DNA from: Steroidobacteraceae bacterium
GTDB lineage: Bacteria > Pseudomonadota > Gammaproteobacteria > Steroidobacterales > Steroidobacteraceae
Length of the DNA stretch: 64,000 nucleotides
Direction of reading: 5' to 3'
Assembly (NCBI GenBank): GCA_019187185.1
Contig: JABAQU010000001.1
Span: forward strand, 62,001-126,000
The notes beneath the pieces were generated by a model. That model worked only from the letters and a program-made list of their open reading frames with translations. It did no database searches and was not told where the DNA came from. Below are positions 1-64,000 of the stretch, piece after piece (the stretch's first letter is position 1; the number at the start of each line of letters is the position of its first letter). A program made the translations under genes and the position numbers.

Positions 1-1250
1 TTGCGGCGACCGGCAGCCTGGCCGTTCCCACCATTCCCAACTGGCCGGGCAAGGACAGCTTCCAGGGCAAGCTCTATCACACCGCGCAATGGCCGAGGGA
101 GGGCGTCGACGTCGCGGGCAAGCGGGTCGGCATCATCGGAACAGGTTCGACGGGGATCCAGGCCGCGCCAATGCTCGCCCAGACGGCCGGTCATCTGTTC
201 GTGTTCCAGCGTACGCCCGCGTTCAGCATGCCGTCGGGCAACCGGCCCCTGTCCGAGGAATATGAACGCCAGTGGAAGGCGAACTACGCAGAGCGCCGAG
301 AACGGATGTGGCACACGCCCAGCCTTTCGCTGATCCAGCCGTCGGACAAGTCCATCTTCGAGTATTCGCCCGAGGAGCAGCAGGAGATTCTGGAGAAGGC
401 GTGGAGTTCGCAAAGCGCGTTCCAGCTGCTGGTCGCGTTCAAGGACATCATGACCGACCGGAAGGCGAACGATATCGTCGCGGAGTTCGTGCGGAACAAG
501 ATCCGGGCCACCGTCAAGGATCCGAAAGTCGCCGAGCTGTTGTGCCCGACGACGTATGCCATCGGAGCCAAGCGGCTTTGTATCGATTCGGGCTATTACC
601 AGATGTACAACCGCGACAACGTCACGCTGGTGGACGCGCGGACGAACCCCATCACCGGCTTCACCCCGAGCGGCATCCGGACGACCGCGGCGACTTATGA
701 CCTAGACGTGATTGTCTTCGCAACCGGATTCGACGCGATGACCGGCGCGCTGACCCGCATGGACATCAAGGGATTCGAGGGTGTCACGATGCGCGAGAAG
801 TGGCGCGAGGGCCCCACCACTTATCTGGGCATGATGGTCTCGGGCTTCCCGAACCTGTTCATGGTCCATGGGCCCGGCAGCCCATCGGTGCTTGCCGGCA
901 TGATCATGGGCGGGGAATGGCAGGTCAACTGGATCGCCCGCGTCATCGACGAGATGGAGAAGGGCGGCTTCGAGCGGATCGACGCGACGAAGGAGGCGGA
1001 AGAGAGCTGGGCCGACGAGCTCGCCACGGTCGCGGGCTACACGCTGCACAAGACCGCCGATTCCTGGTACACGGGAGCGAACGTGGAAGGCAAACCCCGC
1101 TCGTTCATGGTCTACGTGGGCGGCTATCCCCGATATTCCGCGCTGTGCACGAGGGCGCTGGACGAGGGTTATCGAGGCTTTGCCATGCGGAAGGCGCCGA
1201 TCACCGCAGCGCCGGTGCGTAGCGACGACCCGTTGGTCGTCTTTCGATGA
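1..1250 (+). CDS. Baeyer-Villiger flavin monooxygenase, 5' end cut by window edge
   Basis: The open frame runs in from the window edge (first complete codon at 3) and gives the last ~415 residues of a class B flavoprotein monooxygenase. The Baeyer-Villiger fingerprint FxGxxxHxxxWP is present as FQGKLYHTAQWP (about visible residues 21-32), followed by the NADPH-binding Rossmann turn GTGSTGIQ and, further on, the FATGFD motif. The first FAD-binding GxGxxG segment must lie upstream. Known relatives insert one oxygen next to a ketone using NADPH and O2, giving an ester or lactone; family members include cyclohexanone and steroid monooxygenases. The catabolic neighbours fit a steroid or terpenoid ketone as substrate, but the sequence does not show which. 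The gene ends tail to tail with the MFS gene across a 178-bp gap that holds only a weak GC hairpin (1410-1423). Confidence 0.9.
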   Translation, partial: AATGSLAVPTIPNWPGKDSFQGKLYHTAQWPREGVDVAGKRVGIIGTGSTGIQAAPMLAQTAGHLFVFQRTPAFSMPSGNRPLSEEYERQWKANYAERRERMWHTPSLSLIQPSDKSIFEYSPEEQQEILEKAWSSQSAFQLLVAFKDIMTDRKANDIVAEFVRNKIRATVKDPKVAELLCPTTYAIGAKRLCIDSGYYQMYNRDNVTLVDARTNPITGFTPSGIRTTAATYDLDVIVFATGFDAMTGALTRMDIKGFEGVTMREKWREGPTTYLGMMVSGFPNLFMVHGPGSPSVLAGMIMGGEWQVNWIARVIDEMEKGGFERIDATKEAEESWADELATVAGYTLHKTADSWYTGANVEGKPRSFMVYVGGYPRYSALCTRALDEGYRGFAMRKAPITAAPVRSDDPLVVFR

Positions 1251-1428
1251 CGCAGCGGACAGGGCGTTCTCGCATCGAGCCGTCCGCCGCCCAAGGGTCC
1301 CCGCGCGGCAGAATGGTCGTCGCCCTGATGGAGCCCGGTCTTCTGCAGTCCGAGTCTCATGGATGGTGGTGGGAGGTTGTGGAGCTTGCGGGACTTTGCC
1401 ACGCACGCCGCGGCCCGTGCCGCCGTGT

Positions 1429-2649
1429 TTACCTGCGTTGAAGTCCGGATTTTCGAGGCAAGCCCGGTCCCAGGTGCCGCGCGAGCATGATCAGCATCAC
1501 GAGTGCCACGATGTTGAGTGCGGCCATCAGGTAGAACGCCCGCGTGTAGTTCTGGTCGCGATCGAACAGCAGCCCGGGCAGCGGTGCCGCGGCAAAATTG
1601 AACGGGGTCACGAGGAGCATCACGCGACCCATCACGGCACCGAAATGGGCCTGACCGTATGCTGCGGTCACGAGGCTGCACACGGCCGGATAGGCGCCGC
1701 CCGTGCAGATCGCAAGCAGGGCCACCATCGCGGCGAGCGCGATGAACCCGCGTTGCTGTAGCAGGATGACCCAGAGCACGGCCTGCACCACGGCGAGGGC
1801 CTTCAGGGCGAACGCGGGACCGAAGCGGTCCGCGATGCCACCCCACAGGAGCGAGCCCACCGAGGCCGCGATGCCGAGAACGGACAGCAACACGGCCGCT
1901 TCGCGTACGCCGATCCCCCGCTGCACGGCGTGATTGACGATGTGCGTGCTGAGCGCGACGCCGCTCGCAATCAGCAGGCCCGCGATCACGCCCATCTGCC
2001 AGACCCGCCGGTCGCGAAAGCTGCCGCCCGCGCCCGCGGCAGCGCCGGACGAAGCCGGTGCATGCGCCTCCGCCGGAGGCTGCCGGATGAACCACAGGAG
2101 CGGCAGGAGCAGCAGAAACACGACGCCGAGCAGCGTGAAGAGCGATCGCCAGCCGTGCGACTCGATCCAGCGGCTGTAGAGCGGTGGTCCGACGGCGATC
2201 AGCAACGGGATGGCGATGAAACCGATGGCCTTGCCGGGCGCATGGGGGAACCAGCCGCCGGCGAGCTTCGCCGACGGCAGCGGGCCGATGAACGTGATGC
2301 CGATTCCGCCGAGCACACCGAAGAAGAACAGGAACGGCCAGATCGAGGTCGCGAGCGCGGCGCCGAAAAAGCCGCAGGCGGCGAGCAGCGTTCCGCTGAT
2401 CATCACCGCGCGCACCGACCAACGATCGAGCAGCGTGCCGACAACGGGCGCCAGTACGCCGAGGCACAGAGTGATGATGCCCATGCCGAGTGCGACCAGC
2501 GAATTGCTGGTCTGGAACTCGCGCGTGAGCGTGCCGATGATCAGGCCGTAGGCGCCGAAGGTGGCGCCCATTGCGAGGTTCTGCGTGATGAAGCCCGTCG
2601 CGAGCATTGCGCCTGCGCGACCCCTGAACCCGACGCCCGCACTGCCCAT
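1429..2649 (-). CDS. MFS transporter
   Basis: This is a 406-residue, very hydrophobic protein with about 12 predicted membrane segments in two halves, as in the major facilitator superfamily. The first half has an MFS A-like loop (GTLLDRWSVR) after the second helix, and the second half has a related GGIADRFGP loop. It resembles monocarboxylate / oxalate-formate type carriers. The ATG at 2647-2649 (protein starts MGSAGVGFRG) is preferred; the frame stays open far upstream only because GC-rich antisense of the next gene lacks stops. It is divergent from the SDR gene at 2707 with a 57-bp shared promoter space. Import of a catabolic substrate or export of an intermediate is a reasonable guess from position; the substrate is not shown. 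Confidence 0.85.
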   Translation of the reverse strand: MGSAGVGFRGRAGAMLATGFITQNLAMGATFGAYGLIIGTLTREFQTSNSLVALGMGIITLCLGVLAPVVGTLLDRWSVRAVMISGTLLAACGFFGAALATSIWPFLFFFGVLGGIGITFIGPLPSAKLAGGWFPHAPGKAIGFIAIPLLIAVGPPLYSRWIESHGWRSLFTLLGVVFLLLLPLLWFIRQPPAEAHAPASSGAAAGAGGSFRDRRVWQMGVIAGLLIASGVALSTHIVNHAVQRGIGVREAAVLLSVLGIAASVGSLLWGGIADRFGPAFALKALAVVQAVLWVILLQQRGFIALAAMVALLAICTGGAYPAVCSLVTAAYGQAHFGAVMGRVMLLVTPFNFAAAPLPGLLFDRDQNYTRAFYLMAALNIVALVMLIMLARHLGPGLPRKSGLQRR

Positions 2650-2706
2650 GGGGCTATCATAATGCCACGGCGCATCGCGGATGCGCTCTTTCGAGGAGAT
2701 GGAGAT

Positions 2707-3513
2707 ATGAGTCGGCTCGAGGGTCGTGTGGCAATCGTGACGGGCGCCGGCGCGGGAATCGGCCGGGGCATCGTGCGACGCTTCGCAGCGGAAGGTGCGG
2801 CGGTCGTGGTCGCCGAGTACAACGTCGATTCCGGCACGGCCACCGCCGCCGAACTGCAGCGCGATTTCGGCGCACAGGCCCTGTTCGTGCGTGCAGACAT
2901 CTCGCGCCGTGCGGATGTCGACGCCATGGTGGGCGCCGCGATCGAGCGCTTCGGCAAGGTCGACATCCTCGTCAACAATGCGTGGAGCCGGCGCCAGGGC
3001 GCGCCGTTCGCGGCGCGTGTGGAGCAGCAAACGGACACCGACCTCGATTTCGCGTGGCAGATCGGGACGATGTCGGCGATGTGGGCGATGCGGGCCGTGT
3101 TTCCCGGCATGCGGGAGCGGCGCTGGGGACGCATCGTGAATATCTGCTCGCTGAACGGGGTCAACGCCCATCCGTACACCGTGGACTACAACATGGCCAA
3201 GGAGGCGTTGCGTGCGCTCACGCGCACGGCGGCGCGCGAGTGGGCGCCTTACCAGATCTGCTGCAACGTGATATGCCCCGCTGCCGCGACCGAGGCTTAC
3301 AAGGGCTTTGCCGCCGCCAGTCCCGACAACGCCGCGGCGATCCTGAAGCTCAACCCGATGGGTCGCATGGGCGATCCGGAGAGCGACATTGGCGGCGTGG
3401 CGCTGTTTCTCGCGAGCGACGACTGCCGCTACCTCACCGGCAACACGCTGTTCGCCGACGGCGGTGGCCACATCAATGGCGTGCCGTGGGCGCCGCAGCT
3501 GCCGGAATCCTGA
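2707..3513 (+). CDS. SDR-family NAD(P)-dependent dehydrogenase
   Basis: A 268-residue classical short-chain dehydrogenase. The cofactor turn TGAGAGIGRG is near residue 12, the NNAG motif appears as NNAW, and the active site has Ser in ICSLNG followed by YNMAK (Tyr-x3-Lys). Length and motifs are normal for a soluble alcohol or hydroxysteroid dehydrogenase. An AGGAG-GAGAT purine stretch precedes the ATG at 2707; an ATG at 2661 in frame is less likely because the conserved fold starts just after 2707. It is the first gene of a forward run continuing through the TetR gene at 6099. Substrate unknown; a hydroxyl/keto step on the same substrate as the other catabolic genes is inferred. Confidence 0.9.
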   Translation: MSRLEGRVAIVTGAGAGIGRGIVRRFAAEGAAVVVAEYNVDSGTATAAELQRDFGAQALFVRADISRRADVDAMVGAAIERFGKVDILVNNAWSRRQGAPFAARVEQQTDTDLDFAWQIGTMSAMWAMRAVFPGMRERRWGRIVNICSLNGVNAHPYTVDYNMAKEALRALTRTAAREWAPYQICCNVICPAAATEAYKGFAAASPDNAAAILKLNPMGRMGDPESDIGGVALFLASDDCRYLTGNTLFADGGGHINGVPWAPQLPES

Positions 3514-3542
3514 CCGCCCTCGCATCCACCCGGGAGCCCGAG

Positions 3543-3875
3543 ATGACCCTGTCGATGTATCAGGCCAGCGTTCCGCGGCTCGTGGCCATCCTCGAGAACC
3601 TGTCTGCGATCCTGGACAAGGCGCAGGCCCATATCGACGCACGCAAGGTCGACGTGGCCGTTCTGATGGGCGCGCGTCTGGCACTCGACATGTATCCCTT
3701 CTCGAAGAAGGAAGTCGTGCTCCCGGTCGCGGGCCACGAGACGCGCTACACGGGCCTGCAGTTGCTGCTCGGACATTCGATGCCGAACGTGTATTTCCAC
3801 GTGACGACCGCCTACAACATCCTGCGCCACAACGGCGTCGCGATCGGCAAACGCGACTTTCTCGGCCAGCCGTGA
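3543..3875 (+). CDS. Shortened DUF1993-family protein
   Basis: A 110-residue protein whose N-terminus (SMYQASVP, then NLSAILDKA) and C-terminus (FHVTTAYNILRHNGV, then GKRDFLG) are both clear DUF1993 signatures. Full-length members are about 165-170 residues; here the middle, roughly 60 residues after position 55, is missing in frame, so the two ends are joined directly. DUF1993 proteins belong to the DinB-like four-helix-bundle group and have no firmly known reaction. The gene lies 29 bp after the SDR stop, and its TGA (3873-3875) overlaps the GTG start of the next gene, so it is translated as part of the operon. It may be a remnant or a minimal functional form. Confidence 0.8.
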   Translation: MTLSMYQASVPRLVAILENLSAILDKAQAHIDARKVDVAVLMGARLALDMYPFSKKEVVLPVAGHETRYTGLQLLLGHSMPNVYFHVTTAYNILRHNGVAIGKRDFLGQP

Positions 3876-4978
3876 GCCTCTTGAAGAAGAGAGTCGTCAT
3901 CGCGGGCGGATCCGGGCTCGTCGGCAGCGCGGCGGTGCGGCACTTCGCGGCGCAAGGCGACTGGGAGGTCGTCGCGGTCTCCCGTCGCCCACCCCTCGAC
4001 GTGCCTGCCACCGTCCGGCATGTCGCGGTCGACCTCTCCGATCCGCAGGCCTGCGCGCGCGCCTTCGGGGCGATGCCGGACGTGACGCACGTGATCTACG
4101 CCGCGCTCAGCGAGAAGATCGAGGACATCTACGGCGGCTGGTTCGATGCCGCGCAGATTGCGAAGAACGCCGCCATGCTGCGCCATCTCTTCGAGCCGCT
4201 GTCGACGGCGGCGCGCAACCTGCGGCACGTCGCGCTCGTGCACGGCGCCAAGGCCTATGGCGCCCACCTGCCGCAGCTCGAGGTGCCGGTGCCGATGCGC
4301 GAGAGCCTGCCGCGCCCTCCGCATCCGAACTTCTACTTCGAACAGGAGGACTACATCCGCGCGAAGCAGCAGGGGCAGGCCTGGAGCTGGACGGTGTGGC
4401 GCCCGGTCGGCATCGCGGGCGCCGCGATCGGCTCGCCACTGAATGCCTTCCTGATGCTCGCGGTCTTCGCGGCGCTGCGGCGCGAAGCCGGGCTCGACCT
4501 GCCGCTGCCGGCCGGTGTGTGCCTCGCGACGGAAGCGACCGATGCCGATCTCATCGCCGAGGCGCTCGCCTGGGGCGCGGAGTCGCCGGCTGCCCGCAAC
4601 GAGACCTTCAACATCTCGAACGGCGACGTGACGTCCCAGCGCGAATGGTTTCCCGTCGCCGCGGACAGCTTCGGGATGCGCCTCGGGGAACCATCCCGCT
4701 TCGACGTGGTGCAGGAAGTCACGCAGATGTCGGGCCTCTGGCGCGATCTCGTGCGCCGCCACGCGCTGCAGGCGCCGGAGGACGTCGCGGCGCTCTTCGG
4801 CGGCTCGATGGCGATGAGCAATGTCGGTGTCGAGGCGCCCGGCGGCAATCCGCTGCGCTGGGGCCTCGTGAGCACGATCAAGCTGCGCCACGCCGGCTTT
4901 CACGGCTGCGTCGATACGCTCGGGATGGTGCGCAAGTACGTGCGGCGCTACCAGGCGCTGAAGATCCTGCCGCCGTAG
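3872..4978 (+). CDS. PRISE-type extended SDR (progesterone 5beta-reductase / iridoid synthase-like)
   Basis: A 368-residue extended SDR beginning at GTG 3872. The nucleotide-binding turn is IAGGSGLVGSA near the N-terminus. The later motifs HGAKAYGAH, PHPNFYFEQED and WTVWRPVGIAG match the layout of the PRISE family, in which a Lys (here in GAKAYG) and a Tyr (here in NFYFEQED) form the active site. PRISE enzymes reduce activated C=C bonds of enones with NADPH, including the delta-4 bond of 3-oxo-steroids to the 5beta product. This suits a steroid catabolic island, though many bacterial members act on small enones, so the substrate is inferred. Start overlaps the previous stop (GTGA), and the next gene begins 8 bp after the stop. 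Confidence 0.78.
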   Translation: MSLLKKRVVIAGGSGLVGSAAVRHFAAQGDWEVVAVSRRPPLDVPATVRHVAVDLSDPQACARAFGAMPDVTHVIYAALSEKIEDIYGGWFDAAQIAKNAAMLRHLFEPLSTAARNLRHVALVHGAKAYGAHLPQLEVPVPMRESLPRPPHPNFYFEQEDYIRAKQQGQAWSWTVWRPVGIAGAAIGSPLNAFLMLAVFAALRREAGLDLPLPAGVCLATEATDADLIAEALAWGAESPAARNETFNISNGDVTSQREWFPVAADSFGMRLGEPSRFDVVQEVTQMSGLWRDLVRRHALQAPEDVAALFGGSMAMSNVGVEAPGGNPLRWGLVSTIKLRHAGFHGCVDTLGMVRKYVRRYQALKILPP

Positions 4979-4986
4979 GGACCCGC

Positions 4987-6090
4987 ATGTTCGAGGTCTT
5001 CGCCGCAACACCCGAGAACCTCGGCCCCGAGAAGATCCAGGCGTTCGCGCAGCGTGTGGAGGCGATGGGGTATGACGGGCTTTTCGTGCCCGACGCGGTG
5101 CACGATGGCTTCCTGCTCGCCGCGCTGGCGCTCGCCGCGACGTCGCATATCCGCGTCGGCATCTCCGTGCTGGTGGCGTTTCCGCGCAGCCCGATGAACG
5201 TGGCGCTCGCCGCGTGGGACCTGCAGCGCCTGTCGCGCGGGCGCTTCGAGCTCGGGCTCGGCACGCAGGTGAAGCAGAACATCGAAGATCGCTACTCTGC
5301 GCGCTGGCTGCCGCCGGCCGCCGGCATGAAGGAATACGTCGGCGCACTGCGGGCCATTTTCCGCAGCTTCCGCAACCCGCGGGAGCCGCTGCATTTCGTC
5401 GGCGATTACTACCGCTTCACGCGCCTGCAGCCGTTCTTCAATCCTGGCCCGATCGACGCGCCGGATGTGCCGATCATGCTGGGGGCGGTAGGGCCGAGAA
5501 TGCTCACGGCGGCGGGCGAGGTGGCCGACGGCCTGCACACGCATCCGACGAACACCTCGACGCGCTATCTGCGCGAGGTGATCCTGCCGAGCATCGCAAC
5601 CGGGGCCGCGCGGCGTGACCCGGCACTGTCGAAGCCGCTCATCTGCGCCAACGATCTCGTCGCAACCGGCCCGGATCCCGCCACCGTCGCCGCCGAACGC
5701 GAGCGCATGCGTGGCACCCTCGCATTCGTTTTCTCGACGCCCGCTTACTGGCCGAGTCTCGAGCTGTTCGGCTGGCGGGAGGTCGGCGAGCGGCTGCTCG
5801 CGCTGACGCGAGAGGGGCGCTGGTCGGACATGGCCGCCGCGCTCCCCGATCAGGTGCTCAACGAGTTTCTGGTGACGGGCCGCTACACGGAACTCCCCGA
5901 CCTGCTTGCAGGCCGCTTCGGCGGGCTCGTCGATCGCATTACGCTCACCGTGCCGGCCGATCCGGCGAACGATGCGGCGTGTGCCGTTGCCGTCGACGCC
6001 ATGAAGCGCACCAGTGCTGCGATGTTGGCGGCCGGGCGCGAGGGCGTCATGCCACGCGGGCACGGGCCACGAGCGTCGAGACCAGGGTAG
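4987..6090 (+). CDS. Luciferase-like (LLM) flavin/F420-dependent oxidoreductase
   Basis: A 367-residue TIM-barrel protein of the bacterial luciferase-like superfamily. Typical features are the N-terminal EAMGYDGLFVPD segment, the TSHIRVGISVLVAFPRSP strand, LSRGRFELGLGTQ, and PIMLGAVGPRML in the cofactor-binding half. It resembles a subgroup of predicted F420-dependent oxidoreductases known mainly from actinobacteria and found next to steroid and lipid catabolism genes. Whether it uses F420 or reduced FMN cannot be decided here; no F420 biosynthesis genes are in the window. It follows the PRISE gene by 8 bp and precedes the TetR gene by 8 bp, so the three are likely co-transcribed. Confidence 0.85.
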   Translation: MFEVFAATPENLGPEKIQAFAQRVEAMGYDGLFVPDAVHDGFLLAALALAATSHIRVGISVLVAFPRSPMNVALAAWDLQRLSRGRFELGLGTQVKQNIEDRYSARWLPPAAGMKEYVGALRAIFRSFRNPREPLHFVGDYYRFTRLQPFFNPGPIDAPDVPIMLGAVGPRMLTAAGEVADGLHTHPTNTSTRYLREVILPSIATGAARRDPALSKPLICANDLVATGPDPATVAAERERMRGTLAFVFSTPAYWPSLELFGWREVGERLLALTREGRWSDMAAALPDQVLNEFLVTGRYTELPDLLAGRFGGLVDRITLTVPADPANDAACAVAVDAMKRTSAAMLAAGREGVMPRGHGPRASRPG

Positions 6091-6098
6091 GAACTGAC

Positions 6099-6815
6099 GT
6101 GCCCACTTCTGCGCCCCCACCCCTGCGCAAGGCGCCCCGCCAGCGGCGTTCGCAGGCGACGATGGGCTTCATCCTCGATGCGGCGCGACGGATCCTCTAC
6201 GAAGAGGGCGTCGGCGCGCTGACCACGCGCCGCGTCGCCGAACGGTCCGGTGTCGCGGTCGGCTCGCTCTACCAGTACTTCCCGAACCGGGACGCGATCC
6301 TCGCACGTCTCGCGGAAGACGAGGCACGACGCGAGTCGCAGGCGCTGCAGCAGCGCTATGCGGCAGCGCGCCATCTGCCGTTCGCGGAATCACTCGCGCA
6401 GACTGCCGCCTGCATCGTCGAATCGGAGCGGCGCATGTTCGCTTTCGGCGGCGAGTTCTACCGTCGCTATGCGCAGCACTTCCACGTCGCGCAGCGCGCC
6501 GGGAGCCGCCAGGCCGGCGAGGTACTCGATACCGACACGCTGATCCGCGATTCGCTGCGCGCGTTCTCACGGCACGCGGCCGCCATTGGCGAGCCCGACC
6601 TCGCGCTCGCGGCCTGGCTCCTGACCCGCGGCATCACGTCGCTGCTCGGAACGCTGGTGGCGGAGCGCCCGGACCTCCTCGACTCGCGGCGGCTCGAATC
6701 GATCCTGGGGCGTGTCGTTGCAGCCATCCTCGATGTGCAGCCGGCCCCTGTCGCGAGGCCACGAAACGCGAACACGCGCCGGCGGGCGCCGCGCAAGCCG
6801 GCTTCTTCCCGGTAA
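6099..6815 (+). CDS. TetR/AcrR-family transcriptional regulator
   Basis: A 238-residue regulator starting at GTG 6099. The N-terminal helix-turn-helix is clear: ILDAARRILYEEGVGALTTR, then VAERSGVAVGSLYQYFPNRD, about residues 28-68. The C-terminal ligand-binding half is divergent, as is normal in the family. It ends in an Arg-rich tail (RRRAPRKPASSR). An AGGAA stretch sits upstream of the GTG; the longer open frame upstream only reads through the preceding gene. It is the last gene of the 2707-6815 run and lies directly before the ChsH2/ChsH1/Ltp2-like genes, so it probably represses one or both runs in response to a pathway intermediate. I see no convincing TetR operator palindrome in 6816-6917. 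Confidence 0.9.
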   Translation: MPTSAPPPLRKAPRQRRSQATMGFILDAARRILYEEGVGALTTRRVAERSGVAVGSLYQYFPNRDAILARLAEDEARRESQALQQRYAAARHLPFAESLAQTAACIVESERRMFAFGGEFYRRYAQHFHVAQRAGSRQAGEVLDTDTLIRDSLRAFSRHAAAIGEPDLALAAWLLTRGITSLLGTLVAERPDLLDSRRLESILGRVVAAILDVQPAPVARPRNANTRRRAPRKPASSR

Positions 6816-6917
6816 TTCCTGCAGGTTTCGCCGGGAGCGAATGCGAATTGGCAAGCGCCAGTCCGCGCAGCTACAGTCACCCGGTCGCCGCACTCGCGTG
6901 CCGAAGAGGGTAAACCC

Positions 6918-7892
6918 ATGTCCCAGGTTCGATCGCAGGATTGGCTGTCGAAAGTGCGCGCCATGGTGGGCCAGGAGGCGCTGCCGCCGCAGACGGCGGC
7001 CGACCCCGTCAACCTGCCGATGATCCGCCGCTGGTGCGAGGCGATGGGCGATCGCACGCCGGCCTTCCTCGACGAACAGGCTGCGGTGCGCTCGGGCCGC
7101 GCGAGCGTGGTCGCACCGCCTGCCATGCTGTTCGCGTGGACCATGAGTCACTTCAGTCCCGACGGCGAGCGCGAAGGCGGCACGCTGCTCGGGCTCGATC
7201 TCGTGGATGCCGCGGGCTTCACTTCGGTGGTGGCGACCAATGTCGAAGAGGAATATTTCCGCGAGCTGCGCTGCGGCGACCTCATCACGCAGCGCGTGAC
7301 ACTCGACGGCATCTCGGACGAAAAGAAGACCGGGCTCGGCGTCGGGCATTTCGTCACCTATCGTTACGAGTTCAGCGACCAGCGGGGCGAGCTGGTCGGC
7401 CGCACGATCTTCCGCGTGCTGAAGTTCCGCCCCCCGGCGAAGGCGAAGGAAGCCGCTCCCGTGGCCGCCGACGCGCCTCGCGCGGCGAAGGCCTCGCCGC
7501 CCCGTCCGCCGATGACGAAGGATGGCGAGTTTTTCTGGGCCGGGTTTGTCGAGCGCAAACTCCTCGTTCGCCAGTGCGGGCAATGCGGGCGCTTGCACCA
7601 TCCGCCGGGCCCGATGTGCCCGGAATGCAATTCGCTCGAGTGGACGCCACGCGAGTGCTCCGGGCGCGGCACGATCCACAGCTTCGTCGTCATGCACCAG
7701 CCGCAGATTCCCGGCCACCAGTACCCGCTGCCGGTGGCGCTCATCGACCTCGAGGAAGGCGCGCGCATCGTCGCGAACCTGCAGGGCATCGCGCCGGACA
7801 AGGTGCGCATCGGCCTGCCGGTCGAGGTGCAGTACGTCGAGTACGAGAAAGACTTCGTGCTGCCCGCATTTCGCGAGCGGCGCACTGGCTGA
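6918..7892 (+). CDS. ChsH2-like fusion: MaoC-type hydratase domain plus DUF35 (Zn ribbon / OB fold)
   Basis: A 324-residue two-domain protein. Residues 1-165 form a FAS1/MaoC-like hot-dog domain (MIRRWCEAMGDRTPAFLDE). An Ala/Pro/Lys-rich linker (about 170-205) leads to a C-terminal DUF35 domain with a rubredoxin-like zinc ribbon CGQC...CPEC followed by an OB fold. This architecture is that of ChsH2 in cholesterol side-chain degradation, where the MaoC part pairs with ChsH1 to hydrate the delta-17 side-chain enoyl-CoA and the DUF35 part docks onto the Ltp2 aldolase. Here the next two genes are a ChsH1-like and an Ltp2-like gene, in that order, so the assignment is strong at family level. The substrate may be a steroid or another branched acyl-CoA. 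Confidence 0.88.
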   Translation: MSQVRSQDWLSKVRAMVGQEALPPQTAADPVNLPMIRRWCEAMGDRTPAFLDEQAAVRSGRASVVAPPAMLFAWTMSHFSPDGEREGGTLLGLDLVDAAGFTSVVATNVEEEYFRELRCGDLITQRVTLDGISDEKKTGLGVGHFVTYRYEFSDQRGELVGRTIFRVLKFRPPAKAKEAAPVAADAPRAAKASPPRPPMTKDGEFFWAGFVERKLLVRQCGQCGRLHHPPGPMCPECNSLEWTPRECSGRGTIHSFVVMHQPQIPGHQYPLPVALIDLEEGARIVANLQGIAPDKVRIGLPVEVQYVEYEKDFVLPAFRERRTG

Positions 7893-7910
7893 TTACCGGA
7901 GCACGAATCC

Positions 7911-8330
7911 ATGGCAAGCGCGATGACTTACGACGGCGTCCAGGCCGGCCAGCAGCTGCCCGGCCTCGATATCCCGATCACGGCCTCGCTGATCGTGGCC
8001 GGTGCGATCGCCACGGGTGACTACTCGCTCGTGCATCACGACAAGGCGCATGCACAGGCGGCCGGCACGCCCGACATCTTCATGAACATCCTGACGAGCA
8101 ACGGGCTCGTGCAGCGCTTCGTGAACGATTGGGCGGGTCCGGCGGCCCGCATCAGGAGCGTGAAGCTGCGCCTCGGCGCCCCGAACTTTCCCGGCGACAC
8201 GATGAAGCTGGCCGGCACGGTCAAGGGCAAGGAAGTGGTCGGCCCGGACAAGCTCGTGGACGTCGCCGTGAGCGGCACGAACAGCCTCGGCGAGCACGTC
8301 ACCGCGACGGTGCGCGTGGCCCTGCCCTGA
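7911..8330 (+). CDS. ChsH1-like MaoC-family enoyl-CoA hydratase
   Basis: A 139-residue single hot-dog domain. The hydratase-2 active-site region is recognisable as ATGDYSLVHHDKAHA (about residues 36-50), with the conserved Asp and His spaced as in R-specific enoyl-CoA hydratases, so this is the likely catalytic partner of the ChsH2-like protein encoded 18 bp upstream. In the mycobacterial system the two form a heterotetramer that adds water to the side-chain double bond to give a tertiary alcohol. The Ltp2-like aldolase gene follows after 22 bp. The protein is soluble with no export signal. Family assignment is firm; the exact acyl-CoA is inferred from context. Confidence 0.87.
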   Translation: MASAMTYDGVQAGQQLPGLDIPITASLIVAGAIATGDYSLVHHDKAHAQAAGTPDIFMNILTSNGLVQRFVNDWAGPAARIRSVKLRLGAPNFPGDTMKLAGTVKGKEVVGPDKLVDVAVSGTNSLGEHVTATVRVALP

Positions 8331-8352
8331 ACGACAAGGGAAGCGAACCCCC

Positions 8353-9525
8353 ATGACCCATCCATTGAAAGACCAGGCCGCCATCGTCGGCATCGGCGCG
8401 ACGGAGTTCTCCAAGGACTCCGGGCGCAGCGAACTGCAGCTCGCGGTGGAAGCGATCAAGGCGGCGCTCGACGACGCAGGCCTCAGCACGCGTGATGTCG
8501 ACGGCCTGTCCACGTTCACGATGGACAAGAACCCCGAGATCGAGATCTTCCGCAATCTCGGCGGCAAGGATCTCAAGTTCTTCAGCCGCATCGAGTACGG
8601 CGGCGGGGGCGCGTGCGCGCCGGTCCACCAGGCCGCGATGGCCGTGCACAGCGGCGTCGCCGACGTCGTGGTGTGCTATCGCGCGATGAACGAGCGCTCG
8701 CTGTACCGCTTCGGTTCGGCCTACGTGCCGCCCCCGATGCCGACGGCCGATGTCGCGACGTTCAGTTGGACCATGCCCTTCGGTCTCGTGACGCCGGCGT
8801 CCTGGGTGGCGATGGCCGCGCAGCGCTACATGCACGACTTCGGCGCGACCACCGAGGACTTCGGTCGCGTGAGCGTCGCGGGGCGCAGGATGGCGGCGAA
8901 CAACCCGAAGGCATGGTTCTACCGAAAGCCGATCACGCTCGCTGATCACCAGGCCTCACGCTGGATCGTCGAGCCGCTGCGGCTGCTCGATTGCTGCCAG
9001 GAATCCGACGGCGCCGTCGCGATCGTCGTGACACGCGCCGATCGTGCGCGACAGCTGAAGCAGAAGCCGGTGCTGATCCGCGCAGCGGCGCAGGGCGCCT
9101 GCGACGACCAGATGAACATGACGAGCTTCTACCGCAAGGACATTTCCGCGCTGTCGGAAATGCGCCTCGTCGCGACCCAGCTCTATGCGATGGCGGGCAT
9201 CGGCCCGAAGGACATCCAGACGGCCATCCTCTACGATCATTTCTCGCCGTTCGTGCTGCCGCAGCTCGAAGTCTTCGACTTCTGCAAGCGCGGCGAAGCG
9301 AAGGACTTCGTTCGCGACGGCCAGATCGATCTCGGCGGGCGCCTGCCCGTCAACACCAACGGCGGGCAGCTCGGCGAGGCCTACATCCATGGCGTTAACG
9401 GCATCGCCGAGGCGGTGCGCCAGGTGCGCGGCACTTCCGTGAACCAGGTGAAGGATGTCGAGCACGTGCTCGTCACGGCCGGTACCGGCGTGCCGACGAG
9501 CGGGCTGATCCTCGCAGCGGCCTGA
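8353..9525 (+). CDS. Ltp2-like thiolase-fold retro-aldolase (side-chain cleavage)
   Basis: A 390-residue thiolase-superfamily protein of the non-thiolytic lipid-transfer-protein type. The usual nucleophilic cysteine position is part of a Gly-rich stretch (YGGGGACAP, residues 82-90). Tyr294 (AILYDHFSP) and Tyr344 (GEAYIHG) fall exactly at the numbers reported for the catalytic tyrosines of actinobacterial Ltp2, which splits 17-hydroxy-3-oxo-pregnene-20-carboxyl-CoA into androstenedione and propionyl-CoA when bound to ChsH2's DUF35 domain. With the two genes before it, it forms the complete hydratase-aldolase triad. The gene is followed by a GC hairpin and a 219-bp gap, so it probably ends the 6918-9525 transcription unit. 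Confidence 0.88.
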   Translation: MTHPLKDQAAIVGIGATEFSKDSGRSELQLAVEAIKAALDDAGLSTRDVDGLSTFTMDKNPEIEIFRNLGGKDLKFFSRIEYGGGGACAPVHQAAMAVHSGVADVVVCYRAMNERSLYRFGSAYVPPPMPTADVATFSWTMPFGLVTPASWVAMAAQRYMHDFGATTEDFGRVSVAGRRMAANNPKAWFYRKPITLADHQASRWIVEPLRLLDCCQESDGAVAIVVTRADRARQLKQKPVLIRAAAQGACDDQMNMTSFYRKDISALSEMRLVATQLYAMAGIGPKDIQTAILYDHFSPFVLPQLEVFDFCKRGEAKDFVRDGQIDLGGRLPVNTNGGQLGEAYIHGVNGIAEAVRQVRGTSVNQVKDVEHVLVTAGTGVPTSGLILAAA

Positions 9526-9546
9526 GCGGCGGGTAGCCCCCGCCGC
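9526..9546 (+). terminator. GC-rich hairpin after the aldolase stop codon
   Basis: An 8-bp perfect stem, GCGGCGGG pairing with CCCGCCGC, begins directly after the TGA. It has no T-run behind it, so it may be a weak or factor-assisted terminator, or only an mRNA-stabilising stem. Confidence 0.4.
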
Positions 9547-9561
9547 GAGAAACGGGGCGCA

Positions 9562-9581
9562 GATTTGATCTGGATCAAATC
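9562..9581. promoter_or_regulatory. FNR/ANR-type binding site in the promoter gap before the alcohol dehydrogenase
   Basis: A perfect 9+9 bp inverted repeat with a 2-bp centre contains TTGAT-CTGG-ATCAA (9565-9578), the full FNR/ANR/CRP-FNR consensus TTGATN4ATCAA. It sits 164 bp before the GTG of the gene at 9745, in the only sizeable gap of the catabolic island. If it acts as a class II activator site centred near -41.5, transcription would start near 9613, with the T-rich stretch 9601-9608 as -10 region. The gap also holds a second, smaller inverted repeat (CTCATC-N6-GATGAG, 9641-9658). Control of the downstream molybdenum hydroxylase operon by low oxygen is the natural reading. Confidence 0.65.
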
Positions 9582-9744
9582 CTGAGCCACCAAACAGTTG
9601 TCTTTTTAAGGAAACTCTGGATCACCAGGGTCTGCAACGACTCATCTGAATTGATGAGCGGGTATCTACGTAAGGCGCACCCAGCTTCCATACGTATTAT
9701 CCGGCACACCGTGTCGCGAGGCACGCGGCCTCCGGAGGGGTGAG

Positions 9745-10830
9745 GTGAAGGCTCTCGTCGCGCTCGAGCTGAACAGGCTCTCGGTTGAGCAGGTCGACAT
9801 CGAGCCGCCGCGTGCGGGCGAAGTGCTCGTGCGCATGAAGGCGGCCGGCGTGTGCCACTCGGACCTCTCGGTGGCGAACGGCACGGTTCCCATGCCGCTG
9901 CCGATGGTGCTCGGTCACGAGGGTGCAGGGGTTGTCACCGAAGTGGGACCAGGCGTCACGAACGTGGCGGCCGGCGATCACGTGGTGCTCTCGTTCGTGC
10001 CGGCCTGTGGCAGCTGCTGGTTCTGCGAGCACAAGGAGCCGCACCTGTGCGTGCACTGTGACGCCTCGGGGCGCATGTGGGACGGCACCACGCGATTGCG
10101 CCTCGGCAAACAGGAACTCGGCAGCATGTCCCAGCTCGGCTGCCTCGCCGAGTACGCGGTCGTGCCGGCGGCGAACGTGGTGTCGATCGATCGCGCGATT
10201 CCGTTTCCCGCCGCCGCACTCGTCGGCTGCGCGGTGATGACCGGTGTCGGTGCCGTCGCGAATACCGCGCAGGTCACGGCGGGCTCGACCGTGGCGATCT
10301 TCGGTTGCGGTGGCGTCGGGCTGGCCGCCGTCCAGGGCGCACGGCTCGTCGGTGCGAAGCAGATCATCGCGGTCGATCTCGCCCGCAACAAGCTCGATTA
10401 CGCGCAGGGCTTCGGCGCGACCGACCTGGTCGACGCAAACGATGATCCGGTCGCGGCCGTGAAGGCGCTCACCGGTGGGCTTGGCGTCGATTACAGCTTC
10501 GAGATGACCGGGCGCCCTGCGGTGATGGAGCAGGCGTACGCGGCCGCGCGGCGCGGCGGGTCCGTGTGCATCGTCGGGGTGGGCCGCTATACGGAGGCCG
10601 TGCAGTTCAATGCCCTGCTGCTCGCGAGCGAGGGCAAGCGCATCACGGGCTGCTTCTACGGCAACGCGAATTTCCGTGCGGACATGCCGAACCTGCTCGC
10701 GCTGTATCGCGGCGGGCGGCTCGATCTCGACGGGCTGATCACTCGCACGTATCGCATCGGCGAGGCGCCCCGGGCATTCGAGGATCTCGAGGCCGGCCGC
10801 AATGCGCGCGGCCTGGTGCTGTTCGACTGA
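9745..10830 (+). CDS. Zinc-dependent medium-chain alcohol dehydrogenase
   Basis: A 361-residue MDR/ADH protein starting at GTG 9745 behind a strong GGAGGGG ribosome site. Catalytic zinc ligands Cys37, His58 (in GHEGAG) and Cys162 are present, as are the four structural-zinc cysteines Cys88, Cys91, Cys94 and Cys102, and the NAD-binding GCGGVG at 187-192. It should oxidise a primary or secondary alcohol with NAD. It is the first gene after the FNR-type site and is followed at 23-bp distance by an SDR gene; the run continues to the aldehyde dehydrogenase at 22462. Oxidation of the alcohol arising from molybdenum-enzyme hydroxylation is the inferred role. Confidence 0.92.
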   Translation: MKALVALELNRLSVEQVDIEPPRAGEVLVRMKAAGVCHSDLSVANGTVPMPLPMVLGHEGAGVVTEVGPGVTNVAAGDHVVLSFVPACGSCWFCEHKEPHLCVHCDASGRMWDGTTRLRLGKQELGSMSQLGCLAEYAVVPAANVVSIDRAIPFPAAALVGCAVMTGVGAVANTAQVTAGSTVAIFGCGGVGLAAVQGARLVGAKQIIAVDLARNKLDYAQGFGATDLVDANDDPVAAVKALTGGLGVDYSFEMTGRPAVMEQAYAAARRGGSVCIVGVGRYTEAVQFNALLLASEGKRITGCFYGNANFRADMPNLLALYRGGRLDLDGLITRTYRIGEAPRAFEDLEAGRNARGLVLFD

Positions 10831-10853
10831 CACAGGGGCGAATCGGGGGCGAT

Positions 10854-11630
10854 GTGAAAACGGGCAAGACGCTGTTCGACTTGACCGGCAAGGTGTGCCT
10901 CGTGACAGGCGCCAATCGCGGGCTCGGGCGCGCCATCGCGATCGGGCTGGCCGAAGCGGGCGGCGATGTCGTGGTGGCGTGTCGCGACCCCGTCGGCGGC
11001 GCGGCGGTCGCACGCGAGATCGAGGCCCGGGGTCGCCGCGCACTCGCCGTGCCCTGCGACATCGGCCGGTGGCCGGATATCGACGCGCTGGTGAGCACGA
11101 TTTATGAGCACTTCGGGCGTTGCGACGTGCTCGTGAACAACGCGGGCATCGCGCACGATCTGCTGCCGATCGCGAACGTCGACGAGGCGATGTTCGACCG
11201 GTTCTTTCAGGTGAACACGAAGGGGCCGATGCACCTGGCGAGCCTCGTGGCGCAGCGCATGGCGCAGGGCGGGGGCGGCTCGATCGTCAACATCGTGACC
11301 TTCGGCGCCGTGAAGGCGGGCGGGTTCCTGTCCATGTACTGCGCAAGCAAGGCGGCGATGCGCTCACTCAGCCGCGTCATGGCCGAGGAATGGGCGCCGC
11401 AGGGCATCCGCGTCAATGCCATCGCCCCGGGTCCTTTCCGCACCGACATGCTGGAAGGTCTCGCCGAAGGCACGGATGGCTTCATGGAGTACACGATCCA
11501 GACGACGGTGCTGAAGCGCATCGCGGAGCCCGAGGAGATCGTCGGCCCCGTGGTCTTTCTCGCGAGCGAGGCGTCGAGTTTCGTCACGGGCCAGACGCTC
11601 GCGGTCTGCGGGGGAGGCCTCAGCCTGTGA
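10854..11630 (+). CDS. SDR-family dehydrogenase/reductase
   Basis: A 258-residue classical SDR. It starts at GTG 10854; the overlapping ATG one base frame away is followed at once by a stop. Motifs are TGANRGLG (cofactor), NNAG, and YCASK (Tyr-x3-Lys) with an upstream Thr/Ser region, then a normal C-terminal CGGGLSL end. It resembles gluconate/3-oxoacyl or hydroxysteroid dehydrogenases; substrate specificity cannot be read from sequence. Its TGA overlaps the GTG start of the acyl-CoA synthetase, so the two are translationally coupled. Confidence 0.9.
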   Translation: MKTGKTLFDLTGKVCLVTGANRGLGRAIAIGLAEAGGDVVVACRDPVGGAAVAREIEARGRRALAVPCDIGRWPDIDALVSTIYEHFGRCDVLVNNAGIAHDLLPIANVDEAMFDRFFQVNTKGPMHLASLVAQRMAQGGGGSIVNIVTFGAVKAGGFLSMYCASKAAMRSLSRVMAEEWAPQGIRVNAIAPGPFRTDMLEGLAEGTDGFMEYTIQTTVLKRIAEPEEIVGPVVFLASEASSFVTGQTLAVCGGGLSL

Positions 11631-13372
11631 ACGCCGCGACGGTCCCGAGCCGGGAGGACACGCAGCGCAGGCTCGACGTGCTCTCGGCCGCCGTGCTGCG
11701 GCACACGCCCGAGCAGGCCCTGACCGTCACGGATCGCTTCGAGGCGCTCGCAGCCGCGCATCCGGAGCGTACGTTCCTCGTCTGGGGCGATCGCGCCATC
11801 AGTTACGGTGAGGCCAATTGCGCGATGAACCGCCACGCGCACTTCGCGCGCGCGCAGGGCCTCGCGCCCGGCGATACCGTGGCGGTCATGGTCGAAAACC
11901 GGCCGGAGTTCCTCTACCTCTGGTTCGGTCTCGCGAAGATCGGCTGCGTCCCGGCACTGCTGAATACGCATATCGGCGGCGCGGCCCTGCAGCACGCGGC
12001 CGGCGCCGCGACGAAAAGTCGCGCCCTCTTCATCGGCGAGGAGTGCCTCGCGCAACTCGCGACCGTGGGCGGCGCCGCAGGCATGCCCGTACCCGTCCAC
12101 AGGCTCGGAGGCGAAGGCGGGATCGAGTCCGCGCTCCGGCAGGCCGATGCGGAGAATCCACCACCGGCACTGCGCGCGGACGTGCGCGGCGAGAGCAGCT
12201 TCTGCCTCGTCTTTACCTCGGGAACCACGGGGCTGCCCAAGGCGGCCGTGATCACGCATGCGCGCTGGCTCGGCGTCGGTGAGGGTTGGACAGCGCTCTT
12301 CAATCACGGTGCAGGTGATGTCTTCTATTGCGTACTGCCGCTCTATCACGTGGCGGCCGGCATGTCGCTGCTGTCGCAGGTGCTCGCCTGCGGAGGCCGG
12401 ATGGTGCTGCGCCCCCGCTTCAGCGCGAGCCGCTTCTGGGACGATGTGCGTCGCCACGGCGTCACGGTGACCCAGTACAGCGGCGAGATGTGCCGCTACC
12501 TCGTCAATCAGCCGCCGCGACCCGACGATCGCAACCATACGCTGCGCATGATGTCGGGCGCCGGCGTCAACCGCGACGTCTGGGTCCGCTTCCAGGAGCG
12601 CTTTGCCGTGCCACACCTCATCGAGGGTTATGGCGGCACCGAGATCAACGCCGGACTGATGAATCTCGATGGACCGGTCGGCAGCTGCGGACGCATCCCG
12701 TTCAGGGAGCGCAGCAACGTGCGGCTCGTACGCTGCGATCCTGATACCGGGGAGCATCTGCGCAGCGCCGATGGAACGCTGATCGAGTGTGCGCCCGGCG
12801 AGGTTGGGGAGTTGATCGCCCTGATCGTGAGGTTGCCCGGGATTGCGGCCGGGCGCTTCGACGGTTATGCCGACCCGGAGGCGACCGAGCGCAAGATCCT
12901 GCGCAATGTGTTTGCGCCCGGGGACGCGTGGTTTCGCAGCGGCGATCTCTTTCGACGCGACGCGGACGACTACTACTGGTTCGTCGACCGGACCGGCGAC
13001 ACTTATCGCTGGAAGAGCGAGAACGTTTCGACGACCGAAGTGACCGAAGCGCTCGGCGACTTTCCCGGCCTCGAATCGCTGACGGTGTATGGCGTCGAAG
13101 TCCCCGGGGAGGAAGGTCGTGCCGGCATGGCGGCCATCGCGATGAGTCCGGGCGTGCCGTTCGACCCGCAAGCCTTCTGCGAGCTGGCACGGGCGCGCCT
13201 GCCGTCCTACGCGATACCCGTGTTCGTGCGTCTGCTGCGCGAAGCCGACCTGACCTCCACGTTCAAGCCGCGCCGGACGGACCTGCAGAAACTCGGGATC
13301 GAGCCGGGTCCGCGCGCTGACCCTGTCTACGTGCTCGACATGACGGCGCGCACTTACGTGCCGAGGAGTTGA
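11627..13372 (+). CDS. FATP/very-long-chain type acyl-CoA synthetase
   Basis: A 581-residue AMP-forming ligase starting at GTG 11627. The ATP/AMP motif is FTSGTTGLPKAAV near residue 195, the adenylate-binding segment is EGYGGTE, and the C-terminal hinge carries GDTYRWKSENVSTTEV, the signature that separates the FATP / very-long-chain / bile-acid CoA ligase group (also mycobacterial FadD17/FadD19) from ordinary FadD. This group activates steroid side-chain carboxylates and long branched acids. It is placed between dehydrogenases and the molybdenum hydroxylase subunits, fitting CoA activation of the acid made from the hydroxylated side chain. Four bases separate its stop from the next start. 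Confidence 0.9.
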   Translation: MNAATVPSREDTQRRLDVLSAAVLRHTPEQALTVTDRFEALAAAHPERTFLVWGDRAISYGEANCAMNRHAHFARAQGLAPGDTVAVMVENRPEFLYLWFGLAKIGCVPALLNTHIGGAALQHAAGAATKSRALFIGEECLAQLATVGGAAGMPVPVHRLGGEGGIESALRQADAENPPPALRADVRGESSFCLVFTSGTTGLPKAAVITHARWLGVGEGWTALFNHGAGDVFYCVLPLYHVAAGMSLLSQVLACGGRMVLRPRFSASRFWDDVRRHGVTVTQYSGEMCRYLVNQPPRPDDRNHTLRMMSGAGVNRDVWVRFQERFAVPHLIEGYGGTEINAGLMNLDGPVGSCGRIPFRERSNVRLVRCDPDTGEHLRSADGTLIECAPGEVGELIALIVRLPGIAAGRFDGYADPEATERKILRNVFAPGDAWFRSGDLFRRDADDYYWFVDRTGDTYRWKSENVSTTEVTEALGDFPGLESLTVYGVEVPGEEGRAGMAAIAMSPGVPFDPQAFCELARARLPSYAIPVFVRLLREADLTSTFKPRRTDLQKLGIEPGPRADPVYVLDMTARTYVPRS

Positions 13373-13376
13373 AGCG

Positions 13377-14033
13377 ATGCTCGCGAAACGTATCGACATC
13401 GGAGCCGACACGCTCGGAGACCCGGCTGCCGCGTTCTGGGGACGGTTCCCCGCGCGCAAGGTGTCGCTCGTGCCGACGCCCGTCGGCCTGCAGAACTCGA
13501 AGTATGTGCTGGCCAAGTGGCGCGACGGCGAGTATGGGCATGCGCGTGCCGCCGGGCTGCAGTGCGTGCACAACGGCACGGAGATCGCATTCCGCCTCGA
13601 ATGGGAGTGCGAGAAGGCGGCGGCTTCGGTCATCGACAACGATCACTTCGCCGACGCCGCGGCGCTGCTCTTTCCGCTGTCCGATCTCGCGCCGCTGATC
13701 ATGGGGGCGGAAGGCGCGCCGGTGAGCATCTGGCACTGGCGGGCGGATCGCCCGAAGGCTGCACGCCTCAATGTCGCGACGGGCATCGGCACGTCGAGCC
13801 TCACGAGGAACGCCACGACACCGGTCGAAACGAAGGCCGTGCACCACGGCGGCCGCTGGGCCCTCGTGTACCGCCGCGCGCTCGAAGCCAGACTGCCCGC
13901 GGATGACGCAGCGAAGTTCACGCCGGGCGGCCATCACCGTCTCGCGGTCGCGGTGTGGAGCGGCGCGAACGCCGAGCGCGCTGGCTTGAAGGCGTACTCG
14001 CCCGAGTGGGTGGAACTGGAACTGGAGGCCTGA
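13377..14033 (+). CDS. Heme b-binding gamma subunit of a type II DMSO-reductase-family dehydrogenase
   Basis: A 218-residue protein of the ethylbenzene-dehydrogenase-related heme domain family. The PLIMGAEGAPVSIWHWRAD segment matches the conserved beta-sandwich region; in ethylbenzene dehydrogenase a Met and a Lys bind heme b, and Met and Lys candidates are present here. The gamma subunit passes electrons from the iron-sulfur subunit to a periplasmic cytochrome. I see no Sec or Tat signal at the N-terminus (MLAKRIDIGADTLG), so export would have to ride on the Tat signal of the alpha subunit. A GAGGAG ribosome site lies at 13363-13368. The gene order gamma-beta-alpha is the reverse of ebdABC or ddhAB. 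Confidence 0.85.
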   Translation: MLAKRIDIGADTLGDPAAAFWGRFPARKVSLVPTPVGLQNSKYVLAKWRDGEYGHARAAGLQCVHNGTEIAFRLEWECEKAAASVIDNDHFADAAALLFPLSDLAPLIMGAEGAPVSIWHWRADRPKAARLNVATGIGTSSLTRNATTPVETKAVHHGGRWALVYRRALEARLPADDAAKFTPGGHHRLAVAVWSGANAERAGLKAYSPEWVELELEA

Positions 14034-14038
14034 TCGCA

Positions 14039-15145
14039 ATGGATTCCAAGGAAATCGCCGCCTGGCAGGTCGGACGCGAGATCGGCGGCGAGATCGTGCG
14101 CCCGAAGCGCCAGCTCGCCATGGTGTTCGACCTCAACAAGTGCCTTGGCTGTCACACCTGTTCCATCGCCTGCAAGACGCAGTGGACGCGCGAGGAGGGC
14201 ATGGAGGGCATGTGGTGGAACGTCGTCAACACGGTGCCCGGCCAGGGCACGCCGAAGGGCTGGGAGGCGATGGGCGGTGGGTTCACGCCGAACGGCAACG
14301 CCCGCCCGAGCCGCATCCCGGGGCGTGAAGAGTTCGGGGATGCGTGGCAGTTCAACCAGAGCGAAGTCCTCTACGAAGGCGCGGGCAAGGAAGCGCACCT
14401 GACGCCGAAGAACTTCAAGGGCGAGAAGCCCTCCTGGGGACCGAACTGGGAAGAGGACCAGGGCGCCGGCGAGTACCCGAACTCCTACTTCTTCTACTTC
14501 CCGCGGATGTGCAACCACTGCACGCATCCGGCCTGCCTCGAGGCCTGCCCGCGCGGCGCGATCCACAAGCGCGAGCAGGACGGGATCGTGCTGATCGACG
14601 ACCAGAAGTGCAAGGGCTACCGCTTCTGCATGGAAGCCTGCCCGTACAAGCGCATCTACTACAACCATGTGCGGCTGGTCTCGCAGAAGTGCATCTTCTG
14701 CTTCCCGCGCATCGAGCAGGGCGTGGCGCCGGCCTGCGCGCGCCAGTGCCCGGGCCGCCTGCGCTTCGTCGGCTATCTCGACGACGAGAAAGGGCCGATC
14801 AACAAGCTCGTTGCGCAGTGGAAGGTCGCGTTGCCGCTGCACGAGGAGTTCGGCACCCAGCCGAACGTCTACTACGTTCCGCCGCTCTCGCCGCCGAAGC
14901 TCGATGCCGACGGCAACCCGATTCCGAACGAGCCGCGCATCCCGCTCGGGTATCTCGAGAGCCTGTTCGGGCCCCGCGTCAGGGACGCGCTCGCGGTCGT
15001 CGAGGCGGAAAAGGCGAAGCGCTCGCGCGGCGAGCCGTCCGAGCTGATGGACATCCTGATCGGCTACAAGTGGCCCGACGACCTGTTCCCGGACTTCACG
15101 AAAGACCCGGCGACGCTGCATCGGGGAGGAGAGGGCGATGCCTGA
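14039..15145 (+). CDS. Iron-sulfur beta subunit of molybdenum dehydrogenase
   Basis: A 368-residue ferredoxin-like subunit with four cysteine groups as in NarH, DdhB and EbdB: CLGCHTCSIAC (from Cys35), CNHCTHPACLEACP, CKGYRFCMEACPY and CIFCFPRIEQGVAPACARQCPG. In the third group an aromatic residue replaces a cysteine (C-x-G-Y), the mark of the [3Fe-4S] cluster of this family; the others bind [4Fe-4S]. It relays electrons from the molybdenum subunit to the heme subunit. ATG 14039 is chosen because conserved sequence begins soon after and a GGAGG lies upstream. Its last 8 bases overlap the alpha-subunit start, indicating coupled translation. Confidence 0.93.
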   Translation: MDSKEIAAWQVGREIGGEIVRPKRQLAMVFDLNKCLGCHTCSIACKTQWTREEGMEGMWWNVVNTVPGQGTPKGWEAMGGGFTPNGNARPSRIPGREEFGDAWQFNQSEVLYEGAGKEAHLTPKNFKGEKPSWGPNWEEDQGAGEYPNSYFFYFPRMCNHCTHPACLEACPRGAIHKREQDGIVLIDDQKCKGYRFCMEACPYKRIYYNHVRLVSQKCIFCFPRIEQGVAPACARQCPGRLRFVGYLDDEKGPINKLVAQWKVALPLHEEFGTQPNVYYVPPLSPPKLDADGNPIPNEPRIPLGYLESLFGPRVRDALAVVEAEKAKRSRGEPSELMDILIGYKWPDDLFPDFTKDPATLHRGGEGDA

Positions 15146-18038
15146 GAAGATCTCGCGCCGCGCGCTCATTGCGACGGCAGGCGGCGGCGCCGCGGTGCTC
15201 ACGCTCGGTTACCTCGGATGGCGGTCGGGCCGCAACGGCGCACCGGTCACTGCGGGCGTCGGGGTGCCCCCGCCACCGGCGGCGCCCGCCGTCGCCTACC
15301 AGAGCTTCGAGGACATCTGGCGCGCGAAATGGCGCTGGGACAGCGTCGCCAAGGGCACGCACTTCGTGAACTGCTGGTACCAGCGAGGCTGCAACTGGAA
15401 CGTCTACGTCAAGAACGGCATCGTGTGGCGCGAGGAGCAGTCCGGCACCTACGAGCCGATCGATCCGAAGATCCCCGACTACAACCCGCGGGGCTGCCAG
15501 AAGGGCGCCTGCTATTCCGAGCGCATGTACGACGGGGCGCGGATGCGCCATCCGCTGAAGCGGGCCGGGGCGCGCGGCGACGGCAAGTGGACGCGCGTCA
15601 GCTGGGACGAAGCGCTCACCGACATTGCCGACCGGATCATCGACGCGATGGTCTCGAAGGAAGGACCGGATTCGGTGGTGTGGGACCAGGGCACCGCGCA
15701 GACCAACGGCGGCGCGGGCTTTGCGATGATGCGCACGTCGCTGGTGCTCGACACGCCCGTGCTCGACGTCAACACCGAGATCGGCGACCACCGTCCCGGC
15801 TTCTGCGTGACCACGGGCAAGATGGTCCACTGCAGTTCCGCTGACGATGTGTTCCACGCCGACCTGGTGCTGATCTGGGGCGGCAACCCGATCTACACGC
15901 AGATCCCGCAGGCGCACTTCATCACCGAGGCGCGCTACAACGGGGCGCGCATCATCACGATCGCGCCGGACTATTCGGCGTCGGCCGTGCACGCGGACCA
16001 GTGGGTGCCGGTGAAGGTCGGGACCGATGCCGCGCTCGCGCTCGCCATGGCGCAAGTGATGATCGAGGAAGGACTCGTCGCGCGCCGCTACGTGCAGGAG
16101 CAGACCGACCTGCCGCTGCTGACGCGCGTGGACAACGGCCGCTTCCTCCGCGGGTCGGACCTCGAAAAGGACGGCGCGGACGACCGTTTCTTCATCTTCG
16201 ACAAGGCGCGCAAGGAGCGGCGCGAGGTGTCGAAGAAGACGCTCGATCTCGGCGACAGCGATCCGGCGCTCGAAGGCGAGTTCGAGATCGACACCTGGCA
16301 GGGCAAGGTCAAGGTGCGCCCGGTCTTCGCGCAGCTGCGCGAGCATCTCGCACAGTACACGCCGGAGAAGGCGGCCGAGGTCTGCGGTGTCCCGCCCGCG
16401 ACGATCCGCCAGCTCGCCCGCAGCCTCGCGAAGGCGCGCGCCGCGACCTGCATCTCGCAGTCGAACTTCTCCAAGTACTACCACGGCGTCGAGATGGAGC
16501 GGGCGCAGCTCCTGTGCTTCGCGCTCGCCGGGCAGATGGGGCGCAAAGGGGCGGGCTACATGTCGTTCCCGTACCTGTCGGTCGATGGCGCCGATGCGCT
16601 CGCGAACCTCAAGGGCAAGGGTCACCCGAAGCTGCAGCTCGCGGCGCTCGGCCTGAAGATGGCGCCGCACTTCATCAAGGAGGGGATGCGCGGCCAGACG
16701 AAGGAAATGATCATCTACGACCTGGCGCGCGAGGAGTTCCGGCACGGCACGTTCCCGCCGAGCCTGCTGTGGCTCTATCACCAGGGCGGCCTCGAGGAGC
16801 TCTACGGCGCCTCCGCGGACTGGGACCCGACGATGAAACGCCCGCTGGCGGCGTTCCTCGAGGAGGCCGAGGAGAAAGGCTGGCAGATGCGCCCGGCCAC
16901 GCGCCCGCGCATCTTCATGGAGGCGGGCGGCAACGTGCTGCGTCGCTTCCGCGGCTACGACGTGATGATCGAGAAGCTGCTGCCGACCCTCGATCTCATG
17001 GTGACCATCGACTGGCGCATGAGCAACACCGCGCTCTACAGCGACTACGTGCTGCCGGCGGCTGCGTGGTACGAGAAGGACGACATCACTTGGGCGACGC
17101 CGCTGTCCCCGTTCTCGCAGGTGATCACGCGCGCGACGAATCCGATCGCCGAGGCGAAGCCCGACTGGGAGATCCATTGTCTGCTGCTGAAGACCATCCA
17201 GCGGCGCGCGGCCGAACGTGGCATCGCGACGTTCCGCGACCGGCATGGCGAGGATCGCAGCTTCGATGTCTACGACCAGTTCACCTTCGGCGGGCGGTAC
17301 ACCGAGGACAACGTCGAGGAGCTGCTCGACCTGATCCTCGACCTGTCCACCAACGTCGGCGATGTCGACTGGCAGAAGCTGAAACAGAAGGGCTTCCAGC
17401 GCTTCACCGCGATCGGTGACAACTCGTTCATGAACATCGGCAATGCCACCGATGTGAAGGAGAACGAGACCATCACCGCGGGCCTCTGGCACACGGAGAA
17501 GAAGATGCCGTGGCCGACGCTGACGCGGCGCATGCAGTTCTGCATCGACCACCCGTTCTACGAGGAGCAGGGCGAACGGCTGCCCGTGCACAAGGATCCG
17601 CCGGACATCGGCGGCAAGTATCCGCTGCACATGACCGGCGGCCACACGCGCTGGTCGATCCATGCGAGCTGGCGCGACCAGAAATACATGCTGCAGCTGA
17701 ATCGCGGCGAACCGTACATCTACATGAGTGTCGAGGACGCGCAGGCGCGCGGGATCAGGGACGGCGATCGCGTGCGCGTGTTCAACGACATCAGCTCGTC
17801 CGAAATGCTCGTCAAGGTGGCCGCGGCCCACCGGCCGGGCCAGGCAACCTGTTATCACGCATGGGAACCGTTCATGTACAAGAACCGCAAGGGCTTCCAG
17901 ACACTGACGCCGAACCCCATCAACCCCGTGCAGCTCGCCGGCGGCTACTACCACCTGCAGCCGATGCCGGCGCTGTTCAGTCCCGGTTCGACCGATCGGG
18001 CGACCCGTGTCGAAATCGAACGCGTGGGGGCCCCATGA
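15138..18038 (+). CDS. Molybdopterin catalytic alpha subunit, ethylbenzene / steroid C25 dehydrogenase type
   Basis: A 966-residue molybdopterin oxidoreductase of type II DMSO-reductase character. It has a Tat signal (ISRRALIATAGGG, residues 5-17), an FS0 cluster site with His75, Cys79, Cys85 and Cys120, the VNTEIGDHRPG segment whose Asp217 fits the Mo ligand of this group, and a C-terminal molybdopterin-dinucleotide domain (HMTGGHTRWSIHASW). The nearest characterised enzymes I recognise by layout are ethylbenzene dehydrogenase and steroid C25 dehydrogenase, which hydroxylate unactivated C-H bonds with water in the periplasm. Neighbouring Ltp2/ChsH genes and FATP-type ligase favour a steroid side chain. 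The C-x5-C spacing in FS0 is wider than the C-x3-C of NarG. The stop overlaps the next ATG. Confidence 0.9.
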   Translation: MPEKISRRALIATAGGGAAVLTLGYLGWRSGRNGAPVTAGVGVPPPPAAPAVAYQSFEDIWRAKWRWDSVAKGTHFVNCWYQRGCNWNVYVKNGIVWREEQSGTYEPIDPKIPDYNPRGCQKGACYSERMYDGARMRHPLKRAGARGDGKWTRVSWDEALTDIADRIIDAMVSKEGPDSVVWDQGTAQTNGGAGFAMMRTSLVLDTPVLDVNTEIGDHRPGFCVTTGKMVHCSSADDVFHADLVLIWGGNPIYTQIPQAHFITEARYNGARIITIAPDYSASAVHADQWVPVKVGTDAALALAMAQVMIEEGLVARRYVQEQTDLPLLTRVDNGRFLRGSDLEKDGADDRFFIFDKARKERREVSKKTLDLGDSDPALEGEFEIDTWQGKVKVRPVFAQLREHLAQYTPEKAAEVCGVPPATIRQLARSLAKARAATCISQSNFSKYYHGVEMERAQLLCFALAGQMGRKGAGYMSFPYLSVDGADALANLKGKGHPKLQLAALGLKMAPHFIKEGMRGQTKEMIIYDLAREEFRHGTFPPSLLWLYHQGGLEELYGASADWDPTMKRPLAAFLEEAEEKGWQMRPATRPRIFMEAGGNVLRRFRGYDVMIEKLLPTLDLMVTIDWRMSNTALYSDYVLPAAAWYEKDDITWATPLSPFSQVITRATNPIAEAKPDWEIHCLLLKTIQRRAAERGIATFRDRHGEDRSFDVYDQFTFGGRYTEDNVEELLDLILDLSTNVGDVDWQKLKQKGFQRFTAIGDNSFMNIGNATDVKENETITAGLWHTEKKMPWPTLTRRMQFCIDHPFYEEQGERLPVHKDPPDIGGKYPLHMTGGHTRWSIHASWRDQKYMLQLNRGEPYIYMSVEDAQARGIRDGDRVRVFNDISSSEMLVKVAAAHRPGQATCYHAWEPFMYKNRKGFQTLTPNPINPVQLAGGYYHLQPMPALFSPGSTDRATRVEIERVGAP

Positions 18039-19243
18039 TCGCCGCAGCGACGATCAGGGATCCGGCGCCGTCGATTCCCGAGGTGAAGCTGACCGAGGGC
18101 GCCCTGCTCGATACCGCGCGCACCAACACCGGGCTCGCCGACTTCGGCGACGAGGCGGACTGGCGCGAGGGGTTCACGCGCCTGGTCGCGAGCCTGAACG
18201 AGGAAGCGCGCCTCAACGCCGTCGGCCGCCTGATCGCGTTCAACGAAGTGCTGCGCCACCTCGAGAACCGGCTGCGGGTCACCGACGACCTCAGGCGTCA
18301 TCCGGAGATCCTCGACGTCGAGATCGTCAAGCCGCTCTTTATGGTCGGCCTGCCGCGCACGGGCTCGACCATCATGCACGACCTGCTGGCGAAGGATCCT
18401 TCTAACCGCGTACCGATGACCTGGGAGTGCCACCTGATGTCGCCGCCGGCGGAGGCGGCGACCTTCGAGACCGATCCCCGCATCGCGATCTGCGAGGCGC
18501 ACTTCGAACGCACGTCCCGCGCGCTGATCCCGGAGTTCCAGGCACTGCACGAGATGGGCGCGCGCCTCGCGCAGGAATGCGTGATGCTGAATGCCTTCGA
18601 CTTCAGGAGCATCATCTTCGCCAATCAGTTCCGCATCCCGGGCTACGAGCGCTGGGTGGAGGAGGCGGACCAGACGTCCGTCTACCGTACCCACAAGCGC
18701 CAGCTCCAGTACATGCAGTGGAGAAATCCCCGCGAACGCTGGGTGCTGAAGAGCGTCGGTTATCACTGGGGGCTCGACGCGATCTGCGACGTCTACCCGG
18801 ACGCGCGCATCGTGATGACCCACCGCGACCCGCTCAAGCTCATCGCCTCGCATTGCTCGCTGGTCTCCATGGCCTGCACGATGGGCAGCGACGAGGTGGA
18901 TCGCTTCGAGATCGGGCAGATATGGGGCCGGTCCTGGGAGGAGGCGATGCGTCGCTGCGTGGCGTTTCGCCGCAGCGACCGGCCGCAGGCGAAAAATGCC
19001 TTCGACATGCATTTCTCCGTGATGCTGCAGGACCAGGTCGGCATGGCTCAGCGCATCTACGATCATTTCGGCATCCCGATGAGCGCGGAGACACTGCAAC
19101 GCATGCACACCTTCATCGAGCGCAATCCGCGCGATCGTCACGGCACCCATCGCTACACGCTCGAGCAGTTCGGTCTCGATCGCTCCCGCGAACACGAGCG
19201 ATATCGCTTCTATCAGGACTTTTTCAAGGTGGCCGAAGAATGA
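18035..19243 (+). CDS. Sulfotransferase-family protein
   Basis: A 402-residue protein of the bacterial sulfotransferase (Sulfotransfer_3-like) family. The PAPS 5'-phosphosulfate loop is GLPRTGSTIMH (residues 105-115), and the 3'-phosphate site is suggested by MTHRDPLKLIASHCSL with its conserved Arg and Ser. Such enzymes move sulfonate from PAPS to a hydroxyl group. Finding one inside a molybdenum-hydroxylase operon is unusual: ATGA overlaps join it to the alpha subunit before it and the DUF1214 gene after it. It might sulfonate a steroid hydroxyl, for example to solubilise or activate it; that is inference. No signal peptide is visible, so it is probably cytoplasmic. Confidence 0.88.
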   Translation: MIAAATIRDPAPSIPEVKLTEGALLDTARTNTGLADFGDEADWREGFTRLVASLNEEARLNAVGRLIAFNEVLRHLENRLRVTDDLRRHPEILDVEIVKPLFMVGLPRTGSTIMHDLLAKDPSNRVPMTWECHLMSPPAEAATFETDPRIAICEAHFERTSRALIPEFQALHEMGARLAQECVMLNAFDFRSIIFANQFRIPGYERWVEEADQTSVYRTHKRQLQYMQWRNPRERWVLKSVGYHWGLDAICDVYPDARIVMTHRDPLKLIASHCSLVSMACTMGSDEVDRFEIGQIWGRSWEEAMRRCVAFRRSDRPQAKNAFDMHFSVMLQDQVGMAQRIYDHFGIPMSAETLQRMHTFIERNPRDRHGTHRYTLEQFGLDRSREHERYRFYQDFFKVAEE

Positions 19244-20322
19244 GCGGCGAGACCCTGGCGAGCGTGCGCGCGTGGGAGGAGTTCTGCGAGCGACTGAAGG
19301 CGGCGGGCGCCGTGCTCGCGCGCCCGACGACACCGCAGGACGATCTCACTCAGGCCGAGGGCCTGCGCAAGCTCGCGCGCATGATCCGCATGGGCCTCGA
19401 GGCGACCCTCGAGTACGGTCACACCGCGTTTCCCGAGGTCTATGCACTCGTCACGCCGACGACGCTGGGGGAGGGCGAGACCTCCGACGCGCGCTACTGC
19501 CAGGCGATGATCGATGGCCGCAGGAGCTACCGACTGAGCGGCCATCGCGGCGAGGCGCCCTTCATCGAGCTCACGGCCTACGCGGGCAAGATCGGGCTCG
19601 ACAGCCACAGCGCGCAGGTCGGCGCGCTCACCGAGCGTGACCTCGCGGTCACGCCCGACGGCCGCTACGAGATCATCCTGTCGCCCGACCCGCATCCCGG
19701 CAACTGGCTTCGCACGACACCGGAGACGAGTTGCCTGTTCATCCGCCAGTACGCGCACGACTGGAGCCGGACCCGGGGCGCGACGTTCGACATCCAGCCG
19801 CTCGGTACCGGGGGTGAGCGACCGAATGTCACGCTCGCCGAGGTCGTCGAGGCGCTGCCGCGCACCGCCGCCTACGTGGCGCGCTCGACAGCCATCTGGG
19901 CCGCCATCGTTGACCAGGCGCGGCAGGCGCCGCCGAACCGCTTCGTGCCGTTCATCGAGAAGGAGCCTTCGCCCGAGATGCCGACCGGGCACCGCTTCTC
20001 GTCGGGGCATTTCCGGCTCGCGCCGGACGAGGGCCTCGAAGTGACCTTCCGGCCGGCGGAGGTACCCTACTGGGGCATGGACATCACGAACTACTGGTTC
20101 GAGCCGATGTCGTACGGCACGCCACGTTCCCACCTCAATAATCGCACCGCCGCGCGCGAGGCCGACGGCTCGACGCGTATCGTGATCGCCGCGCGGCGGC
20201 CCGATGCCCGCAACTGGATCGACACGCGCGGGCACCGCGAGGGCATGATGATGCTGCGCTGGTCGCGTACCGCACTCCCGGTCCCCGCCATCGAGTCGCG
20301 GGTCGTCCGGTTGCCGTCGTGA
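19240..20322 (+). CDS. DUF1214 domain-containing protein
   Basis: A 360-residue protein whose C-terminal third (PYWGMDITNYWFEPMSYGTP, then NNRTAAREADGSTRIVIAAR and a Trp-Ile-Asp-Thr segment) is the DUF1214 beta-sandwich; the first part is mainly helical. DUF1214/DUF1254 proteins recur beside steroid, terpene and alkane degradation genes, but no reaction is established. No signal peptide is seen. The ATG at 19240 overlaps the sulfotransferase TGA, and its own TGA overlaps the GTG of the chaperone, so it is locked inside the operon. Possible roles are substrate binding or handling of a hydrophobic intermediate; neither is shown by the sequence. Confidence 0.8.
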   Translation: MSGETLASVRAWEEFCERLKAAGAVLARPTTPQDDLTQAEGLRKLARMIRMGLEATLEYGHTAFPEVYALVTPTTLGEGETSDARYCQAMIDGRRSYRLSGHRGEAPFIELTAYAGKIGLDSHSAQVGALTERDLAVTPDGRYEIILSPDPHPGNWLRTTPETSCLFIRQYAHDWSRTRGATFDIQPLGTGGERPNVTLAEVVEALPRTAAYVARSTAIWAAIVDQARQAPPNRFVPFIEKEPSPEMPTGHRFSSGHFRLAPDEGLEVTFRPAEVPYWGMDITNYWFEPMSYGTPRSHLNNRTAAREADGSTRIVIAARRPDARNWIDTRGHREGMMMLRWSRTALPVPAIESRVVRLPS

Positions 20323-21023
20323 ATGCGAACCCGGACACCGTGACGAGCCGCGCGGACGCGGGGATGGCGCCCTCCGGCGTGCGCAGCGCGCTCTACGCGC
20401 TGCTGCGGGAGGCCTTCGGCTATCCGCGCGGCGAGCTGCTGGACGCGATCCGCGACGGCGTGGTGGCGCAGAGCCTGCGCCTGCGTGCCGAGGCACTCGA
20501 TCCGCCACTCGGTGAGCCGGTCGACTGGCAGGCGCTGCAGGATGCGGGGGAGGCGCCGGACACGCTCGCCGTGGAATACACGCGGCTCTTCGACCCGGGC
20601 ACTTCGGCGCCGCCGTGCCCGCTGTTCGGAGGTCTCCACGTCGCGCCGCAGATGACCACGATGGAAGAGGTGCTGCGCTTCTACCAGCACTTCGGGCTCG
20701 CGCCCGCGAACACCGGCGGCGAGACACCGGATCACCTCACGGCAGAACTGGAATTCCTGCACGTGCTCGCCTGGGGCGAAACGGACCTGCAGTCGCGCGG
20801 CGAGGATGCCTCGGCGTGGCAGCGCGGGCGGCGCGATTTCATCGCGCGCCACCCGGGGCGCTGGGTGCCGATGCTGCGGGAGAAGCTCGAGCGACAGGCG
20901 CCACCACGTTATTATCGTGCGCTGGTGCGCCTGCTCGAGCAGTGCCTCGATGCCGATCTCGGCCAGCTCGAGGCGCTCCATGGGCCGGCCTCGCGTGAAC
21001 CCCACCGGAGCATGCCCTCATGA
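20319..21023 (+). CDS. TorD-family chaperone for the molybdenum enzyme (EbdD/DdhD-like)
   Basis: A 234-residue all-helical protein starting at GTG 20319. The VEYTRLFDPG and PCPLFGGLHV segments and the later DHLTAELEFLHVLAWGE match the TorD/DmsD/NarJ superfamily signature ExxRLF...P...E-x2-FL-x-L. Such chaperones bind the Tat signal of the Mo subunit and hold it until cofactor and Fe-S clusters are inserted. In ethylbenzene and dimethyl sulfide dehydrogenase operons the equivalent gene (ebdD, ddhD) follows the structural genes; here it is displaced by the sulfotransferase and DUF1214 genes. Start and stop both overlap neighbours by four bases. Confidence 0.9.
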   Translation: MNANPDTVTSRADAGMAPSGVRSALYALLREAFGYPRGELLDAIRDGVVAQSLRLRAEALDPPLGEPVDWQALQDAGEAPDTLAVEYTRLFDPGTSAPPCPLFGGLHVAPQMTTMEEVLRFYQHFGLAPANTGGETPDHLTAELEFLHVLAWGETDLQSRGEDASAWQRGRRDFIARHPGRWVPMLREKLERQAPPRYYRALVRLLEQCLDADLGQLEALHGPASREPHRSMPS

Positions 21024-22462
21024 ACGACATCGATCCCGTCGCCCACTTGCGCGCGGTGCTCGAGCGCCAGCAGGCCGCGCAACTCGCCGAGGGGGTTCCC
21101 GATCACGCCACGCGCATCGACCGGCTCACGCGCCTGGCGGCGCTGCTCACGGAGAACGAGCAGGCGCTGTGCGAATCGTTGCGTGCGGATTTCGGCCAGC
21201 GCTCGCTCGCCAATGCGGCGATGACCGAGATCGCCTTCCCGGTGATGGCGATCAACCACGTGAAAAAGCAGTTGCGCACGTGGATGCGGGACGAGCGTCG
21301 CAAGGTGCCGTTCCTGCCGGCGCTGCTCGGCGCCCGCGCCCGCGTGCGCTACCAGCCGCTCGGCGTCGTCGGCGTGATCGTGCCCTGGAACTTCCCGGTG
21401 AACCTCACCGTGACCCCGCTCACCGATATCCTCGCGGCGGGCAATCGTGCGATGGTGAAGCCCTCGGAGTTCACGCCGCACAACTCGGCGCTGCTCGCGG
21501 AGCTCTTCGCGCGCTATTTCAGCGAGGAGGAGATCGCGGTGTTCCCCGGCGGGCTCGAGGTCGGGGCAGCGTTCTCGGCGCTGCCCTTCGATCACCTCAT
21601 CTTCACCGGCGCCGGCTCGGTTGCCCGGCACGTGATGCGCGCCGCCGCCGACCACCTGGTGCCGGTCACGCTCGAGCTCGGCGGCAAGTCGCCCGTGATC
21701 GTGAGCCGCGAACTGCCCTTCGGGCTCGACCGCGTCGCGACGAGCATGCTCGATTTCAAGATGAGCAACGCCGGGCAGATCTGCATCGCCCCGGATTACG
21801 TATTCGTTCCGGAGGAGTCACTGCGGCCGCTGATCGACGCCCTGCGGCGCGCGTTCGCACGCATGTATCCGCGGCTCAAGGACAACCCCGACTACACGTC
21901 GATCGTCAACGAGCGTCACTACGAACGGCTGAAGGGCTACCGGGACGCCGCGGTGGCGGCAGGCACCGAGGTCATCGAACTCAATCCCGCCGGCGAGGAC
22001 CTGTCCGACCCGGCGGCGCGCCGGATGGCGCCCTGCCTGATCGTGGACCCGGTGGCCGACAGCCCGGTCATGCGCAACGAGATCTTCGGTCCGCTGCTGC
22101 CGATCCTGCCGTATCGGCATGTCGACGAGGCGATCGCCTTCATCAACCGGCGCGACCACCCGCTCGCGCTCTATTATTACGGCCGCCCGGGCAGCGCCGA
22201 ACTCGATCAGGTGCTGTCCCGCACCCAGTCCGGTGGTGTGACCGTGAACGATGTCGCTGCGCATACGGGTTGCGAGAGCCTGCCCTTCGGCGGGGTGGGG
22301 CCGAGCGGCATGGGCGCCTACCATGGCTTCGAGGGCTTCAAGCGCTTCTCGCACGCGCGCGCCGTGTATGTCCAGTCGAGGCTCAGCCTCGCGGACCTGT
22401 TCGGGCTCAGGCCCCCGTACGGACCGCGCTATCGTGCCGTCATCGACCGCATGATGAAGTGA
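21020..22462 (+). CDS. Coniferyl aldehyde dehydrogenase-like ALDH
   Basis: A 480-residue aldehyde dehydrogenase of the class-3/coniferyl-aldehyde group. The catalytic Cys255 lies in SNAGQICIAPDY and the general-base Glu in LELGGKSP; the NAD site is PWNFPVNLTVTPL and the C-terminal motif is LPFGGVGPSGMGAYHG. It oxidises an aldehyde to the acid with NAD(P). As last gene of the 9745-22462 run it can finish the alcohol-aldehyde-acid sequence begun by the zinc alcohol dehydrogenase, giving the substrate for the acyl-CoA synthetase. Its ATG overlaps the chaperone stop (ATGA). Confidence 0.93.
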   Translation: MNDIDPVAHLRAVLERQQAAQLAEGVPDHATRIDRLTRLAALLTENEQALCESLRADFGQRSLANAAMTEIAFPVMAINHVKKQLRTWMRDERRKVPFLPALLGARARVRYQPLGVVGVIVPWNFPVNLTVTPLTDILAAGNRAMVKPSEFTPHNSALLAELFARYFSEEEIAVFPGGLEVGAAFSALPFDHLIFTGAGSVARHVMRAAADHLVPVTLELGGKSPVIVSRELPFGLDRVATSMLDFKMSNAGQICIAPDYVFVPEESLRPLIDALRRAFARMYPRLKDNPDYTSIVNERHYERLKGYRDAAVAAGTEVIELNPAGEDLSDPAARRMAPCLIVDPVADSPVMRNEIFGPLLPILPYRHVDEAIAFINRRDHPLALYYYGRPGSAELDQVLSRTQSGGVTVNDVAAHTGCESLPFGGVGPSGMGAYHGFEGFKRFSHARAVYVQSRLSLADLFGLRPPYGPRYRAVIDRMMK

Positions 22463-22488
22463 GACGGCGCGGGCGCCCCGGGGACCCG

Positions 22489-22863
22489 TCAATGACCGCT
22501 GGCGGCGCTCGTCGTCGCGATGAGCCAGGTCAGCGCGATCGCGATGCCGATCGCAGTCAGCTGCTGCAGGCGGGTCCACTGCAGGATGGTGCCGTCCATC
22601 AGCGCGATGCCGATCGCAGTGGCCACGAACCACACGGCGCTCTGCAGCGCGACTCCCGCGATGCCGATGCCCTGCATGAAGCGGACGGCGACCACATAAA
22701 GGGACACGCCGACGACGAAGGACGCCAGCGACGCCGTGGCCGCACCGGGATCGAGGCGGCCGCCGGGCCAGGCCCGTGCGGCGTAGACGAAGCCCCGTGC
22801 GTCGAAGAGCCCCGACGCGAGCGTGAGCGCGAGAACCAGTGCGAGTCCGGCAGCCTTGGGCAT
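22489..22863 (-). CDS. Small four-helix membrane protein (SMR/DMT-like)
   Basis: A 124-residue protein with four predicted membrane helices (about residues 4-25, 42-62, 70-88 and 98-118) and a short loop between helices 1 and 2 (DARGFVYAARAW). The size and topology recall small multidrug resistance / DMT proteins, but the conserved Glu of SMR helix 1 is not evident, so function is open. ATG 22861-22863 is chosen; the longer frame upstream is antisense to tRNA-Leu. It converges on the aldehyde dehydrogenase with a 26-bp gap and is divergent from the tRNA-Leu promoter. Confidence 0.65.
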   Translation of the reverse strand: MPKAAGLALVLALTLASGLFDARGFVYAARAWPGGRLDPGAATASLASFVVGVSLYVVAVRFMQGIGIAGVALQSAVWFVATAIGIALMDGTILQWTRLQQLTAIGIAIALTWLIATTSAASGH

Positions 22864-22898
22864 GATTTCCCCTGTTCTTGTGCCGCCAGCATGCCGGA

Positions 22899-22928
22899 TT
22901 CTGGAACCCGGCGGCAATCCGCTATAAT
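22899..22928 (+). promoter_or_regulatory. Promoter of tRNA-Leu
   Basis: A perfect TATAAT (22923-22928) has a weak TTCTGG -35 (22899-22904) 18 bp upstream. A GC-rich discriminator (GCGCCCC) follows, as in stable-RNA promoters under stringent control. Confidence 0.65.
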
Positions 22929-22964
22929 CCGCGCCCCTCGCGCAGAGCCGACCGGGAAGCCAGG

Positions 22965-23049
22965 GCGAAAGTGGCGGAACTGGTAGACGCGCTGGATTTA
23001 GGTTCCAGTGGGGCAACCCGTGAGAGTTCGAGTCTCTCCTTTCGCACCA
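22965..23049 (+). tRNA. tRNA-Leu (UAG)
   Basis: An 85-base class II tRNA with encoded CCA. The acceptor stem is GCGAAAG/CTTTCGC. The anticodon stem CTGGA/TCCAG encloses TTTAGGT, giving anticodon TAG at 22999-23001. A long variable arm (GGGGCAACCCGTG region) and the T-arm GTTCGAGTC confirm leucine type. It lies 20 bp before the trigger factor gene, a common gammaproteobacterial placement. Confidence 0.97.
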
Positions 23050-23069
23050 GTCAGGCAGGGTAGCAAAAG

Positions 23070-24377
23070 ATGCAGGTTTCATTGACCGCCACCGGTGGTC
23101 TCGAGCGCAGGCTCGAAGTGGCCGTTCCGGCCGACAAGGTCACCGCCGAAGTGGACGAGCGGCTGAAGAAGCTCGCGCGTACGGCGCGCTTCAAGGGTTT
23201 CCGCCCCGGCAAGGCGCCCATGGGCGTGGTGCGCCGCGAATACGGGACGCAGGTCCACTCCGAAGTGGTAAACGACCTGCTGCGTTCCTCGTTCGCCGAT
23301 GCGGTGACCCAGGAGAACCTCAAGCCCGCCACCGGGCCGCGCATCCAGCCGATCGCGCTCGATCCGGGTGCCGACCTCAAATATGTCGCCACCTTCGAGG
23401 TGCTGCCGGAGATCCGGCCTGCACCGCTCGAGTCGCTCGCGATCGAGCGCCCCACGGCGAGCGTCACGGAAGCCGACGTCGACGAAATGCTCGAGTCGCT
23501 GCGCAGGCAGCGCCCCGTGTACACGCCGGTCGAGCGCGGCGCGAAGACGACCGATCGCGTGGTGCTCGACTTCGACGGCCGGATCGACGGTGCCGCCTTC
23601 CAGGGCGGCGAAGGCCGCGACGTGCCGGTGGTGCTCGGGGGCGGCCAGGTCCTCGCGGAGTTCGAGCAGGCGCTGTCGGGCGCGAAGCCTGGCGAGACGC
23701 GCACGGCGGTCGTGCACTTCCCCGACGATTACCACGGCAAGGACGTCGCCGGGAAGACCGCCGAGTTCACGATCACCCCGAAGAAGGTCGAGGAAATGAG
23801 CCTGCCGGCGCTCGACGATGCGTTCGCAGCCGAGTTCGGCGTCAGGGAAGGCGGTCTCGAGCAACTGCGCAAGGAAGTGCGCGAAAGCATGGAGCGCGAG
23901 CTCGCCGATGCCGTGCGCAATCAGCTGCGTACGCAGGTCATGGATGCGCTCCACCGCGAGAACCCGATCGAGGTGCCGCAGGGCCTGGTCGAGGAGGCCG
24001 TGCAGGAGATGCAGATCGACATCGGCCGGCGCATGGGCGCAAAGGACGTGAGTCAGCTGCCGCCGCGCGAGCAGTTCGAGGGCCCGGCGCGTCGGCGCGT
24101 GGCGCTCGGGCTCGTGATCGGCGAGCTGATGCGCGGCGCGGATCTCAAGGTCGATCGCGCGCGCGTGCAGGCGCGCCTCGCCGATCTCGCCAGCACCTAT
24201 CCGAACCCCGACGAGATGCGCCGCACCTATCTGCAGAATGCGGACGCGATGCGCCAGATCGAGGCGTCGGTGCTCGAGGAACAGCTGATCGAGTGGATCG
24301 TCACGCAGGCCCGCGTCACGGACAAACCGTCATCCTTCAAGGAACTGACCCGCTTCGGGCAGAATAGCGCGCCATGA
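23070..24377 (+). CDS. tig: Trigger factor
   Basis: A 435-residue ribosome-associated chaperone and peptidyl-prolyl isomerase. The N-terminal ribosome-binding domain carries [12 protein letters not shown] (about residues 44-55; the family signature is GFRxGxxP). The FKBP-type domain (about 150-245) contains [19 protein letters not shown], and a helical C-terminal arm region follows. Length matches the family (about 430). It starts 20 bp after tRNA-Leu and its stop overlaps the clpP ATG (ATGA), so the two are coupled. It shields nascent chains at the exit tunnel. Confidence 0.97.
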
Positions 24378-25000
24378 ACGAGCAAGCCCTGAACCTGGTG
24401 CCGATCGTCGTCGAGCAGACGGCCCGCGGCGAACGTGCGTACGACATTTACTCGCGACTCCTGAAGGAGCGCGTGGTGTTCGTCGTGGGTCCCGTCGAGG
24501 ACTACATGGCGAACCTGATCGTCGCACAGCTGCTGTTTCTCGAGTCCGAGAACCCGGACAAGGACATCTCGCTCTACATCAATTCCCCGGGTGGCGTGGT
24601 GAGCTCCGGGCTCGCGATCTACGACACGATGCAGTTCATCAAGCCCGACGTCAGTACGATCTGTGTCGGCTCGGCGGCCTCGATGGGCGCCGTGCTGCTC
24701 GCGGGCGGCGCCAAGGGCAAGCGCTTCATGCTGCCGAATTCGCGCGCGATGATTCACCAGCCGCTGGGCGGCTTCCAGGGGCAGGCGACCGACATCAGCA
24801 TCCAGGCCCGCGAGATGCTGCGTACGCGCGAGCGATTGAACGAAATCCTCGCCCGCCACACGGGCCAGCCGATCGACAAGATCCAGCAGGACACCGAACG
24901 CGACAACTACATGGGCGGCGAGGAGGCCATCGCCTATGGCCTCGTCGACCAGCTGCTCAACAAGCGGATGCCCACCCCGGCGGCCACGCCGGCCAAGTGA
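24374..25000 (+). CDS. clpP: ATP-dependent Clp protease proteolytic subunit
   Basis: A 208-residue serine protease of S14 family. Catalytic Ser103 ([11 protein letters not shown]) and His128 (SRAMIHQP) are in place, with the Asp in the handle region after [10 protein letters not shown]. It forms the double heptamer that degrades substrates fed by ClpX or ClpA. The gene order tig-clpP-clpX-lon is the conserved one. An 88-bp gap with a GC hairpin separates it from clpX. Confidence 0.98.
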
Positions 25001-25019
25001 ATCAATGGCTTGGATGTGA

Positions 25020-25041
25020 CCGGGGCCTTTTGCGCCCCCGG
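25020..25041 (+). terminator. Hairpin between clpP and clpX
   Basis: CCGGGG pairs with CCCCGG around an inner loop with TTTT. No T-run follows, so it is more likely an attenuator or mRNA-end stem than a strong terminator. A TATAAA (25053-25058) just after it could serve as -10 for a separate clpX promoter, without a good -35. Confidence 0.35.
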
Positions 25042-25088
25042 CCCCCCCATGCTATAAATCCCGGCAGCATGGCGACAGGTGCCCCTGA

Positions 25089-26390
<1,302 letters not shown>

Positions 26391-26414
26391 TCCCGGCTCC
26401 GGCCGGCCGGGCGG

Positions 26415-26443
26415 CTTGAAATGGCCGCGGCGCGCCCCCACCT
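26415..26443 (+). promoter_or_regulatory. Heat-shock (sigma-32 type) promoter of lon
   Basis: CTTGAAA (26415-26421) is followed after 13 bp (14 bp if the eight-base -10 is counted from 26436) by CCCCCACCT (26435-26443). This closely matches the RpoH consensus CTTGAAA-N(11-16)-CCCCATnT. It lies 40 bp before the GTG start of lon, a known heat-shock gene in related bacteria. Confidence 0.65.
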
Positions 26444-26482
26444 CTGAGCTAGACTATCTGCGTACTGCGCGAGGGCCCCCCT

Positions 26483-28921
<2,439 letters not shown>

Positions 28922-29006
28922 GAAGCGAACAGCGCGTGGTGCGCGGGGAGCGGTGAGCGGTGATCGGCCGCGCCACCCCGCGGGCCGCGATGGGTCGTGG
29001 CCGTCG

Positions 29007-30914
29007 TCAGTTGGCGCGGTTCATTCCGGCCACGTCAACAGGCGGACCGATTTCGCGGATTCGTCCGCCTGTTGACGTGCCCCGCCGGCGGCGGCAGCAC
29101 GCGGCAGGGTGCACCGCGAGCCACGCGCGCCGCGTGACGAGCCAGGCGAAGAGCGCGAGCAGGGCGCCACCCGTCGCGCCGCCGAGCGTGCCTCCGCCGC
29201 CATCACCTCCCAGGCCGGGCGGCGACGGAGCCGGCGTGGCCGGTGGCGTCGCGCTCGTCTCGTTGCGCTTCAGGAGAAAGAGCCCGTTCGAAATGTCGCT
29301 CACCGCGAGCGTGCCCGAGGGCAGGAACGGGTAGACGCCCCATGCGCCGTCGGTGCCCGCCACATTGGCCGCGGGCAAGAGGAACGTGTCGAACCAGCCG
29401 ACTTCGCGCAGCGCGCGCGGGTCTGCGAGATCGTGGATCACGAGGCCGCGGCGATAGTGCGCGAGGTAGTAGCGGTCGCCGACCGTATAGCCATTGTGGT
29501 CGGTCGTGGTATCGGCGCCGGTGAACGAGGTCGTGATGGTCGGTGCGCGCAGGTCGCCGATGTCGAGCGTGTAGATCGACGTGTGGAGGCCGGGTATGCG
29601 CAGCTCGTCGAGCTCGTCGTGCACGATGACGTAGCGCTGATCCGCCGTCGGCCAGCCCGAGTGGATGTAGCGCGCGTTCGGGTAGGTCGCGGATCCGAGG
29701 AATGCGGGTGCGGCCTTGTCCGTCACATCCCACAGGTCGACGCGCTCGACATTGAAGTCGATCAGCACCTCGCAGGGGTTGTGTGCCGCCGCGCATTGCG
29801 TCGTGCGGTTGTCGGTGAGCAGCACGCTCGTCGAATCGTGCATGTACGGAGTCGGCGCGCCCGGCGCGCCCGGGTTCGTCGCGACGAGCGTCGGGTTCAC
29901 GGGGTCCGCGAGGCTGTAGATGCGGTAACGGCCGCCGAGCAGGTCGGCGCCCGCGACATACAGGAACGGGGTTGCTCCGGGCAGCGCCATGCCGGTCGCG
30001 TAGTCGACATTGGCGAGATAGAGCGTGTGCGAAGTCGACAGGTCGTGCAGCGTGTTCGCGAGCGTGGCCGTCGCCGGCAGGTCCGAGAGATCGATGATCT
30101 GCAGGCCCGCACCGGCGCCTTCGGTCGTGATGTACGCATACGCGCGGTGCCGGTTCGCGGCGGCATCGAATACCTGGTAGACCTTCACTTCGCGCCACGC
30201 GTTCGTGACACCCGGTATCGTCGCGACTTCGCGCGGGCTTTCCGGAGTCGTCACATCGACCACGGCAGTGCCGTTGCGCAGTCCGACGATCACGTACTCG
30301 CGGTTGTCGTCGCGGTCGACGAAACCCCACAGGTTCGCGACGCTGAGCGGTTGCGTCGAGAACGACGTGAGCGGGATCTGGGCGAGGAAGTCGATATTCC
30401 AGCAGGGAAACGTGCCCGCGAGGCCACCGCTGCAGGGAGTCGCGGCCTGCGCCTGCACTTTTTCGCGCGGGATCGGCACGCCCGCTTCATCGACCGGCGT
30501 GAATCCGAAGGCGATCAGCGTCTGGACGAAGCGCGGGTCCGCGCCGCGCACGTACGCGCGATGCGCGACCGGGTCGTCGGTCGCGAAGTCGTCGGCGGCG
30601 CTGTAGCCGGCTCGCAGCCCCTGCTTGCCGAAGAGCAGTTCCTCGAGGTTGAAGCCCGAGAGGTCGTAGGTGCCGGCGCCCACCTTGATCGCATCGCCGG
30701 GGCGCAGCTGCGAGAACGCGTATTCGAGCGTTCGGCAAGGCGCATCCCGATGGTCGCAGTCGTCGCTGTCGACGCCCTCCGGGGCGACGTAGCGCGTGCC
30801 GGCGACATCGTCGTGGGCGGTTGCAACGCCGGCGGCAAGAGCGGTGGCGACGGTGGCGGCGAGGGCCGGAAACTGGTCCAGAAACCGTCTGGCGCGTCCT
30901 TGCGGGGTCTGCAT
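29007..30914 (-). CDS. Choice-of-anchor B / LVIVD-repeat surface protein with GlyGly-CTERM-like tail
   Basis: A 635-residue exported protein. It has a signal peptide (about residues 1-33), a segment typical of parallel beta-helix starts (YVAPEGVDSDDC, then GDAIKVGAGTYDL), and then LVIVD-type beta-propeller repeats (LWGFVDRDDNREYVIVGL, LQIIDLSDL, LWDVTDKAAP, IYTLDIGDLRAP, LVIHDLADP). The tail has a Pro-rich spacer, a Gly-rich run (GLGGDGGGGTLGG), a hydrophobic helix and Arg residues, resembling the GlyGly-CTERM sorting signal cut by rhombosortase. The last ~25 codons run through the REPIN-like palindrome at 29031-29079, so the true C-terminus has been altered. Biological role unknown; LVIVD proteins are usually cell-surface. 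Confidence 0.8.
   Translation of the reverse strand: MQTPQGRARRFLDQFPALAATVATALAAGVATAHDDVAGTRYVAPEGVDSDDCDHRDAPCRTLEYAFSQLRPGDAIKVGAGTYDLSGFNLEELLFGKQGLRAGYSAADDFATDDPVAHRAYVRGADPRFVQTLIAFGFTPVDEAGVPIPREKVQAQAATPCSGGLAGTFPCWNIDFLAQIPLTSFSTQPLSVANLWGFVDRDDNREYVIVGLRNGTAVVDVTTPESPREVATIPGVTNAWREVKVYQVFDAAANRHRAYAYITTEGAGAGLQIIDLSDLPATATLANTLHDLSTSHTLYLANVDYATGMALPGATPFLYVAGADLLGGRYRIYSLADPVNPTLVATNPGAPGAPTPYMHDSTSVLLTDNRTTQCAAAHNPCEVLIDFNVERVDLWDVTDKAAPAFLGSATYPNARYIHSGWPTADQRYVIVHDELDELRIPGLHTSIYTLDIGDLRAPTITTSFTGADTTTDHNGYTVGDRYYLAHYRRGLVIHDLADPRALREVGWFDTFLLPAANVAGTDGAWGVYPFLPSGTLAVSDISNGLFLLKRNETSATPPATPAPSPPGLGGDGGGGTLGGATGGALLALFAWLVTRRAWLAVHPAACCRRRRGTSTGGRIREIGPPVDVAGMNRAN
29031..29079. 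repeat. REPIN-like palindromic element, copy 1
   Basis: Two 17-bp inverted arms (29031-29047 and 29063-29079) enclose a 15-bp centre. The inner 15 bp of each arm, CGTCAACAGGCGGAC and its complement, are identical to the arms of the element at 48365-48409, and both centres are 15 bp with a TTCGCG core. There is no T-run. It lies downstream of lon and inside the 3' end of the converging gene. Confidence 0.8.
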
Positions 30915-30922
30915 GGACGGAG

Positions 30923-30951
30923 TTTACGCCTGTTCCCTGAACGGCTATCAT
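30923..30951 (+). promoter_or_regulatory. Promoter of the tRNA-Val/tRNA-Asp unit
   Basis: TTTACG (30923-30928) and TATCAT (30946-30951) are separated by 17 bp, with a GC-rich discriminator (CCGCGCCC) after the -10. The pair lies 22 bp before tRNA-Val. Confidence 0.6.
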
Positions 30952-30973
30952 CCGCGCCCTTCTGACGCTTGAA

Positions 30974-31048
30974 GGGTGCTTAGCTCAGCGGTAGAGCGTC
31001 GCCCTTACAAGGCGAGGGTCGGGGGTTCGATCCCCTCAGCACCCACCA
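30974..31048 (+). tRNA. tRNA-Val (UAC)
   Basis: A 75-base tRNA including encoded CCA. The acceptor stem is GGGTGCT/AGCACCC. The anticodon stem TCGCC/GGCGA encloses CTTACAA, anticodon TAC. The T-arm contains GGTTCGATC. Only three bases separate it from tRNA-Asp, so both come from one transcript. Confidence 0.97.
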
Positions 31049-31051
31049 TGT

Positions 31052-31128
31052 GGAGCGGTAGTTCAGTTGGTTAGAATACCGGCCTGTCACGCCGGGGGTC
31101 GCGGGTTCGAGTCCCGTCCGCTCCGCCA
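31052..31128 (+). tRNA. tRNA-Asp (GUC)
   Basis: A 77-base tRNA including encoded CCA. The acceptor stem is GGAGCGG/CCGCTCC. The anticodon stem CCGGC/GCCGG encloses CTGTCAC, anticodon GTC. The D-arm has AGTTGGTTAGAAT and the T-arm GGTTCGAGTC. Confidence 0.97.
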
Positions 31129-31199
31129 CCTGGTCATTGTGAACCGGCGCACACGCCGCCGCGTTCCCGGTGCCGCAACTTCGTGTAAGGTGCGAGCCG

Positions 31200-31586
31200 A
31201 TGCATCGGTTCAGGGTTGTCACCCCGCTCATCTGGATTCTGTGCGTTGCGTTCCTCGCGGCGCGCGCGGGCGGTGCGCACCTGCATCTGTGCCTCGATGG
31301 CCTCGAGGCGCCCGTCACGGTCCATGTCGAGGGGCACACCGGCCAGCACGAGGCGGAAGAGGTGGGCACGTCGCACAACGATGTCGATGTGCCGATCGTC
31401 GCCGAGGCGCTCGCCAAGTCGTCGAAGGCGCTGGCGGATCCCGAAGGCCTGGCGCTGCTCGCGCTGTCCCTGTTTTTCCCGCTCGCGCGGTATCCCTCGC
31501 GCGTCCGGCCTGCGCGCGCACGCGCGTGCGTCCCGTTCTCTCCGCCCCGTCATTTCCTGCCTCCTGCGCACGCGCCCCCGCGCTGA
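31200..31586 (+). CDS. Small exported His-containing protein upstream of metal efflux genes
   Basis: A 128-residue protein from ATG 31200 (an in-frame ATG at 31170 would add ten residues). The N-terminus is a signal peptide ending near ARAGGAHL. The mature part starts AHLHLCLDG and carries scattered His, Asp and Glu (GHTGQHEAEEVGTSHNDVDV), then a second hydrophobic stretch (LALLALSLFFPLA) and a Pro/Arg-rich tail. Similar small proteins precede czcCBA-type operons in related bacteria, suggesting a periplasmic metal-binding or sensing role, but no function is proven. The czcC-like gene begins 65 bp downstream. Confidence 0.65.
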   Translation: MHRFRVVTPLIWILCVAFLAARAGGAHLHLCLDGLEAPVTVHVEGHTGQHEAEEVGTSHNDVDVPIVAEALAKSSKALADPEGLALLALSLFFPLARYPSRVRPARARACVPFSPPRHFLPPAHAPPR

Positions 31587-31651
31587 TACCTCCATTGCTC
31601 CTGCCTTGAGTTGACGCCGGCGGCGCCTCGCGCACCGGCCCTGGAGGTTTC

Positions 31652-32907
31652 ATGAATCCGCTCGTCGCACGCGCGCTCGTCGCGTGTGCAGGTATCTGGC
31701 TGACCGGCGCCGGCCATGCCCTCACGCTCGACCGTGCCGTCGAACTGGCGCTGCAACGCAATCCCGAGCTCGCGGCGAGCGCCTGGGACCTCGTTGCCGG
31801 ACAGGCGCGTGTGGCGCAGGCGAACCTGCGCCCCAACCCCGGACTCGCCATCGATCTCGAGAACTTCGCCGGCCGAGGTGCGCTGCAGGGCACGGACGCG
31901 CTCGAAGCGACGCTCAGCCTGAGCCAGGTGATCGAACTCGGCGACAAGCGCGGCCGGCGCGTGACGGCCGCGCGCGCCGCATTCGATCTCGCGAGTGTGG
32001 AGCGCGAGGCCCGCCAGCTCGACGTGCTGGCACAGGTCACGACGCGCTTCATCGACGTCGTGGCGATGCAGGAGCGCGTGCGCCTTGCGGGCCACTCGCG
32101 CGACCTCGCGGCGCGCACGCTCGAAGCCATTGCGGCGCGCGTTGCCGCGGGCCGCACGCCGGAGGCCGAACGCAGCCGGGCGCAGATCGCGCTGCTGCGC
32201 GCGGAGATCGACGAGCGGCAGTCGCAAAGCGCACTGCGCGGCGCGCGCCACGCGCTCGCGAGCCTGTGGGGCGATGCCGAACCGGGGTTCGGAATTGCTC
32301 AGGCGGATCTCTACGCGCTGCCACAAGTCGCGCCGTTCGCGGAACTCGCGGCGCGCGTCGCACGCAATCCGGACATCACGCGCTTTGCGACGGAGGCGCG
32401 CCTGCGCGACGCGGAGCTCGCGCTCGCGCGAGCCGGGTCGCGGCCGGACCTCTCGCTCGGGCTCGGCGTGAGACGGTTCGGAGAGACGAGCGACACGGCA
32501 CTGGTAGCGGGGTTCTCGCTGGCGCTGCCGGTCTTCGATCGCAACCAGGGCGCGATTCGCGAGGCAGAGGCCCGGCGGGCGCAATCCGCGGCCGCCGGGG
32601 AGGCCGCCCTGATTCGTTTGCGCGCCACGCTGTTCGGGCTCCATGAGCAGATGTCGGCCGCCCGCGATCGCGGCGATGCGCTGCGCGATCACGCCGTGCC
32701 GCAGGCACGCATCGCCCTCGAGCAGACCCGATACGGCTATGACCGCGGCCGCTTCTCGTTTCTCGAGCTCGTGACGGCGCAGCAGGATCTGCTCGATCTC
32801 GAAGCCGCCGCGATCGACGCCGCCACCGACTACCACCACCTGCTCGCCGAGCTGGAACGCATCACGAGCGAGCCGCTGACTGCCCGCGTTTCCGAGGCAC
32901 CTGTGCC

Positions 32908-32911
<4 letters not shown>
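31652..32911 (+). CDS. czcC: CzcC-like outer-membrane efflux channel
   Basis: A 419-residue TolC-family protein with signal peptide (GIWLTGAGHA) and two repeated outer-membrane efflux halves rich in long helices (ALQRNPELAASAWDLVAGQA near the start; AQQDLLDLEAAAIDAATDY near the end). It is the outer-membrane exit duct of the tripartite pump formed with the next two gene products. A GGAGG lies 6 bp before the ATG. Its stop overlaps the next start (ATGA). Confidence 0.88.
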
Positions 32912-36991
<4,080 letters not shown>

Positions 36992-36994
36992 CAG

Positions 36995-38857
36995 ATGCTT
37001 CAGAAGATCCGCGATCACCTGCACGGTGCCATCGGTTACACGATCCTCGGCGCGATCGCGCTCGTATTCGTGGCGTGGGGCGCCTACGGCATCGTCGACG
37101 TCGGCATCGGCCGCAGCGCGTTTGCCGCCAAGGTCAACGGCGAGAAGATCCCGCTCGAGACGGCCCGCCAGGCCTGGCTCGACCAGCAGGCGCAGGTCGC
37201 ACGGGCCTTCGGTGGCGAGATCCCCGCGGAGCGCCGCGCGGAACTGCAGCAGAGCGTCCTCGAGGGCCTGATCGCACGCACGATGATCGACGCCCGGGTG
37301 CACGATCTCGGCTACCGCGTGACCGATGCGCAGATCAGGGAGGCGATCGAGCACGAGCCGGCGTTCCAGGTCGACGGCAAGTATTCCGCGACGATCGCCA
37401 AGGCCCGCCTCGCGCAGGTCGGCCTCAGCGTCCAGGCTTTCGAGGCGGACCTGCGCACCTCGCTCGCGCGCCAGCAGTTGCAGCGCGCGATCGGCGTGTC
37501 GGAGTTCGTGACGAAAAAGGAACTCGATCGCATCGTTGGTCTCGAGGACGAGCAGCGCGAAGTGACCTGGGCGTTGCTGACGGCCGCGGATTTCGCCCCG
37601 GCCCGGATCGACGAAGCCGCCGTGCGCGCGTACTACGACGCAAATACGCAGCAGTACATGACCACCGAGTCGGTGCGGCTCGCGTGGGGCGAGCTGAGGC
37701 TCGACCAGGCTGCCGCGCAGATCACGGTCGTCGACGAGGACCTGCGCAAGCTCTACGCGGAGCACAAGGATCGCTACGTCGAGCCCGAGCGCCGGCGCGC
37801 GCGCCACATCCTCGTCGCGGACGAAAAGACCGCGGACGACGTGCTCGCGAAGCTGAAGGCGGGCGGCGATTTCGCGGCGCTCGCGAAGCAGTATTCGAAG
37901 GATGCCGTGTCGGCCGCAAACGGCGGCGACCTCGGCTTCGCGACGCGCGCAACATTCGTCGCGCCGTTTGCCGACGCGGTTTTCGGCATGAAAGTCGGCG
38001 AGCTTCGCGGGCCGGTGAAGACGCAGTACGGCTATCACGTGATCCAGCTCGAGGCGATCGAGCCCGGCAAGACGAAGACCTTCGAGGAAGCGCGCCCCGA
38101 CCTCGAGGCCCAGTATCGGCGCGAGCAGGCGGCGGATCGCTTCGGTGACGCCGAGGAGCAGTTGCAGACCCGTCTCGAACTCCCGGGCGCGACGATCGAG
38201 TCGCTCGCGAAGGAATTCGGTCTCGCGACCGGCGTGGTCGACAATTTTGAACGCGGTGCCGGCGGTGGCGTGCTCGGCGGCAGTCCCGCGCTGCAGGACG
38301 TCGTGTTCAGCGATGCGGTATTGAACCAGGGCCGCGTCGGCGGTCCGGTGGCGCTCGGCGAAGATCGCGTCGTCGTCGTGAAGGTGCTCGAGCACCGCAA
38401 GCCGGTGGCGCGCCCGCTCGCCGACGTGCGCGATCAGGTCGTCGCGACGCTGAAGCATCAGCAGGGCCTCGATGCAGCGCGCGCCGCGGCACAGGCCGCG
38501 CTCGGAAGATTGCAGGCGGGTGACGCATTCGCGGTCGCGCTCGCGGGCCGCAGGATCGAAGGACCGCGCTACATCGGGCGCACCGACCCGTCGGCGCCGG
38601 CGGCCGTCCGCACCCGGGTTTTCGCGACACCGCGGCCGCAGGGAAAGCCGATCTACGAAGTCGTGCCGACCGACGACGGTGCGGCGGTGGTCGCAGTGCT
38701 CGAGTCGCGGGCCGACCCGGCACCGCTCAGCGCCGAGGCGCGGCAGGAGCGTGTGCAGAACGTCGTCAGCCGGCTCGGCACGGCCGACATCGCGGCCTAT
38801 GTCGCCGAGGCGCGGCGCAAGGCCAAAGTGACAGTGAACCCCTCCGCGTTCGAGTAG
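36995..38857 (+). CDS. ppiD: Periplasmic folding chaperone / peptidyl-prolyl isomerase PpiD
   Basis: A 620-residue membrane-anchored protein. A single helix near the N-terminus (AIGYTILGAIALVFVAWGAY) anchors it, followed by a SurA-like chaperone region and a parvulin domain (RRARHILVADEKTADDVLAK to YGYHVIQLEAIE, about residues 265-355), then a C-terminal SurA-like domain. It helps fold proteins leaving the Sec translocon. In E. coli and Pseudomonas it follows lon-hupB; here tRNAs and a metal efflux operon sit between. Confidence 0.93.
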   Translation: MLQKIRDHLHGAIGYTILGAIALVFVAWGAYGIVDVGIGRSAFAAKVNGEKIPLETARQAWLDQQAQVARAFGGEIPAERRAELQQSVLEGLIARTMIDARVHDLGYRVTDAQIREAIEHEPAFQVDGKYSATIAKARLAQVGLSVQAFEADLRTSLARQQLQRAIGVSEFVTKKELDRIVGLEDEQREVTWALLTAADFAPARIDEAAVRAYYDANTQQYMTTESVRLAWGELRLDQAAAQITVVDEDLRKLYAEHKDRYVEPERRRARHILVADEKTADDVLAKLKAGGDFAALAKQYSKDAVSAANGGDLGFATRATFVAPFADAVFGMKVGELRGPVKTQYGYHVIQLEAIEPGKTKTFEEARPDLEAQYRREQAADRFGDAEEQLQTRLELPGATIESLAKEFGLATGVVDNFERGAGGGVLGGSPALQDVVFSDAVLNQGRVGGPVALGEDRVVVVKVLEHRKPVARPLADVRDQVVATLKHQQGLDAARAAAQAALGRLQAGDAFAVALAGRRIEGPRYIGRTDPSAPAAVRTRVFATPRPQGKPIYEVVPTDDGAAVVAVLESRADPAPLSAEARQERVQNVVSRLGTADIAAYVAEARRKAKVTVNPSAFE

Positions 38858-38894
38858 CGCGCCGCACGGCGCGCGTCCGGCCGCGGCGCCGGGC

Positions 38895-39686
38895 CTAGTC
38901 GCCGTCGAGCGAAAAGTTCATGCCGACACTGCTGTAGCCGTTGTCGACGTAGAGGATCTCGCCCGTGATGCCGGCGGCGAGGTCCGAGCAGAGGAAGGCG
39001 GCGGCATTGCCCACATCCTCCGGCGTGACATTGCGGCGCATCGGTGCGACATCGGCCACACGGCCGAGCATCTTGCGAAGGCCCGCAATGCCTGCCGCGG
39101 CGAGCGTCTTGATGGGACCCGCCGAAATGCCGTTCACGCGGATGCCCTTCGGGCCGAGGTCCGCGGCGAGGAAACGCACATTGGCCTCGAGGCTCGCCTT
39201 GGCGAGGCCCATCACGTTGTAGCCCGGGATCGAGCGCACGGCACCGAGGTAGCTGAGCGTCACGACCGCGCCGTGGCGACCCGCCATCAGCGGTGCGGCG
39301 CCCCGCGTCAGGGCGGTGAGACTGTAGCTCGAGACGTCGTGAGCGATGCGGAACGCTTCACGGGTCGTCACGTCGACGAACTGTCCGGCGAGCGCCTCGC
39401 GCGGCGCAAACGCCACCGCGTGCACCAGCACGTCGAGGCTGCCCCACTCGCGGCCGAGCAGCGCGAAGGCGGCGTCGATCTCGCTGTCGACCGTGACGTC
39501 GAGCGGCAGCGTGAGTGCGCCGAGCTCGGCGGCGAGCGGCAGCACACGCTCCTTCAGCTTGTCGTTCGCGTAAGACATCGCGAGTTGCGCGCCCTCGCGA
39601 TGCATCGCCTGTGCAATGCCCCATGCGATGGAGCGGTCGGTCGCGACGCCCACGATGAGCGCGCGCTTGCCGGTCATGAAGCCCAT
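38895..39686 (-). CDS. fabI: Enoyl-ACP reductase FabI
   Basis: A 263-residue SDR-type enoyl-ACP reductase. The N-terminus [20 protein letters not shown] matches FabI, and the active site Tyr146, Tyr156 and Lys163 (YNVMGLAK) carries the E. coli numbering. It reduces the trans-2 enoyl-ACP in the last step of each fatty-acid elongation round with NADH. ATG 39686 is preferred over the internal ATG at 39677 because relatives start MGFL. It lies 4 bp after the mltD stop on the same strand. Confidence 0.96.
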
Positions 39687-39690
39687 GCGT

Positions 39691-41280
39691 TTACCCGCGT
39701 TTCTTGACGGTGAGTTTCTGTCCCGGCTTGATCGCTTCCTGCGCGGAAATCCCGTTCCACGCGACGATCTGCGAGACCGTGATGCCGAAGCGGCGCGCGA
39801 TCGCCCACAGCGTATCGCCCGAGCGGACCGTGTAGCTGCCGCCGGCACTGCCGCTCGCGCTGCCGCGGCTGTTGTGACTGCTGCTTGCGGACGACGCCGC
39901 CGATTTGCTGACCACGAGGCGCTGGCCGGCGCGGATCGTGTCGTTCACGCCCATGTGGTTCAGCGCGGCGAGCGTGCGCACATCGATGCGGTTGCGCCGC
40001 GCGATCGCCGACAGCGTGTCGCCGCGACGCACGACGTGCACACCGCCGCGCGCCGGCCCGCCGCGCACACCCCGGTCGACGCGCAGTGCGGCGAGCTGCA
40101 CCTTCGCCGGCAACTCGGTGACGCCCGACGGTACGCGCAGGTCGTCGCCGACGGCGAGGCGGTCGTTCGCGCGCAGGTCGTTCAGCTCGCGGATCACGTG
40201 GGTCTGCGTGTGGTATTCGCGGGCGATCTCCGCCACGGTATCCCCGGCGCGCACGCGATGGTGGATGACGCGCATGCGCTCGTCGGGAGTCAGCTGTTGC
40301 ACGCTCTCGCGAAAGAGATCGGCCGTGTCGGCCGGCACCAGCAGGCGGTGCGGGCCGGACGGATCGGTGGCCCAGCGGTGAAACGCGGGATTCAGCGTAT
40401 AGAGCTCGTCATACGAAATGCCCGCGAGGTCGGCGGCGAGCTTCATGTCGATCTGGCCGAGTGTGTCGACACTCACGAAGTACGGCTCGTTCGGCACGGA
40501 GCTGAACTCGATGCCGTAGTCTTCGGGCGAGAGGAACAGGCGTGCCATCGCCAGCAGCTTCGGCACATAGGCGCGCGTTTCCTTCGGCAGGCGCGACCGG
40601 ATCGAGAAGAAATCGGTGTCGTGGCCGGCGGCCGCACTGGCGCGCATGGCGCGCGCGACATTGGCTTCGCCGCAGTTGTAGGCCGCGACCGCGAGCAGCC
40701 AGTCGTCGAACTCGTCGTGCAGGAACTGCAGGTAATCGAGCGCCGCGCGGGTCGATTCGATGACGTCGCGGCGACCGTCGTACCACCAGTCCTGCTTGAG
40801 GCCGAAGCGCGAGCCGGTCGGCGGAATGAACTGCCAGAGGCCCGAAGCGCGCGCGCGCGAATAGGCGTAGGGCTCGAAGGCACTCTCCACCACCGGCAGG
40901 AGTGCGAGTTCGAGCGGCATCTGCCGCGCTTCGATTTCACCGACGATGTGATAGAGGTACGGCCCCGCACGGCCGAAGACGCGGTCGAGGTATTCGGGGT
41001 TGTTCGCGTACCAGCGGAACTCGCGGTCGATGGCCTCCGACTCCACGTCGGGGAGCTGGTAGCCGGCCCTGATGCGGTCGAAGAGGTCGGCATACTTTTC
41101 CGGCGTGATGCCCGCGACGGTGACCGGCACTTCGGGCGGCGGCGCGACGAGCGGTGGAGCGGGAGTCTCGAGGACAGCGGGCGAGGTCGGGGCGGGGGTC
41201 GGGGCAGGCGGCGCTGGCTCGCGCATCGTGGCGCAAGCGCTGAGTGCCAGGGCGGCCAGCAGGCCCAGTATCCGTTTCAA
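39691..41280 (-). CDS. mltD: Membrane-bound lytic murein transglycosylase D
   Basis: A 529-residue lipoprotein (lipobox LSAC, Cys16) with a Pro-rich linker, an SLT domain with catalytic Glu in [14 protein letters not shown] and the [10 protein letters not shown] motif (about residues 125-260), and LysM repeats near residues 335, 415 and 480 that bind peptidoglycan. It cleaves the glycan strand to 1,6-anhydro ends. The start must be TTG at 41280: the codon two before it is TGA, and GGGGGAT gives a ribosome site. It is divergent from the methyltransferase gene with a 116-bp gap. Confidence 0.94.
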
Positions 41281-41396
41281 AGATCATCCCCCGTCGGCGA
41301 GGTGGCTGCAGCGTTAAGCTACCCCCTTGAAACGGCGTATTTAACCTGTAAGTTCACATATTGGCTAGCATTTTTGTGTCCCGGTTCACGTAACCC

Positions 41397-42008
41397 ATGT
41401 CGATCGCCCCGCCGTCCGTACTGCTCGAGGCCGAAACGGCGCTCCTCGTGGAGATGCTCGACGATGTTTTCGGCTGGGAACTGCTGCAGGTCGGGCTCTG
41501 GGGGCCGCCGCGCGGCCTGCTCGGCGGGTCGCGCACGCGACAGTGCACCGTGATCGCCGAGCGCGCGCTCGGGGGCGTCGACCTGGTGACGCGTCTCCCG
41601 CAGTTGCCGATCGCGGGCGGTACGGTCGATGCCGTGCTCCTGCCGCACACGCTGGAGAACCTGTCGGACGCGCAGGCGATGATCCGTGAAGCCGACCGTG
41701 TGCTGGCCGGTGACGGCAAGCTGATCATCGCCGGGCTGCGGCCCTTGAGCGTGTGGGGCCTGCGTGCGCGCCTGTCGCGCGGGACATTTCCGGTCGCGCC
41801 CAAGCGCCTGCTCGCCGAGCGACGCATCTGCGACTGGCTCGGGCTGCTCGGGTACGAGATGATCGCGACCCGTCACTGCCTGCACGGCGCGTATATCCTG
41901 AAAGCCCGCAAGCGCCTCTACACGATGACTCCCATCCGCATCCGACCGCGTGAACGCGCCGCCGTCCTCGGCAGCCTCGTCAAGCCGACGTCGCGCACGC
42001 GTTCATGA
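41397..42008 (+). CDS. Class I SAM-dependent methyltransferase
   Basis: A 203-residue methyltransferase-like protein. The later Rossmann strands are clear ([18 protein letters not shown], then [17 protein letters not shown]); the classical SAM loop ([11 protein letters not shown]) is degenerate. It belongs to the uncharacterised methyltransferase that sits between gloB/mltD and rnhA in many gammaproteobacteria. Here gloB is missing from that group. Its TGA overlaps the rnhA ATG. Confidence 0.85.
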
Positions 42009-42454
42009 CGGCGGTCACGATCTATACCGACGGTGCCTGTCGTGGCAACCCCGGCCCGGGGGGCTGGGGCGTGCTGCTGCTGGCCGGCGCGCACCGGCGC
42101 GAGCTGTCGGGCGCCGAGCCTGCGACGACCAACAACCGCATGGAACTCACGGCCGTGATCCGCGCGCTCGAGGCCCTGAAGCGCCCGGTGGCCGCGCGGC
42201 TCTACACCGATTCGGAATATGTGAGGCGTGGCATCGGCGAATGGCTGCCGGCATGGAAGGCGCGCGGCTGGAAAACCGCGGCGAAAAAGCCCGTGAAGAA
42301 CCAGGACCTGTGGGAAGCGCTCGACGCGGCTGCGAGTCGCCATCGCGTGGAATGGCACTGGGTCAAGGCCCACTCGGGCATCGAGGGGAACGAACGCGTC
42401 GATGCGCTCGCGAACGAGGCGATCGATGCCATGCTCGCGCGCGGCTTGCAGTAG
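42005..42454 (+). CDS. rnhA: Ribonuclease HI
   Basis: A 149-residue RNase H. The four metal-binding acids are in [16 protein letters not shown] (Asp9), NNRMELTAV (Glu), YTDSEYV (Asp) and [12 protein letters not shown] (Asp). It removes RNA from RNA-DNA hybrids. Full length, cytoplasmic, and 11 bp upstream of dnaQ, as in E. coli-type neighbourhoods (where the two genes are divergent). Confidence 0.97.
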
Positions 42455-42465
42455 AATCGCGCGCG

Positions 42466-43224
42466 ATGCGCCAGATCGTCCTCGACACCGAAACCACCGG
42501 CCTCGAAGTCGAGCGCGGCCACCGCATCATCGAAATCGGCGCGGTCGAGCTCGTGAACCGGCGTGCGACGGGCCGCACGTTCCATCGCTACCTCAATCCC
42601 GAACGCGACATCGACGAGGGCGCCCGGGCGGTTCATGGCATCTCGAGCGCCGATCTCGCGAGCGCGCCGCGCTTCGCGGACATTGCCGCCGAAATGCTCG
42701 CATTCCTCGCGGGCGCCGAGCTCGTGATCCACAACGCGCCCTTCGACATCGGCTTCCTCGACGCCGAACTCGCGCGGCTGCCCGAGGCCGCGGGCCTCGC
42801 GCGCCGGATCTCGGCCCTGTGCACGGTCCTCGACACGCTCGCGCTCGCCCGCGAAATGCACCCGGGCCAGCGCAACAATCTCGACGCGCTCTGCAAGCGC
42901 CACGGCATCGACAACTCGCACCGCGACCTGCACGGCGCGCTGCTCGATGCGCGCATTCTCGCCGACGTCTACCTCGCGATGACCGGTGGGCAAAGCACGC
43001 TGGCGCTCGACGCCTCGCATGGCACAGCCGCCGCCGATTCCCGCAGCGGCGGTGTCCACGCGCTCGTCCGTCCCGCCGCCGGCCTCGTGGTCCGGGGGGC
43101 GTCCGCGGAGGAACTCGCCGAGCACGACCGGCTGCTCGACCTCATCGACAAGGCGAGCGGCGGGCGCTGTGTCTTCCGGCAATGCGACCTGGATCGCGTT
43201 CGGCCGGCCGTGAACCACCAATAA
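42466..43224 (+). CDS. dnaQ: DNA polymerase III epsilon subunit (proofreading exonuclease)
   Basis: A 252-residue DEDDh exonuclease. ExoI is [10 protein letters not shown], ExoII is [14 protein letters not shown] and ExoIII is [18 protein letters not shown] with the catalytic His-x4-Asp. The C-terminal ~70 residues form the linker and polymerase-binding tail. It edits mistakes made by the alpha subunit. ATG 42466 directly precedes the conserved start [12 protein letters not shown]. Confidence 0.97.
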
Positions 43225-43233
43225 TTGACCGTT

Positions 43234-44514
43234 ATGGACTTCAGCATGCGCAAATGTCGGATCGGCGTGGTCGGCCTCGGCTATGTCGGATTGCCGCTCG
43301 CCGTCGAATTCGGCAAGCACTACGAGACGGTCGGCTTCGACATCAAGCCGGAGCGGATCGCGGAACTCTCGAAGGGCCGCGACAGTACCCTCGAGGTCTC
43401 GCGCGCGGAACTCAAGGCGTCGAAGCGCCTGTCGTTCACATCCGACCTCGCGCAACTGCGCAGGTGCCGCGTCTACATCGTCACGGTGCCGACGCCGATC
43501 GACAACTACAAGCGCCCCGATCTCACGCCGCTCGTCAAGGCGAGCGAAACGCTCGGCAAGGTGCTGAAGAAGGGCGACATCGTGATCTACGAGTCGACCG
43601 TCTATCCCGGCTGCACCGAAGAGGAATGCGTGCCGGTCCTCGAGCGCGTCTCGGGGCTCACGTTCAACAAGGATTTCTTCGCGGGCTACAGCCCCGAGCG
43701 CATCAACCCGGGCGACAAGCAGCACCGGGTGACGACGATCAGGAAGGTGACCTCCGGCTCGACGCCGGAAGTGGCCGAATTCGTCGACAAGCTCTACGGC
43801 TCGATCATCACGGCCGGCACGCACAAGGCCTCGAGCATCAAGGTGGCCGAAGCCGCGAAAGTGATCGAGAACACGCAGCGCGACGTCAACATCGCGCTCA
43901 TCAACGAACTGGCGCTGATCTTCAACCGCCTCGGCATCGACACCGAGGAGGTGCTGCTCGCGTCCGGCACCAAGTGGAACTTCCTGCCGTTTCGCCCGGG
44001 GCTCGTCGGCGGGCATTGCATCGGCGTCGATCCGTACTACCTGACCCACAAGGCGCAGGAGATCGGCTACCACCCCGAGATGATCCTCGCGGGGCGACGG
44101 CTCAACGACAACATGGCGCTCTATGTCGCGGGCGAAGTCGCGCGGCTGATGACCCAGCGCCGCATCCACGTGAAGGGCTCGCGTGTGCTCGTGCTCGGGC
44201 TCACGTTCAAGGAGAACTGCCCCGACATCAGGAATTCCAAGGTGGTCGACGTCGTGCGCGAGCTCGAGAAGTACGGCGCGAAGGTCGACGTGCACGACCC
44301 GTGGGTCGATGCGCGCGAGGCGCGGCACGAATACGGCATCCGTCCGGTGAAGGCGCCGAAGGCGCGCAGCTACGATGCGGTCGTGCTGGCCGTAGGCCAT
44401 CAGCAGTTCAAGGACCTGGGCGCCTCGGCAGTTCGCCGGTTCGGCCGCAGGAATGCGGTCGTCTACGACATCAAGTACGTCTTCAGCGCCGACCAGGTCG
44501 ACGGGCGGCTGTAG
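43234..44514 (+). CDS. UDP-N-acetyl-hexosamine 6-dehydrogenase (TviB/WbpO-like)
   Basis: A 426-residue nucleotide-sugar dehydrogenase. The NAD turn is [33 protein letters not shown] is the TviB/WbpO-type motif, and the catalytic Cys is in [12 protein letters not shown]. It oxidises the C6 of UDP-GlcNAc or UDP-GalNAc to the uronic acid with two NAD. ATG 43234 is chosen over TTG 43225. It opens the polysaccharide region 10 bp after dnaQ and can supply UDP-HexNAcA for the WbpB/E/D-like enzymes further on. Confidence 0.92.
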
Positions 44515-44519
44515 GCGGC

Positions 44520-45563
44520 ATGAAGATCCTCGTCACCGGCGCCGCGGGGTTCATCGGGTCGCACACGGCGCAGCGCCTGCTGGCGCGCGGCGACGAGGTC
44601 GTCGGGCTCGACAACCTGAACGACTACTACGACGTGAACCTCAAGCGCGCGCGCCTCGCGCGCCTCGAGCCCGAGCCGGGCTTCCGGTTCGTCAAGCTCG
44701 ACCTTGCCGACAACGGCGGCATGGCGAACCTCTTCAAGCGCGAGAAATTCCAGCGGGTCGTCCACCTCGCCGCGCAGGCCGGCGTGCGCTACTCGCTCGA
44801 GAATCCGCATGCTTACGTCACGAGCAACGTGACCGGCACGCTGAACGTGCTCGAGGGTTGCCGTCATCATGGCGTCGAGCATCTCGTGTTCGCATCGACG
44901 AGTTCGGTGTACGGCGCGCACACGAACATGCCGTTCAGCGTGCACGGCGACGTCGGCCACCCGCTGTCGATGTACGCCTCGACCAAGCGGGCGAACGAGC
45001 TGATGGCGCACAACTATGCGTGGCTCTTCCGGCTGCCGGTCACGGGGCTGCGCTTCTTCACGGTCTACGGCCCCTGGGGCCGGCCCGACATGGCGCTGTT
45101 TCTCTTCGCGAAGAACATCCTCGCGGGCAAGCCGATCGACGTCTTCAACCATGGCCACCACAAGCGCGACTTCACGTATGTCGACGACATCGTCGAGGGC
45201 GTGGTGCGCGCGACGGATCGCATCGCGCAGCCGAACCCGCAGTGGGACAGCGCGAACCCCGATCCGGCGACGAGCAGCGCGCCGTTCCGCCTCTACAATA
45301 TCGGCAACAACCGGCCGGTCGAGCTCTTGCGCTACATCCAGGTGATCGAGGACTGCCTCGGCCGGAAGGCCGCGATGAACCTGCTGCCGTTGCAGCCGGG
45401 CGACGTACCGGATACCGAGGCGGACGTGCAGGAGCTGATCGACGAGGTCGGCTACAAGCCCGACACGCCGATCGAGGTGGGCGTGCGCCGGTTCATCGAT
45501 TGGTACCTCGAATACTACCGGGGTGGGGCGCCGGGCGAATCGCGGGTGACCAATCTCGGCTAA
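44520..45563 (+). CDS. UDP-glucuronate 4-epimerase-like nucleotide-sugar epimerase
   Basis: A 347-residue extended SDR of the capsular epimerase group. The NAD turn is [10 protein letters not shown], the [16 protein letters not shown] segment is typical of UDP-GlcA 4-epimerases, the active site has Ser/Thr in FASTSSVYG and YASTK (Tyr-x3-Lys), and [17 protein letters not shown] is the substrate loop. It converts UDP-GlcA to UDP-GalA or a close analogue. It is 5 bp after the dehydrogenase and 9 bp before the aminotransferase. Confidence 0.92.
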
Positions 45564-45572
45564 ACTCGCGGG

Positions 45573-46736
45573 ATGAAAGTCCCGCTGCTCGACCTCAAAC
45601 CCCAGTATCGCGCGCTGAAGGCCGGCATCGACGCCGCCATCGAAGCGGTCAGCGAGTCCCAGCATTTCATCCTCGGCCCCGCCGTGCGCCAGCTCGAGGC
45701 GGACGTGGCGGCGTATACCGGCACGCAGTTCGGCGTCGGCGTGTCCTCGGGCACCGATGCGCTGCTCGTTGCGCTCATGGTGCTCGACATCGGGCCGGGC
45801 GACGAGGTGATCACCTCGCCTTACACCTTCTTCGCGACGGCGGGCACGATCGCGCGCGCCGGCGCGCGGCCCGTGTACTGCGACATCGATCCAGCGACCT
45901 TCAACCTGTCGCCGGCCGCCGTCGAGCGCTTCATTGCGCGCGACTGCGAGGTCCAGGGCGGCCGGCTCGTCAACAGGCGGACAAAGGGCACCATCAAGGC
46001 CCTGATGCCCGTGCATCTCTACGGCCAGGTGGCCGACATGGATCCGCTGGTGGCGATTGCGCGAAAGCACAAGCTGCGCGTGATCGAGGATGCCGCGCAG
46101 GCGATCGGCGCTGCGGACGCTCAGGGCCGGCGCGCCTGCGCCTTCGGTGACATCGGCTGCCTGTCGTTCTTTCCAACCAAGAACCTCGGCGCATTCGGCG
46201 ATGCCGGGATGTGCGTGACGAACGATGCCGCGCTCGCGGAGCGCCTGCGGATCTTTCGCGTACACGGCGGCGAGCCCAAGTATTACCACGCGTTCATCGG
46301 CGGCAATTTCCGCCTCGACGAGCTGCAGGCCGCCGTGCTCAACGTGAAGCTGCCGCACCTCGATGCCTGGACCGCGGGGCGGCAGCGGAATGCGGCGTAC
46401 TATGACGCGGCCTTTGCGAAGGCCGCGCTCGGCGCGCAGGTCGCGCCTCCGGTGGCGATGGCAGGCGCGCGCCACATCTACAACCAGTACGTGATTCGCG
46501 TTGCGCGTCGCGACGCGCTGCGCGCGCATCTCGCGTCGCGCGACATCGGCACCGAGATCTACTACCCGGTGCCGCTGCACCTGCAGAAGTGCTTTGCGTA
46601 CCTCGGCCACGCGGCGGGAGATTTCCCGGAGTCGGAGCGTGCGGCTGCCGAAACGCTCGCGCTGCCGATCTTCCCCGAGCTCGAGACGGCGCAACTGCAG
46701 CACGTCGTCGACAGCATCGCGGGGTTCTACGCGTGA
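45573..46736 (+). CDS. DegT/DnrJ/EryC1-family sugar aminotransferase (WbpE-like)
   Basis: A 387-residue PLP-dependent aminotransferase. It starts VPLLDLKPQYRALK, has the SSGTDALL cofactor contact and the PLP-binding Lys in SFFPTKNLGAFGDAG. It puts an amino group on a keto nucleotide sugar; with WbpB-like and WbpD-like enzymes encoded further on it could make the 3-amino group of UDP-2-acetamido-3-amino uronate. Between DIDPATFNL and MPVHLYGQ it carries about 17 residues more than P. aeruginosa WbpE; the codons for LVNRRT there contain the exact 15-mer arm of the REPIN-like element. Confidence 0.92.
   Translation: MKVPLLDLKPQYRALKAGIDAAIEAVSESQHFILGPAVRQLEADVAAYTGTQFGVGVSSGTDALLVALMVLDIGPGDEVITSPYTFFATAGTIARAGARPVYCDIDPATFNLSPAAVERFIARDCEVQGGRLVNRRTKGTIKALMPVHLYGQVADMDPLVAIARKHKLRVIEDAAQAIGAADAQGRRACAFGDIGCLSFFPTKNLGAFGDAGMCVTNDAALAERLRIFRVHGGEPKYYHAFIGGNFRLDELQAAVLNVKLPHLDAWTAGRQRNAAYYDAAFAKAALGAQVAPPVAMAGARHIYNQYVIRVARRDALRAHLASRDIGTEIYYPVPLHLQKCFAYLGHAAGDFPESERAAAETLALPIFPELETAQLQHVVDSIAGFYA
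45968..45982 (+). repeat. Solitary copy of the REPIN arm inside a coding sequence
   Basis: CGTCAACAGGCGGAC here is identical to the arms of the elements at 29033-29077 and 48365-48409, but no inverted partner follows at the expected 15-bp distance. It is read in frame and includes an AGG codon, uncommon in this GC-rich gene. Confidence 0.6.
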
Positions 46737-46746
46737 GCGGCAGGGT

Positions 46747-48336
46747 ATGAGCAACCCGCAGCCGCCACGCATTGCCGGGCCCGAAACGCGGCCGTGGCAG
46801 CGGCTGCGGGAACTCGCGACGACGGTCGGCGCGCAGCACTTGCGGGATCTCTTCGCGAGCGATGCGGAGCGGTTCGAGCACTGTTCGGCGCGTGCCTGCA
46901 ACCTGCTGCTCGACTACTCGCGCCAGCGCATCGACGCCGAAGTGTTCGCCGCGTTCGCGGCGCTCGCGGACGCGGTCGACCTGCGCAGCGCCATCGCCGC
47001 GATGCGCCGCGGGGATGCGATCAACACGACGGAGAAGCGGGCAGTCCTGCACGTCGCGCTGCGCCAGCGTGCTGGACAGCAGCTCGGGGGCGCCGAGGTG
47101 GAACGCCTCGTGCTCGCCGAACGCACGCGCATGCTCGATTTTGCGGAGCGGATGCGCCGCAAGTACCGGACCGTCGTCAATATCGGCATCGGCGGCTCGG
47201 ATCTCGGGCCCGCGATGGCGGTCGGCGCGCTCGCGCGCTACAGCGAAGGCGCCCCGCGGCTGCAATTCGTCTCGAATGTCGACGGGTGCCAGATCACGGA
47301 CGTCATCGCCTCGTCCGATCCCGTCACGACCTTGTTCATCGTGTCGTCCAAGACCTTCACGACGCAGGAGACGCTCGCGAACGCGCACGCGGCGCGCGAA
47401 TGGATTGCGGGCGCGCTCGGCGAAGCGGCCGTGCCGGACCATTTCGCAGCGGTGTCGGTGAACACCGCCGCGATGAACGCCTTCGGCGTCCACCCGGATT
47501 ACCGCTTCGAGATGTGGGACTGGGTCGGCGGCCGCTACTCGATCTGGTCGTCGATCGGGGTGTCGCTCGCAATCGCCATCGGCGCGCAGCATTTTCTCGC
47601 GTTCCTCGACGGCGGGCGCGACATCGACGAGCACTTCGCGTCGGCGCCATGGCATGCGAACCTGCCGGCGATCGCGGGCTTCCTCGGCGTGTGGAACGCA
47701 AACTTCCTCGGGCTGCCGACCCTCGCGGTATTGCCGTACGACCAGCGTCTCGCGCGTTTTCCCGCCTACCTGCAGCAGCTCGAGATGGAGAGTCTCGGCA
47801 AGTCGGTCACGCAGGGCGGTACGGCCGTGCAGTGGGGCACGGGGCCCGTGATCTGGGGCGAGCCCGGCAACAACGCACAGCATTCGTTCTTCCAGCTGCT
47901 GCACCAGGGCACGCCGCGCGCCGCGCTCGATTTCCTGCTGCCGGCGCGCAGCTCCTGCGGACGGCAGGGCCAGCACGATCTCGCGATCGCCAACTGCCTC
48001 GCGCAGGCGGAGGCCTTCGCGTTCGGCCAGCCGCTCGATGTCGCGGGCTCGGTGTACAAGGTCCACGAGGGCAACCGCCCCGCGTCGATCATCGCGTTCG
48101 ACGCGCTCGACCCCGCGACGCTCGGTCGCCTGATCGCGCTCTACGAGCACAAGGTATTCACGCAGAGCGTGATCTGGGGCATCAACGCCTTCGACCAGTG
48201 GGGCGTCGAACTCGGCAAGAAGATGTGCGCCGGTCTCGTGCCGGCGGTGACGGGGCAGGGGACCGAGGCGTCAGCGGGCGCGGCGCCGCCGCATCTGGGC
48301 CCGCTGCTCGAGACTTTGCGCGGGTGGAAGCGTTGA
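46747..48336 (+). CDS. pgi: Glucose-6-phosphate isomerase
   Basis: A 529-residue isomerase. Family signatures are IGIGGSDLGPAM, the substrate loop SSKTFTTQET, WDWVGGRYSIWSSIG, GEPGNNAQHSFFQLLHQG with the catalytic Glu and His, and the C-terminal Lys in WGVELGKK. It interconverts glucose 6-phosphate and fructose 6-phosphate, which feeds UDP-GlcNAc and UDP-Glc synthesis, so its location in a polysaccharide locus is common. A REPIN-like palindrome lies 28 bp after its stop. Confidence 0.97.
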   Translation: MSNPQPPRIAGPETRPWQRLRELATTVGAQHLRDLFASDAERFEHCSARACNLLLDYSRQRIDAEVFAAFAALADAVDLRSAIAAMRRGDAINTTEKRAVLHVALRQRAGQQLGGAEVERLVLAERTRMLDFAERMRRKYRTVVNIGIGGSDLGPAMAVGALARYSEGAPRLQFVSNVDGCQITDVIASSDPVTTLFIVSSKTFTTQETLANAHAAREWIAGALGEAAVPDHFAAVSVNTAAMNAFGVHPDYRFEMWDWVGGRYSIWSSIGVSLAIAIGAQHFLAFLDGGRDIDEHFASAPWHANLPAIAGFLGVWNANFLGLPTLAVLPYDQRLARFPAYLQQLEMESLGKSVTQGGTAVQWGTGPVIWGEPGNNAQHSFFQLLHQGTPRAALDFLLPARSSCGRQGQHDLAIANCLAQAEAFAFGQPLDVAGSVYKVHEGNRPASIIAFDALDPATLGRLIALYEHKVFTQSVIWGINAFDQWGVELGKKMCAGLVPAVTGQGTEASAGAAPPHLGPLLETLRGWKR

Positions 48337-48364
48337 CCGGTTTTTCGCGGCCGGTCGCCGGCGA

Positions 48365-48409
48365 CGTCAACAGGCGGACATGTTCGCGCGTTTCGTCCGC
48401 CTGTTGACG
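48365..48409. repeat. REPIN-like palindromic element, copy 2
   Basis: Perfect 15-bp inverted arms (48365-48379 CGTCAACAGGCGGAC; complement at 48395-48409) around a 15-bp centre. Arms are identical to copy 1 and the centre shares a TTCGCG core and the terminal TTC. It lies between pgi and the next gene and could also act as a transcript-end stem. Confidence 0.82.
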
Positions 48410-48432
48410 GGCGGACGGAGCAGGCAGGTAAC

Positions 48433-49236
48433 GTGGCGGCTCGCGCCCACACGGTGCTGATGTTCTGGCACGGCCCTGCGCTGTCGCGCATGGAGCAGCT
48501 CGCGATCGCGTCGTTCCTGCACCACGGCCACCCGGTCGACCTGTATGTCTACGATGAGCCGCGCGGCGTGCCGCACGGCGCGTGCATTCGAGATGCCGGC
48601 GAGATCCTGCCGCGCGAGGCGCTGTTCATCCATCGGCGTACCGGTTCCGTCGCCGTGTTCGCCGACTGGTTCCGCTATCGGCTCCTTGCCGAGCGCGGCG
48701 GCATCTGGTCGGACATGGATGTGGCTTGCCTCAGGCCGATCGACTACCCGCAGGCCGAGATCTTCGGCTGGGAGGACGAGCGCTGCGTGAACAACGCCAT
48801 CCTCGGGTTGCCCGCTGGGCACGCGCTCGCGCGCTGGCTCGCCGCTTGCTGCGAGAGCCCGAATCGCGTCCTGCCGTACGACAGCTGGCGCCTGCGGCTA
48901 CGCAAGTGGCGGCGCCGGCACCTCCAGGGCGATCGCCGCGAACGTGTGCGCTGGGGCGAACTCGGGCCCAAGGGCCTGACCGCCGCAGCCCGGCACCTGG
49001 GTTATCTGGACCGCGCGCTGCCGCGCACGCACTTCTACCCGGTGCGCAGCGAGGACTGGCGCGTGCTGTTCGAGCCCACGCGCGGTGGCATGCTGCCGTG
49101 GCGTGACGAGAGCCGCGCCGTGCACCTGTGGAACAACATGGCCGCGCGGGCCACGCACTTCGACAAGAACGCGCGGTTCGAGAGTTCGCCGTTCGAGATT
49201 CTCTGTGCGCGCTACGGAGTCATCAGCGCGGTTTGA
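48433..49236 (+). CDS. Glycosyltransferase with DXD sugar-binding motif
   Basis: A 267-residue protein of the Gly_transf_sug / alpha-1,4 type family, starting at GTG 48433. It begins VLMFWHGPALSRMEQLAI. The donor-binding segment is FADWFRYRLLAERGGIWSDMDV with a DMD motif. It should transfer a sugar from a nucleotide donor to a polysaccharide or lipid acceptor in the cytoplasm; specificity unknown. No signal or membrane segment is seen. Its 3' end overlaps by 14 bp the small convergent gene at 49223. Confidence 0.82.
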   Translation: MAARAHTVLMFWHGPALSRMEQLAIASFLHHGHPVDLYVYDEPRGVPHGACIRDAGEILPREALFIHRRTGSVAVFADWFRYRLLAERGGIWSDMDVACLRPIDYPQAEIFGWEDERCVNNAILGLPAGHALARWLAACCESPNRVLPYDSWRLRLRKWRRRHLQGDRRERVRWGELGPKGLTAAARHLGYLDRALPRTHFYPVRSEDWRVLFEPTRGGMLPWRDESRAVHLWNNMAARATHFDKNARFESSPFEILCARYGVISAV

Positions 49237-49417
49237 AGTCAGCAACCTCAAGAATTCTTTGAAGTCGCCGGGTAGCGTCATCGCCATAATTGATACGCCG
49301 CAATTGTTCCACGACACGAAGGCGCTCGACGACGGTCAACGATCGCCAATAGGCACGATCGTCGATCTCTTGCCCCAGAGAGGCCACGGAAAACGCTGTT
49401 CGGTCGACGCGGTCCAC
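49223..49417 (-). CDS. Small conserved protein, nucleotidyltransferase-associated type
   Basis: A 64-residue protein starting at GTG 49417. The pattern DRAYWRSLTVVERL..E.LRRINYG and the ending TRRLQRILEVADF is a recurrent small family (usual form YWxSRTPxERLxALExLRxxxYG, then RLQRVLEV) that I associate with genes next to nucleotidyltransferase-type toxin or resistance proteins. No such partner is here: upstream on the same strand, 12 bp away, is the Wzi-like barrel, and downstream is the convergent glycosyltransferase. It may be an orphan. No function is claimed. Confidence 0.6.
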   Translation of the reverse strand: MDRVDRTAFSVASLGQEIDDRAYWRSLTVVERLRVVEQLRRINYGDDATRRLQRILEVADFKPR

Positions 49418-49429
49418 GTCGCGATGCTC

Positions 49430-51382
49430 TCAGAATCGAAAGCTGAAATACAGCGCCGCGCTCGCGATGTCATAGAAACTGTCGGGCCGCCCGCCCACCG
49501 GGTCGCCGGCGACGAGATCGTCGCGCGCCACCTTCGATGCGTAGCGCAGGTCGAGTGACAGGTCGAGGCGCGGCAGCAGATCGCGCCACTGCGCGCCCGC
49601 ACCGAGGTACACGCCGTACGCCGGTGTCGCGAGGTCGTAGCGCGCGGCGCCGATGAAGCCGGTGAGCGCAATCGGGCCCGCGAAGCGATAGCGGTAGTCG
49701 AGTGCGCGCACGCCGAGGAGCGCGTGGCCGTCAATGTCGTCGTACTCGATTCGCGCGCCGAGATCCTGATGCGCCGTGACGCTGCGGCGTGCACCGATGC
49801 CGAAGTGCGGGGCGGCTTCGCGGTCGGTCGTCGTGCGGGGAAGGTTGTCGTCGAGATCGATCCTCACTTCGTTCATGTTGGCGCCAATGTCGACGAACAG
49901 CTCGGCGCCGTCGGCGCGTTGTCGTGCGGCCGGCTCGATGGGCGTCACGCCATGCGCGGAACCAGCAGCGCCCGGCGCATAACGCACGAAGGCCGCGACA
50001 CGCGAGTAGTCCTCGCCGAATACATCGCGGCCGGCATACACCTCGCCGCCCACGGAGAATTCACCGACCGGGCGCGCATAGCTCAACGTGAGGTCGTAAC
50101 CGCGCGCGTAGTCGACGGCCGAGTACGACGCGTTCTCGATCACGCGGCCGCGCAGCGCGAACTGCCCGCCAAACGCCGGTTGCCAGCCGAGCCGCGCCAT
50201 CGCGCTGCGCGCACCCACTCCATCGCCGGGCTCACGCTGGTCCGCGCCCCAATGGCCGATCACGCGCCGCTCGTTGACGAGACCGTCCTGGTACACACCG
50301 TGGACATACCAGCCGTTCTGCCATTCGGAGGCTTCCAGTGTGAGGTCGAACCGGCGCCACAGCTGCGGGAAGTCGATGCCGAGCGACAGGGACGAATTGC
50401 CGAGGAGATAGTTGCGGCCGCGCGAGGTGTCCTCGCCCGCGTACTCGGCGTACACGGAGAAGGGCACGGCGCCGGGAAACACGAAGCGGCTCGTGAACGA
50501 CGCGGCCTGGTTGCCGAACTGCGGCTCGCCTGCATTGCTGACATTGTCCTGGCCGGACGGATTGAAGAACGCATCGAGCACATCCCCGAGCGAACTGCCG
50601 CCGCGGGCGCCACCCCCAAACTGCATGATGCGGTTGAAGCCGAGCGACCAGCCACTTGCGGGCTCGATCGAGAGGCTCATACCCGCGAGCTGCGGATGGC
50701 CCGACGTGTAGCCACCCTCGAACAGGATCCGGTCGGACGTCGACATCTCCGCGAGGAACGCCTCGTAGCGCAGACCGAACCGCGTCATAGGCACGTAGTT
50801 CGACAACGTCACCGACGGCATCGTCGGCGCCTCGGTCGACAGCAGCATTGCGCTGTCGGCGAACGGCGACAGCCAGTGATCGCGAAAGCCGGCGTCGAGC
50901 TGCGCGAAGCTCCAGCCGAGGCTCAGCAACGAGCCTGTGGGCGTCGCCTCGCCGTCGTACGCCACGCCGCCGAGCGCGAGCAGCGCGTGGTCGAATGGCT
51001 GCCAGTAGACGCGAGCGGAGGCTTCCCACGCGCTGTCGGTTGCCAGTCCGTGCCGGTTCGGGATGGCACGTTCGGCGCCATCGGTAACCGCGCCGGAGAT
51101 CGACAGGTCGGTCACGCCGGCGCGCTGCATGTAGCGCCCGAGATAACGCTCCACGCTGCGGCACAGCGCCTCATCCCGCGCGCAGGCGGCGGGCAGGGCA
51201 TCCCAGACAACCGCGGCGGCGATCGGCCGCGTGAGGTACGGCTGGTCGGCGAGCACCAGCACCTGCTCGATCTGTCGCTCCATTTCCGGGTCGAGATTAA
51301 GGGGCAGGTAGGGTGACACGCCGCGCGCCAGCGCGGTGCCACACGACAGGGCCGCGAGGAAACTAAGCAGCCAGGCGCGCAA
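49430..51382 (-). CDS. Wzi-like outer-membrane beta-barrel protein
   Basis: A 650-residue exported protein. The only suitable start is TTG 51382, giving the signal peptide RAWLLSFLAALSCGTALA; the frame upstream lacks ATG/GTG and runs antisense-like through the previous gene, whose stop it overlaps by 20 bp. The mature N-terminus (SPYLPLNLDPEMERQIEQ) is followed by a helical segment and many alternating beta strands ending in YFSFRF, the aromatic C-terminus of outer-membrane barrels. It resembles capsule-assembly Wzi proteins, which hold surface polysaccharide on the cell, though more divergent than the protein encoded at 52537. Confidence 0.78.
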   Translation of the reverse strand: MRAWLLSFLAALSCGTALARGVSPYLPLNLDPEMERQIEQVLVLADQPYLTRPIAAAVVWDALPAACARDEALCRSVERYLGRYMQRAGVTDLSISGAVTDGAERAIPNRHGLATDSAWEASARVYWQPFDHALLALGGVAYDGEATPTGSLLSLGWSFAQLDAGFRDHWLSPFADSAMLLSTEAPTMPSVTLSNYVPMTRFGLRYEAFLAEMSTSDRILFEGGYTSGHPQLAGMSLSIEPASGWSLGFNRIMQFGGGARGGSSLGDVLDAFFNPSGQDNVSNAGEPQFGNQAASFTSRFVFPGAVPFSVYAEYAGEDTSRGRNYLLGNSSLSLGIDFPQLWRRFDLTLEASEWQNGWYVHGVYQDGLVNERRVIGHWGADQREPGDGVGARSAMARLGWQPAFGGQFALRGRVIENASYSAVDYARGYDLTLSYARPVGEFSVGGEVYAGRDVFGEDYSRVAAFVRYAPGAAGSAHGVTPIEPAARQRADGAELFVDIGANMNEVRIDLDDNLPRTTTDREAAPHFGIGARRSVTAHQDLGARIEYDDIDGHALLGVRALDYRYRFAGPIALTGFIGAARYDLATPAYGVYLGAGAQWRDLLPRLDLSLDLRYASKVARDDLVAGDPVGGRPDSFYDIASAALYFSFRF

Positions 51383-52403
51383 GGGCTTCCACCGCGGTAT
51401 CGAGATCGTTGCGAATGGGCCGCTCTGCAATCCGAGCCTCCTGCTGCGCGCGCCGCGCACCGTCGTGGTAGAGCTCCTCCGCCGCGAGCGCGAGGGCGAC
51501 ATCATCGAGCTCGACTCCGGTCGCAATGCCCACGTCCGCGCAATGCCGGATGCGGTTTTCCTGGTCGTGCGCGAGCGGTGCCGCGACACACACACGCCGG
51601 AACGAGAGCGCCTGCAGCAGCGTATCGCCGCCGTTGGCCACCACCACGCGTGCGCGCGCCATGAGAGCCGCGAGATCGCGCAGCGGCAGATGCGGCGTGT
51701 GGCGCAGTCCCGCCGTGTCGTCCAGCCGGTGCGGCCCGACGAGCAGGGTCGGCTGGCCGCGTCGTGCAAGCCGCAGGGCCGCCGCGGCCATGGTCTGCGG
51801 GCCTTCACTGGCCCCGGGATGCGCGCCGCCTCCGCCCGGCACGACGAGTGTGAACCCGTCGGGCTCGAGGCCGTAGCGCTCGGCTACGTGCGCGGATTCC
51901 TCGGCGGAAGGGTTCGGGATAATGGCGTCGATGAATCGCACCGTGGGCCGACGTGCGCCCCAGCGCAGCTTGATCCGCTCGGTGGCACTCAACGAGCCCG
52001 CCATGAATTCGGGCCATGCGATCCAGTGCTCGTCGAGCAGCGGCAGCCACTTCAGGCGAAAAGCCTTGCGCCGCTGACGCGCCCGCGAGCTGATGTAGAC
52101 GACGCGTGCGCCGCTCTCGTGGGCCGCGCGCAGCTGCGCCGTGCGCCCGGCGTTGTCGAACACGACGAGGTCCGGACTTCTTTCCCGGATCAGTGCCGAG
52201 ACTTCGCGCGGGTGGAAGGTCGGCGACGAAGGCAACAATACGCTCGGGAACGGCACCGAGGTGGCATAGGGTGCGTGCCGGTTCAGCACGAAGGAGATGT
52301 CGGCGCCGCCGTTCATCGCGCGCAGCGACTGGGCGATGGCGATTGAGCGGGAATATTCACCCGAGCCGGTGGGCGCGGAGACCGGGATGAAAAGGATGCG
52401 CAT
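51363..52403 (-). CDS. GT-B fold glycosyltransferase (MurG/UGT-like)
   Basis: A 346-residue protein from ATG 52403 (a TTG nine bases earlier is possible). The N-terminal Rossmann half starts MRILFIPVSAPTGSGEYSRS, and the C-terminal donor half has VVPGGGGAHPG and the VVVANGGDTLLQALSFRRVCVAAPL segment, equivalent to the donor-binding loop of MurG and UDP-glycosyltransferases. It likely adds one sugar to a polysaccharide intermediate on the cytoplasmic side. First gene of the reverse run 52403-49223; it overlaps the Wzi-like gene after it. Confidence 0.82.
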   Translation of the reverse strand: MRILFIPVSAPTGSGEYSRSIAIAQSLRAMNGGADISFVLNRHAPYATSVPFPSVLLPSSPTFHPREVSALIRERSPDLVVFDNAGRTAQLRAAHESGARVVYISSRARQRRKAFRLKWLPLLDEHWIAWPEFMAGSLSATERIKLRWGARRPTVRFIDAIIPNPSAEESAHVAERYGLEPDGFTLVVPGGGGAHPGASEGPQTMAAAALRLARRGQPTLLVGPHRLDDTAGLRHTPHLPLRDLAALMARARVVVANGGDTLLQALSFRRVCVAAPLAHDQENRIRHCADVGIATGVELDDVALALAAEELYHDGARRAQQEARIAERPIRNDLDTAVEALARLAA

Positions 52404-52536
52404 GCAGTGCAAAGCGTACCCTGAAATCTACCCTCGCGTGATGTCAGACTATGACGACATCTTCACGTTCGAATCGGGTAATCTTCGCACCTTTCCGGCG
52501 GCTGCCGGTAGAAAACCGCCGTGAGTAATTTCGAGT
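52404..52536. promoter_or_regulatory. Divergent promoter region with an inverted repeat
   Basis: This 133-bp gap separates the two polysaccharide runs. It holds GATGTC (52440-52445) and its complement GACATC (52456-52461) ten bases apart, a possible operator. A GCCGGTAG at 52504-52511 is one base off the RfaH ops core GGCGGTAG. Neither is conclusive. Confidence 0.3.
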
Positions 52537-54021
52537 ATGGTCAAAATTAGCCGTGCCCGGCACCTGCTGGCGCTCGCGATGATATTGGCTGTGCCGGGCG
52601 TCCACGCGGCGCCCTGGCTCGCGCCGGGCGACCTGACGATGCGCCACGATATCGAGTTGCTCGCAGACGCAGGAGTGATCCGCGGCCCCGTGACCACTTG
52701 GCCGATCTCCTGGCCCGACATCGCCCGCGAAGTCAATGGCGCGCAGTTGCCGGATGACGCCAGCCCGGCCCTGTCACAAGCGCTGCGACGCGTGCAGAGC
52801 GCGGCGAGGCGCGAGGCCCGCTCGGGACCCAGCGGACTCGATTACCGTGTCTCGGGCGCGCGCGATCCCGATCCGCTGCGCACTTTTTCGGACACGCCCC
52901 GCGAAGAGGGCGAACTCGAACTGCGCGCCGGCTGGATGGGCGACCGGCTCGCGGCGAACCTGCAGGTCACCGGTGTCACGGATGCGAGCGACGATCAGAG
53001 CGCGCGCTTCGACGGTAGCTACGTCGGGCTCAATGTCGGCAACTTCATGATCTCGGCCGGCTGGATGGAGCGCTGGTGGGGGCCCGGTTGGGAGGGGAGC
53101 CTCATCCTCGGCACTGCGGCGCGGCCCATCCCGAGCGTGCGTGTGGAGCGCAATTACACCGACGCCTTCGGGACGAAATGGCTCCGCTGGATCGGGCCCT
53201 GGCGTGCAAGCCTCGAACTCGGCCAGCTCGAAGGCAGCGATGTCCCCGTGCCCGACGTGCGCTTTCTGGCCGCGCGCGTCAACTTCAGGCCGCGGCAGTG
53301 GCTCGAGTTGGGACTCAGCCGCACGGCCCAGTGGTGTGGTGAGGGGCGGCCGTGCGGGTGGCGGACATTCCGGGATCTCCTGATCGGCCACGACAACGCG
53401 GTCGATGCGAGCGGTGGCGCCAATGACCAACCCGGCAATCAGTTGGCGGGCTACGACTTCCGCGTCAGCTCGCCGTGGAAATCCGTACCGCTTGCATTTT
53501 ACGGCCAGTTCATCGGCGAGGATGAGGCTGGGGGGCTCCCGGCCAAGTTCCTCGGTCAGGTCGGTGCGGAGGGCTGGGCCTCGACACGCTGGGGCGCGCT
53601 GCGCGCGCATGTCGAGTACTCGGACACGAGCTGCAATTTCTCGCGCCGCCATCCCATGTTCGACTGCGCTTACCGAAACCAGATTTATCCGCAGGGCTAC
53701 ACGTTTCGCGGGCATTCGATCGGGCACGCAATGGACAGCGATGGGCGGATGTATTCGCTCGGCGTGCTGCTCGTGCGCCCGGCGGGCGATGCGCTGAGCG
53801 TGCTCGTCCGCAAGACTGAACTCAACCGCGGCGGCGCGATGCCGGAGCCCGCCCACACGCTTTCCGCCACGCCGAATGAAGTCAGGAACGTCGAGGTCCA
53901 GTACAATCGCGCCTTCGCCCGGGGCGAGCTGCGGCTCGGCCTCGGCTACAGCGATTTCGACACCGAGCCGGTGGAGGGGGCGGACCTCACCGGCTTCATT
54001 GAATGGCGACAAGGGCTTTGA
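52537..54021 (+). CDS. Capsule assembly Wzi family outer-membrane protein
   Basis: A 494-residue exported barrel protein. The signal peptide ends near VPGVHA. The mature start APWLAPGDLTMRHDIELLAD, then GVIRGPVTTWPISWPDI, is the hallmark of the Wzi family, and ERWWGPGWEGSLILG is another conserved strand-turn segment. Wzi is an 18-stranded outer-membrane lectin that anchors capsule or O-polysaccharide at the surface. The gene is divergent from the glycosyltransferase run and its TGA overlaps the ATG of the SLBB export protein. Confidence 0.88.
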   Translation: MVKISRARHLLALAMILAVPGVHAAPWLAPGDLTMRHDIELLADAGVIRGPVTTWPISWPDIAREVNGAQLPDDASPALSQALRRVQSAARREARSGPSGLDYRVSGARDPDPLRTFSDTPREEGELELRAGWMGDRLAANLQVTGVTDASDDQSARFDGSYVGLNVGNFMISAGWMERWWGPGWEGSLILGTAARPIPSVRVERNYTDAFGTKWLRWIGPWRASLELGQLEGSDVPVPDVRFLAARVNFRPRQWLELGLSRTAQWCGEGRPCGWRTFRDLLIGHDNAVDASGGANDQPGNQLAGYDFRVSSPWKSVPLAFYGQFIGEDEAGGLPAKFLGQVGAEGWASTRWGALRAHVEYSDTSCNFSRRHPMFDCAYRNQIYPQGYTFRGHSIGHAMDSDGRMYSLGVLLVRPAGDALSVLVRKTELNRGGAMPEPAHTLSATPNEVRNVEVQYNRAFARGELRLGLGYSDFDTEPVEGADLTGFIEWRQGL

Positions 54022-56804
54022 TGCGCAGACTTGCCTCCTTCCTGCTCGGTCTCATGACACTGCCGGCGCTTGCGCAGATGCCGACCGCCGAGCAGATCCA
54101 GATGCTGCAGAACCTGACGCCCGAGCAGCGCCAGATGCTGCTCGATCAGCTCGGTGCTGGTGCGCAGGGCTCGCAGGCCAAGTCCAGCGCCAAGTCAGCC
54201 GAGGGACAGTCGCCGGAAGCGGAGCGGCAGAAGACGAACGCGCAGGCGAGCGCCGAGATCGCGCAGTCGCTGGCGCGTGAGGCTGCGCTCAAGGGCGAAG
54301 ACACGGTGATCGTTTCTGTCGGCTTTCCTGAGCCGCAGGTGAAACCCGCGACGCAGGAGGGTCAGCCGCCGCTCATCATCGATCCGACCAAGGATTGGGA
54401 CCCGCTCGAGAAGGAAAAGCTCGCGAAGACGATCGAGCGCATCCGCGCGAAGAACCCGTACCGGCTGAATCGCGTGGGCGAGCTCCTCATGCCGGGGTTC
54501 GCACCAATGCTGCTGGCGGGCTTGTCTGAAGAGCAGGCGGCGCTGCGTTTGTCCGCCGAGCCGGGACTGAACCGGCTGATCGTCAAGGTCACGCGGCTGC
54601 CGCTCGAGCGCCAGGGCCCGGCGGGCCTCAAGCCCTTCGGCTACGACCTGTTCAAGGACGATTCGGTTTCCACCTTTGCACCCGTCACCGACGTGCCGGT
54701 GCCGGCGGAGTATGTCGTCGGCCCGGGCGATGAATTCGTCGTGCAGCTCTACGGCAACCAGAACCGCACGCTGCGCCTCACGGTCGATCGCGACGGCCGC
54801 GTGAATTTCCCGGAACTCGGCCCCATCAGCGTCGCCGGGCAGCGCTTTCGCGGCGTACAGGCGACGCTGGAAGAACGCGTCGCAAAGCAGATGATCGGCG
54901 TCACGGCGAGCGTGTCGATGGGCGACATCCGCGCGATCCGCGTATTCGTGCTCGGCGAGGCGATGCGCCCCGGTACGTACACGGTGAGCGGACTCGCGAC
55001 CATCACCTCGGCGCTCTACGCGGCGGGCGGCGTCAAGCCGATCGGCTCGTTGCGCGATGTGCAGCTGAAGCGCCAGGGCGCGGTCGTTCGGCGCATGGAC
55101 CTCTACGACCTGCTGCTGCGCGGCGACACGCGGGATGACGCGAGGCTGCTGCCGGGCGACGTCATTTTCATTCCGCCGGTCGGTCCCACCGTATCGGTCG
55201 ACGGCGAAGTCCATCGTCCGGCTATCTACGAGCTGAAGGGAACGCCGAGCGCCGCCGATGTCATCGCGCTTGCGGGCGGGCTCACCCCCGAGGCCGACCC
55301 GCGCACAGCGTCACTCACTCGCCTCGATGCAGCGAAGCGACGCGTCGTCGTCAATGTCGACCTCGCGGCGGCGGTAGGTCGTGCGCAGCCGGTGGGCAAT
55401 GGCGACGATCTGCGCGTGCCGCGCCTGCGGCCCACGCTCGATTCGGGAGTCACGGTTGCCGGCCATGTGTACCAGCCCGGCGCGGTCGCCTACCGCGACG
55501 GCTTGCGGCTGTCGGATATCATTCCGTCGATCGATGACCTGAAACCGAACGCCGACACGCACTACGTGCTGATCCGCCGCGAACTGCCACCGGATCGTCG
55601 CATCGTCGTGCTGTCGGCAGACCTCGCCGCAGCCCTGCGCGCGCCCGGCTCCGATGCAGATGTTGTACTGATGCCGCGCGATCGCCTGACCGTGTTCGAT
55701 CTCGAGTCGGGCCGTGAAGCGGTGATCACACCGCTCCTCGATGAATTGAAACTGCAGTCGAGCGCCGCGCGCCCGACCGAATCGGTGCGGGTGGACGGTG
55801 CGGTGAAGGTGAAAGGGATCTATCCGCTCGAGCAGAACATGCGCGTGGCGGATCTCGTCCGTGCGGGCGGCGGCCTCGACGATTCCGCCTATCCTTCGGG
55901 CGCCGAGCTCACGCGCTTCCGGGTTGTCGGCAATGTCCGCGAGACCGAGACGATCGATATCGATCTCGAGGCCGCATTGCGAGGCGACGCCGCAGCCAAT
56001 CTGCCGCTGCAGCCGTTCGACATCCTCGTCGTCAAGGAAACGCCGGAGTGGCGCGAACAGGAAGTGGTGCGCATCGAAGGCGAAGTGCAGTTCCCGGGTG
56101 AATACCCGATCCGACGCGGCGAGTCGCTTCGCTCGGTGCTCGAGCGCGCCGGCGGTTTGACCCGATTCGCAGCGCCACGGGCGGCTGTCTTCACGCGGGA
56201 CAGCCTGCGAGAGCGCGAGCAAGTGCAGATGGACCAGCTCACCGAGCGCCTGCAGGTCAATCTTGCGACCGCCGCCCTGCGCGCCGCCAACATGAACCAG
56301 ACGGGCGCGAGTACGGCGCTGTCGGTCGGGCAGTCGCTGCTGACCCAACTGCGCGCCGCCAGGGCCGTGGGGCGTCTCGTGATCGACCTGCCTTCTGCCA
56401 TTGCCGCGACGCAGGGATCCCCCGATGACATCGTACTCCAGGATGGCGATCGGCTGCTCGTGCCGAAGCAGCGCCAGGAAGTGACAGTGCTCGGCGAAGT
56501 GCAGAACTCCACGTCGCACTTCTATAAGCCTGGCCTGTCGCGCGACGACTACATTTCCTTGTCGGGCGGCGTAACGCGCCAGGCAGACGAGAACCGCGTT
56601 TATGTTGTGCGTGCCGATGGCAGCGTCGTTGCACGATCTTCGAACCGCTGGTTCAGCCGTGACGCACAGGTACGGATGGAGCCTGGTGATACTGTCGTCG
56701 TTCCGCTCGATACCGAGCGCCTGCCGCGACTGCCGCTTTGGCAGGCGGTGACGCAGATTCTCTACAACGTGGCCGTCTCAGTCGCTGCAGTCAATTCTTT
56801 TTAG
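54021..56804 (+). CDS. Large SLBB-domain polysaccharide export protein (Wza-related)
   Basis: A 927-residue protein with signal peptide (LASFLLGLMTLPALA). A Gln/Ala-rich helical stretch follows, then a polysaccharide-export domain (AEYVVGPGDEFVVQLYGN, about residue 230) and a chain of SLBB domains (VFVLGEAMRPGTYTVSG, VSVDGEVHRPAIYELKG, VTVAGHVYQPGAVAYRDG, VRVDGAVKVKGIYPLEQN, VRIEGEVQFPGEYPIRRG and VTVLGEVQNSTSHFYKPG). It is much longer than E. coli Wza (about 380), like the multi-SLBB Wza-type proteins of other proteobacteria. No lipobox Cys is evident. It likely forms the periplasmic/outer-membrane conduit. The start at 54021 overlaps the Wzi stop; ATG 54003 is less likely. Confidence 0.9.
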   Translation: MRRLASFLLGLMTLPALAQMPTAEQIQMLQNLTPEQRQMLLDQLGAGAQGSQAKSSAKSAEGQSPEAERQKTNAQASAEIAQSLAREAALKGEDTVIVSVGFPEPQVKPATQEGQPPLIIDPTKDWDPLEKEKLAKTIERIRAKNPYRLNRVGELLMPGFAPMLLAGLSEEQAALRLSAEPGLNRLIVKVTRLPLERQGPAGLKPFGYDLFKDDSVSTFAPVTDVPVPAEYVVGPGDEFVVQLYGNQNRTLRLTVDRDGRVNFPELGPISVAGQRFRGVQATLEERVAKQMIGVTASVSMGDIRAIRVFVLGEAMRPGTYTVSGLATITSALYAAGGVKPIGSLRDVQLKRQGAVVRRMDLYDLLLRGDTRDDARLLPGDVIFIPPVGPTVSVDGEVHRPAIYELKGTPSAADVIALAGGLTPEADPRTASLTRLDAAKRRVVVNVDLAAAVGRAQPVGNGDDLRVPRLRPTLDSGVTVAGHVYQPGAVAYRDGLRLSDIIPSIDDLKPNADTHYVLIRRELPPDRRIVVLSADLAAALRAPGSDADVVLMPRDRLTVFDLESGREAVITPLLDELKLQSSAARPTESVRVDGAVKVKGIYPLEQNMRVADLVRAGGGLDDSAYPSGAELTRFRVVGNVRETETIDIDLEAALRGDAAANLPLQPFDILVVKETPEWREQEVVRIEGEVQFPGEYPIRRGESLRSVLERAGGLTRFAAPRAAVFTRDSLREREQVQMDQLTERLQVNLATAALRAANMNQTGASTALSVGQSLLTQLRAARAVGRLVIDLPSAIAATQGSPDDIVLQDGDRLLVPKQRQEVTVLGEVQNSTSHFYKPGLSRDDYISLSGGVTRQADENRVYVVRADGSVVARSSNRWFSRDAQVRMEPGDTVVVPLDTERLPRLPLWQAVTQILYNVAVSVAAVNSF

Positions 56805-56963
56805 TTGACAATGCCGGCTGCTGCTGGGGGGGCAACTCAACCTGCGAGGTTTCATCGAATCTGCGCTGGGTCAAGACCCATGCTCGAGTTGCAGAAGGAG
56901 CGGATCTTCAATTAAGTACGAGTCTCGAAGTTCCGATTCTGCAGTCGGCTCGTGGAGAAAATG

Positions 56964-58085
56964 ATGAACGACCAAAGCATCCCTTCTAATGCATTGCGCC
57001 GAACGCGCCGGACATCCGCGCCTCAGCGCGAAGTCGAAAGTACAATCAAAGGCCGTCGTATTAAAATAGGAGTGATCGGCTGCGGGCGCATTTCCGCTAA
57101 CCATTTTAGGTCGATCGAGGCGCATGGCCACGAACTGGAGCTTGCGGCGGTATGCGACACGGACGCTGCAACCTTAGGGGCGGCGAGCAAACAATACAAA
57201 GTGCCCGCTTTTGGGAGCCTCACGGAATTATTGCGTCACTCGGAAACAGACGTTGTGGTCCTGTGTACACCGAGTGGACAACATCCTCGCCAGGCGATCG
57301 AGATCGCCCGCGCCGGGCGACATGTGATCACAGAAAAGCCTATGGCGACGCGCTGGAATGACGGTTTACGAATGGTTCGAGAGTGTGATCAGGCAGGCGT
57401 CCACCTGTTCGTTGTGAAGCAAAACAGGCGCAATGCGACATTGCAGCTTTTGAAGCGCGCCGTGGAAGGCAAGCGGTTTGGCCGAATCTACATGGTTACG
57501 ATCAATGTCTTCTGGGCGCGGCCGCAATCGTACTACGACAGCGCGAAATGGCGCGGCACATGGGAGTTCGATGGCGGAGCACTCATGAATCAGGCGAGTC
57601 ACTACATCGATCTCGTGGATTGGCTCATAGGTCCCGTGGAGAGTGTGCAAGCCTACATTGCTACACTCGCCCGAAACATTCAAGTTGAGGACACGGCGAC
57701 GGTCGGAGTGCGCTGGCGCTCAGGTGCGCTGGGTTCCATTAATGTCACGATGCTGACTTGGCCGCGAAATTTGGAGGGTTCAATTACCATCCTCGGTGAG
57801 CGGGGATCCGTGCGAATTGGTGGGGTCGCAGTGAACGAAATTCAACACTGGGAGTTTGCTGACAAGTCTCCGGAGGACGAGAAGGTCAAGAGTGCAAACT
57901 ACGAAACTACATCGGTCTATGGTTTTGGGCACCCGCTTTATTACGAGAACGTCGTGAAGACTTTGCGCGGCGAGGCCGACCCAGAGACAGACGGGAGAGA
58001 GGGATTGCGATCGCTCGAGCTATTGATAGCCAGTTACATATCTGCGCGAGACGGTCGCCGCGTAGCCTTGCCGCTGGAGTATTGA
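56964..58085 (+). CDS. Gfo/Idh/MocA-family UDP-sugar 3-dehydrogenase (WbpB/WlbA-like)
   Basis: A 373-residue oxidoreductase. The NAD turn is [18 protein letters not shown] carries the catalytic Lys of the family, and the [18 protein letters not shown] segment with its His is the WbpB/WlbA hallmark. It oxidises C3 of UDP-N-acetyl-glucosaminuronate so that an aminotransferase can act. ATG 56964 with GGAG upstream is chosen; GTG 56952 or ATG 56961 are possible, and ~30 residues precede the conserved start. The 159-bp gap before it shows nothing recognisable apart from a TTGACA (56805-56810) with no matching -10. Base composition from here on is richer in A+T. Confidence 0.92.
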
Positions 58086-58086
58086 C

Positions 58087-58656
58087 GTGGGTGTCAGTAT
58101 TCACCCAACTGCGATCGTCGACAAAGGGGCGAGCATCGGCAATGGCAGTCGAGTATGGCATTGGGTGCACATCTGTGCCGGAGCCAAGATCGGCGAGGAC
58201 TGCTCGTTCGGTCAGAATGTTTTCGTGGGGAATGATGTCGTCATCGGCAACAACGTAAAGGTGCAGAATAACGTCTCGATCTACGACGCAGTGATTCTTG
58301 AGGACGACGTTTTCTGTGGGCCGAGCATGGTGTTTACGAACGTCGTGAACCCGCGCAGCGCCGTCAGTCGGAAGTCCGAGTACCGCCGGACACGTGTGGG
58401 ACGTGGGGCATCGATCGGAGCCAATGCGACCATCGTCTGTGGTCACGACATCGGCGAGCATGCATTTATCGGCGCCGGTGCGGTTGTTACGTCCAATGTC
58501 CCACCCTACGCGCTGATGATGGGTGTCCCGGCAAGGCGGGTAGCATGGATGTGTCGGTGCGGCACGCGGTTGCCGGGGCGCGGCCCATTCGTCAGCTGCG
58601 AAGCGTGTGGTGCTCGGTACGAGGCGTCGGAGAAGGCATGCACGTCAGTAGCATAA
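58087..58656 (+). CDS. Left-handed beta-helix sugar N-acetyltransferase (WbpD/WlbB-like)
   Basis: A 189-residue hexapeptide-repeat transferase starting at GTG 58087, one base after the previous stop. Repeats run from [14 protein letters not shown] through [28 protein letters not shown] to [23 protein letters not shown]. It should acetylate the 3-amino group made by the dehydrogenase/aminotransferase pair, using acetyl-CoA. A C-terminal four-cysteine motif (CRCG and CEACG) makes a small zinc ribbon after the helix, found in some WbpD homologues. Confidence 0.92.
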
Positions 58657-58722
58657 GTGAGACATCTGATCGTTCGGAGGATGATTCGAGTTTAGGTGTT
58701 GTCCCACACTGAGGGATTCGCT

Positions 58723-59970
58723 GTGCCGAAACTTTCGGCGTTCCTGGCGAACGTCATGACAGTGTTAGTTGGCACGGCGCTGGCTCAGGCTCTCCCGCTG
58801 GGGATATTGCCGATACTGACTCGTATCCTGCCTTCGGAGGCACTAGGCCACTATTTTGTTTGGTTCGGCGCGGTCAGCGTGCTGTTGGTGGTTGCCACTG
58901 CAAGGCTCGACATTGCAATCTTCTCGGCGCGGACGCAGCAAGAAGTCGAGGCATTGCTTCGGACAGTCATTGCTGTCAGTGCAATGGTGGCTTGCGCAGC
59001 GCTAGTGGCGACCTTTGTTTACGCATGCGCAACAGGTACCCTCCCGCTCTCTGACTTCTCAACGGGCTACTATGTCTCCGGCGTGGTCTTGGCTTGGATC
59101 CTCGCCATCAACCAGACGCTTGTGGCGATCTTCGTCTATCGGGCGGAGTTCAGACGGATGGCGCGGGCCAAGATTCTTCTGGCAGCGGGCGTATCTGTGG
59201 CGCAGCTTGTTCTGTGCGTGGTGGGCGCCGACCTCGCCGGCTTGGTCTACGCTCATGTCGGAGCTGCGTTGGTTGTGACACTGATCCTGTTGCGGGAGCT
59301 CGGTCTGTCAGTGAGTCGGGTGGTGAGAGAACTCAGCTGGCAAGAAGTGCGAGCCACAGTGAAAGCGTATTACCGTTTTCCAGTATTCTCATTGCCATCG
59401 GATCTTGCGAGCTCGCTTTCGGCACAGATTCCACTGTTCCTGATTTTGCAACGTTTCGGGGCTGCACAGGCAGCCGCCTATGCGCTCACATTCAGGATCC
59501 TCGCCGGTCCGGTCGGGTTGCTCGCGAACTCGGTATTGGCCGCGTTCAAGGAACAAGCATCACGAGAGTTTCGCGAGACAGGCAACTGCATGGGCGCATA
59601 CTGGCAAGCGCTTCGTTCGCTGAGCGCGCTGGCAGTGGTGCCCTTTGCGCTGGTGGGTGTTTTTGGTGAGTGGGCATTTGTTGTCGTGTTTGGACACGAC
59701 TGGGTACAAGCGGGTCGCTTCGCCCAGATTCTTGCCGTGATGTTCGCGTTGAAATTTGTGGCGAGCCCATTGAGCTACACTTTGTACATCACGAACCGTC
59801 AGGTTCATGATCTTATGTGGCAGATTGCGCTCTTGATAATGACGGTGACAATCTTCACCTTTGACGCAGACTTGATTGAGCTGATCGTTGTCTACTCTGC
59901 CGGATACTCCGCGCTTTACCTGGCGTATCTTGTCATCTCATATGGCGCAGCGCGGGGAGCACGTCCATGA
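58723..59970 (+). CDS. Polysaccharide flippase (Wzx-like)
   Basis: A 415-residue, strongly hydrophobic protein with about 12 membrane helices and the N-terminal LPILTRILPSEALGHYFVW pattern of the O-antigen flippase / polysaccharide transporter (MATE-fold) family. It would move lipid-linked repeat units across the inner membrane. GTG 58723 is chosen because GAGGGA lies seven bases upstream; GTG 58696 is in frame but lacks a site. The 66-bp gap before it has no clear terminator. Its stop overlaps hisH (ATGA). Confidence 0.88.
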   Translation: MPKLSAFLANVMTVLVGTALAQALPLGILPILTRILPSEALGHYFVWFGAVSVLLVVATARLDIAIFSARTQQEVEALLRTVIAVSAMVACAALVATFVYACATGTLPLSDFSTGYYVSGVVLAWILAINQTLVAIFVYRAEFRRMARAKILLAAGVSVAQLVLCVVGADLAGLVYAHVGAALVVTLILLRELGLSVSRVVRELSWQEVRATVKAYYRFPVFSLPSDLASSLSAQIPLFLILQRFGAAQAAAYALTFRILAGPVGLLANSVLAAFKEQASREFRETGNCMGAYWQALRSLSALAVVPFALVGVFGEWAFVVVFGHDWVQAGRFAQILAVMFALKFVASPLSYTLYITNRQVHDLMWQIALLIMTVTIFTFDADLIELIVVYSAGYSALYLAYLVISYGAARGARP

Positions 59971-60566
59971 TTGTCATTGTTGACTACGAGGCTGGCAATA
60001 TCGCCTCGGTCCTCAATATGATTCGGAAAGCGGGCGGTGACGCGATCGTTTCTGGGCGAGCTGATGACATCAAGCGAGCCAGTAAGCTAATTCTACCTGG
60101 TGTCGGTTCGTTTGATCATGGAATCACTCATCTGCAGGCTAAGAGTCTGCCATCCGTCATGAGGGAGCGCGTGGTGGCCGGCGTCCCGCTTCTCGGCATC
60201 TGCCTGGGAATGCAGCTCCTTGCCTTGCGAAGCGAGGAGGGAGTGCAGCCTGGACTCGGATTGATCAGGGCTAACTTCAAGAGATTTGGCCGCCCGGATC
60301 TACGTGTTCCTCACATGGGTTGGAACACATTGAACGTTACCAGGAAGCATCCGCTGCTGGATAACATCGGCGAGGAGGATCGTTACTACTTCGCCCACTC
60401 CTACTATGCGCTCTGCGAGGACCCGGCTGATGTGCTGGCGACCACCGACTACGGTGGGCCGTTCGTGTCTGCGTACGCACAAGCCAACGTCGTTGGCGTA
60501 CAGTTCCATCCGGAGAAGAGCCACCGCTTTGGTCTCCGGCTGATGAAGCGCTTTTTGGAAATGTGA
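59967..60566 (+). CDS. hisH2: HisH-type glutamine amidotransferase (HisH2, O-antigen)
   Basis: A 199-residue class I glutaminase. The nucleophile Cys79 is in GICLGMQLL, and the His/Glu pair is in GVQFHPEKS. It resembles the imidazole glycerol phosphate synthase glutaminase subunit, but the location between flippase, HisF-like and WbpG-like genes shows it is the paralogue that provides ammonia for amidino-sugar formation rather than histidine synthesis. It overlaps the flippase stop and lies 1 bp before the HisF-like gene. Confidence 0.9.
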   Translation: MIVIVDYEAGNIASVLNMIRKAGGDAIVSGRADDIKRASKLILPGVGSFDHGITHLQAKSLPSVMRERVVAGVPLLGICLGMQLLALRSEEGVQPGLGLIRANFKRFGRPDLRVPHMGWNTLNVTRKHPLLDNIGEEDRYYFAHSYYALCEDPADVLATTDYGGPFVSAYAQANVVGVQFHPEKSHRFGLRLMKRFLEM

Positions 60567-60567
60567 C

Positions 60568-61329
60568 ATGTTGAAGCATCGCGTGATTCCTTGTCTGCTG
60601 CTGAGGAATGGAGGTTTGGTCAAAACCACCAAATTCAGGGATCCGAAGTACGTTGGCGATCCTCTCAACGCGATTCGCATCTTCAACGAGAAAGAAGTGG
60701 ACGAATTGATCGTCCTGGATATCGAGTGCAGTCGGGTGGGGCGCGAACCTGACTACGCTCTCATCGAGGAATTTGCGGGCGAATGCTTTATGCCTCTGGC
60801 GTACGGCGGTGGTGTGTCGAAAGTGGAACAGGCAAAGGAGCTATTTGCGCGGGGTGTGGAAAAGCTGTGCATCCAGACGGCGGCGTTGGCGGACCTGTCG
60901 CTGATTCGGCAGATCGCGGACCGGTTTGGGAGCCAAAGTATCGTTGTTTCTGTCGATATCAAGAAAAGCCTTCTTGGAGGCGCCCGTCACTATTCTGCGG
61001 CGCGACAGCGGACGTTGGCTGGCTCGTGGACGGAGTTTATCCGAGCTGCGGCGGATGCGGGCGCAGGCGAGATTCTTCTAAATGCGGTGGATCGCGACGG
61101 AACGCTGTCGGGTATGGATGTCGAGATAATCCGCGAAGCGACTGCGGCCTGTTCCGTACCCATTATCGCTGCTGGCGGTGCGGCAACGCTGGCGCACATG
61201 CGGGCGGCAGTGGACGCCGGTGCAAGCGCTGTAGCCGCTGGCGCGATGTTTGTTTTCCACGGGCCCCATCGGGCGGTTCTAATCACATATCCACGATATC
61301 ACGACTTAATTAGTGCATTGGACCGATGA
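60568..61329 (+). CDS. hisF2: HisF-type cyclase-like ammonia channel subunit (HisF2, O-antigen)
   Basis: A 253-residue TIM barrel of the HisF group. It starts MLKHRVIPCLLLRNGGLVKT, and the barrel ends carry LAYGGGV, VVSVDIKK and LLNAVDRDGTLSGMD. In P. aeruginosa O-antigen loci this protein pairs with HisH2 and channels ammonia to WbpG. The stop overlaps the ATG of the WbpG-like gene, supporting that partnership. Confidence 0.9.
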   Translation: MLKHRVIPCLLLRNGGLVKTTKFRDPKYVGDPLNAIRIFNEKEVDELIVLDIECSRVGREPDYALIEEFAGECFMPLAYGGGVSKVEQAKELFARGVEKLCIQTAALADLSLIRQIADRFGSQSIVVSVDIKKSLLGGARHYSAARQRTLAGSWTEFIRAAADAGAGEILLNAVDRDGTLSGMDVEIIREATAACSVPIIAAGGAATLAHMRAAVDAGASAVAAGAMFVFHGPHRAVLITYPRYHDLISALDR

Positions 61330-62465
61330 TGGGCGACTACACAATCTGCGTACGCTGCGTGATGGATACCAGCGATCCGGAGATCGAGTTCGACGGGCAG
61401 GGCGTATGCAACCATTGCCGCAAGTTCGACCTTGAAGCGCCGAGACGCTGGTTTCCGAACGAGGAAGGGGCGCGCCGCCTCGCCGCGACGCTCAACACAA
61501 TCAAGGCTGAAGGCAAAGGTAAGCCTTATGACAGCATTCTCGGGTTGAGTGGCGGCGTGGACAGCTCCTTTCTGGCACTCATGTTGCATCGATGGGATCT
61601 GCGCCCGTTAGTCGTGCATGTCGATGCGGGTTGGAATAGCGAACTTGCTGTCGCTAACATTGAAAAGGTTGTGAAACACTGCAACTTTGATTTGCATACT
61701 CACGTCGTGGATTGGGAAGAGATGCGCGATCTGCAGCTTGCGTATCTGAAGTCGGGAGTGGCAAATCAGGATGTTCCACAAGACCATGTTTTTTTTGCAT
61801 CACTGTATCAGTACGCAGTGCGCAATGGCATACGGTTCGTAATTTCTGGTGGCAACTTCGCTACTGAAGGGATCTTCCCAACTTCTTGGCATGGCTCCGC
61901 GATGGATTCCATCAACCTGCGGGCAATTCATCGGCAGTTTGGAGAGCGCAAGCTAAAGAGTTACTCGACGATCAGCTTCTTCGAGTACTACATCGCTTTC
62001 CCGTTTCTGCGGCGGATGCGGGTGATTCGACCTCTGAACTTCATTCCCTACACGAAGACGCAGGCGATTGAGCAGCTGGAGGCTATTGGTTGGCGTGCGT
62101 ACGGACGAAAGCATGGCGAATCTGTGTTCACTAAATTCTTCCAGAACTACTATCTCCCAACCCGCTTCGGCTACGACAAGCGTCGGCCGCATCTGTCGAG
62201 TTTGATTGTGTCGGGACAGATGAAGCGGGAACAGGCGATCGCGGAGCTGGAGGAGCCGCTGTATGACAAAGTGGAGCTGGAGCGCGACATAGAATACTTT
62301 TGCAAGAAGGTCAGGGTGTCGAGATCTCAATTCAAGGAGCTAATGGCTGCGCCTTTGCGGCACTACACGGCATTTCGAAATTGGGATAGTCGGCACCGAC
62401 TATTGAAACGCCTGCAAGGTGCAGTGGAGGCAGTGACGGGAAGGCGCGTAGGAACTTATTCGTAG
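61326..62465 (+). CDS. N-acetyl sugar amidotransferase (WbpG/PseA-like)
   Basis: A 379-residue PP-loop ATPase. Cysteine pairs CVRC (8-11) and CNHC (28-31) flank a short zinc-binding region, and the PP-loop is SGGVDSS (75-81), which adenylates the acetamido group. With ammonia from HisH2/HisF2 it turns an acetamido into an acetamidino group on a nucleotide sugar, as WbpG does on UDP-ManNAc(3NAc)A and PseA on a pseudaminic acid derivative. The Wbp-type neighbours favour the uronic acid substrate. Confidence 0.9.
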   Translation: MMGDYTICVRCVMDTSDPEIEFDGQGVCNHCRKFDLEAPRRWFPNEEGARRLAATLNTIKAEGKGKPYDSILGLSGGVDSSFLALMLHRWDLRPLVVHVDAGWNSELAVANIEKVVKHCNFDLHTHVVDWEEMRDLQLAYLKSGVANQDVPQDHVFFASLYQYAVRNGIRFVISGGNFATEGIFPTSWHGSAMDSINLRAIHRQFGERKLKSYSTISFFEYYIAFPFLRRMRVIRPLNFIPYTKTQAIEQLEAIGWRAYGRKHGESVFTKFFQNYYLPTRFGYDKRRPHLSSLIVSGQMKREQAIAELEEPLYDKVELERDIEYFCKKVRVSRSQFKELMAAPLRHYTAFRNWDSRHRLLKRLQGAVEAVTGRRVGTYS

Positions 62466-62466
62466 T

Positions 62467-63819
62467 ATGGTCGAAAGGGGATTGTTGAATGCGCTAGTCG
62501 TTAGTAGGGCGCGGCTGTGGATGGCAGCATGCGTAGTCGTAGTTGCCGGGCTGCTTCAGGCAATTTACATCGTCCAACTACAATACACCAACTCGTACTT
62601 AGGCTATCAAATTTACGCTGGCTCGCCGTGCCAGATCCTAACCTCGATGGGGATGGTACTGGTGGTGATTTGCATAGTGCCGCACAAGATTTCGCGTCCG
62701 TCCGACGTCTTCTTGCTCTTCTACGGTGTGATTGTTCTGATGTCTTGTGCTGTGTTTAGTCAAGTGACCGGTGCCTTGGGCTGCGGGGAGTCAGTGGCCC
62801 TATTTGTGACGTTGCTTGTCCCGGTAATGGCCGTATTGGTGCTGCGCGGCGTTACATTGAGAATCGCTCCGCTCCTTAGCCTTCCGCCCGTGGTGGTCTA
62901 TGGTGGAGTTCTCATGTTACTTGCCGTGGCCTTCACTTATGGGTACTCATATGGGGGCGCGGGGGGATTTGACTGGACTGCCATGTACGAAAGGCGCTTG
63001 GAGGGCCGCGAGCAGTTTGAGTCGGGAAGCTTCGGAGCCTACCTCTTGAATATGGCGACCAACGGATTGACGCCGTTCGTTGCGTTTGTAGGAGGCACCC
63101 GCAGGAGCACTGCCTTGGTGGCACTCGGCGTCGGAATGGGATGTTTTTCATTTTGGCTGCTGGGACTTAAGGCGCCAGCTGTTATGTCACTGTTGTTCGC
63201 GGTGTTGGGCTATTTAATGCGTTCCGGTCGCATGCAGCGCCTGCCGCGGCTCGTTATTGGGGCGGTCTTGGGGGTTTGTGCGCTCGCGCTATTGGAGCGG
63301 CAATTCTTCGAGAACTCTCTAATCGCCGAAGTAGTCGTGCGCCGAGCCTTTGTTGTGCAAGGTGCGCTGCAGAGTTACTACTGGGATGTTATTAGACGAG
63401 CCATGGAATCTGGTTTCGATTCATTCATGCTCGGTTGGGACTTTTCCAATTATCAAGGTGTCACATTTTTTGTCGGCTCAGAGTATCTGGGGAACCCGGC
63501 CATTAACGCCAATACCAATGCATTCTTGGTGGCTCTTGCAGCGAATGGGCTGTTCGGCTTTGTCGTTTCGGTCTTGTTCGTCGGCGTGTATTTCGCGGCT
63601 ATGGATGCGCTGTACCGATCGTCCAATAACCGAGAAGTGTTTCTCGTTGTTTCTTTGTATAGCCTGCTCCTTACCGAGCAATCATATACGGTCGCGTTTG
63701 TTTCATCTGGGATTGGACTTCTGACTGTCTTGGTGTTCCTCATCAGAAGTAGCGCGAAGCGGTCAAGCCGGGTATCGCGAGTCGGCATGACGGTACCGAC
63801 TGCACCGGGCTCGCAATGA
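62467..63819 (+). CDS. O-antigen polymerase (Wzy-like)
   Basis: A 450-residue integral membrane protein with 10-12 predicted helices and one larger periplasmic loop (about 285-345, containing the RRAFVVQGALQSYYWD segment). Wzy proteins have almost no sequence conservation, so the call rests on topology and on placement between the sugar-modifying genes and a glycosyltransferase. It would join lipid-linked repeats in the periplasm. It starts one base after the WbpG-like stop and overlaps the next gene by four bases (ATGA). Confidence 0.75.
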   Translation: MVERGLLNALVVSRARLWMAACVVVVAGLLQAIYIVQLQYTNSYLGYQIYAGSPCQILTSMGMVLVVICIVPHKISRPSDVFLLFYGVIVLMSCAVFSQVTGALGCGESVALFVTLLVPVMAVLVLRGVTLRIAPLLSLPPVVVYGGVLMLLAVAFTYGYSYGGAGGFDWTAMYERRLEGREQFESGSFGAYLLNMATNGLTPFVAFVGGTRRSTALVALGVGMGCFSFWLLGLKAPAVMSLLFAVLGYLMRSGRMQRLPRLVIGAVLGVCALALLERQFFENSLIAEVVVRRAFVVQGALQSYYWDVIRRAMESGFDSFMLGWDFSNYQGVTFFVGSEYLGNPAINANTNAFLVALAANGLFGFVVSVLFVGVYFAAMDALYRSSNNREVFLVVSLYSLLLTEQSYTVAFVSSGIGLLTVLVFLIRSSAKRSSRVSRVGMTVPTAPGSQ

Positions 63820-64000
63820 TCCGCGTCTGCCATGTGTCGTCCGTGCATAGAATGGAACGCGATGTGCGGATACTGCCGAAAGAGTGCGTCTCCCTTGCGG
63901 TTGCAGGTTACGAAGTGCACTTAGTGATTTGTGCCGGTCAAGAGGCTGCAAAGGAAGCGGCGCTGAAAGGTGTGCATATACATCGGTTGGCCGGAGTATC
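63816..64000 (+). CDS. Glycosyltransferase, N-terminal part, cut by window edge
   Basis: An open frame from ATG 63816 to the window end gives 61 residues: IRVCHVSSVHRMERDVRIL, then KECVSLAVAGYEVHLVIC and the HIHRLAGV end. This is the acceptor-side start of a GT-B (GT4-like) glycosyltransferase. Overlap with the polymerase stop places it in the same operon. Product specificity cannot be judged from the fragment. Confidence 0.75.
   Translation, partial: MIRVCHVSSVHRMERDVRILPKECVSLAVAGYEVHLVICAGQEAAKEAALKGVHIHRLAGV

Follow-up and report, generated by a model that had tools for sequence, protein, structure and literature searches.

Gene content of the locus

The window, that is, the whole 64,000-nucleotide stretch of Steroidobacteraceae DNA analysed here, contains an operon of about ten genes by gene calls, rather than the run of nine given in the original prediction. 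On the + strand, it opens with a zinc alcohol dehydrogenase (ADH, 9745-10830), followed by an SDR oxidoreductase (10854-11630), an acyl-CoA synthetase of the FadD6/FATP type (11630-13372, start approximate), and the gamma (haem b, 13377-14033), beta (Fe-S, 14060-15145, start approximate) and alpha (Mo, 15138-18038) subunits of an enzyme of the type II DMSO reductase/ethylbenzene dehydrogenase family. The + strand run then continues with a PAPS-type sulfotransferase (Sulfotransfer_3, 18035-19243), a DUF1214 protein (19243-20322, start approximate), the delta chaperone of type II DMSO reductases (20319-21023) and an aldehyde dehydrogenase (AldDH, 21020-22462). All parts of an S25DH/EbDH-type system are present, including the three subunits, the delta chaperone and a twin-arginine (TAT)-like signal (SRRALI) on the alpha subunit, whose best solved relative is ethylbenzene dehydrogenase (EbDH, 2IVF). 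The Mo enzyme stays below the EbDH-specific equivalog cut-offs, and is therefore regarded as a relative of EbDH, not as EbDH itself. Its association with ADH, SDR, CoA ligase and AldDH genes makes an anaerobic role of the operon plausible, and, by analogy with Sterolibacterium (PMC7411048, PMC11061730), the set is that expected for water-dependent oxidation of a side-chain carbon to a CoA ester. In addition, the upstream genes, encoding an SCP2-type thiolase (8353-9525, + strand), MaoC and ChsH2-like proteins, fit beta-oxidation of steroid or isoprenoid side chains.

The sulfotransferase (solved relatives 2z6v/2zq5) and DUF1214 genes form a pair (18035-20322) that recurs alongside Mo-hydroxylase genes at about ten related loci (L023, L024, L026, L029, L030, L033, L034, L036, L048 and L074), across which the sulfotransferase is 51-85% identical. 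For the tertiary alcohol step, a kinase plus a still unidentified C-O lyase has been discussed (PMC8449060); it is possible that the pair replaces both, with the tertiary alcohol being sulfated and then undergoing elimination. The same genome encodes a second alpha subunit, 61% identical (L091:10097-17690, G000:C4), whose neighbours are a divergent TetR gene, with GTATAC-N3-GTATAC, as well as PAPS-forming genes (CysN/C-type with APS kinase, and CysD-like).

The upstream gap and its candidate promoters

The 219 bp before the operon (9526-9744) contain no gene, and since all genes flanking this gap lie on the + strand, the ADH-first operon is the only plausible target of a regulatory site within it. 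Within the operon region it is indeed, as described originally, the only long gap, since the other apparent one, 18038-18427, is the start of the sulfotransferase gene and is thereby ruled out as a second promoter region. A GC-rich hairpin lacking a T run directly follows the thiolase stop codon (9526-9546, + strand) and may mark the end of the upstream transcript, and a simple scan of 9400-9900 returned neither a sigma-70 promoter nor a terminator.

A 20-bp inverted repeat, GATTTGATC-TG-GATCAAATC, occupies 9562-9581 and encloses the FNR/Anr box TTGATCTGGATCAA (9565-9578, centre 9571.5), neither feature being assigned a strand. The two 9-nt arms are perfectly complementary, whereas the 2-nt centre TG is not palindromic, so the earlier term "20-bp perfect palindrome" slightly overstated the symmetry. 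The claim of a full FNR-family consensus stands, since the box is an exact match to TTGAT-N4-ATCAA, the motif used for the Anr regulon (PMC6588701).

Two sets of promoter-like elements lie between the box and the ADH gene. Nearer to the box, 25-26 nt past it, is a weak candidate -10 (TTTTAA, 3/6, or TTTAAG, 4/6; 9604-9610, + strand), from which transcription would start at about 9613-9617; the spacing resembles that at narG in the same genome, where TATACT stands 25 nt after a box. Nearer to the ADH gene is an element (9644-9678, + strand) common to the syntenic operons L023 and, less closely, L093. Its core ACGTANGG (9668-9675) precedes the ADH start by 77-78 bp in all three operons, and it is followed by a -10-like hexamer conserved in position, TATTAT (9695-9700, + strand), with the counterparts TAAGAT in L023 and TAATAT in L093 (common TA-N2-AT). 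It is plausible that 9644-9700, with TA-N2-AT, forms a core promoter from which transcription starts near 9707, and that start would place the box at about -135, not at -41.5. Position -135 is outside the usual activating positions for FNR. An imperfect inverted repeat, TACGTAAGG and CCATACGTA at 9667-9696, spans the conserved proximal element and is possibly the operator of another regulator. A TetR operator of the form GTATAC-N3-GTATAC was not found in the gap.

Rarity of the box in the window and the genome

The exact motif occurs once in the 64-kb window, at 9565-9578, and the only one-mismatch match lies in coding DNA at 21242. Markov models of orders 1-4, trained on the window and on loci of the same genome, predict about 5e-5 exact boxes by chance in the 219-bp gap (7e-5 with the gap's own composition) and about 1e-9 for the 20-bp repeat pattern; the box thus exceeds chance expectation, between genes and upstream of a gene on the correct strand. 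These expectations were preferred over a reversed-pattern control, AACTANNNNTAGTT, which is under-represented in coding DNA owing to its TAG. Of 160 spaced palindromes matched in composition, only the TTGAT one is present in the window, and the 9562-9581 repeat is likewise its sole AT-rich inverted repeat with 9-bp arms and a spacer of at most 8.

Pattern searches across the 3.55-Mb genome, in which 0.5-0.9 exact boxes are expected (Markov orders 1-4), revealed five, four of them intergenic and one clearly inside a gene (sdhB, L004). The scatter of equal palindromes through coding DNA that was to speak against the original prediction is therefore not seen. The relaxed form TTGAYN4RTCAA has 12 sites against 2-3.3 expected, three of them in coding DNA (sdhB, an SDR gene and a ubiE-like methyltransferase gene, L125). 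Near-consensus boxes stand 61 bp before fnr (TTGACCTGGATCAA) and before ubiU, one relaxed site precedes narG and another lies in a gap beside a coxB-like gene, and a box with the same core as that of the window lies between uspA and hsp20. Further FNR-type boxes on G000:C5 (L003 and L120) are located one ahead of a TonB-dependent receptor gene and one between two such genes. An exact box, TTGATCGAGATCAA, is found 36 bp before nadA (L005:1501-1550, G000:C23), an unexpected target encoding quinolinate synthase, an Fe-S enzyme. Matching boxes also adjoin fnr in the relatives L126, L127 and L128. The excess of sites, their gene context and the boxes beside fnr in relatives indicate that FNR very probably makes active use of TTGAT-N4-ATCAA in this clade.

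An FNR/Anr-type regulator

The search for an fnr/anr gene was also successful. Among seven cyclic-nucleotide-binding matches in the genome, the protein encoded at L010:1183-1866 (about G000:C21:25077-25760) is of the FNR/Anr type and would be the cognate regulator of such boxes. Its N-terminus IACRSCDLYEVC aligns with the ligand motif IHCQDCSISQLC of solved FNR, C11/C14/C20 matching CX2CX5C and a further Cys occupying the fourth-ligand position of the alignment, so a [4Fe-4S] cluster is predicted, and its recognition helix IETVSR corresponds to VETISR, the TTGAT-reading helix of FNR (E..SR). The match to PRK11161 Fnr (E=2e-32) is below the curated NCBIfam cut-off; the best solved relatives are FNR structures (E about 1e-26), and the protein looks like a genuine FNR/Anr. 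The next gene after fnr is ubiU (anaerobic ubiquinone synthesis), an equivalog above its curated cut-off. Other Crp/Fnr proteins include L007, with a CRP-like SREMAGR helix, and L008, with an HTASR helix that has no Glu; among L007, L008 and L010, only L010 combines the Fe-S cysteines with the E..SR helix.

Distribution of the box among related loci

Of 200 genomes sampled in the family, only two others contain the same ADH at high identity, L023 (85%) and L093 (84%), and in both the operon order is the same to the extent that the contigs cover it. At the expected place, no box with up to three mismatches is present in either, and the only three-mismatch matches in L093 lie 360-550 bp upstream. 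The idea that the nearest operons retain the box is accordingly rejected, and the box does not behave as the mark of a conserved regulon member. The L023 genome nevertheless has an FNR orthologue (81% identical), and the incomplete L093 genome yielded none. Transfer of the box together with the upstream thiolase is rejected as well: in other genomes the thiolase orthologues have different downstream neighbours, and neither a box nor an ADH-first operon follows them. As the box stretch accompanies neither the thiolase nor the operon elsewhere, the box is either recent or was lost in the relatives. The second Mo-hydroxylase paralogue of the genome (L091) has no box.

More distant loci give a different picture. 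In 832 kb around related alpha subunits, TTGAYN4RTCAA occurs three times against 1.4 expected, and all three sites are directly upstream of Mo-hydroxylase genes, so that position, not number, is the evidence. The box in L036, TTGATCCATGTCAA, lies 48-75 bp before a gamma-first gene set, and those in L058 and L057 lie 61 bp and 156 bp, respectively, before beta-first sets; as L057 and L058 are close relatives, the three sites count as two further lineages. A divergent TetR gene with GTATACAGAGTATAC, an operator of the form seen in L091, stands beside the gamma subunit and adjoins the box in L036 (3547-4308). We tentatively suggest that oxygen-independent Mo-hydroxylase operons may have come under FNR control on more than one independent occasion (in the window, in L036 and in L057/L058).

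Proposed oxygen control and alternative explanations

Collectively, the box probably functions as an FNR/Anr site and places the operon under added oxygen control, with an FNR-family activator most likely binding it; the direct link between oxygen and the pathway is an inference from this. Under oxygen limitation, FNR as a [4Fe-4S] dimer would bind TTGATCTGGATCAA and activate the operon that starts with ADH at 9745, leading to synthesis of the water-dependent Mo hydroxylase and of the enzymes converting its product to the CoA ester. The simplest geometry would be a class II promoter, with the box at about -41.5, a start at about 9613 and the weak -10 TTTTAA/TTTAAG, whereas the conserved proximal element 9644-9700 would serve as an additional promoter element, probably under another, perhaps substrate-specific, regulator. 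The oxygen reading of the original prediction gains from the FNR/Anr protein, from the boxes at its own gene and at ubiU, from the small number of exact boxes and from the FNR-type boxes immediately preceding related Mo-hydroxylase operons in other lineages, but the start at about 9613 is not established.

The strongest doubt about FNR control is where transcription starts. The weak -10 is at the right distance for class II geometry, yet the competing conserved -10 would place the box near -135, and the start near 9707 that it implies falls within 9660-9740, the range that, coupled with no oxygen response, was set beforehand as refuting. The main promoter could thus be the proximal element, with a start at about 9707 and a different, possibly substrate-responsive regulator, the box being a lineage-specific addition at about -135 of modest or indirect effect. 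Three syntenic operons, two of them lacking the box, retain the element, its 77-78 bp spacing and the -10-like hexamer, and the box stretch is not common to the relatives of either the thiolase or the operon. However, the element has no -35 match and could itself act as an operator within a longer transcript's leader, and both the quality of the box and its position argue against an idle product of chance; we therefore consider this arrangement a serious but distinctly less probable one. The signal itself would depend on which regulator binds. Dnr-type proteins share the TTGAT-N4-ATCAA motif, and the genome encodes further Crp/Fnr proteins (L007 and L008) and a narG with its own box, so a Dnr/NnrR-like, nitric-oxide-responsive regulator might bind here and report nitrogen oxides, not oxygen. 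This is rather unlikely, given that the Fe-S cysteines and E..SR occur in L010 but not in L007 or L008. Finally, absence of the box from both syntenic relatives and the location of one of the five exact boxes in coding DNA (sdhB) would be in keeping with a chance or relic palindrome devoid of function, but the chance expectations for the gap and for the repeat pattern, the same core between uspA and hsp20 and the independent boxes before related operons make that very improbable.

Comparison with known systems and implications

The principle of FNR-type control of an anaerobic degradation operon is already known. At the bzd PN promoter of Azoarcus sp. CIB, the FNR-type regulator AcpR acts from a site centred at -41.5, combined with the substrate-specific repressor BzdR (PMC6678401). 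The window resembles it in that an FNR-family site precedes an operon for degradation in the absence of oxygen. However, bzd encodes a benzoyl-CoA pathway and the window operon a Mo hydroxylase; moreover, in the window binding, the start site and a second regulator are predictions, and the box would be at -135 if the proximal element sets the start. Similarly, the srnABCD selenate reductase operon of Enterobacter cloacae SLD1a-1 has an FNR box before a TAT-exported DMSO-reductase-family enzyme and its chaperone, but this enzyme is a terminal reductase, its box (ttgatgaggattaa) is one mismatch off consensus, and FNR control there is supported by earlier experiments (PMC12724226). In gene content, the operon is closest to the steroid C25/C26 dehydrogenases of Sterolibacterium denitrificans and to ethylbenzene dehydrogenase, which share the alpha-beta-gamma type II DMSO-reductase hydroxylase and delta chaperone, and the neighbouring ADH, AldDH and CoA ligase fit side-chain oxidation as in S. 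denitrificans (PMC7411048, PMC11061730). Unlike those systems, the window operon contains the sulfotransferase/DUF1214 pair. No report of FNR control of steroid C25/C26 dehydrogenase or ethylbenzene dehydrogenase operons was found in the open-access papers searched. S. denitrificans operates this type of pathway under oxic conditions as well (PMC3691188), which calls for caution in assuming that the enzyme is made solely without oxygen.

Regulation of oxygen-independent degradation of sterol and isoprenoid side chains is almost undocumented in the open-access literature searched, and a defined FNR site, a regulator and two rival starts make the oxygen question directly testable here. The bzd PN precedent shows that oxygen and substrate inputs can be combined (PMC6678401), and the recurring boxes before related operons suggest a shared logic in lineages that have no common promoter. 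If FNR control was indeed recruited repeatedly, several lineages would gate water-dependent side-chain or alkyl hydroxylation by oxygen, using promoters unrelated to one another, while close relatives would run the same operon without an oxygen gate.
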